Shown here in pieces: positions 1-37,490 of a DNA stretch of 37,490 bases. Origin of the DNA: Pirellulales bacterium (GTDB taxonomy: Bacteria; Planctomycetota; Planctomycetia; Pirellulales; Thermoguttaceae); the NCBI GenBank assembly GCA_016934075.1, contig JAFGTN010000664.1:1-37490 (forward strand). The letters are read 5' to 3'. The notes under the pieces were generated by a model. That model was not told where the DNA came from. It saw only the letters and a list, made by a program, of their open reading frames with translations, and did no database searches. Numbering within the stretch: position 1 is the first letter of the stretch; each line of letters starts with the position of its first letter. The position numbers were made by a program, and so were the translations under genes.

Positions 1-1
1 C

Positions 2-42
2 ATGTAAAAGAAAGCTTTGCGAAGCGAAGGTTTCTTTTACAT
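2..42. repeat. Inverted repeat / hairpin (atgtaaaagaaa ... tttcttttacat)
   Basis: Perfect 12-bp arms at 2-13 and 31-42, 3' of the leftward peptidase gene. Confidence 0.6.
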
Positions 43-97
43 TGTCTTGACTGATACTAATTCATTGACAGATAACAAGTTAACATCCCTGCGGCGT

Positions 98-138
98 TTA
101 GATATAAATTGCCGACTGCGCCGCCAATTTATATCTAA
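98..138. repeat. Inverted repeat / hairpin (ttagatataaattg ... caatttatatctaa), possible terminator region of the peptidase gene
   Basis: Perfect 14-bp arms at 98-111 and 125-138, immediately downstream (minus strand) of the stop at 172. Confidence 0.6.
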
Positions 139-171
139 GTGCACTTGACTCGCAATTTTGCAAAAGTCCAG

Positions 172-1899
172 TTATTTAACCTCTTCGGCATAATCCTTTG
201 GACTCAGCTTCTTGCCCGTAACTTCTTCGACGAACTGTGGCCAAGGTTTACTGGCCCCGGGGCGGAAGACCTTTTCTCTCAGAAACTCGCCGAATTGCTT
301 GCGTCCGTTGAAATTCAACGTCGATGTGGGCCCCTTGTGTCCGACCATCTCTGCCAGCGTTTTGCGTAATTGGGCGGCGAATAGTTCGCCCAGCATGTAA
401 TTATGATAGTATACGGGAGCGATGGTGAAGTGCGGCTTGGCGGCCCAATCCGCCGCGTCGCGATCGCCGGGACGCTCGATGAGTTGGAATCGCTCGACCA
501 GGTCCCACCATAACTTATTGAGGTCTTGATCCGGATTATCGTACAGGGCTCTTTCGAAGTTGAACATGACCATTGTCCAACGTGCAAACACCAATTGCTC
601 GCGGCGGCGTTGTTCGAGAATAGCTTCTTTCAGTTCATCAACACGGGTCTTATCGGCGCCGGCATATTCGACCAACCATGCAGGGTTTTTGGCCAAAGCA
701 CCACAGAGCATGGCCACGGCCTCGGTGGTGAAAGTATGAGCCGGTTCTCGCAGATTGAAGGGCAGATCGCGGTCGATGGCCAAATCATAAACCGCGTGGC
801 CCTGCTCGTGAAGCATGGTGTCCATCCACTCGGCCGTGGGCTTGATGTTCAAGAGCGTGCGAACGTCGTCGGCGCGGTCGATGCTGGTGCAGAACGCATG
901 CTGGTCCTTTCCCTCGCGTTCGTACAGATCGCTACGCTTGACAATATCTTCTATTGGCAAGCCTATGTCGGCAAAGAAGGTCTCAGCAATTTTGACGATG
1001 TTTTCCTTGGGCTTACTCTTGTAGAACTCGTCGAGGTCGACCTTACTCGAATGTGGCGCCGATTGGAAAAAGGGATTATCGTAATGCCAGGGTCGCATCT
1101 GCTGGGGTTTGATTTTGAAACGTTGAGCCAACTCGGCATCCAGCCGGGTTTTCATCTGCTCAAACGGCTCGTCGGTCATTTGCTCGAGTTCGTCGAAAAT
1201 CGCTATCAACTGCTTGGGATCGTGTTCCTGCAGGCGAATTTTCATATCCCAGTAATTTTCATAGCCAAGTTTCTCGGCCGCCTGGTTGCGAACCTTGGCT
1301 AATTCAATCAACTTAGGAGCCACCTGAACGCCAACCTGTTTCAAAGCCTCCCAGATCTGTTTGCGCTTCGCACTATCGTTTTCTTTACCGAGCATCTCCA
1401 ATAGATCGTTGTTGGAATATTTCTTGCCGTCGATTTGTGCTCGATATGTGTTGAACTGGTGCGAAATATCCGCCGAAAGTTTAACCATCTTGTCCATCAA
1501 TTCCGGCGGCAATTGGTTGGCCTTGAAGGCCAATTCGGCCACATCGAGCGCGCGGGCGTCGACGGATGACAGATTGCCGGCAGATTTTTGGAATTCGACG
1601 ATCTTTGCATATTCTTCCGGATCGCTGTGCAGCTTCTTCACAGCGAGTTCGGTGCGGGCAACTTCGTCGAAATCTTCCTTCTTGCCCGTGTTGGCTGCTT
1701 TCCACTCAGCCAGATGGGCCTTGATGGCTGCTTGTGCATATCGCTGTTGATAGTCGTCCAGAAAGGCCTTGGCCTGGCTGCTTATGTTGCCGTTTTTATC
1801 CACCGAATCGTCTCCTTTGTGGCATGCGACGATCGTGAACATTGTTGCTGAGACCGTCATAAAGGCCGCAATTGCGGCTGCTTTGGAAAATTTATTCAT
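172..1899 (-). CDS. M2-family (angiotensin-converting-enzyme-like) zinc peptidyl-dipeptidase, probable lipoprotein
   Basis: Zinc motif HEQGH in TMLHEQGHAVYDLAID with downstream TTEAVAM glutamate; N-terminal signal with lipobox-like IVAC. Confidence 0.85.
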   Translation of the reverse strand: MNKFSKAAAIAAFMTVSATMFTIVACHKGDDSVDKNGNISSQAKAFLDDYQQRYAQAAIKAHLAEWKAANTGKKEDFDEVARTELAVKKLHSDPEEYAKIVEFQKSAGNLSSVDARALDVAELAFKANQLPPELMDKMVKLSADISHQFNTYRAQIDGKKYSNNDLLEMLGKENDSAKRKQIWEALKQVGVQVAPKLIELAKVRNQAAEKLGYENYWDMKIRLQEHDPKQLIAIFDELEQMTDEPFEQMKTRLDAELAQRFKIKPQQMRPWHYDNPFFQSAPHSSKVDLDEFYKSKPKENIVKIAETFFADIGLPIEDIVKRSDLYEREGKDQHAFCTSIDRADDVRTLLNIKPTAEWMDTMLHEQGHAVYDLAIDRDLPFNLREPAHTFTTEAVAMLCGALAKNPAWLVEYAGADKTRVDELKEAILEQRRREQLVFARWTMVMFNFERALYDNPDQDLNKLWWDLVERFQLIERPGDRDAADWAAKPHFTIAPVYYHNYMLGELFAAQLRKTLAEMVGHKGPTSTLNFNGRKQFGEFLREKVFRPGASKPWPQFVEEVTGKKLSPKDYAEEVK

Positions 1900-1945
1900 T
1901 CATCTAACTCCGGTTCTTGTCTGCCGTTTGTACATATTATTTGTT

Positions 1946-3184
1946 TCAACGAAACGCGGCGATCGCCAGGCCGTACAAAACATGTGCGTTGTGACGATGA
2001 TAACAGGCGTCTGTATCCTTATAGCAAGAATCGTCGGCCACCCAATGCTGTCGAGGCATGGGGCCGTAGTTTTTCTCGATAATTTTGAACACTCTAAGCG
2101 TACGAGCACTGTCAGCCCATTTTGCGTAGAAAGCCAGCATGAAGCCCGCTCCCCATAGTCTGGCTTGCGGGCCTTGGGGATCATCGACATGAGTGTATTC
2201 GAGAATATTTCCGCGCCTCGATTTCTCATCTTCGGTCACAAGCATGAATTGATCCACCGACTCTATGGCCTTTTCGCGCGTCCATGGTATTTTCACTCGT
2301 GATCTATCCCAATCGCGATATTGTTCGATACCGAAAAGGATGTACACGTGGTGCACGAGATCGTTCGGACGGTTGTTTTCGTAGCGGTTAGGCAAAGGCG
2401 CGTATCGCCAAAACGGTTGGCCATAATGGAATTTGACCGTGGACACTATAGCCTTTGCCAGGGAATGCACGCGCGAGGTTACCAGTTCGCGATCCTGTCG
2501 CGATAACGAATCCACCTGCTCGTTTAGCAACCGTACAAGGCTGCCGAGGAACATGGCAGATGCGTTGATGCCGAAGATGTCGTCGACTTTGCTGGGGCTG
2601 TACCAGAAGTAACCACCGCCGTATCCATCCGACCAGATTTCCCGGCACCATCGCATGGCCACGTTGCGGATTACTTGCTTGATCTCCTTACGCTGGTTTT
2701 CATCGAAAAGATCCGGCACCTCCAGGGCATCCAACAATCCATTGAGAACTATTGCGGAAGTAATCGTATACGGTTGATGTCGTGGATTTTCGGTGCCGTC
2801 GCCCCAGGCATCCCAACTTTGCGGCAGCCCCCAGCCGGGCTTGCCATCTTTATCCAGGTCGGCGTTTTCCAGCAACCAAGTGACGGCTTTCTTAACACGG
2901 CGCCGGCTTTCCTGATATGTGGGCGAGTTTTTACTCTCTTTCGGGTATTTGGCTCGAATTGCCTCGGCTGAGAGGATCAGTCCGTAAGACATCGGCTGAT
3001 CTTCTTCAGCCAACTTGAAGCGATCCAGACCGTATCCCTGGCAATCTTCGGGGAAGAGAGTTAAGAGTTTTTGATAGGAGTGGCTAAATACCTTGCTTTG
3101 TTCATCAACGTCCGCGGCCAGAGACTCAGTCGCTGAGAATATTCCGGAAAATACAATGCACACAGCGATAATTTTTACGAACAT
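1946..3184 (-). CDS. Secreted hypothetical protein, possibly an alpha/alpha-toroid fold
   Basis: 412-aa ORF with N-terminal signal peptide; Trp/Gly-rich helical repeats (GLPQSWDAWGDG, GYGGGYFWYSPSKVDD). Confidence 0.7.
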   Translation of the reverse strand: MFVKIIAVCIVFSGIFSATESLAADVDEQSKVFSHSYQKLLTLFPEDCQGYGLDRFKLAEEDQPMSYGLILSAEAIRAKYPKESKNSPTYQESRRRVKKAVTWLLENADLDKDGKPGWGLPQSWDAWGDGTENPRHQPYTITSAIVLNGLLDALEVPDLFDENQRKEIKQVIRNVAMRWCREIWSDGYGGGYFWYSPSKVDDIFGINASAMFLGSLVRLLNEQVDSLSRQDRELVTSRVHSLAKAIVSTVKFHYGQPFWRYAPLPNRYENNRPNDLVHHVYILFGIEQYRDWDRSRVKIPWTREKAIESVDQFMLVTEDEKSRRGNILEYTHVDDPQGPQARLWGAGFMLAFYAKWADSARTLRVFKIIEKNYGPMPRQHWVADDSCYKDTDACYHRHNAHVLYGLAIAAFR

Positions 3185-3218
3185 GGAAACGATCTTTCTT
3201 TGATTTCGGCTTTCCGTT

Positions 3219-3246
3219 CCTCGCTTGCGCTTCGGGTAAGTATTAT
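3219..3246. repeat. Half-copy of the actaacccgaagcg palindrome family
   Basis: cctcgcttgcgcttcgggtaagtattat closely matches one arm of the full copies at 18928-19006 and 23824-23901. Confidence 0.6.
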
Positions 3247-3262
3247 GTCACGGTGGTAACAT

Positions 3263-4489
3263 CTACTGAGTTTCTTTCAACGCGTGGTCGAGATCGTCTA
3301 CGAGATCTTGTGGATTTTCGATTCCACAGGACAGGCGGATCATGTTGTCTGCGATACCGACGGCTCTGCGCTGTTCGATGGTGAAATCATGGTAACTCAT
3401 CACGATGGGCTGTTCGATGATCGATTCGACGCCACCCAGGCTGGGACCGATTCGGGGGATTGATACCGCATCGACAACATCGGCCGTCTTTCGCCAATCG
3501 ACGTCTTTAATGTAGAAAGTTACCAGGCCGCCGAATCCGCACATGGTTTTTTTGGCAACGTCGTGGTATGGGTGCGAAGGCAGACCGGGATATAAGACTT
3601 TTTCGACGCGCGGATGACGACTTAAAAACTCGGCCACGGCCATGCCGTTTTCGTTGTGTCGCTGCATGCGAAGTTCGAATGTCTTGAGTCCACGTTGTAA
3701 CAGATAGATATTGTTTGGCGCACAAACGGCTCCCGTAACTCCACGAAGTTTTCGCACGGGTTCAAGCTTATCGGTAGAACTGATGATTACGCCGGAGAGG
3801 ACATCGTTGTGTCCGGAAAGATACTTGGTGGCAGAATGCATTACATAATCAACACCGTATTCCAAGGGACGAACATTGTAGGGAGTGGCCAGCGTGGCGT
3901 CGACCACGGTTTCCACGTCATGCTTGTGGGCGATTTCGACAAGACGATCAAGGTCAAGTACACTCAAATGCGGGTTGGTGGGCGACTCCGTAAAAAGGAT
4001 CTTGGTCTGAGGAGTGATGGCTGATTCCAGGATATCGTAATCGCCGGCCGGCACGAGTTTCGTGACGACGCCGAACTTGCCCAAATGTTCTCGACAGAAC
4101 TGCCTTGTGCGGTGGTAGCATTCGTCGACGAGAATGATTTCGTCGCCGGCTGCAAGCTTGGCCTGCAAAAGTGCGGCTACCGCGGCCATGCCGGACGAAA
4201 ATAACAGGGCCGACTGGCCGCCTTCAAGGGCCGCCAGTTTGCTCTCGGCAACCTTTTCGCTAGGGTTTCCGTAGCGAGAATATTCCTCGCGCGGCCGCTT
4301 CTCGGCAACGAAGTCGATGGCCTCTTGCGTGTCGGCAAATGTGTATGTAGAAGTACAGAAAATCGCATCGGTGATGGCATTACCGGGTTTTTGACGTGCC
4401 TCGCCGGCATGAACGCATAATGTAGACAGACCTTTGTATGATTTTTCAGAGGCGGACGAAACACTATCTTTTGAATTCTCTTTTGTCAT
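3263..4489 (-). CDS. Trans-sulfuration family PLP enzyme (cystathionine gamma-lyase/synthase-like)
   Basis: PLP-lysine motif HSATKYLSGHNDVLSG; FSSGMAAVAALLQ. The start at 4489 (MTKENSKDS) is preferred over the track start at 4579. Confidence 0.85.
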   Translation of the reverse strand: MTKENSKDSVSSASEKSYKGLSTLCVHAGEARQKPGNAITDAIFCTSTYTFADTQEAIDFVAEKRPREEYSRYGNPSEKVAESKLAALEGGQSALLFSSGMAAVAALLQAKLAAGDEIILVDECYHRTRQFCREHLGKFGVVTKLVPAGDYDILESAITPQTKILFTESPTNPHLSVLDLDRLVEIAHKHDVETVVDATLATPYNVRPLEYGVDYVMHSATKYLSGHNDVLSGVIISSTDKLEPVRKLRGVTGAVCAPNNIYLLQRGLKTFELRMQRHNENGMAVAEFLSRHPRVEKVLYPGLPSHPYHDVAKKTMCGFGGLVTFYIKDVDWRKTADVVDAVSIPRIGPSLGGVESIIEQPIVMSYHDFTIEQRRAVGIADNMIRLSCGIENPQDLVDDLDHALKETQ

Positions 4490-4642
4490 CACAGTTTCCA
4501 AATACTCTATAATCTCGATCCCCGGCAAACACCGGTCTAGTACATCTAGTTTAGATAAGTATCGATGACTTAAGGGCATGAGTCAACACACCCCTTATGC
4601 TCGGGATTTGAGGGCGGATCGCTTGTATAGAGGCTGGGCTTC

Positions 4643-4795
4643 TCAAATGTTTTCAGATTCGTCTTTTTGGCGAGACAGCTTGGTGAACATTGATTTGATG
4701 TCGGAAAAGCCTTTGATGGCGACGAAAATGGTAACCGTCATGTACCAGATGACACATGCGACCGATACTGATAGCCAAAACCAATGTTCAAACAT
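4643..4795 (-). CDS. 50-aa single-TM microprotein, putative small subunit of the upstream SSS symporter
   Basis: Translation MFEHWFWLSVSVACVIWYMTVTIFVAIKGFSDIKSMFTKLSRQKDESENI*. Its ATG overlaps the symporter stop (ATGTTTGA, 8-nt overlap). Below the track's size cut-off. Confidence 0.75.
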   Translation of the reverse strand: MFEHWFWLSVSVACVIWYMTVTIFVAIKGFSDIKSMFTKLSRQKDESENI

Positions 4796-6308
4796 CGCTA
4801 GCCTCGCTTTCATTTTCAAAGCCCAAGGATATCTTCAACAGTGAGCCGATCACCATGGCGGCAGCGGCCGCGATGTACGTAAGAATTCCCCAGAGATAGA
4901 GCCCTATATCGCGGGTTGCAAATTGGTTGACGGTTTCGAACTGTGTCAGGACATCCGCGACAAGATAGCTTACCGGCATGATTGCGCCCACACAGATAGC
5001 GGCCGCAGCGCCCCAATTATTGGACCGCCGCCAGTAACAACCGGCGATCAAGAGAACCGACATACTGGAGAGATAGATCGATCCGGTTATGGCCAAATAG
5101 TCCATAATATTGTCCTTGAGCGGATACCAGAGTCCATAGAGAAGCAGAAACACGCCGATCGAGGCCACGATCATACGGTTCCAGAGCAATCCGCGTTTTT
5201 GAGACCATTTATTCTTATGGAAAGGTGCCAGAATGTCGTTGTAAATCACGCTGCCCCAGGAAAGCATGTAAGCAGAATCGCTAGACATGTCGGCGGCCAA
5301 CATTGCGGCAATTACAATACCCATCATGCCCACCGGAAGAAAGTCTCTCAGGAATGTGGGCATAGCCAGTCGAGCGTTTGTGGGATCAACCAGCAGTTGC
5401 GAGACGAGTTCGCTATCCAAAGCTGCCAGCGCGGCGATGCCCCAGAGACCGGGAATGAGGTATCTGCAAACAAAGAAGAAACTGGTACCGCGATATATGG
5501 CCTGGCCGGTCTTGCTATCTTTTGCCGCCAAAACGCGTTGTACAATGGTTTGCCAGGTTATAACGCCCGACGTGGCAAGTGTTCCGTAGAACACGACATA
5601 CTGCCACCCCAGTTCATCATGAATAAAGGGATTGAAGCCACCAGGGCCATGACGGGTTTCTATGGCCGAAACCATATTGTTCCAACCAACATTACAGAAC
5701 ACTAGGATCGTAACTGCAATCAACCCGATGGACATGACTATGAACTGCAAGTAATCGGTTATGAGAATGGAAACCATGCCGCCGAGAATGGTATAAGCAG
5801 CCACGCCCAGCAGCAGCACGGTCATCATGATCTCGAGATGGTCCGGATTGAAGCCGCAAACGGCGATGAGGAATTCTCCGCCGACGCGCAGGAACACGCC
5901 CATATTCAACAGCCCGCCAAGTACGATAACCAAGCCGCTCATCCAGCGGACTTTTGAGCCGAATTGTGTTTGAAAGAACTCGGGAACGGTAATCACACCA
6001 GCATCGCGGAGTGGTTTTATACAGAATCCCGTGTATCCCACAAAAAGCATCGATAGACACATCATTACGCCGGGAGTGGCTCCGCTGAAGCCGTATTTGA
6101 AACCGAGTTCCGCGGAGTACATGCAGGTTGCTATACCGAACTCGGTGGCGGCTAGCGAGGCGATGCCCAGGTAGAGATTCATCTCGCGTCCGGCGACGAG
6201 GAACTGATCGACACGACTGACGTATCGACGGGCCATGATCCCGGCCACCATGCAACCAATCAGGTAGATGCCGACAATGCTACCGTCGAGAATAGAGAAA
6301 TTGCTCAT
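4788..6308 (-). CDS. Sodium:solute symporter (SSS family) permease
   Basis: 506-aa polytopic membrane protein; VSRVDQFLVAGREMNLYLGIASLAATEFGIATCMY is typical of SSS proteins. Confidence 0.85.
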   Translation of the reverse strand: MSNFSILDGSIVGIYLIGCMVAGIMARRYVSRVDQFLVAGREMNLYLGIASLAATEFGIATCMYSAELGFKYGFSGATPGVMMCLSMLFVGYTGFCIKPLRDAGVITVPEFFQTQFGSKVRWMSGLVIVLGGLLNMGVFLRVGGEFLIAVCGFNPDHLEIMMTVLLLGVAAYTILGGMVSILITDYLQFIVMSIGLIAVTILVFCNVGWNNMVSAIETRHGPGGFNPFIHDELGWQYVVFYGTLATSGVITWQTIVQRVLAAKDSKTGQAIYRGTSFFFVCRYLIPGLWGIAALAALDSELVSQLLVDPTNARLAMPTFLRDFLPVGMMGIVIAAMLAADMSSDSAYMLSWGSVIYNDILAPFHKNKWSQKRGLLWNRMIVASIGVFLLLYGLWYPLKDNIMDYLAITGSIYLSSMSVLLIAGCYWRRSNNWGAAAAICVGAIMPVSYLVADVLTQFETVNQFATRDIGLYLWGILTYIAAAAAMVIGSLLKISLGFENESEASDV

Positions 6309-6405
6309 CGGCTGTGTAGATATCCTTTAGTGGCGATCGATAAACCACTTGTGGTTCAGTCTTCCAGCCCGCGCTATGCAGCCAACATGGCTGCACCACA
6401 AATCA

Positions 6406-8313
6406 TTACGGCTTCTTATAGTCGGCCTCGATTTTCGCGTGGGGCTGGTTCGTGTTAAACATGACATAGCCGATGCCCTTTATCTTCGCACTTTTGAACT
6501 CGACAGGTTTACCGTCGACCGAGAGCGAATCGAGTTTCCGGCCAGACCAATCGGAGGGAATCATGACAGTCAGGTCTTGGCCAGGCTTGGGAGTGTGGAA
6601 GTCGAAAGTCAATCGGCTCTTTTCCTGATTGGTGTCGATTTGCCAGTCAAGATTTTCGAACCTGGCCGCATCGCGGGCTTCGAGGAAATTCAGGAGCATT
6701 TCGGCCGACCAACTCGGTATGCCTTTTTCCTTGCAATACTTCCATATCTCGCCGGGCCATTTGGGAGTGATCGAATCGCCGTTATTGAAGCGTGGAGGGT
6801 GAATGTTATTGACGAAGGCCGAATAGTAGCCGTTTTGGGCTGCTTCGAACATGCTTTTCATTATGGCCACCGTTTGCGCGACGGTTAATTTTTTGTCGGC
6901 GAACCATTCGTCAGGCCATTGCGTGGTTGCCTGGTAGATAGGCAGAATTCGGCCCTGGGCATCGCTGAAGCGTTGCGGCAAACCGGTGCCATTGAAATAT
7001 CCGTTTGTTTTCCTGTTGTTTTCGGTACTAAAATAATGGTAATAGTTCGTGTCCATACCGGTACCGTGCTTGGCTTCGATGGCGGCCATGTCGGCCCAAC
7101 CGGTCCAGTCGATGGTGTGGTTGCGAGCCGTGCGTGAAACGTGCCCGAATTTCTTTTTCAGGTCGCCAACTATTTTTTCATAAGCCTTATCCAGAGCTTC
7201 GACGGCGCCCTTGCCTTCGGCGCCTCCGGCCCAAACGTGCACGCCTACTTCATGTCCGGCTTTGCGCCATGCGGCTTCCTTTTGAGATGTTGTTTTTTCG
7301 ATACCAGGGCTTGTTGTGCCATTCCTCAGATAGACGCTGTAAAATCCTCCGTGTTTTGCGCATTCGTCGAGGACCGGATCGATTTGTGTTTCGTGCAAGC
7401 TTTCCGCATCTCCTGTATTTACCATTAGGGTTTTGTGCGTTTTAGGCAGATACCACATACGCGGCAGCGGTTTGTCGGAAAGCGACAAGATGATATTAGC
7501 AAACATGCGTTGCGTTTCATCAGCTTGGGGGATGGTCAGCCTGTTCAGGTCGATGTATTTTCGGCCATCTTTTCTGTGGAACATGTCCATGGGACGATAT
7601 TGTATAATACCATCGCCCTCGCTGTCTTTCCATTGTGGATTTCCTTGCCGCATGAGCACGACACTGCGGGCCAGATCGAAGGCAAAGGCAACGGCATGAC
7701 CTTTACCGAAGTTGTGTATTGTAACAGCCGGACTGGTTGACGGTTGCCGGCCGTGTTCGCTTAGAAAAGCTAGCGGTCTCGCGCCTGCTAGAGTGTAATT
7801 GATTGCCTGGCCGTGATACTGTAAGAATTCGGCGACGATACCCAGACCGGCTGGCAAGCGAGAATCTTTTGGCGGATCCTCTACTACTACGAAATATTGT
7901 AATAGCTCCTCTTTCCGCGGCTCACCCATGCGAACGCCGAACAAATCGTCCAGGCGGGCGTCCGGGCGCATGGCTATAAGCATTCCACCACCGCGAACAT
8001 ATTGCCGTAAGAGTTCAGCTTCTGCGTCATCCAGCTTCATTTCGGCCAGGATCACCGTTTGATAAGCGGCAAGTCGAGATGCGACGACGGGCATGGATTT
8101 GGCCGCGGAACGATCGACCTGGTCGAAAGCCACCAGCCCCTCGGCACGCATAATTTCCGGCAGATAGTTGCTCAGCGGATTGACTGTGTTGGACTTATCG
8201 GTGACAACCAGCACTGGTTTCCAGGAGGCTGTTTCCGACGTTGCTAGCGAGGGAACCAGCAGAAATATCGCCAAGCAGGCAAGCCGTAAACTACTGGTGC
8301 ATTCAGGGTACAT
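6406..8313 (-). CDS. Hybrid secreted protein: N-terminal amidotransferase/ThuA-like domain plus NodB-like polysaccharide-deacetylase-type domain
   Basis: VILAEMKLDDAEAELLRQYVRGGGMLIAMRP, then a NodB-like region (VNTGDAESLHE ... GHEVGVHVWAGG). Paralog of 14372-16420. Start at 8313 (MYPECTSS) chosen over 8394, which overlaps the upstream gene. Confidence 0.7.
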   Translation of the reverse strand: MYPECTSSLRLACLAIFLLVPSLATSETASWKPVLVVTDKSNTVNPLSNYLPEIMRAEGLVAFDQVDRSAAKSMPVVASRLAAYQTVILAEMKLDDAEAELLRQYVRGGGMLIAMRPDARLDDLFGVRMGEPRKEELLQYFVVVEDPPKDSRLPAGLGIVAEFLQYHGQAINYTLAGARPLAFLSEHGRQPSTSPAVTIHNFGKGHAVAFAFDLARSVVLMRQGNPQWKDSEGDGIIQYRPMDMFHRKDGRKYIDLNRLTIPQADETQRMFANIILSLSDKPLPRMWYLPKTHKTLMVNTGDAESLHETQIDPVLDECAKHGGFYSVYLRNGTTSPGIEKTTSQKEAAWRKAGHEVGVHVWAGGAEGKGAVEALDKAYEKIVGDLKKKFGHVSRTARNHTIDWTGWADMAAIEAKHGTGMDTNYYHYFSTENNRKTNGYFNGTGLPQRFSDAQGRILPIYQATTQWPDEWFADKKLTVAQTVAIMKSMFEAAQNGYYSAFVNNIHPPRFNNGDSITPKWPGEIWKYCKEKGIPSWSAEMLLNFLEARDAARFENLDWQIDTNQEKSRLTFDFHTPKPGQDLTVMIPSDWSGRKLDSLSVDGKPVEFKSAKIKGIGYVMFNTNQPHAKIEADYKKP

Positions 8314-8347
8314 GGTGTATTTATTATGAAGGTGTTTCGGATAAAGA

Positions 8348-9700
8348 TTAGGCCATGCGTCCTTTGCGCCAATCGGGGTTTTTCCAACGCCCACCGGTGA
8401 AGTCGGGGATATCGACCGGGGCGCTGTTTTTATCTATCGAGTGGCGCGAAAGGTGCATGATGGATGTCCAGGCGGCCGCATCGTAGGCGTCGATCCAGGG
8501 ATCTTTGTCCTCGCGGATCATTTGCAGGAAGTCGCGGTTGACGAAATAGTCGAGCCCGCCGTGCCCGCCGGCTTTTTTTGCTTGTTCGGCTTCTTCGCGA
8601 TATAGTTTATGCTCGAACTCGGCGGCATAATTTTTCACCAGTTTATGCGGCCATACAACAGCATCCACCTTCCCTGCGTCGTTGTTGATATAGACGCCCT
8701 TGCGAGAATCGTAGCAGCCGGTAAGCCCCTGCAAGGTGTAGTAACGAGAATATGGACGCGTGCATCCCAAGCCGCAATCGATGCGGAGCACCTTGCCCTT
8801 AGCCGTGCGAATATTGACGATGGTGATGTCGCCCGATTTGAATTTGATCTTTGCCTGAGGGCTGTCGGGACCGAATTTTTTCACCGCCTGGTCGTGCAGG
8901 CCCTGCGGCTCGGTCATCACGGCCGTGAGTGATACCATACGGTCGCCGTCGTTGATACCCAGCCACTTGGCGGGCGAACCGATGGCATGCGAAGGATAGT
9001 TGCAGCCGTAGTCGTCGCGGACCATACGTCCACGCCAGGTCAATTGTCCGTCCGGTTCATAGGCGAGGAAGCGGCAATCGTGAATGTAGCTGCCCACTCC
9101 GAAACAGGGATTGCCAAAGACACCTTTGCGAATCATGTTCAAAACAATTAGCGTTTCGCGGCCGTAGCTGGCGTTTTCCAGCAGCATGTAGCGGCCCTTG
9201 CTCTTCTCTTTAGCCTTGACCAGTTCCCAACACTCTTCGAGCGAATGCGTGCCGGTGACCTCGGAGCCCACATACTTATCGGCCTTCAAGGCGTCGATGG
9301 AAATCTTGCCTAGCCATTGGCAGTCGGTGGCCACGATCACGCCGTCGATGTCGTCGCGGGCCAAGAGGTCGCGATAGGCATATTCATCCTTACCGTAGGT
9401 TTCTGGCGTGCCGCCGCCGAACGACTGTACTGCTCTCACGCCGCTAGCCAGTGCGGCTGGCTTACAATCGCAGATGGCCGGTACGACTACATTGTCATTA
9501 TGCTTAAGCAACTGCCGCAGGTGCGTATTGCTACGCCGGCCGGTGCCGATCACGCCGATACGGAGTTTTTTGGGCGGTTTTTCGCCGGCCGATACCATCG
9601 AAACCGTGGCACAGCTCAATGCGACGGAGGTCGCAGCGGTTGTTCCCTTTTCCAAAAAAGTCCTGCGATGGAATTTATTGGTATCAGTTGATTTACTCAT
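8348..9700 (-). CDS. TAT-exported Gfo/Idh/MocA-family protein, GH109-like
   Basis: HRRTFLEKG twin-arginine signal; Rossmann motif IGVIGTGRRSNTH; GH109-like GGHGGLDYFV...YDAAAWTSIMHLSRHSI...PVDIPDFTGGRWKNPDW. Start at 9700 (MSKSTDTN) rather than 9928. Confidence 0.85.
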   Translation of the reverse strand: MSKSTDTNKFHRRTFLEKGTTAATSVALSCATVSMVSAGEKPPKKLRIGVIGTGRRSNTHLRQLLKHNDNVVVPAICDCKPAALASGVRAVQSFGGGTPETYGKDEYAYRDLLARDDIDGVIVATDCQWLGKISIDALKADKYVGSEVTGTHSLEECWELVKAKEKSKGRYMLLENASYGRETLIVLNMIRKGVFGNPCFGVGSYIHDCRFLAYEPDGQLTWRGRMVRDDYGCNYPSHAIGSPAKWLGINDGDRMVSLTAVMTEPQGLHDQAVKKFGPDSPQAKIKFKSGDITIVNIRTAKGKVLRIDCGLGCTRPYSRYYTLQGLTGCYDSRKGVYINNDAGKVDAVVWPHKLVKNYAAEFEHKLYREEAEQAKKAGGHGGLDYFVNRDFLQMIREDKDPWIDAYDAAAWTSIMHLSRHSIDKNSAPVDIPDFTGGRWKNPDWRKGRMA

Positions 9701-9731
9701 GGTCGATTCCTTGGTAATTTTTAGATTTATG

Positions 9732-11060
9732 TCAGACCATACGCCCCTTGCGCCAGTTTGGATCTTTCCATTTCCCGCCGGTGAAATCGGGAATTTCGAC
9801 CGGAGCGCCGCCCTTGTCGATCGATAGACGGGAGAGGTGCATGATGGATGTCCAGGCGGCCGCATCATAAGCGTCGATCCAGGGCTCTTTATTTTCGCGT
9901 GCCATTTCCACGAATTCACGGACGACAAAGTAGTCTATGCCACCATGACCGCCGGCTTTTGTGGCGGTTGCGGCGTCTTTACGGTAATATTCGTGCTCGT
10001 ATTTGTCGGCGTACTTTGCGATCAATTGGTCACTCCAAGCGTGCGCGGCCTGATCACCGTCATTAACGTACACGCCCGAGCGGGAATCATAGCAGCCTTT
10101 AAGACCCTGCATCACGTAATAACGAGAATATGGTCGCGTGGACGAGATACCGCAGTCGATACGAATGTTTTTACCTTTGGCGGTGTTAATGGTGGTGGTC
10201 GAAATGTCGCCGGCTTTGAATTCTATTTTTGCCTGGGGGCTGTCGGCACCGAATTTCTTGACTGCGTAGAAATGCAGCCCTCGTGGCGCGGTCATTACGG
10301 CCGAGCAGGATACCATGCGATCGCCGTCGTTGATGCCCAGCCACTTGGCGGGCGAACCGATGGCATGCGAAGGATAGATACTGCCGTAGTCGTCGCGCAC
10401 CAGGCGGCCGCGCCATGTCAATTCGCCGTTGGGTTTGAAGTACAAATGACGGCAGTCGTGAACGTAGCTGCCCACGCCGAAATAAGTGTCGCCGAATACT
10501 CCCTGACGGATCATGTTGTACATCAGGAGCGTCTCGCGGCCGAAACAGCAATTCTCCATCAACATGTATTTGCCCTTGCTCTTTTCCTGGGCCTTGACCA
10601 GTTGCCAACACTCGTCGAGCGAGTGCGTGCCGGTAACGTCGCAGCCGACGTGCTTGTCGGCCTTGAGGGCATCGATGGAAATTTTTCCCAGCCATTGCAC
10701 GTCTGTGACCACGACCACGCCGTCGATATCGTCGCGGGCGATCATGTTACGATAGTCCAACTCGTCCTTGCCGTATGCTTCCGGGGTGTTCCCTCCGTAT
10801 TGTTTCACGGTGGCCACGCCTCTGGCACGGGCTTGGGGATCGATATCACAGATGGCCGGAATTTCGACACCTTTGTTGTCGGCAAGTAGATGGCGAATTT
10901 GCGACGGACCGCGACGCCCGGTTCCGACCACGCCGATGCGGAGTTTTTTCACCGGCTTTTCACCGGCCGAGACCATAGATACAGTGGCGCTTCCAAAGGC
11001 GGTTGCAGCGGTTGTAGCCGTGGTTTTTGCCAAGAACTCTCGACGATTGAATCGTACCAT
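9732..11060 (-). CDS. TAT-exported Gfo/Idh/MocA-family protein, GH109-like (tandem paralog)
   Basis: NRREFLAKT twin-arginine signal; IGVVGTGRRG; GGHGGIDYFV...YDAAAWTSIMHLSRLSI...PVEIPDFTGGKWKDPNW. Start at 11060 (MVRFNRREF) rather than 11174. Confidence 0.85.
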   Translation of the reverse strand: MVRFNRREFLAKTTATTAATAFGSATVSMVSAGEKPVKKLRIGVVGTGRRGPSQIRHLLADNKGVEIPAICDIDPQARARGVATVKQYGGNTPEAYGKDELDYRNMIARDDIDGVVVVTDVQWLGKISIDALKADKHVGCDVTGTHSLDECWQLVKAQEKSKGKYMLMENCCFGRETLLMYNMIRQGVFGDTYFGVGSYVHDCRHLYFKPNGELTWRGRLVRDDYGSIYPSHAIGSPAKWLGINDGDRMVSCSAVMTAPRGLHFYAVKKFGADSPQAKIEFKAGDISTTTINTAKGKNIRIDCGISSTRPYSRYYVMQGLKGCYDSRSGVYVNDGDQAAHAWSDQLIAKYADKYEHEYYRKDAATATKAGGHGGIDYFVVREFVEMARENKEPWIDAYDAAAWTSIMHLSRLSIDKGGAPVEIPDFTGGKWKDPNWRKGRMV

Positions 11061-11180
11061 GACTGATCTCCTTGAGAGGGGGGAAAGTAAGGTGGGGAGG
11101 CTACTATTATCATTGTAATCCGGACCGTTATCCGGTGCCGGCGGGGCTATCTGCTCAATGAACAAGGAAGCCACTGCGGT

Positions 11181-11210
11181 CCCTTCGCTTACGCTTCAGG
11201 TTAGTATTAC
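11181..11210. repeat. Half-copy of the actaacccgaagcg palindrome family
   Basis: cccttcgcttacgcttcaggttagtattac aligns with the second arm of the copy at 18928-19006. Confidence 0.6.
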
Positions 11211-11269
11211 ATGAGCATTCTAACCGCCTGCGTTTAATATGACTGACCGGAAATACGCCTTCAAGAGTT

Positions 11270-11300
11270 AATTTGCGTAACCAAGGTCGAATTTGCGTAA
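11270..11300. promoter_or_regulatory. Direct repeat aatttgcgtaa x2, candidate operator for the adjacent AraC/XylR-like regulator
   Basis: Identical 11-mers at 11270-11280 and 11290-11300 with 20-bp periodicity, in the divergent promoter region. Confidence 0.5.
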
Positions 11301-11460
11301 GTCTTTATGAGACTGAATATTCCACCGTCCATCAACGATTCCCGGATAACTCTGGCTGATTTGACACCGTCTTGCGAGCGATTATAGATCTTGCCAAAAT
11401 GGATTGTCAAGGAAATCTCTTCCTGCAAATATCGGGGCACGATTATCGAGGCTGCCGGAC

Positions 11461-12642
11461 ATGCCCAAACGGAAAAAAAAGATCGCTGTTTTATTCGCCG
11501 CGGCACATCAAGCATATGTGCAAATGCTCAAGGGCATCGAGGATTATGCCCTTCAGCAACCCACCTGGACGTTGAACGTCAATCCCGAGCCATTTATCAA
11601 CCTGGCCGCGCCGAGCCTCAAGGGTTGGAACGGCGACGGGGTGATTATGCGGCTTATGAACAAGAGCGACGTGGGAACGGCCAAGTCGCTGGGGTTGCCG
11701 GTGGTGAACATCGGTGGAGTCATGCTGGACACGGGTTTGCCTAGCGTAAATGCAGACCAGCACGCCATGGGGCGGTTGGCGGCCGAGCATCTTCTCGAAC
11801 GCGGCTTTCACCGATTCGCCTATTACGGACTAAAAAATACGTGGTTTTCTGATCGTCGCCGCGATGGTTTCATGGAAGTTATCGGCAAGGCGGGCGGTGA
11901 GTGTGTGGTGTTGGAAGTACCGAACAGCGTCAGCCGCCGTCAGCCTTGGCACATCTGGGTTACAAAAATGGAACGCTGGTTGAAGAACCTCAAACCGCCC
12001 GTGGGATTGCTGGCCGTGCACGACGCGCGTGCCAGCCTGGTGGTCAATTCGTGCCAAAATATCGGCCTGCGGGTACCAGAAGACATCGGTATCGTCGGAA
12101 TCGAAAACAACGAAATCGTATGCGAATTCGCGCGGGTGCGACTGAGCAGCGTGCATACAAATAACCGGCAGATAGGCTTCGAGGCGGCAGCCATGCTGGA
12201 TCGATTGATGATCGGCGACCCACCGCCGACCGAGACCTTGCTGGTGCCTCCACGTGAAGTGATTCCCCGTGATTCGACGGACATTATCGCCGTGCAAGAT
12301 CCGCATGTGGCCGATGCGGCACGATATATCCACGAACACCTACGGGATGATTTCAGCATAGATCAACTCAAAAATGTTACGGGCATTTCCCGCCGCGGTT
12401 TCGAACGGCGGTTCAAGGAATGCCTGGGCTGTACACCGCTTCAGTACATCAGTCGGGCTCGCGTGGGGCGGGCCAAGGAACTGCTCTCCGACAACGAGCA
12501 TCTTCCAATGAAACATATCGCCCGGGCCTGCGGTTTCAGCGGAACACAACACTTCAGACTGGTATTCCAACGCTTGACGGGGATGTCACCCGCCGAGTAC
12601 CACAAAGCGAACAAAAACAAGAGAATAATTCGCTTCGAGTAA
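11461..12642 (+). CDS. XylR-like transcriptional regulator: LacI-type periplasmic-binding-like sensor plus C-terminal AraC HTH
   Basis: N-terminal IAVLFAAAHQAYVQMLKGIEDYA and IVGIENNEIVCEFARVRLSSVHTN; C-terminal GISRRGFERRFKECLGCTPLQYISRARVGRAKELL...FRLVFQRLTGMSPAEYHK. Start at 11461. Confidence 0.9.
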   Translation: MPKRKKKIAVLFAAAHQAYVQMLKGIEDYALQQPTWTLNVNPEPFINLAAPSLKGWNGDGVIMRLMNKSDVGTAKSLGLPVVNIGGVMLDTGLPSVNADQHAMGRLAAEHLLERGFHRFAYYGLKNTWFSDRRRDGFMEVIGKAGGECVVLEVPNSVSRRQPWHIWVTKMERWLKNLKPPVGLLAVHDARASLVVNSCQNIGLRVPEDIGIVGIENNEIVCEFARVRLSSVHTNNRQIGFEAAAMLDRLMIGDPPPTETLLVPPREVIPRDSTDIIAVQDPHVADAARYIHEHLRDDFSIDQLKNVTGISRRGFERRFKECLGCTPLQYISRARVGRAKELLSDNEHLPMKHIARACGFSGTQHFRLVFQRLTGMSPAEYHKANKNKRIIRFE

Positions 12643-12690
12643 ATGTTCCGCCGTTTGCGCAAAATCACCCTTTCTTCCGCAAAGCAACTC

Positions 12691-12718
12691 TTGAAGTCAC
12701 ACTATCTCCATCGATAAT
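12691..12718 (+). promoter_or_regulatory. Possible sigma70-type promoter (TTGAAG-16-GATAAT) upstream of the DUF1559 gene
   Basis: Hexamers at 12691-12696 and 12713-12718 in the regulator/DUF1559 intergenic region. Confidence 0.3.
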
Positions 12719-12854
12719 AAGATGAGTCCGCCAATCGAGCGGGAAGAGACGATATGCACCCCCACTATCAGGGGCGTTCTTGAACCAGGAAGCGGAATTC
12801 CTTCGCAATTTATCGTTTATGGCAGGCAGCCACATTGCACGAGAAAGTGGCACG

Positions 12855-13832
12855 ATGAAAAAAGCTTGTTACGGTTTTACACTGGTAGAGTTACTGGTGG
12901 TTATCGCAATCATCGGTATTCTCATAGCGCTTTTGCTTCCGGCCGTTCAAGCAGCACGGGAAGCGGCCCGACGGATCCAATGCTCGAACAACATGAAGCA
13001 ACTGGGATTGGCCGTTCATGGGTGTTACGACACCAACCGTGTGCTGCCGCCCCTGGCAACGGGAGGCGCCATGACCGAGGTGGCAATCGAGGGCCCTTAC
13101 CAGGGCGTAAAAGGTTCGACCGTGTTTTTCTGGTTGCTGCCCTACATCGAGCTTGTGAACCTTTACGAACAAGGTACCAGCGACGGCATGGTTCGCACAG
13201 GATACACTTACACTCCCAAGGTTCAGGTTTTTGGTGTTTGCCAAGAGTCGATCCCCGCCTACCTGTGCCCTTCCGATCCAACGGGTTCGGTGAGCACGGG
13301 CATGGCGGCCGCGTATTACGGAGGAGCTAATGCTTGGGCCGTCAGTTGCTATGGGGCCAATTATCTGGTCTTCGGTAATCCCAATGCCGGCTCGCTGATA
13401 TTGAGACTGCAAGGCGAACCCACGCTCGATCGCTCTTTTCCGGACGGTACCTCAAAAACCATCCTCTTCGCAGAGCGATACGCAAGCTGTGGTAAGACCG
13501 GACGCCCTTTTACCGATGTCAATGCCATGAACTATTCCAACCTCTGGACCGACTCAAGTGGAGGCGGATTCAGGCCGGCGTTCTGCATCAACAACGAGAA
13601 ACAAGACCCCGTGATTTCCGGTTATCAGCCCTGCTGGCGTTTCCAAGAGACACCGCATCCCACAAACACCTGCGACAATGCACGCGCGCAAACACCACAC
13701 CCCGGAACGATGAATGTGTCCATGGCCGACGGGAGCGTGTGCTCGATAAGCACGGCAATTGACGATCATAACTGGGCTCTGGCCTGCGACCCGCGAGACG
13801 GGCAGGTTCTTCCGGACGATTGGGACCAGTGA
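12855..13832 (+). CDS. DUF1559 domain-containing prepilin-type protein
   Basis: GFTLVELLVVIAIIGILIALLLPAVQAAREAARRIQCSNNMKQLGLA; C-terminal H-X9-DG motif HPGTMNVSMADGSV. Start at 12855 rather than 12780. Confidence 0.93.
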   Translation: MKKACYGFTLVELLVVIAIIGILIALLLPAVQAAREAARRIQCSNNMKQLGLAVHGCYDTNRVLPPLATGGAMTEVAIEGPYQGVKGSTVFFWLLPYIELVNLYEQGTSDGMVRTGYTYTPKVQVFGVCQESIPAYLCPSDPTGSVSTGMAAAYYGGANAWAVSCYGANYLVFGNPNAGSLILRLQGEPTLDRSFPDGTSKTILFAERYASCGKTGRPFTDVNAMNYSNLWTDSSGGGFRPAFCINNEKQDPVISGYQPCWRFQETPHPTNTCDNARAQTPHPGTMNVSMADGSVCSISTAIDDHNWALACDPRDGQVLPDDWDQ

Positions 13833-13930
13833 TACTGTCGACCGCGGCAATGTATATGGGAATCGGGGAGAATAGTTCTTTCATATATGAAATACATTGA
13901 TTATTTCATATGCACAAGAATGGTGCACTG

Positions 13931-14350
13931 ATGAAGATAACTACATACTGTAGAACTCGAAGGGATTTAGTGGCGATTTCGTGCTTGCCGGCAATCGTAC
14001 TGCTTGTGGCCGGGTGCTACCGCAAACCGACATACACACCGCCCGAGACCTATCCGGTGACGGGCAAAGTCGTATCAACATCGGGAAAAATGCTGACGGG
14101 TTCATTAATTAAATTCGTACCGCCCGACGGACAACTGGTCGGCGAAGGTAATATTCAAGCGGACGGAAGCTTCTCGCTCCGGACACTCTTCCATGAACAA
14201 TGGCTGGAGGGAGCCGTGGAGGGCGCCGATTGCAGAGTAGAGATTCTCGTGCCCCTGGGCGCGGATCGCTTGGGTGGACAAACAATCCATGTTCAACAGA
14301 AATACACCATCGAAGCAAAAGAAAATAATTTCACAGTGACTTTGGAATAG
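13931..14350 (+). CDS. Small planctomycete-type lipoprotein
   Basis: Signal peptide with lipobox LLVAGC; YPVTGKVVSTSGKMLTGSLIKFVPPDG resembles carboxypeptidase-regulatory-like small lipoproteins. Confidence 0.75.
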   Translation: MKITTYCRTRRDLVAISCLPAIVLLVAGCYRKPTYTPPETYPVTGKVVSTSGKMLTGSLIKFVPPDGQLVGEGNIQADGSFSLRTLFHEQWLEGAVEGADCRVEILVPLGADRLGGQTIHVQQKYTIEAKENNFTVTLE

Positions 14351-14371
14351 TTCCCAAGAGCGAAAATATCT

Positions 14372-16420
14372 ATGCTGAGACATCGTTTCCATTTCATGTT
14401 TCTTATTGCCATCTGCCTTGTAGCAGCAATCTCAAAAGGCACTGTTGATATCGCCGCAGGGGAAGACTCAAAACCGGACGTATCAGCATGCGACTGTGCC
14501 GCGCGGACACAATTCCCGTCGGATAAAACGCCGATATTGCTCGTTACCGACAGCAGCTACAAGGCCAATCCATTCGGGTGCTACCTGGTCGAGATTCTTC
14601 GAAGCGAGGGGCTAGTGGAATTCGAGCAAGTCGAACGAACGGAGCTAGGCTTGGCTACCGATACTCAATTGTCTGATTATCAGGTAATAATTCTGGCCGA
14701 GATGAAATTAACGGATGTGAATAAAAAGTTGCTGCGGCGATATGTTCATGACGGCGGGCTGCTTATCGGAATGAGACCGGGCGCCGGACTGGCTGATTTG
14801 TTTGGTGTAAAAATAGAGGGAATACGCACAGAGCGATTATTGCAGTACTTCGGTGTGGCGGCGGAACTGTCCAAAAACCTGCCGTTGCCCTCCGGAATGG
14901 GCATCGTACAGAAGTCGCTTCAGTATCATGGCGAAGCCACCAACTATTTGCCTGATGGAGCGAAGCCGCTGGCCTTCTTGTACGATGATGTCGACACTGT
15001 TTCGAAGAATACGGCCGTTACGGTCAACCGTCACGGGAGGGGGCTCGCCGTGGCCTTTGCCTTCGATCTTGCCAAGAGCGTCACCCTGATGCGACAGGGT
15101 AATCCCGACTGGAAAGACAGCGAGGGCGACGGCATTACCCAATATCGTCCAATGGACATGTTCTACCGGCTCCACACCGACAACCTGAAAACAACCGGTG
15201 TCGACACCAGCATGCATCGTTCCAAGGAAGATCTGTTCCGAGACGACGGCCGGAAATACACGGATTTCAAGCGTTTAAGAATCCCACAGGCCGACGAATC
15301 GCAACGTCTGCTGGCCAATCTTATCGTGTCACTCGCCGATAAGCCGCTTCCACGCATGTGGTATCTCCCCAAAACACACAAAACGCTAATGGTTAACACG
15401 GGCGACGCTGAAAATAACTTCGGCGAAGAGCTGGACCCTGCTTTCAATGACTGCGCCAAGTACGGTGGTTTCTTTACCGCTTATTTGCGAAACGGCGGCC
15501 CGGGCCGAGGCGTGGAGCGAACCACGGTTGAAAAAGAGGCAGCCTGGAGAAAAGCCGGACATGAAATTGGAGTGCACCCTTGGTCCGGCGCCAAGGAATA
15601 TATCGCCGACTGCGAACCGTACGATAAAACGTACGCAACTATCGTACAGCAGATGAAAGATAAATTTGGACACGGATCGCGCACCGGACGCCCTCATACG
15701 GGCGACTGGGTGGGTTGGACGGAGATGGCAGCCATCATGGCCAAGTACGGCACAAGGATGGACTTGACCTACTACCACTATTACAATTCCGCCCATCCGC
15801 TCGATTCGTATGGATATTTCAACGGAACCGGCCTGCCGCAGCGGTTCATCGATGCCAACGGCAAGCTGTTGCCGATCTACCAGACAACCACACAGTGGGC
15901 CGACGAATGGTTTGCCGACAACAAACTCACCGTCGAACAAACCGTATCGATTATTAAAACAATGTTCGAAGACGCTGAGAAGTACGGTTACTATTCGGCG
16001 TTCGTCAACAATATCCACCAAATACGCTACAACGGATTGCCTGGCATCGACGAGATTACGGAAAAATGGCCGTCTATCATCTGGCAGTATTGCCGGGATA
16101 AAGACATTCCAAGCTGGTCGGCCGAGATGCTCTTGGATTTTGTCGAAGCCCGAAATTCGGTCCGTTTTGAGAAACTCTCATGGAAAACAGATCCTGCGAG
16201 GCATACAGCCGAATTGTCTTTCGATTTCATGGCGCCACTGGCCAGGCAGGATCTGACAGTGATGTTGCCCGTCGATTGGTCGGGGCGGAAGCTCAAATCA
16301 TTGCTGGTCAACGGCAAACCAACTGAATTTCAGACAGAACAGATCAAGGGAATCGAGTACGGAATGTTTACCATCCGCAAAACCAAAATCAATATCGTGG
16401 CAACTTATACAAAGCCGTAA
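14372..16420 (+). CDS. Hybrid secreted protein: amidotransferase/ThuA-like domain plus NodB-like domain (second paralog)
   Basis: Collinear with 6406-8313: VIILAEMKLTDVNKKLLRRYVHDGGLLIGMRP; LPRMWYLPKTHKTLMVNTGDAE; AWRKAGHEIGVHPW; YFNGTGLPQRF. Confidence 0.7.
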   Translation: MLRHRFHFMFLIAICLVAAISKGTVDIAAGEDSKPDVSACDCAARTQFPSDKTPILLVTDSSYKANPFGCYLVEILRSEGLVEFEQVERTELGLATDTQLSDYQVIILAEMKLTDVNKKLLRRYVHDGGLLIGMRPGAGLADLFGVKIEGIRTERLLQYFGVAAELSKNLPLPSGMGIVQKSLQYHGEATNYLPDGAKPLAFLYDDVDTVSKNTAVTVNRHGRGLAVAFAFDLAKSVTLMRQGNPDWKDSEGDGITQYRPMDMFYRLHTDNLKTTGVDTSMHRSKEDLFRDDGRKYTDFKRLRIPQADESQRLLANLIVSLADKPLPRMWYLPKTHKTLMVNTGDAENNFGEELDPAFNDCAKYGGFFTAYLRNGGPGRGVERTTVEKEAAWRKAGHEIGVHPWSGAKEYIADCEPYDKTYATIVQQMKDKFGHGSRTGRPHTGDWVGWTEMAAIMAKYGTRMDLTYYHYYNSAHPLDSYGYFNGTGLPQRFIDANGKLLPIYQTTTQWADEWFADNKLTVEQTVSIIKTMFEDAEKYGYYSAFVNNIHQIRYNGLPGIDEITEKWPSIIWQYCRDKDIPSWSAEMLLDFVEARNSVRFEKLSWKTDPARHTAELSFDFMAPLARQDLTVMLPVDWSGRKLKSLLVNGKPTEFQTEQIKGIEYGMFTIRKTKINIVATYTKP

Positions 16421-16435
16421 GAGGAGAACACCCCA

Positions 16436-17683
16436 ATGAGTAGCAATACTGCTTCGGACCGAACACGGCTGTGGACAAAAGATATGCAAAAAAAACATTT
16501 CGCTGACGAAGCATATATCGATACCGAGATCAACCTGTCGAGCCGTCCGGCCGCCGGCAACGAAATGAAGTACCTGCAACAGGCTCTGGATAGCGGTAAC
16601 CTCTCGGCTTTGATGGGCGGAAAAATGACGCCTCTTTTCGAACAAAATTTCGCCAGGATGCTCGGTTGTAAACATGCCGTGGCACTTAACACCTGCATGA
16701 GCGCGTTGCACTCGGCCGTAATCGCGGCCGGCGCCGGGGCGGGCAGCGAGGTGATCTGTGATTCGGTATATATATTCGGGGCAATGGCCGTTTTGTACAA
16801 CAACGCTATCCCCGTTTTTATCGATGTCGACGAGACCACCCACAACATGGATCCCGACAGGATCGAAGCCGCAATCACCGAACGAACCAAAGCCATCATC
16901 GTCACGCACGCTTGGGGATTGCCGGCCGAGATGGATCGGATCATGGCCGTGGCACGGAAGCACGACCTCATGGTGATCGAGGATTGTGCCGAAGCCGTGC
17001 TGGCAAGATACGACGGCAAATACACCGGCACCTGGGGAGATATCGGCTGTTTCAGCTTCCAGGCCAGCAAGCAGATGTCGCTGGGCGACGGCGGCATGGC
17101 CACCATGCAAGATGATGCCTTTTATAAAGCCGTGGCCAATTTCGCGCTGGCGCCCACATTTCTCTCGATCGCGCACACGTTGGACTACAACTATCGCATC
17201 AACGAACTCACGGCGGCCGTGGGACTTGCTCGGTTGGAAACGCTCGAAAAGGAGATCGGGCGATTGCTCGATAATGCCGGGCATTTCGATCAGGCAGTCG
17301 AGGGCTGCGATTGGATCACGCTGCAGCGCGGTCCGGAAAAAGCAGAGCACTCGTTTTACTACTGGGCCGGTAATTTTATCGACACCGACAATGGGCCCAG
17401 TTTAGATGAATTCACCCAAGCCCTGACCGAGTCCGAAGCCGCCACGCTCAGTGTGGGCTATACGAAGATGGCGGCATATGACCACCCATTGATCAAGAAC
17501 CGGGCCGCACAGGCCTTTACCGATCCGCGTAACAAGGATTTCGAATCGCTTTACGAAGCCGGCCGATGCCCGGTCGCTGAGCGGATAGTACCGCAGATAA
17601 TCCTCGGCTACACGATCGCGCCAGATGATACCGTTAAACGCGACGCTGAGAAGCTACACGAAGTTATTCGAAAACTGTCATAA
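16436..17683 (+). CDS. DegT/DnrJ/EryC1/StrS-family PLP-dependent aminotransferase
   Basis: PLP-lysine motif GCFSFQASKQMSLGDGGMATM; EDCAEAVLARYDGKYTGTWGDIGCFSF; VALNTCMSALHSAVIAAGAGAGSEVI. Confidence 0.9.
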   Translation: MSSNTASDRTRLWTKDMQKKHFADEAYIDTEINLSSRPAAGNEMKYLQQALDSGNLSALMGGKMTPLFEQNFARMLGCKHAVALNTCMSALHSAVIAAGAGAGSEVICDSVYIFGAMAVLYNNAIPVFIDVDETTHNMDPDRIEAAITERTKAIIVTHAWGLPAEMDRIMAVARKHDLMVIEDCAEAVLARYDGKYTGTWGDIGCFSFQASKQMSLGDGGMATMQDDAFYKAVANFALAPTFLSIAHTLDYNYRINELTAAVGLARLETLEKEIGRLLDNAGHFDQAVEGCDWITLQRGPEKAEHSFYYWAGNFIDTDNGPSLDEFTQALTESEAATLSVGYTKMAAYDHPLIKNRAAQAFTDPRNKDFESLYEAGRCPVAERIVPQIILGYTIAPDDTVKRDAEKLHEVIRKLS

Positions 17684-17709
17684 GACATTTACTAAAGATT
17701 CGCATAATT

Positions 17710-17790
17710 GGGAGGGCGAAGCTCCTGCTGAGCTGCGAACATGGCTACCAAGCCGAACCGCTTCCGGCTCAGCAGGAGCTTCGCCCTCCC
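17710..17790. repeat. REP/MITE-like inverted repeat gggagggcgaagctcctgctgagc ... gctcagcaggagcttcgccctccc
   Basis: Perfect 24-bp arms at 17710-17733 and 17767-17790. Confidence 0.9.
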
Positions 17791-17824
17791 TCTGCTGTTA
17801 TTACCAAGCAAAGGAGAGCCGAAA

Positions 17825-18907
17825 GTGGACGATATTCGTTTAGGCGTGATTGGGTACGGGTTCCGCGGCGCGGGGCTTCTGGGCATGGCACGGAGTGTGG
17901 AACGGTTGCAGCCGACCGCCGTTTGCGACGAAACCCAAGCAGCAAGAGATCAAGCCAAGGCCGACTTTCCCGAGGTGGCTCTGTTCGACGATCCTCTGTC
18001 GATGATTACTTCCGGCTCGATCGACGCGGTCATGGTTGAAACACCTCCCATGTCGCATGCGGACCAGGCCATCGCGGCTTTAGAGAACAACATACACGTG
18101 CTTTCCGACGTTCCGGCAATTCACTCTCTCGACGAAGTCGGCCCGCTTTGGGAAGCAGCCGAAAAGAGCACAACGATCTATATGTTCGGCGCTACGGCAA
18201 ATTATTTCGGCTTCGTGCAAACCTGCAGCGATCTTATCGCGAAAGGACTCTTGGGCAAGCCGTTCTATCTCGAGGCCGAGTATATCCACGACCTGCGGGA
18301 GTTTTCCAAAACCACGCCTTGGCGAATCGGGTACGAACCCATCCGCTATTGCACGCATTCGCTAGGCCCGCTGCTGGAATGGTTGGGCAAGGAACTGGTC
18401 ACGGTCTCTTGCTTCGGCTCCGGCAGCCACATCGACAAAGATGCCGGCGATGATGCCATGCTGGCCATGTTTCGGACCGAGTCGGGCGAACTCGTCAAAT
18501 TGATGGTCAGCTTCTCCAACAGCAACTCTTTCGGACGACACCATTACCTTTGCCACGCCACGCATGGAACCTTCGAATGCACATGGCCGCTGACTGGAGA
18601 AGAACCTAAAGTCTCGTTCTCTTCGAACAATATCTACGGGTTCGAAAAAACGATCAACCTGGTGGTTTCGTCGGGACGGCCGGAACACGCGACCATGGAA
18701 AACCTCAGTGGGCACGGTTCGCTGGACTATGCCACGCTGGTGGATTTCGTAAAAGCCATCGACGGGGAGCCTTGCAGCCTGGGGCTGCAACAGGCGTTTC
18801 GGATGACGCTGCCGGGGCTCTACGCGCTCGAATCGGCCGTAAATGGTGGGCGAGTAACGAAAATCAAGTATCCGTGGAGTAGAAACGGACCGGACTGCTT
18901 TTCCTGA
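17825..18907 (+). CDS. Gfo/Idh/MocA-family oxidoreductase (cytosolic)
   Basis: IRLGVIGYGFRGAGLLGMARS Rossmann motif. GTG start at 17825 preceded by aggag at about 17812; the ATG at 17741 lies inside the inverted repeat. Confidence 0.85.
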   Translation: MDDIRLGVIGYGFRGAGLLGMARSVERLQPTAVCDETQAARDQAKADFPEVALFDDPLSMITSGSIDAVMVETPPMSHADQAIAALENNIHVLSDVPAIHSLDEVGPLWEAAEKSTTIYMFGATANYFGFVQTCSDLIAKGLLGKPFYLEAEYIHDLREFSKTTPWRIGYEPIRYCTHSLGPLLEWLGKELVTVSCFGSGSHIDKDAGDDAMLAMFRTESGELVKLMVSFSNSNSFGRHHYLCHATHGTFECTWPLTGEEPKVSFSSNNIYGFEKTINLVVSSGRPEHATMENLSGHGSLDYATLVDFVKAIDGEPCSLGLQQAFRMTLPGLYALESAVNGGRVTKIKYPWSRNGPDCFS

Positions 18908-18927
18908 CTTTTTCGGCAAAACATACG

Positions 18928-19006
18928 ATACTAACCCGAAACGCAAGCGAAGGGGAATGCGGAGTTTATGTAGGTTCCTCCCTTCGCTCGCGCTTCGGGT
19001 TAGTAT
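18928..19006. repeat. Palindromic repeat, actaacccgaaacg family, between convergent genes
   Basis: Arms atactaacccgaaacgcaagcgaaggg (18928-18954) and cccttcgctcgcgcttcgggttagtat (18980-19006), near-perfect inverted repeat. Confidence 0.85.
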
Positions 19007-19009
19007 TAT

Positions 19010-21403
19010 CTATCGCCCCGTTGAACATTCCACCTTCGCCCAAAACGGGTGCTGGCGATCCGCCCTCGTGCGGGCGTCTTCTAACAGAACTTCAATTTCC
19101 GGACGGATGAATGGTTGTTTGGAGTTGGCTCGCTTGCCGTTGACGGATATTTTAACGCGGCGGTCCATGTCGAGGATCTCGGGCGAGAGCCAAACTGTTA
19201 CCTGCTTGGCGCCGGTGCGAACCGAGACACCGTTTGTGGCTGTGATCATGGCCTCGGTCGGTGCAGGGATCGTGTTTCTCGGTGGCGGCCATTTTTCTGG
19301 AGCGACCATGGCTTTAGGCGGCATGCCGTACATTTCCACCCACCAGAAGAAATTATCCCAGGGACGCATCGATACGACTTTGAACTTTTTGGGGAAGAAG
19401 TCGCGGCGATGGGGCGCCATCCAGTCGAAGATACGTTGAATTTCTTCCTGAAAATGCTCACGTCCGCGCCCTTGGTATTCGACTACGGTGGCGTCGAAGC
19501 CGCGGATCAAGTATCTGTCCAGATCGCGAGCATTTTCGATGATCCAGCGGGCATCTTTCTCGCCACCTACGAAATAAAGAGGCAAGTTGCGTGCATTCTC
19601 CCAATACTGGGGGCAGTAACAACGTGACCATGCCGTGATGGGTACCACGCCCGCCCACAGGTCCGGATGGGCAAGACCGATGTCCCATGCCGCGTCACCG
19701 CCGGTGGAATGACCGCTGAGAAAAACGCGATCGGTATCGATGGAAAAATGCCGGCAGGCATCGCGCAGGCTGTTTAGCACGGCGGCGTGTTCGTAGTCGG
19801 AATAACCATAGCGTTTTTCATGGCTCCGGTTCCATTGCGGAGCCACGACGATATATCCTCGGCGCGTGGCCTGGCCTCTGCGTTGCCTTTTTTCATTTTT
19901 CGGCCAGGGGCCGGCCCACCAGTCCAACTGCATTTCGGGCGTGCCGGCCGGGCCATGCAAGGTGACGATGGTTGGATAGTGCCGATATGGATCATACTCG
20001 GGCGGCAATTGCACCAGGTAACGGACCAGATGTTCTTTTGTAACTCCGGTAACTTCTAGTTCAAAGAAGCCGGGCTTGTCATCAATAGGCGGAGGTAATT
20101 CACCGGGCGGCTTCATGTGCTTGAGCAACAAGTCGATCAGTTTCGGTGAAGAAGCCTCTTGTGATTGCATGCCGCGAATCCTTTCATGACGGCTAAGCGT
20201 TTGCGTATCGTTGAGGTATTCACGGACAATATCGCGAGTTTCGTAGGCGGAAATAGCCGTGGGCAAGTTGGGGGTGGCGGCGTTCGAGCCCAATAGCCAG
20301 CCGCTGATGGCGATGGCCAGCTTTTCGGTGGGCAACATCTCCTTGTCATCCTTGGCCAGGCGGAAGGCGGTCATGCGGCCCAGGGTGTTGATGTTCATCT
20401 CGGCATCGATCTCGCCCACAATTGGACCGAGTTGCTTTTTCAACACTTCGTCTTTTACCTGCCCGACGAGTTCCTTCAAAGCAGAGATCACCTGGTTGCG
20501 CTGGCCGATCTGTTCTTTATATTTGCCGATGTTTTCGTTGACTTCTTGAAGAATTTCACCGGCCACGCCATCGGTGGGGAATTCTTTCAACATACCCAGC
20601 ACAAGCGCGTGTTGGCCGGCGGCACGGCGTCGCTCCAATTCGTCGAGTATTCGCCGGGCGCTAAGTTGCTTGATGCCGCGAAGCGAACTGCTGATATCGT
20701 CCTTAACCTGTTGATCCTTGCCGTGCACAAGCAAGGCCGATTCGAGCACCTTGGCGGCGTCTTCGTAGCGCTGCATCTGCAAATAGAAACGGGCAACCTT
20801 CTTGACATGATCGAGCGTATCGCTGCCGGGCTGTTTTGCGAACATGGCTTCCAGGGACGCCGTGGGTATGGAACTCGGCGCGATGCGCATATCCCATATA
20901 TGCGAAATACCTTCGACCTTGGCCCAATTCGGCGTCAACTCGGTTATGCCTTGGATCACGTCCAGGGGGCCGTCGCGACCGCGCATGGTGAACGTGCGGC
21001 GACCATATTCGTCGAATGGTTCAATACGGATGATGGGACCGACATTATATATACGCTGTCCGGCACCCTTGACACGCTGCCAGATCTCGAACTTTTCGGG
21101 CGGAGAAACAGAACTCTTGTCGAGGAACTCACGGACGAGACGCTTGGAGAGGAACGTACGGCGGAGACCGTCATCCAGTGCCATAATCGGACGCGCGGGC
21201 CGCGCCCCATCGGACCCCGTGGGGGCAGGCACTTCGGCCAAACCGGCCAAGGGCACATAATCGCCTTGTAAACGCAAGCCGTTTTTAAGAACAACCTCGG
21301 CCGCCGAAGCCCGGTGAACTGGAACCCAGTCGGAGATGTAAGCCGTTATAAAACAAGCGGAGATCGCGAAAAATGTTATTGAACGGTGCGTTGAACGTTC
21401 CAT
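19010..21403 (-). CDS. Secreted alpha/beta-hydrolase (esterase/depolymerase-like) with long N-terminal helical region
   Basis: Nucleophile elbow VFLSGHSTGGDAAWDIGLAHPDLWAGVVPI; C-terminal LPLYFVGGEKDARWI. Start at 21403 (MERSTHRS) preferred over 21466. Confidence 0.75.
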   Translation of the reverse strand: MERSTHRSITFFAISACFITAYISDWVPVHRASAAEVVLKNGLRLQGDYVPLAGLAEVPAPTGSDGARPARPIMALDDGLRRTFLSKRLVREFLDKSSVSPPEKFEIWQRVKGAGQRIYNVGPIIRIEPFDEYGRRTFTMRGRDGPLDVIQGITELTPNWAKVEGISHIWDMRIAPSSIPTASLEAMFAKQPGSDTLDHVKKVARFYLQMQRYEDAAKVLESALLVHGKDQQVKDDISSSLRGIKQLSARRILDELERRRAAGQHALVLGMLKEFPTDGVAGEILQEVNENIGKYKEQIGQRNQVISALKELVGQVKDEVLKKQLGPIVGEIDAEMNINTLGRMTAFRLAKDDKEMLPTEKLAIAISGWLLGSNAATPNLPTAISAYETRDIVREYLNDTQTLSRHERIRGMQSQEASSPKLIDLLLKHMKPPGELPPPIDDKPGFFELEVTGVTKEHLVRYLVQLPPEYDPYRHYPTIVTLHGPAGTPEMQLDWWAGPWPKNEKRQRRGQATRRGYIVVAPQWNRSHEKRYGYSDYEHAAVLNSLRDACRHFSIDTDRVFLSGHSTGGDAAWDIGLAHPDLWAGVVPITAWSRCYCPQYWENARNLPLYFVGGEKDARWIIENARDLDRYLIRGFDATVVEYQGRGREHFQEEIQRIFDWMAPHRRDFFPKKFKVVSMRPWDNFFWWVEMYGMPPKAMVAPEKWPPPRNTIPAPTEAMITATNGVSVRTGAKQVTVWLSPEILDMDRRVKISVNGKRANSKQPFIRPEIEVLLEDARTRADRQHPFWAKVECSTGR

Positions 21404-21481
21404 CTGAGCTTGGTTTGCAAATGACTTATGGTGACAGGACCTGTTTACATACCCCCTGTGGTGCATACATATATTGTACTA

Positions 21482-21808
21482 CTAACATCCGAAATTGCGA
21501 CAAAGATGCAATGTTTGCTCGCATTTATGCCGCCAACCGGTATTTTCCCAATGCGTCGGGGTACGATAATCACGCTTATGAGGGCAATAAGAACAGCCGT
21601 AGGCTTTGGCAGTCCAGACGGGACTGCCATAGCGATTCAAGTACTCGTACCATTCCCCATGCTTCGGATCGTGGAAATGGTCGAAAGTGTAATGATGCAC
21701 ATCTTCGTACTGGCATCCCACACCTCCACATTCCGCACAAATCCAAGCCAGCAGCAGGATGCATAGTGCTTTGCTGTGGGGCCACCACAAAAGTTGTATC
21801 AACAGCAT
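21482..21808 (-). CDS. Small Cys/His/Trp-rich hypothetical protein with possible signal sequence
   Basis: 108-aa ORF; hydrophobic N-terminus, then CAECGGVGCQYEDVHHYTFDHFHDPKHGEWYEYLNRYGSPVW. Coding status unproven. Confidence 0.4.
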   Translation of the reverse strand: MLLIQLLWWPHSKALCILLLAWICAECGGVGCQYEDVHHYTFDHFHDPKHGEWYEYLNRYGSPVWTAKAYGCSYCPHKRDYRTPTHWENTGWRHKCEQTLHLCRNFGC

Positions 21809-21882
21809 TGCAACAGTATGATATAGATTTGGTCTGACAATTCCCCTCTAGTGGCTAGACGCCGCAAGTACACAGGGCAACA

Positions 21883-23160
21883 ATGCTTTTTCGACTGGCT
21901 TGGCGATTATTCACGGAAATTTCACCACGGCTTGCAATTAAAGCCGGTTGGCTGTGGGTATATAAGGGCATGGGTGCTGTTCGTGCCTATCGCCGGCGTC
22001 TGCTTCGTGGGGAAGTATTTCCTCCGTTTTTGTTTTTGGCACTCACAAACGCCTGCAATCTTCGTTGCCACGGCTGCTGGATCGAGAGTCGGGGCGAGAA
22101 ACACAGCCTCGACAGCGAGGATGTCGATCGAGTGATTGCGGCCGGGAAGAGGCAGGGATCATATTTCTATACGCTATTGGGTGGCGAGCCGATGATCTAC
22201 GAAGGGCTTTGGGAATTGATCGCCCGCCATCCGGATTGCTATTTCCAGATCATCACAAACGGTATGTTCCATGACGAAGGTAATGTCGAACGGATACGCA
22301 AATTAGGTAACGTTACGCCGTTGGTAAGCATAGACGGCATGGCGGCCAGCAACGATGACCGACGCGGGCCGGATGTATTTGAAGCGGCCGTCGCAGGTAT
22401 GCGCCGTCTCAAACAGCGCAAAATCCTTTTCGGAGTAGCCACAACCATGACCAGCCGGAACATGGAAGAGGTACTCAGCGACGAGTATGTGCGGTTCATT
22501 ATTGAACAAGGAGCCATGTATCTATGGTTCTATGTCTTCCGGCCGGTGGGCGCCGATCCGTCTCCACACTATTGTGTCGGTCGCGAGCAGATGATAGAGT
22601 TGCGACGTCGCTTACTGGAATTGCGACGACGTCACCCGATTATGCTGATCGACACGTATTGGAACGCTCGTGGCGAGGCCGTTTGTCCGGCGGCTTTGGG
22701 CATGGGATACCACATTGGACCTCGGGGCAGTATAGAGGCGTGCCCACCACTTTCGTTTGCTTGCGAAACGATCCACGCCGAGGCGGAAAAGGGGTCAGGC
22801 ACCTTTTGCCGGAACGGCCCGGATGGTGCTTCGCACAAAAGGTGCCTGACACCTTTTCCGCCCAACGACAATGACAACCTGTTCGACACGATAAATCAGA
22901 GCGAATTCCTCCGCGGCTTTTCTAAATTTGTAAACGAGCGAACCCGCGGCTGCGTAATCCTCGAACACCCGCAGGAACTGGTCGAGTTTCTCAAAGCATC
23001 TGGCGTAAAAGACTACAGCGGCCGCGACGCCCTGGCCGAACTGGCTGCCGGAACGCCCCGAGGCAGCCACGACATGAAAGGCGAGGAGATACCGGAAGAT
23101 TACTGGGTTTATCGGTTTCTTAAAAACCAGTTGTTCTTCGGTATGAGCGGTTACGGTTAA
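21883..23160 (+). CDS. Radical SAM protein with SPASM-like C-terminal cysteines
   Basis: LTNACNLRCHGCWIES (CxxxCxxC); LLGGEPMIY; GSIEACPPLSFAC. Carries an in-frame palindromic repeat (22782-22862). Confidence 0.85.
   Translation: MLFRLAWRLFTEISPRLAIKAGWLWVYKGMGAVRAYRRRLLRGEVFPPFLFLALTNACNLRCHGCWIESRGEKHSLDSEDVDRVIAAGKRQGSYFYTLLGGEPMIYEGLWELIARHPDCYFQIITNGMFHDEGNVERIRKLGNVTPLVSIDGMAASNDDRRGPDVFEAAVAGMRRLKQRKILFGVATTMTSRNMEEVLSDEYVRFIIEQGAMYLWFYVFRPVGADPSPHYCVGREQMIELRRRLLELRRRHPIMLIDTYWNARGEAVCPAALGMGYHIGPRGSIEACPPLSFACETIHAEAEKGSGTFCRNGPDGASHKRCLTPFPPNDNDNLFDTINQSEFLRGFSKFVNERTRGCVILEHPQELVEFLKASGVKDYSGRDALAELAAGTPRGSHDMKGEEIPEDYWVYRFLKNQLFFGMSGYG
22782..22862. repeat. 81-bp REP/MITE-like palindrome (ggcggaaaaggggtcaggcaccttttg ... 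caaaaggtgcctgacaccttttccgcc) inside the radical SAM CDS
   Basis: 27-bp arms at 22782-22808 and 22836-22862 with one mismatch; total length is a multiple of three. Confidence 0.88.
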
Positions 23161-23645
23161 TCGGAGATGGGTAATTTACCTTCTTTTTGAAGGATTTTAC
23201 GAAGCGAATTGTCTAAGTCATTGATTTTAAGATTAAAAAAAACGGATTGACCGGATTCCGCTAAAAGAAATAAATCTTCATCAAGGTATTCCCAAGTTAT
23301 AAACTGGTCCTGGAAACCAGAATCGAACGCGATTTTCTGGCCTCTGTGTATAGTTTCCTCGGCGGAAATCTCCCCAATGAGAAATTTTTTTATGACTTCA
23401 CGTTCTTGCCATTCAAGGATGAACATAGTCGTAATATCATCCGCTTCGATCCCAAGTTCTGACAAGATGCACTCTATACACCGATTTCTATTTTGCCAAT
23501 GCATGTCAGGACATCCGAGCAACTGAACAACAGAATCTGATTCATGCCCCGCGTTCAATAGATGTTCGGCCCAGGCAAAATAGTGCTCAGGATCGAGGAA
23601 ATGAAATCTTCTTCGATACAGAAATGTCAAAGTATCCATTAACAT
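23157..23645 (-). CDS. Hypothetical protein (162 aa, acidic, helical)
   Basis: Complete ORF, MDTLTFLYRRRFHFLDPEHYFAWAEHLL..., converging on the radical SAM gene; no family recognised. Confidence 0.6.
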   Translation of the reverse strand: MLMDTLTFLYRRRFHFLDPEHYFAWAEHLLNAGHESDSVVQLLGCPDMHWQNRNRCIECILSELGIEADDITTMFILEWQEREVIKKFLIGEISAEETIHRGQKIAFDSGFQDQFITWEYLDEDLFLLAESGQSVFFNLKINDLDNSLRKILQKEGKLPISD

Positions 23646-23768
23646 GCTCCTTTACGAAAATTGTATAGGATCCTTTGCTCATATCAACAAGATCACATGC
23701 CAATCTGGCAAAATAGAGAAGAGGAACCTGTATTTTGTGTCCTCAGCAAATTCCCCCTGCACAATTCA

Positions 23769-23800
23769 CTCTTTGCGGCTTGGTGCCTTTGCGTGAGGCC
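23769..23800. repeat. ctctttgcggcttggtgcctttgcgtgagg, possible dispersed CTTTGCG-type repeat
   Basis: Internal CTTTGCG iteration resembling a widespread bacterial intergenic repeat motif (recollection, not searched). Confidence 0.35.
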
Positions 23801-23823
23801 TTCCCTCGGATTATTAGCGAAGC

Positions 23824-23901
23824 ATACTAACCCGAAGCGCAAGCGAGGTGGGCCAGTGTGTTGTTTGCCGATCTTCTCTCGCTCGCGCTTCGGGTTAGTA
23901 T
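23824..23901. repeat. Palindromic repeat, actaacccgaagcg family
   Basis: Arms atactaacccgaagcgcaagcgag (23824-23847) and ctcgctcgcgcttcgggttagtat (23878-23901), one mismatch. Confidence 0.85.
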
Positions 23902-23912
23902 TTAATGCGAAA

Positions 23913-25253
23913 TCACAGTCGGCTATTTTTCATAATGTCCACAATAACCTCGGCCGCCGCATATCCGCTACGAACCGCGCCCTCCATGGTGGCCGGCCAA
24001 GAAGTATCGGTCCAATCGCCTGCCAGGGCCAAATTATGGAGCGGGGTTTTCTGCTGGGGACGCAATTTTTCCACACCTGGTTGCAGAGAAAATACGGCCC
24101 GCGGTTCGGTGACCAGACGCCAATGGATGAGCCGCGTGTCGCGAGCGGCGGGGAAAACCTCTTGTAGTTCGGCCGTAATCTGCCGGCAAATGTGTTTGCG
24201 GTTTCGTGCAACAAGATCATGCGAAGCGCTTACCACGACCTGGCTGTACCCATTGCCTTGGTTGAAGAACCATTGGGAGAGGCGGCCAACCAAGACCGCG
24301 TGCGGCAAATCGGTGATGGAGCGATCGTACCAGAGGTGCAAGGCCGTAATCGGTGCTGCCGGTATCTTTTCCGCATGTTCCAGTTCCGGCAGGGCTGCCA
24401 GTAGAGACGGCGAGAATAGTTTTCGTACGGCGTACCAGGGAACCGCGACAATAAAAGCATCGTAGTGTTTCCGCTCGCCGCTGGATATATTCAGGGAAAC
24501 CGCCCGATTTTTTTCGCCATCGATTTGTACCACTCGCGTGCCGCGGTGGAGTGTAACGCCCTTTTGCCGAAGATAATCACCAACACGCCGGTCGAACAAC
24601 TCGGCCAGCGGTTTGCGTGGTATCAGCAATTCGTATCCGTCGCGGGTACGCATGAATCCATCGACAAACACCTTGCGTGCGGCTGCCAACGATGCGCGGT
24701 ACAGCTTTTCACTCAGCGCGCTTTCGAGTACGACTCCCCAGAACCGCTCGATGGCCCGTTCCGACTGGCCTTGGCGGCGGAGCCATTGTCCGATTGTTTC
24801 GTCTCTTGCTGATGTTTTCAGCAGACGCCGCAGGGTGAGAAGAATCTTGCCCCGTTCTACTACGCTAAGATACCCCAGTCGCATCATGGCTGGGCACAGG
24901 TGATACGGCGGCGGCAGCCGTTCAGTGGCCAAGAAGTCGTATCGATTAGGGTCCTTGCCCGGCGCAAAAAAATGGAGCACCTTGTGTCGGTCGAATAAGT
25001 CGGAGATACCAACCCGGGAACAAAAATCGATCAGCCGGCTGCAGCAGCCCATGGCCACGTGCCGGCACCGGTCGATAGTCTGCCCGGTTTGCATATCGCG
25101 AAACGATCCAGCCCGACCGCCCAAAGCCCGACGACTTTCGAATATTTCGACCCCATACCCACGCGATTGCATGTATGCGGCAGCCGCCAATCCGGCCAGA
25201 CCACCACCCACTATGGCGACACGCGGGCCATTCTTAGCGTTCTCGTTCGACAT
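23913..25253 (-). CDS. hpnE: FAD-dependent amine-oxidase/desaturase family protein, hydroxysqualene dehydroxylase (HpnE)-like
   Basis: VAIVGGGLAGLAAAAYMQSRGYGVEIFESRRALGGRAGSF dinucleotide-binding motif; C-terminal LALAGDWTDTSWPATMEGAVRSGYAAAE. Confidence 0.75.
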   Translation of the reverse strand: MSNENAKNGPRVAIVGGGLAGLAAAAYMQSRGYGVEIFESRRALGGRAGSFRDMQTGQTIDRCRHVAMGCCSRLIDFCSRVGISDLFDRHKVLHFFAPGKDPNRYDFLATERLPPPYHLCPAMMRLGYLSVVERGKILLTLRRLLKTSARDETIGQWLRRQGQSERAIERFWGVVLESALSEKLYRASLAAARKVFVDGFMRTRDGYELLIPRKPLAELFDRRVGDYLRQKGVTLHRGTRVVQIDGEKNRAVSLNISSGERKHYDAFIVAVPWYAVRKLFSPSLLAALPELEHAEKIPAAPITALHLWYDRSITDLPHAVLVGRLSQWFFNQGNGYSQVVVSASHDLVARNRKHICRQITAELQEVFPAARDTRLIHWRLVTEPRAVFSLQPGVEKLRPQQKTPLHNLALAGDWTDTSWPATMEGAVRSGYAAAEVIVDIMKNSRL

Positions 25254-25682
25254 CGGCGGCCTTGAAAGATTGATGAAAAGGTCGCTTCGTTTCTGTTTAC
25301 ATTTGAAGCTACACCTGGTTATTGTTGACGCTGGAAAGGTCTTGCGTCAAGGCTCGGCTTTGTCGGAAGGCATATTCTGAACTACTCCAAATTAACCTTT
25401 CCTGAGGGGCATATGGTTCTTCAGCTATTGCTATAGCGCCTGCTCCATTTCCGCATATTGCCGATGTCCTGGTTATATAAGTCGACCAAGTCGGAAAATT
25501 TTACGGTAAGCCCTCATACTTAAAGCCTGGAAAACACTCTGTTTATAGCAGTTTTTCTGTCGGGATCTGCTAATATATTGACAAAATGCCCCAATACTCG
25601 CTTGCAAAATTCGGCTCGATTCTATAAAAATAGATGAAGCCACTATTCAGTTTTTCTAGCTACCCGATTCAGGGGGGGAACA

Positions 25683-26246
25683 GTGGGCGGAGTTTTTTGG
25701 ATCATTGCAGCCTCCGGGGTTGCAGCCTTAACCGGTATTTTATTATCGCGCCGGTCACCTTTAACCGCGGCCTGGCGGCGTAATCGTTTCATCGAAGCCT
25801 GCCGCAGTTTTCATTGGCAGCGGGAGCATCTAGAAGCCCGCTTTGTGCAGCTTTCACAATCGCACTGCAAGCCGAGAACACCACGTTGGGCCGATTGCGA
25901 CTTCTCCGACGATGTCTCTTTCGTGCGAAACAGATACACGGGTGAATTGTCGGCCTTTGTCGCCGTAACCATCCTGCTTGATGTGCCCCAAATCACACAC
26001 GACGAAGAATCCCTGTACGACGAAGACCGTATCTACGGTGATAACTGTTCGTATGGAGAAGATTTCGAACAAAGCAATATTGATCTCGGCAATACCGTAC
26101 GTGAAGCTACGGCCGTGTTCCGTTATGGGCGAGATCGCTGGGAAACCGACGGTCGCGCGGTCTTCAATCTCAGCCCTTCCGAAACTATTCGCTTCTACCA
26201 ACACGACCTGGAAGTGGTAGGCCAAGAGTTGGCCGGACACCGCTAG
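25683..26246 (+). CDS. Hypothetical membrane-anchored protein (187 aa, GTG start)
   Basis: N-terminal hydrophobic segment FWIIAASGVAALTGILL; intact ORF; no family recognised. Confidence 0.6.
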   Translation: MGGVFWIIAASGVAALTGILLSRRSPLTAAWRRNRFIEACRSFHWQREHLEARFVQLSQSHCKPRTPRWADCDFSDDVSFVRNRYTGELSAFVAVTILLDVPQITHDEESLYDEDRIYGDNCSYGEDFEQSNIDLGNTVREATAVFRYGRDRWETDGRAVFNLSPSETIRFYQHDLEVVGQELAGHR

Positions 26247-26277
26247 TGCAACGCAACTCCAGGTTTCCGCTGCCGAA

Positions 26278-26450
26278 TCATTTTTCGCCAATCACTATCC
26301 AGACCGGCGCCGACCACAACAGATTCCCGTCGGCCTGTGTAATCTTCACAAAATAATAGTGCTTCCCCGGTTTCGGTGATATGAGTGGATATCCAAGAAC
26401 AAGACTATTTGGTGTGTCAAAGTTTCTTAGAGAACCTTCGCTGTCCCCAC
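26278..26450 (-). pseudogene. Remnant of the C-terminus of an unrelated secreted protein
   Basis: Minus-strand frame without start: ...GSLRNFDTPNSLVLGYPLISPKPGKHYYFVKITQADGNLLWSAPVWIVIGEK*; stop at 26278-26280; 5' boundary uncertain, overlapping the fucosidase 3' end in another frame. Confidence 0.45.
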
Positions 26451-27800
26451 TATTTCGAGGACCACGACGGTGTCGACAGGATCGGCGGGCTCAAGTGGAA
26501 CGGCAATGGAAACAATACCATTACTATATGATACCACCAGGGACTTTTGAGATTTGTCGGCCAATAGATAAGCCTTTGTAACTTTGTTGGAAAGGCCGGG
26601 AACTTCCAGTTTACCGTCCTTGGGCCAATCGAAGACATGCAAGTAGAGCCTGCCAGGTTTTTTTGTGGCTCGACCCCACGGTAGTTTTTCGAACGGGTTT
26701 GCAGTTGTGCCATAAATACTCTCCGAGTTGACATCCATCCAGTGGCCAATTTCTTCAAGCCGCTTCACGCTTGCTGTCGGAATAAGTCCTTCGGACGTGG
26801 GTCCGACGTTCAGAAGGAAATTTCCGCCCTTGCTGACGGTATCCACAAGTTTTCGAATCAGATTGGCTGTAGTCTTCCAGTTATGATCGTGCTTTTTGAA
26901 GCCCCAGGTGTCATTCATTGTCATGCAGGTTTCCCAGTCGAAACCGGATATACCCGTGGTGGGAATTTCCTGTTCGGGCGTGCCGAAGTCACCCGCGAAC
27001 TCTCGTGTGTCATCTACATTTTTTCTCCGCTCGGCGCGTGTAATTTGCCGTCCGCGTCCGATGCGATCGTTGAGGATCAGATCCGGTTGTATACGTCGCA
27101 GATCAGCTTCGAGATCGCGACCATACTCTTCTTTCCACTGCGGAATCCACTCGCCGTCGAACCACATCACTCCGATACGACCGTAGTTATTCAACAATTC
27201 TCGCAATTGGGATTTCATGAATGTACAGTAGCTGTAAAAGTCTTGGCCCTTTGCCTCATGGTGATGCCAGTCCAGAATCGAGTAGTACCAGCAAATATGC
27301 AGTCCCTCTCTGCGACAGGCATCGGCCAACGGCTTGAGCAAATCGCGACCGTGTGGTGTTCCCATAACATCATAGTCCGTGAATTTGCTGTCAAAGAGAC
27401 AAAAACCTTCGTGATGTTTGCTGGTGATAACTATATACTTGGCGCCCGCTCGTTTTGCCAGAGAAGCCCACTGCAAGGCATCATATTTTATTGGATTAAA
27501 ATTTTTCTGCAGCTTGGCATATTCTGCCTGGGATATTTTTGCCGTTTTTTGAATGAACGAGCTGTAGCCAGGCACACGTTCGCCGTTCCACTCACCTGCA
27601 GGAATGGAGTACAAGCCCCAGTGAATAAAGATGCCGAACTTGGCGTCGCGCCACCACCTCATGCGTTCGTCAATTTGTTGATTGGTCTCGCCGGGCAAAG
27701 CGGCCGTTGCCGAGTGGGAGACGGCTGACGTCAAAATCAAAAACAAAACACCGAGAAACACAATCGCATAAAAAAGGCCGTTATGTTTTGAAACAGACAT
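26427..27800 (-). CDS. Alpha-L-fucosidase (GH29), secreted
   Basis: WWRDAKFGIFIHWGLYSIPAGEWNG; YIVITSKHHEGFCLFDSKFTDYDVM; nucleophile motif GVMWFDGEW. Start at 27800 (MSVSKHNG) gives a signal peptide. Confidence 0.92.
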   Translation of the reverse strand: MSVSKHNGLFYAIVFLGVLFLILTSAVSHSATAALPGETNQQIDERMRWWRDAKFGIFIHWGLYSIPAGEWNGERVPGYSSFIQKTAKISQAEYAKLQKNFNPIKYDALQWASLAKRAGAKYIVITSKHHEGFCLFDSKFTDYDVMGTPHGRDLLKPLADACRREGLHICWYYSILDWHHHEAKGQDFYSYCTFMKSQLRELLNNYGRIGVMWFDGEWIPQWKEEYGRDLEADLRRIQPDLILNDRIGRGRQITRAERRKNVDDTREFAGDFGTPEQEIPTTGISGFDWETCMTMNDTWGFKKHDHNWKTTANLIRKLVDTVSKGGNFLLNVGPTSEGLIPTASVKRLEEIGHWMDVNSESIYGTTANPFEKLPWGRATKKPGRLYLHVFDWPKDGKLEVPGLSNKVTKAYLLADKSQKSLVVSYSNGIVSIAVPLEPADPVDTVVVLEIVGTAKVL

Positions 27801-27905
27801 TTCGTTATATCTCCTGCAAGCCAAGTTTTGTGATGAATCCTCAAGGGTGTTATAAATCATGCTTTCTTTCCGACACAACGGTTAGCCCCGCAAATGCGAA
27901 AAGTC

Positions 27906-28808
27906 TCAATTGACGGGAAAATTCCTCAATGGCCGTAGTCGATGTTGATCTTGGGGAATGAGAATGGCAACCAAACGCCCGTCGGGGGCGATGCCCGCAA
28001 ATTCCAGACGCTTTGTGGTTTGCGATTTGCACAAGACGCTCGCATTTATTGGCATGGGAATTGTGCGGCCGTGGCCGACCTCGATAACATCTTGGGGCTC
28101 GAGTTTGACTTTAGGCAACATTTCCACGCCAGTTACAGGCGGTAAGAGGCAGCGTGATAGATCCTGTTGTTCAAGATCGTTTAGATCTATTGAATCTTCG
28201 AGTATGAATCGACCAATGGCCGTTCTCGTCAGTGCGGACATCACGGCCGCCGTACCCAGCGATTCGGCCAAATCTCGTCCGATAGAACGGATATATGTAC
28301 CACTACCACACTCGATATCAAGCTTCAGCACCGGGTATTCGTATGAAACGACATCGATCCTATATACGCGGACAGGACGCGCTTTGAGGTCGGGACTTTT
28401 TCCGGCGCGGGCCAGATGATACGCACGTTGTCCTTTGATTTTAATAGCCGAAAAAACCGGTGGACATTGCTGGATGAGCCCGCAGAGACCACCGGCCGCG
28501 GTCTTGATTTCTTCAAGCGTGGGGATTGGCGGGCTGGACAGTTCGACAACATTACCGTAGGTGTCTTCGGTATCGCTACGACGTCCGAGAAGAAAAGTGC
28601 CCGAATATTGTTTGGGCATTTGTTGCACGTATTCAATCAGTCTAGTAGCGGATCCGAGACACAAGACCAGTACTCCGTCGGCCAGTGGGTCGAGAGTCCC
28701 GGCATGACCGATTTTGGTTTTCCCGGCAACTCGGCCGACCAAATCGACCGCCCGGCGGGACGTTATTCCGGACGGTTTATTGAGATTGATTAGACCCAGG
28801 TATGGCAC
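27906..28808 (-). CDS. truB: tRNA pseudouridine(55) synthase TruB
   Basis: NLNKPSGITSRRAVD; KIGHAGTLDPLADGVLVLCLGSATRL catalytic-Asp motif; SGTYIRSIGRDLAESLGT. Confidence 0.95.
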   Translation of the reverse strand: MPYLGLINLNKPSGITSRRAVDLVGRVAGKTKIGHAGTLDPLADGVLVLCLGSATRLIEYVQQMPKQYSGTFLLGRRSDTEDTYGNVVELSSPPIPTLEEIKTAAGGLCGLIQQCPPVFSAIKIKGQRAYHLARAGKSPDLKARPVRVYRIDVVSYEYPVLKLDIECGSGTYIRSIGRDLAESLGTAAVMSALTRTAIGRFILEDSIDLNDLEQQDLSRCLLPPVTGVEMLPKVKLEPQDVIEVGHGRTIPMPINASVLCKSQTTKRLEFAGIAPDGRLVAILIPQDQHRLRPLRNFPVN

Positions 28809-28815
28809 GGCGATG

Positions 28816-31800
28816 TTATCTCAGGCCGATTTTCAATTTTTGATAGTTCCGTCGTTCGATGCCCACCAGGCTATCCTCCTTGAATCCCATTTTTTTTGCT
28901 TTTTCGATGGCTTTTCTGGCGGCTTCTTTTTGCCCATCCTGCAAATAAGCCTGGGCCTGATGGAAATATCGCCCCGGTGTCGGCTGTTTATTCAGTGCGA
29001 TACTCAGATCGTCTAGAGCTTTTTTCGGTTTATTTTGTGCGATAGACACCAGGGCCCTGGTGTCCAGCAGGCCTGGAATATTACCATAATCGATTATTGC
29101 TTTATCGATCATATCCCTGGCCTCGTCCAGGCTTCTTTTGTGCAAGGCCAGGAAAACCGCCAAATTGTTCATGGCCGTTGCATCATTTGGTTTTTCTTCT
29201 AGGATGTTTCGGTAAATCGACTCGGTTTCATCCTCTCTCCCCTGGAAGTCACGCAACACAGCCAAGGCGGTTTTAAGAATAATAGCATCTTGTCCTCTTG
29301 GATACTTTTCCAGCGAGTCTCGGAGTACCCGATCTATTTGCCTGAGTTGATCGGCGCTGGGTGAAGTACCTTGAAGAAAGTTGAAGCATGTTTTGGCAAC
29401 GTTCTCAGCGGAATTTTGCGGCGCATGCTTTTCCAGCAATTTCAAACCTCTATCGAGCCGTCCTTGTTTTGCTAAAAACTGCGCCATCAGCAGTTCTCGA
29501 CCGGGCTGCATATCTACGAATTTGCGGTAGACGTTTTCGGCTTCATCATCAAATCCTCGAGAAATCGCCTCCTGACCGCTATCCTTGAGAGTGTTGGCAA
29601 ATTCCGCCAGCAGATTTGCAACTTCAATCAGGTTGACAGCCTGCTTCTGTTTATCTTCTTGTGGTTTATTAAGGAAATCCTTGAGGACATTAATTGCTGT
29701 TTCGTAATGCCTTTGTTTAAATGCATGCCTTGCCATCAATTTATTGGTAACAATAGAATCCGGCTGCATTCTTTGCAGCATATCGAGATAGATACCCGCC
29801 TCATCTATTTCATTTTTTTCTATTAGTGCGTCGGTGTAAAATACAAGATGGCGTGGATCTTTTTCCTTGCCACCGAGCACGATCCGCATTAGCCTCTTGA
29901 AATCCTGCAATTTATCTTCGGAAAGGTAGAGTTTGGCAAGAGTAAATTGGATTTCGGCGTTTGGGTCGCGTTGCGCGGCCAAGAGTTCTTCCAAAGCGGG
30001 AATAGCTTTCTTGCGTTGAGCGGGCGAGAGATCGCTTGCGAGCAGAACGGCCTTTGCATACTGGTCGACTTGCGAGGCAGAATTCAGTTTGAGGTTCTCT
30101 TCGACCAGCCCCAGAGCCTCCTTACGTTTTGCCTCGCCCCCCTGACTGAAGAGAATAGTTGCATAAGATCGACGTGCCTGGGATTTTTGCTTGATGTCAG
30201 CTTGCACATCACCATCGATGATTTTTTTCAACTGCACAACGGCTTTGTCGATCTGTTTGTTTCGAATGTAAAAATCAGCGAGACGTTCCACCGCCACGGC
30301 ATCCTTGGGAGACTTTGCGACGGTTGCCATCAGTTGTTTTTCCGCTTCCTGTTTTTTCCCGATAGCCTCATAACATTGCGCAATCGCGGACGAAGACTTT
30401 TCGGGAGGCAAGTTGTCTTTCGCTTTTTGGATAGCCGCTTCGGCTTTTTCCGTCTGCGCGGTTTGGCCATAAAACTGTATCATGGCAACCCATGCATTTT
30501 CATCAGTCGGATCCAGCTCGATTGCTTTTTGAAAAGCCTGTTCTGCTTCGTCCAGATCCTTTACTGCTTCTTCATGACGCTGTTGGTTCTTTGCCTGACG
30601 ACCAACAATGGAGAGCAGTTGACCGAGCCAAACGAAGTCTCCCGCCTTATTGGAATCCTCGGCTGCTTTTCGTGCAAATACAAGTGCATCCTCGTATTTG
30701 CCGATTTGCGCCTTGATAACGCTTGTTTCAAAATCGGCGCTACCCGTAACGGAATCCTGGCGTTCACCGAGTAGTCGCAAAACCTCGTCGGCTTCCCTGA
30801 AGCGGTTGAGGCTTGCGAGGAGTTGCACGGTGCGGCGGATGAGTTGGGTGGATTGCGAACCCAAATCGATTGCCTTACGATACTTCTCCACGGCCGCCTC
30901 TGCATTACCCTGTCTATCATGGAGTGTCGCCGCAAGCACCCAGGCGGCAGCCCAATTAGGACGAATTTTCAGGGCTTTTTCCAGATGGCTTAGCGCCTTA
31001 TTCATCTCTTGCACATCGTTGTCACCGGCGGTTATATTCGAGAGAACGGCTTGCCCGTAATGCCAAAAAGCTCCCGGTTGCTTCTCATTTTCTTTTATTT
31101 CGCCGAGGATCTTTTTTATTGTTTGTATGTCATTTTTCTGTACTGCTATTTCGAAATTGACGACCTGCATTTCCTGACTTTCGGGATCATCTCTCAAAAC
31201 CGCACGAGAAAGAATCTGTACTTGCTGTTGGTCGCCTGCTCTGAGCGATAGCTTGCTTAGCTCTCTCCAAAGTCGCAAACGCGAAGACTTTGAGAAATTT
31301 TTTGTGTTACCGGCCAGGTTACGCAAATACTCGGCGGCCTTTTTGCCATAACGCGCTAAGAACATTTCTCCCTGGAGAAGGCGAATGGATACGGTATCTC
31401 CAACCATTTTATGTGCCTCGAGTAATGCTCTTTCGGTTTCGGGCCAGTCCTTCTTCCGCATAGCCACCTTGGCTAGCGCCGTCAAGGTACTTGCCTGCTC
31501 AACCGCATTTTCTCGCAAAACCAGCTCAATCTTTTTCATCTCTTCTTGAGCGGAGTCACGCGCATCGCCCGAAAGCTTAGCCAGTCGCTGTTTTTCGGCG
31601 TCGAGTTGATTCACCAGTTTTTTCCGCACATCTTCAAGAGTCTCCAAAACACCGTTTAGAACGCCTATTGCTTTTGAGTCATTGCCTTGTGAAAAATAAA
31701 CGTCGGCTTTCAAAAAAGAAACCTGCAGCGAATTCGCGTTGTCCTTCTGAAGGTGGTTGATCAATGTCTCGACCTCACTCCAATTTCGATCGTCCTTGGG

Positions 31801-33762
31801 TAGGCTGAGATTTTTCGCCAGCAACAAACGCGCAAGATCAAAAGAAATCGATTTCGGCGAATTCGGTAACCTTGTAATCAGTCGATAGTCTTCGATAGCT
31901 TCGTCTATCTGCCCCGATTTGGACTTCGTCTTTGCAATTCCGATCAGTGCCGGCAGCCAAGTGCGATCGGTAGACGCAGCCCGAAAATATGCATCTCGCT
32001 GTTTATCAAGATCACCGAGGCGACCATAGCATTCTGCAAGAAGGAAATCCAGGCTCTTTGCACGACTTGGCCAACGTTGCGCCGCTTCGTCTCGCACGGC
32101 CTCGAATCCTTCGGCAGCTTCCTGCCAGCGTCCTTCGGAATAAGCAATTCGGGCTTCCAGGTGGTCGACCGCAAACTGATCGGCTTGTGTTTCCGCGATT
32201 TTTTTACAGACTTTCTTGGCATCGTCGACCATGCCGCTGTCGATCAATAAGCATCCCAATCTCCAGAGAAGATCGGTGTTGTTACCACAAGCTTCACTTC
32301 CCTTTCGCAATACAGTAATAGCGGACTTAATGTCACCAGATTGCTGGTCGATCTCCGAAAGAACCAAATAGCCGGACGGAAATTCAGGAAACAGAGACGT
32401 GAGTGACATGGCATACCGTCTGGCATTTTTCAAGGCTTCTTTCGTGTTCACTTTCTTTAGCCAACATGTCATCCACTCCGACTGCGCCGCCAACAACAGT
32501 CCATCGCGGCAAGCTTCTATCTCGTCCTCGATTCCCTTGAGATTATCACCGAGCGCCAAAGCTGCTCTGTTCGCCTCGAGTAGGGCGTCTTGATATTCAG
32601 GCGTAACCTGCTTATTTGTGGCGGGAGGTTTTTCCGGCAGATTCTTCAGCGCGGCTTTCAGTTCTTTTGTCTGTGGCAGTGATGCCGCTTGAACGTTCGC
32701 TTCGTCGGCAATGACCGTTATTGCTTTCTGCATTCCCCCCAAGGCATCGCAAACGGCTTTGATGGTTAGCTGGACACTTTCTTCGTTTTCATTTTGGATA
32801 GCAACCATGTTCCAATAACGGGAACGTTTCAGTTTCGCCGTATAAGAAGCAGGGTTTGCATCGACCATCTCGTTCATCCAGTAGTCGGCATCGGCAGGAC
32901 GCGGCGGTTTGACTTGATGAAGGATTAATGCCATTTGCTCGTACAGGTCGGGGTCATCGGGCGAGCGAGCGATGGCTTTTTCGAACGACTTTTCGGCAGC
33001 CTTAAATTTTTCGAGATTTGCCTGACAGCGGCCGTAGATTGCCAACAATTTTGCGTCATCGAGGACCATCCAGATATCGTCGCCGAGAAAATCCAACAGT
33101 TTTTCACGATCAACCAATTCGGCATCGGCCGAGAGAAATCTGGCCAACGCCAATTGGGGTGGCTGACTCTTAGATACCGGCGGTGTAACTCGTTTCCACA
33201 GATCATAATGGTCAAAAAGTTTTGCCAATCCTTGCGCGTCGGTGGGAACGGACACAAGATATCTGATGTGTTCGATTGTGTTCCCCCAGTTTCCCCGCTC
33301 TAAAAAAAGATCCACGAGTTTAGCGCGAAGTTCAGGCTGTTCAGTTTCGGCTCGAAGTACATTTTCCAGAAGGCCGATCGCACTGTTGTGGAATGATAAG
33401 CCGTAACGAATCAAAGATCGCCGCTTGTCGCGATCCTTCTCCCCGGCAGCGGCCTTGATAAACGACTTGCCCTGGTCCGCATAAAAGAGCGAGCATTCGG
33501 CCTGCGTTTCAAAGTCTTCTTTGTTGTTGGCGATATATTGACTGTACTTTTGACCGATTTCCTTGATCTTGTCGACTTTGTCCAAAAGATCTTCCGTTTT
33601 AGAGAGATCTTCCACGCTGGAACGCGCCGATTCAAGGAAAAAAAAGGATTGACGATTCACCTGATATCGGTGCAGAAAGTACACGCCAACGCATGTAACC
33701 AACACTACCAATACTATTATGGCGAGCAACCGAACATTTAACGAAAAGCCATTGTTTTTCAT
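28816..33762 (-). CDS. Very large membrane-anchored TPR-repeat protein (1648 aa)
   Basis: N-terminal TM segment LLAIIVLVVLVTCVGVYFL; many TPR-like units (e.g. HLEKALKIRPNWAAAWVLAATLHDRQGNAEAAVEKYRKAIDLG). Confidence 0.88.
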   Translation of the reverse strand: MKNNGFSLNVRLLAIIVLVVLVTCVGVYFLHRYQVNRQSFFFLESARSSVEDLSKTEDLLDKVDKIKEIGQKYSQYIANNKEDFETQAECSLFYADQGKSFIKAAAGEKDRDKRRSLIRYGLSFHNSAIGLLENVLRAETEQPELRAKLVDLFLERGNWGNTIEHIRYLVSVPTDAQGLAKLFDHYDLWKRVTPPVSKSQPPQLALARFLSADAELVDREKLLDFLGDDIWMVLDDAKLLAIYGRCQANLEKFKAAEKSFEKAIARSPDDPDLYEQMALILHQVKPPRPADADYWMNEMVDANPASYTAKLKRSRYWNMVAIQNENEESVQLTIKAVCDALGGMQKAITVIADEANVQAASLPQTKELKAALKNLPEKPPATNKQVTPEYQDALLEANRAALALGDNLKGIEDEIEACRDGLLLAAQSEWMTCWLKKVNTKEALKNARRYAMSLTSLFPEFPSGYLVLSEIDQQSGDIKSAITVLRKGSEACGNNTDLLWRLGCLLIDSGMVDDAKKVCKKIAETQADQFAVDHLEARIAYSEGRWQEAAEGFEAVRDEAAQRWPSRAKSLDFLLAECYGRLGDLDKQRDAYFRAASTDRTWLPALIGIAKTKSKSGQIDEAIEDYRLITRLPNSPKSISFDLARLLLAKNLSLPKDDRNWSEVETLINHLQKDNANSLQVSFLKADVYFSQGNDSKAIGVLNGVLETLEDVRKKLVNQLDAEKQRLAKLSGDARDSAQEEMKKIELVLRENAVEQASTLTALAKVAMRKKDWPETERALLEAHKMVGDTVSIRLLQGEMFLARYGKKAAEYLRNLAGNTKNFSKSSRLRLWRELSKLSLRAGDQQQVQILSRAVLRDDPESQEMQVVNFEIAVQKNDIQTIKKILGEIKENEKQPGAFWHYGQAVLSNITAGDNDVQEMNKALSHLEKALKIRPNWAAAWVLAATLHDRQGNAEAAVEKYRKAIDLGSQSTQLIRRTVQLLASLNRFREADEVLRLLGERQDSVTGSADFETSVIKAQIGKYEDALVFARKAAEDSNKAGDFVWLGQLLSIVGRQAKNQQRHEEAVKDLDEAEQAFQKAIELDPTDENAWVAMIQFYGQTAQTEKAEAAIQKAKDNLPPEKSSSAIAQCYEAIGKKQEAEKQLMATVAKSPKDAVAVERLADFYIRNKQIDKAVVQLKKIIDGDVQADIKQKSQARRSYATILFSQGGEAKRKEALGLVEENLKLNSASQVDQYAKAVLLASDLSPAQRKKAIPALEELLAAQRDPNAEIQFTLAKLYLSEDKLQDFKRLMRIVLGGKEKDPRHLVFYTDALIEKNEIDEAGIYLDMLQRMQPDSIVTNKLMARHAFKQRHYETAINVLKDFLNKPQEDKQKQAVNLIEVANLLAEFANTLKDSGQEAISRGFDDEAENVYRKFVDMQPGRELLMAQFLAKQGRLDRGLKLLEKHAPQNSAENVAKTCFNFLQGTSPSADQLRQIDRVLRDSLEKYPRGQDAIILKTALAVLRDFQGREDETESIYRNILEEKPNDATAMNNLAVFLALHKRSLDEARDMIDKAIIDYGNIPGLLDTRALVSIAQNKPKKALDDLSIALNKQPTPGRYFHQAQAYLQDGQKEAARKAIEKAKKMGFKEDSLVGIERRNYQKLKIGLR

Positions 33763-34277
33763 GTATGCAACCTAAGAGCTCAAGAAGCCCGCTAGCCGAA
33801 AAAACATTCAACTAAAACGCACTGAATCTGAGAACTCGTATAAGATATAGAAACATATACACTTACAATTATTATTACACCGAAAAACTCCTTTGCCAAG
33901 CAATCCTACATTCATCATAAACGAGTATAAACTCATATAACCTACAGTGTGAATAAACGTTAGTTTGCCTTCGAAAATGATATCTTGAAGTGAAGCATCT
34001 TCCCTACCAGTGAAAACGAACCGGAATCACAGATCTTACTCCTGATATTTCCACGGAATGACTTTCCGTGAGGGTGCAAACCATCGCTCGCGGCTTGAAG
34101 TTGCAAGGTCTTTTCGTATAGTTGTTTGATAAAACAAGCAGCTCTGCAGAGGCTCGACCAAAAATCTTCATAACCAACTGCCGGATAATTGATTGGTCGT
34201 ACAATTTCGAAGAAACACAAATCCTGCCCCTACACCACCCCGTAGCGGGGAAAATGCAGTAGATCGTCTGATTTTGC

Positions 34278-34306
34278 TTGACATTATGTAAGGTTCTATT
34301 GATAGT
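34278..34306 (+). promoter_or_regulatory. Possible sigma70-type promoter (TTGACA-17-GATAGT)
   Basis: TTGACA at 34278-34283, 17-bp spacer, GATAGT at 34301-34306, upstream of the PEP-CTERM gene. Confidence 0.4.
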
Positions 34307-34423
34307 AGGGATAATACACTCGATATGTTTTGTAGTTGCGTGCCATACCTCTGATAGGTTGTTGGTAAAAAGTATCGAGGTTTAGATCTAGAATCAAAAC
34401 CGCTTTGAGATTGCGACTGAGGG

Positions 34424-35896
34424 ATGACCATGGCCGATCAACGGCGCTTCGTAAATACTTTTCTTGTTTTGGCGATACTCTTCGGCTTGAGCTTGTTCTC
34501 GCAACTCACTCCGGAATCATCAGCCAATACTTGGTACGGTATACAGGGCAGTATCAGCGACGACACATATCTTGTGGGGCAACGCTATGGCGATTGTCCA
34601 CCCGGAACCCCGGCCGATGTCGGTAGCGTTCATGTATATGTGCGTGAAAACTCCACTTCCTGGCCGGAAACCATTACTCTAGAAAGCCTCCTCGACTCCG
34701 GAAGCCTTGTACCAGGTGCTCAGTTTGGGGGCGGAGCTGTTCTGATCGACGGTGATACGGCCGTTGTGGGTGCCTATCGTAATACGGTTGACGGAAAAGC
34801 GCAGGCCGGTAACACCTTTGTTTTTACGCGCAGCGGATCGACCTGGTCAACACAAATAGTTCTGGAAAAACCCGGCGGCACGACTGCAAATGATCTTTTC
34901 GGAGCATCCGGCGACATTGACGGCGACCGTCTCCTGCTGGCGGCTCCAGGCGCGGATAGCGCCTATGTATTCAGCAGATCCGGTGATACCTGGGATTCTG
35001 GAGTGGCGTTATCGGGTGGCTCTATCCAAGATCCTTTGGGCCTGGCAATAGACGATAATCTAGTGGCTGTTGGAAATTATGGCACCAACCCTCACGTGGA
35101 TCTGTGGAAATACAATCAAAGCTCCGGACAGTGGGACTTCGATACATCTATCGCCAATCCGGGTGCTAACGATAATCTCTTGGGCACAGCCATCGATATT
35201 TCGGGGAACACAATGGTTGTTTCAGCACGCCAAGAATCTGTAGGCGGTTCTAGCGGTGCCGGTGCCGTATATGTCTTTTCTTATGACAATATAGCCGAAA
35301 ATTGGAATCTTCAGCAAACCATCGAGAATCCCTTCCCCAACACAAATGACGAGTTCGGCTACGACCTCGCCATAAACGGTGACCGCCTGGTAGTCGGTGC
35401 TCCAAGAGATGATACCGAAGAAAGCGATGCCGGCGCGGCCTACGTATATATCCGCTCCGACTCCACCTGGACACTGGACGAGACCTTCACTGCGGAAACG
35501 CCCGAGGCTGGAAAGTGGTTCGGAGAGATTGTCGACCTCTCCGAGGACGTACTTCTTGCCGGCGGTCCCGGACGGACCGCCGAGAGCGGTGATGTATTCT
35601 GGTTCGACCTGGACAGCATACCAGTCAATCCAGATGCTACTCCCGGAGATGCCAACAAAGACGGTTTTGTCAACGAACTAGATGCCACAATTTTGGCGGC
35701 CAACTGGATGAGTGGCCCGAACGCTTCCTGGTCGGACGGGGATTTCAACGATGACGGACATGTAAATGATGTCGATGCCACAATAATGGCCGTAAATTGG
35801 GGCGCTACCCCTGCCACAACGGTTCCTGAGCCGAGTATATTCACTCTACTGCTATGCATGTTTGCAGTGGGATTGTTCCAACGCCGGGCGCGCTAA
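34424..35896 (+). CDS. Secreted FG-GAP-repeat protein with dockerin-like Ca-binding region and PEP-CTERM sorting signal
   Basis: Repeated FG..VDIDGDT motifs; GDANKDGFVNELDATILAANWMSG...GDFNDDGHVNDVDATIMAVNWG; C-terminal VPEPSIFTLLLCMFAVGLFQRRAR. Start 34424 or 34430. Confidence 0.88.
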   Translation: MTMADQRRFVNTFLVLAILFGLSLFSQLTPESSANTWYGIQGSISDDTYLVGQRYGDCPPGTPADVGSVHVYVRENSTSWPETITLESLLDSGSLVPGAQFGGGAVLIDGDTAVVGAYRNTVDGKAQAGNTFVFTRSGSTWSTQIVLEKPGGTTANDLFGASGDIDGDRLLLAAPGADSAYVFSRSGDTWDSGVALSGGSIQDPLGLAIDDNLVAVGNYGTNPHVDLWKYNQSSGQWDFDTSIANPGANDNLLGTAIDISGNTMVVSARQESVGGSSGAGAVYVFSYDNIAENWNLQQTIENPFPNTNDEFGYDLAINGDRLVVGAPRDDTEESDAGAAYVYIRSDSTWTLDETFTAETPEAGKWFGEIVDLSEDVLLAGGPGRTAESGDVFWFDLDSIPVNPDATPGDANKDGFVNELDATILAANWMSGPNASWSDGDFNDDGHVNDVDATIMAVNWGATPATTVPEPSIFTLLLCMFAVGLFQRRAR

Positions 35897-36164
35897 CTCG
35901 ATAAGAAAGCTCAAAAATAGGCCTTTCTCTTTCTGGACTTGATCTACTCCAAAGTCTTTACTGACAATGCTTTACGAAGCCCCGGCGGCTTTCGATGGCT
36001 ACGTTTTTTTGCTTTTTCTTTCCAATACCATCTTATTAGTGCGAATTTTTGAGCTACCTTTTTAAGAAGTAACTCAACAACTTTCCCCATGGAGCCGTCC
36101 GAATGACGGCATTCCCTCTGGTGGAATCTACTTTTAGACCTTCGATCTACAAGGAGAGTATCCA

Positions 36165-36563
36165 GTGGCCGAATCAGAAGAAAAAACCACTAAAGAAGAA
36201 CAGGAAGCCGCAACTAGCACTCCCATGGAGCAACAAACTCCGGAAAAAGCCTCGCAGCAACCCAACCAGCCTCAACAGCGTCAGCAGATCCAGATTGACG
36301 ACACCAAAGCGAATGTCGCCTACGCCAACTTCTGCCGCGTGACAGGAACACCCGAGGAATTGATTATCGATTTCGGGCTAAATCCACAGCCTTTTGGCGT
36401 GCCCACCACCCCCATTCCGATCAACCAACGTCTGATTGTGAACTTTTACACCGCGAAGCGAATGTTGCATGCGTTGCAATTGAGCGTCCAACGTCAGGAA
36501 GCCACGTTCGGCGTCCTGGAAACCGACGTACAAAAACGAGTTGTGCCGAGAGCAACTCGCTAG
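36165..36563 (+). CDS. DUF3467 domain-containing protein
   Basis: IDDTKANVAYANFCRVTGTPEELIIDFGLNPQP...VNFYTAKRMLHALQLSVQRQEATFG; GTG start preceded by aaggag. Confidence 0.85.
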   Translation: MAESEEKTTKEEQEAATSTPMEQQTPEKASQQPNQPQQRQQIQIDDTKANVAYANFCRVTGTPEELIIDFGLNPQPFGVPTTPIPINQRLIVNFYTAKRMLHALQLSVQRQEATFGVLETDVQKRVVPRATR

Positions 36564-36689
36564 ACAACCTCATAGCCTCGGGCATAATAATGCTTCGGGA
36601 TGCACAAAAGTGCATACAATTCGGGCAGAGAACGACATTTTACCCGGAAAGTGTCCCGAGTAAAAGCTACATGCTGTGAAAACAATGAG

Positions 36690-36730
36690 ACGCGGGCCGT
36701 GCTAAACGCGCGGTCCGCGTTTCTTTTTAT
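36690..36730 (+). terminator. Rho-independent terminator downstream of the DUF3467 gene
   Basis: Stem acgcgggccg (36690-36699) / cggtccgcgt (36711-36720) with one G-U pair, followed by ttcttttta. Confidence 0.75.
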
Positions 36731-36815
36731 TGTATTTATCTCCAGTGGTTGCCATATTATTGGCGAGTAGTGATACTTACATTAGAAGATTCGGAAAATA
36801 GTATAAGGAGCGACA

Positions 36816-37490
36816 ATGGATCCTAAAGCATTGGCGATGTTCAAGAAGGTACTGGAAACCCCCAGTCCGTCCGGCTATGAATCCCACATACAAGAGTTGA
36901 TTCGCCAATACGCCGGCCAGTTTGCCGACGATGTCCGTACCGACGTTCATGGCAATGTTATCGCGATCAAGAACCCCGACGCGCCCATCCGCATCATGCT
37001 GGCAGGACACTGCGATCAAATCGGGCTGATTGTTCAATACATCGACAGTGACGGCTACATATATGTCCAGCAGATCGGCGGATGGGACCCACAAGTTCTC
37101 ATCGGACAAAAAATGAACATCTGGACTGCCGGAGGTCCGATTTTCGGCGTGATTGCCCGTAAACCGATTCACCTTCTAACAGACGAAGAGAAGAAGAACG
37201 TCGTCAAGCTCAAGGATATGTGGATAGACATCGGAGCGGCCGACAAGGAAGAAGCCGAAAAACTCGTGCGAGTGGGTGATCCGATCACTGTCGATCTCGG
37301 CCCACGTGAGATGTGCAACAACCGCATCGCTTCGCCAGGCATGGACGACAAGTGCGGTGTCTGGGTGGTAATGGAAGCTCTGCGACGGGCCTCTAAAGAC
37401 AAGCTTAAGTGCGGACTTTACGCAGTTTCCACCGTTCAGGAAGAGGTTGGACTGCGTGGCGCGAAAACCAGTGCTTTCGGCATCGATCCG
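36816..37490 (+). CDS. M42-family metallopeptidase (glutamyl aminopeptidase/endoglucanase-like), truncated by window end
   Basis: Open frame MDPKALAMFKKVLETPSPSGYESHIQELIRQYA... with AGHCDQIGL, GMDDKCGVW and VQEEVGLRGA metal/catalytic motifs; RBS aaggag at 36805. Absent from the ORF track because there is no stop in the window. Confidence 0.92.
   Translation, partial: MDPKALAMFKKVLETPSPSGYESHIQELIRQYAGQFADDVRTDVHGNVIAIKNPDAPIRIMLAGHCDQIGLIVQYIDSDGYIYVQQIGGWDPQVLIGQKMNIWTAGGPIFGVIARKPIHLLTDEEKKNVVKLKDMWIDIGAADKEEAEKLVRVGDPITVDLGPREMCNNRIASPGMDDKCGVWVVMEALRRASKDKLKCGLYAVSTVQEEVGLRGAKTSAFGIDP

Follow-up and report, generated by a model that had tools for sequence, protein, structure and literature searches.

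How does a near-perfect palindrome come to be translated as part of an enzyme, and where did it come from? The window analysed here, the whole stretch of 37,490 nucleotides under study, carries such a palindrome in the middle of a radical SAM gene. The original prediction, made from the letters alone, took it for a dispersed REP-like element tolerated as coding sequence. We examined the host gene and its orthologs, the copies of the element in its own and in other genomes, the reading frames into which these copies are inserted, and the transposase genes that carry related terminal sequences.

The palindrome and its host gene

The inverted-repeat search returned the palindrome at exactly the predicted coordinates, 22782-22862, with arms at 22782-22808 and 22836-22862 that are separated by a 27-nt gap, and with the expected single mismatch in the 27-nt arms (26 of 27 positions paired, 96% complementary). 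As had been proposed, it lies in frame within a radical SAM gene, a 425-aa open reading frame (ORF) on the plus strand, and the encoded peptide with its two extra cysteines agrees with the earlier description. The features of this locus are as follows.

21883..23160, plus strand: radical SAM protein gene carrying the insertion, 425 aa (ORF list; PF04055, E=3.8e-17)
22782..22862, plus strand: 81-bp palindrome with 27-nt arms (inverted-repeat search)
22787..22857, plus strand: conserved 71-nt core of the mobile element (alignment of copies)
22787..22807, plus strand: left arm AAAAGGGGTCAGGCACCTTTT, TIR-like, with the motif GGGGTCAG (GGGGWSAS) (sequence and TIR comparison, PMC3733652)
22808..22836, plus strand: conserved spacer GCCGGAACGGCCCGGATGGTGCTTCGCAC (alignment of copies)
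22837..22857, plus strand: right arm AAAAGGTGCCTGACACCTTTT (sequence and inverted-repeat search)
22778..22864, plus strand: net 87-nt insert (29 codons) compared with the empty sites of orthologs, its exact placement uncertain within a few bases (alignments with L009, L011, L012, L013 and L015)

In a protein search, orthologs aligned to residues 1-298 and to residues 329/331-425 of the window protein, with the two segments abutting. Between the conserved blocks the window protein has 55 aa, compared to 24-26 aa in the family orthologs, and nucleotide alignment with at least 12 orthologs gave a net gain of mostly 87 nt, or 29 codons. The predicted in-frame gain was therefore found, and its size, put at about 27 residues, had to be adjusted to this value. 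All orthologs with sequence on both sides of the site are without the peptide segment, and no radical SAM ortholog that was compared shares a copy of the palindrome, so that these sites are empty. The original prediction had also described a motif in this protein as SPASM-like, which was not borne out: Pfam and NCBIfam match the radical SAM core alone (residues 54-197 to about 239), and neither revealed a SPASM domain C-terminal to the core, the matches ending at residue 197-239.

The inserted 29-residue segment, the Gly/Pro-rich AEAEKGSGTFCRNGPDGASHKRCLTPFPP, is placed between two conserved blocks, and the peptide CLTPFPPNDNDNLFDTINQSEFLR forms part of this insert. Most likely, the protein tolerates this segment as an exposed loop and the segment serves no function. 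A distant ortholog (L032, around position 2398) carries an unrelated insertion of ~64 residues at the same position, which suggests that this is an insertion-tolerant site in the radical SAM protein.

Dispersal, anatomy and a candidate transposase

Counting genomic copies, a check that accompanied the original prediction, revealed further copies in the own genome as well as in relatives. The own genome (7.44 Mb in 929 contigs, 78.6% complete) gave 14 matches at E<=0.001 to a 141-nt query in a similarity search. These comprise five close full-length copies (C44, C95, C122, C226 and C427), and the remaining matches include more diverged copies and end fragments. A 20-mer arm pattern matched 13+14 times in this genome versus 1+0 times for the reversed control, and on both counts the palindrome is not a product of chance. 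Neither of the outcomes that would have spoken against the original prediction, a segment present in all orthologs or a lack of further copies, was observed. With the 81-bp palindrome as query, eight genomes of the same family contained 3-80 scored matches each. A scan of 84,980 named genomes yielded at least 115 stretches; among the matches listed, almost all are from Planctomycetota/Pirellulales MAGs, plus one Lentisphaeria record. The spacer was present in 2 of 294 genomes in a phylum-wide sample, thus the distribution is patchy. The copies were collected by similarity or by the exact spacer pattern, with intact copies favoured, and the genomes are fragmented MAGs with short contigs and computational gene calls.

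Two further observations concern the distribution of repeats. Six IMG/VR contigs classed as viral (L299-L304) carry the element, four of them with identical flanks; a virus could be a vehicle of the element, or these viral contigs could contain host DNA. The window also has a second palindromic repeat at 23824-23902 (ACTAACCCGAAGCGCAAGCGAG / CTCGCTCGCGCTTCGGGTTAGT), which occurs roughly 40 times or more in the own genome and is far commoner than the 71-nt element.

Comparison of 191 distinct full-length copies showed that the recurring unit is the 71-nt core (22787-22857 in the window) and not the full 81-bp palindrome. The core is built from a 21-nt arm that recurs in reverse complement on the far side of a 29-nt spacer, and its length is exactly 71 nt in 181 of these copies. 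In most copies the palindrome extends into the 4-5 nt that flank the core, and the sequence of these nucleotides differs between copies and genomes. The spacer, which contains two small internal hairpins (GCCGgaaCGGC and GTGCttcGCAC), is nearly invariant and is common to copies whose arms differ greatly. The arms covary: across 43 distinct arm types, pairing is preserved at nearly all of the 22 outer positions, several of which show three or four pair types.

The junctions were inspected for target-site duplications, and a register test across 175 copies gave no duplication of fixed length. About 5 of the 175 copies (L111, L177, L181, L223 and L127) are clearly bracketed by direct repeats, which measure 11-18 nt, vary in length and have no common register; most copies are without clear direct repeats. 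A 9-nt duplication around the window copy, noted by eye (6 of 9 matches), was rejected by the register test. Target duplications are not expected for IS200/IS605-type Y1 enzymes. We also looked for filled and empty alleles within one species, and found none. In one genome (G026; JAFGFF, Zod_Metabat.1299), the core often lies within a larger palindrome, GTAACCGTTCAC...GTGAACGGTTAC, which measures ~123 bp in all (L110-L128 and other loci), and some of these copies have 8-13-nt direct repeats outside; possibly, this is one element nested in another.

The terminal inverted repeats (TIRs) that flank TIRYT transposases (Y1/HUH, RAYT-like) share the motif GGGGWSAS (PMC3733652), and this motif is present in the left arm of the window copy as GGGGTCAG at 22791-22798. 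Many copies have GGGGACAG or GGGGTCAG, and the variants GGTG and GGGACC occur as well. Related genomes contain Y1_Tnp proteins of about 225-246 aa that are flanked by TIRs. These proteins match Pfam Y1_Tnp, and match the NCBIfam 'REP-associated tyrosine transposase' mostly below the cut-off; of the five proteins compared with NF047646 (RAYT superfamily), four matched with scores under the curated cut-off. Y1 genes flanked by the arm sequence of the element as TIRs were found in G026 (L073 and L076) and in the genome CSMAG_2310 (L250), and those of L073 and L250, bordered by matching arms, encode 238-246 aa. The TIR in G026, AAAAAAGGTGCCAGGCACC, includes the dominant arm of the miniatures in that genome (30 copies), and the TIR in CSMAG_2310, AAAAAGGGACCAGGTTTAAT, includes the dominant miniature arm there (74 copies, with the arm AAAAGGGACCAGGTTTAATTT compared to AAAAAGGGACCAGGTTTAATAAA in the TIR of L250). 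In both genomes the dominant arm is identical to the TIR of the resident TIRYT over 17-19 nt. A match between genomes was found as well, between the TIR of L288 and the arm of L207. The A-tracts are longer in the TIRYT TIRs than in the miniatures, and the miniature spacer was not found in the two fully read TIRtrons (L073 and L076). In the own genome, TIRYT is present as fragments alone, one of which, with the TIR AAAAGGGGTCAGAACTATTT, is apparently split across two contig ends. A Y1_Tnp gene of the own genome (the RAYT L038, G000:C697:8650-8997) was considered as a source and rejected, as the palindromes on its flanks belong to another family (agcccgaagggctt and ccccaacggggttt); this gene and its palindromes apparently form a separate repeat/transposase pair.

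In our view, the palindrome is probably a non-autonomous miniature, made of two inverted TIR copies around a conserved 29-nt spacer and mobilised by a TIRYT, of which the in-frame survivors are kept by selection. The TIRYT would recognise the folded single-stranded arms, as has likewise been proposed for TnpA-REP and REPs, and would then move or copy the hairpin to new sites. Of the insertions into genes, only those that add a multiple of three nucleotides in total and can be read through without a stop would persist, and frame-breaking events would be eliminated by purifying selection.

It is unlikely that the copies were instead spread by a different transposase, or by replication or template switching, with the likeness between arms and TIRYT TIRs reflecting shared ancestry or hitch-hiking. 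Such a route would accommodate the few copies with 11-18-nt direct repeats, which are unexpected for Y1 enzymes, and the larger palindrome of G026, with its outer repeats of 8-13 nt in some copies. However, the long direct repeats are rare, variable and without a fixed register, and the 17-19-nt identity between the dominant arm and the resident Y1 TIR holds in two genomes despite the wide divergence of arms between genomes.

In-frame insertions into genes

The own genome contains five close copies, and four of these, including that in the window gene, are intragenic and open. The other three are located in the following genes.

L003: beta-propeller lactonase-like ORF (named from the sequence, no family search)
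L004: 3-hydroxyacyl-CoA dehydrogenase (Pfam)
L005: CoA-transferase-like ORF (named from the sequence, no family search)

The fifth close copy, L002, has an anti-sigma-factor-like ORF on one side and a Fur-like gene on the other, both named by eye. For a larger set, a conservative codon-usage test was applied to 170 copies with usable flanks. This test placed 42 copies within genes, where the two flanks share an open frame; a single coding flank was seen for 59 and no coding flank for 58, and 6 are situated between opposite strands. There is a strong in-frame bias: of the 47 copies flanked by coding sequence on the same strand, 42 are read in a single open frame across both flanks (P=2e-15 relative to a share of 1/3, with the copies being related and not fully independent). 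Five apparent frame-shifting insertions were rejected as such, since each lies in the gap between two genes, immediately behind a stop codon. Frame-breaking copies were absent among the confident intragenic ones, all 42 of which read through open. The original prediction had presented the window locus as a rare view of a palindrome in coding sequence; since in-frame coding insertions account for four of the five close copies of this genome and for no fewer than 42 of the 170 copies in total, it is not rare within this family.

Random positions had two coding flanks in a common frame in 48% of cases, about twice the share of the copies, indicating that genes are avoided overall. The codon-usage classifier under-calls the own genome, where it missed the window copy, so that 25% intragenic is a lower bound. 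A count of spanning ORFs gave 53-62% of copies versus 66-75% at random positions, values that are inflated by shadow ORFs. The intragenic fraction is thus bounded, from about 25% to 60%.

The net gains vary between host genes and are all multiples of three, with 72 nt in rlmN, 75 nt in L140 and 87 nt in the window gene, and further gains of about 29 aa in xseA and about 30 aa in uvrA. The possibility that a fixed insertion length gives the frame automatically was rejected on these grounds (gains of 72, 75, 87 and about 90 nt), and since the gains differ between host genes, selection after insertion is the better account of the frame. The codon phase of the 42 in-frame copies is 1 or 2 and never 0. 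Phase 0 contains a stop in most copies, and in 11 it is open yet unused (P=0.012). At least four of the six frames are open in 45 of 52 distinct arm types, versus 19% of shuffled palindromes; this excess hints at adaptation to coding sequence, although the arms are related by descent, which makes the test weaker. We only tentatively raise the possibility that the family is adapted to genes, with arms and spacer kept free of stops so that most frames remain open, and with insertions read in a Gly/Pro-rich frame being retained, and that Y1 transposases would thereby add loops of 24-30 residues appreciably often.

The coded insertions are segments of 24-30 amino acids in dozens of unrelated genes, and peptides recur among the 42 in-frame copies, for example KGPGLICRNGPEGASHKLNLVPF; LNLVPFS is a peptide of the family. 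Of 30 host proteins tested, 26 had a Pfam match, and the families are unrelated; the host genes include uvrA, rlmN (L098), ribF (L081), xseA, recQ and a PBP. DNA-processing genes make up 6 of the 30 tested hosts (L089, L106, L108, L125, L207 and L255, comprising an SNF2 helicase, uvrA, xseA, recQ, hsdR and a UvrD-like gene). Intragenic REPs have been reported with a bias to repair genes, which these six hosts echo (PMC3733652).

The insertion might also have inactivated the radical SAM gene, which would then be a young pseudogene with an accidentally open frame. The near-perfect arms indicate that the insertion may indeed be recent, but the reading frame stays open before and after it, and identity to the G009 ortholog is no lower in the C-terminal part (78%, residues 329-424) than in the N-terminal part (71%). 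Moreover, the open frames in 42 of 42 confident intragenic copies are unexpected for decaying genes, and we give pseudogene formation a low probability. Less probable again is that the hairpin is kept as an intragenic RNA or DNA signal, acting in pausing or mRNA stability or as a gyrase site, with coding as a side effect. The predicted hairpin is very stable (about -54 kcal/mol as RNA), and arm pairing has been kept through many two-sided changes, as would suit a signal, but two copies of one TIR suffice to explain this pairing, the insertions are at unrelated positions in many unrelated genes, and no copy is common to the radical SAM orthologs. That the peptide is an ancestral segment of the radical SAM family, lost elsewhere, can practically be dismissed: the different, longer insert of L032 at the same place could be cited in its favour, but it is unrelated in sequence, all other orthologs sequenced on both sides are without the segment, and the dispersal of the same DNA across unrelated genes already contradicts it.

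Comparison with known systems

Based on its arms and its putative partner, the element most likely belongs with the TIR elements of TIRYT, and not with the GTAG/CGTC REPs. In common with TIRtrons/TIRYT (PMC3733652; Y1 subclass 2.1, PMC6006769) are the GGGGWSAS arms and a Y1_Tnp protein of ~225-246 aa between long TIRs, and the TIRs of TIRYT form dispersed families, as the element does here. TIRtrons differ from the present case, in which there are fixed 71-nt TIR-spacer-TIR units with a spacer that is conserved across genomes, and up to 80 scored matches per genome, many of them in frame in genes. For intragenic insertions, PMC3733652 lists GTAG/CGTC REPs in its main text and not TIRs, and REP-like repeats were not found near subclass 2.1 genes (PMC6006769).

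The REP/REPIN and RAYT systems likewise combine a spaced pair of inverted hairpins with a RAYT-superfamily Y1 transposase, but here the arms reach the ends of the element and equal the TIRs of full-length elements. The unpaired GTAG/CGTC tag is absent at both ends of the core, which is paired to its ends with AAAA/TTTT. Of the predicted dispersed REP-like element, the dispersed palindrome thus stands, whereas its assignment as a strict REP does not, in view of the missing tag and the TIRYT-type TIRs that form its arms. The element resembles a MITE in being short, non-autonomous, bounded by TIRs, dispersed and without its own transposase, but it has no fixed target-site duplication, and its putative partner is a Y1/HUH and not a DDE transposase.

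Intragenic REPs were described earlier (PMC3733652), thus intragenic palindromes are already known as a phenomenon. In the literature searched, we found no earlier description of a fixed 71-nt TIR-spacer-TIR unit together with a matching resident transposase, and the arm sequences were not found printed in a bacterial context. Insert segments of this type in annotated proteins should not be mistaken for family-specific domains or extra cysteine ligands.

In behaviour, the element parallels the Rickettsia palindromic elements (RPEs), dispersed palindromes that are found in frame in many unrelated genes and give recurrent peptides (PMC10969869). The likeness lies in the in-frame palindrome, the recurrent peptide and the unrelated hosts. 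The RPEs described in that paper are about 150 bp long and occur in Rickettsia (PMC10969869). The present elements, with cores of 71 nt, are from Planctomycetota, and the genomes that carry them also include a candidate transposase. Rickettsia supplies the best-known protein-coding palindromes, and planctomycetes now show like behaviour; the useful novelty is that a candidate transposase can be identified for a palindrome that codes for protein. The matching transposase genes make the building of protein segments by selfish palindromes testable, with an enzyme, a substrate and dozens of tagged hosts, among them UvrA, RlmN, RibF, ExoVII, RecQ and a PBP.
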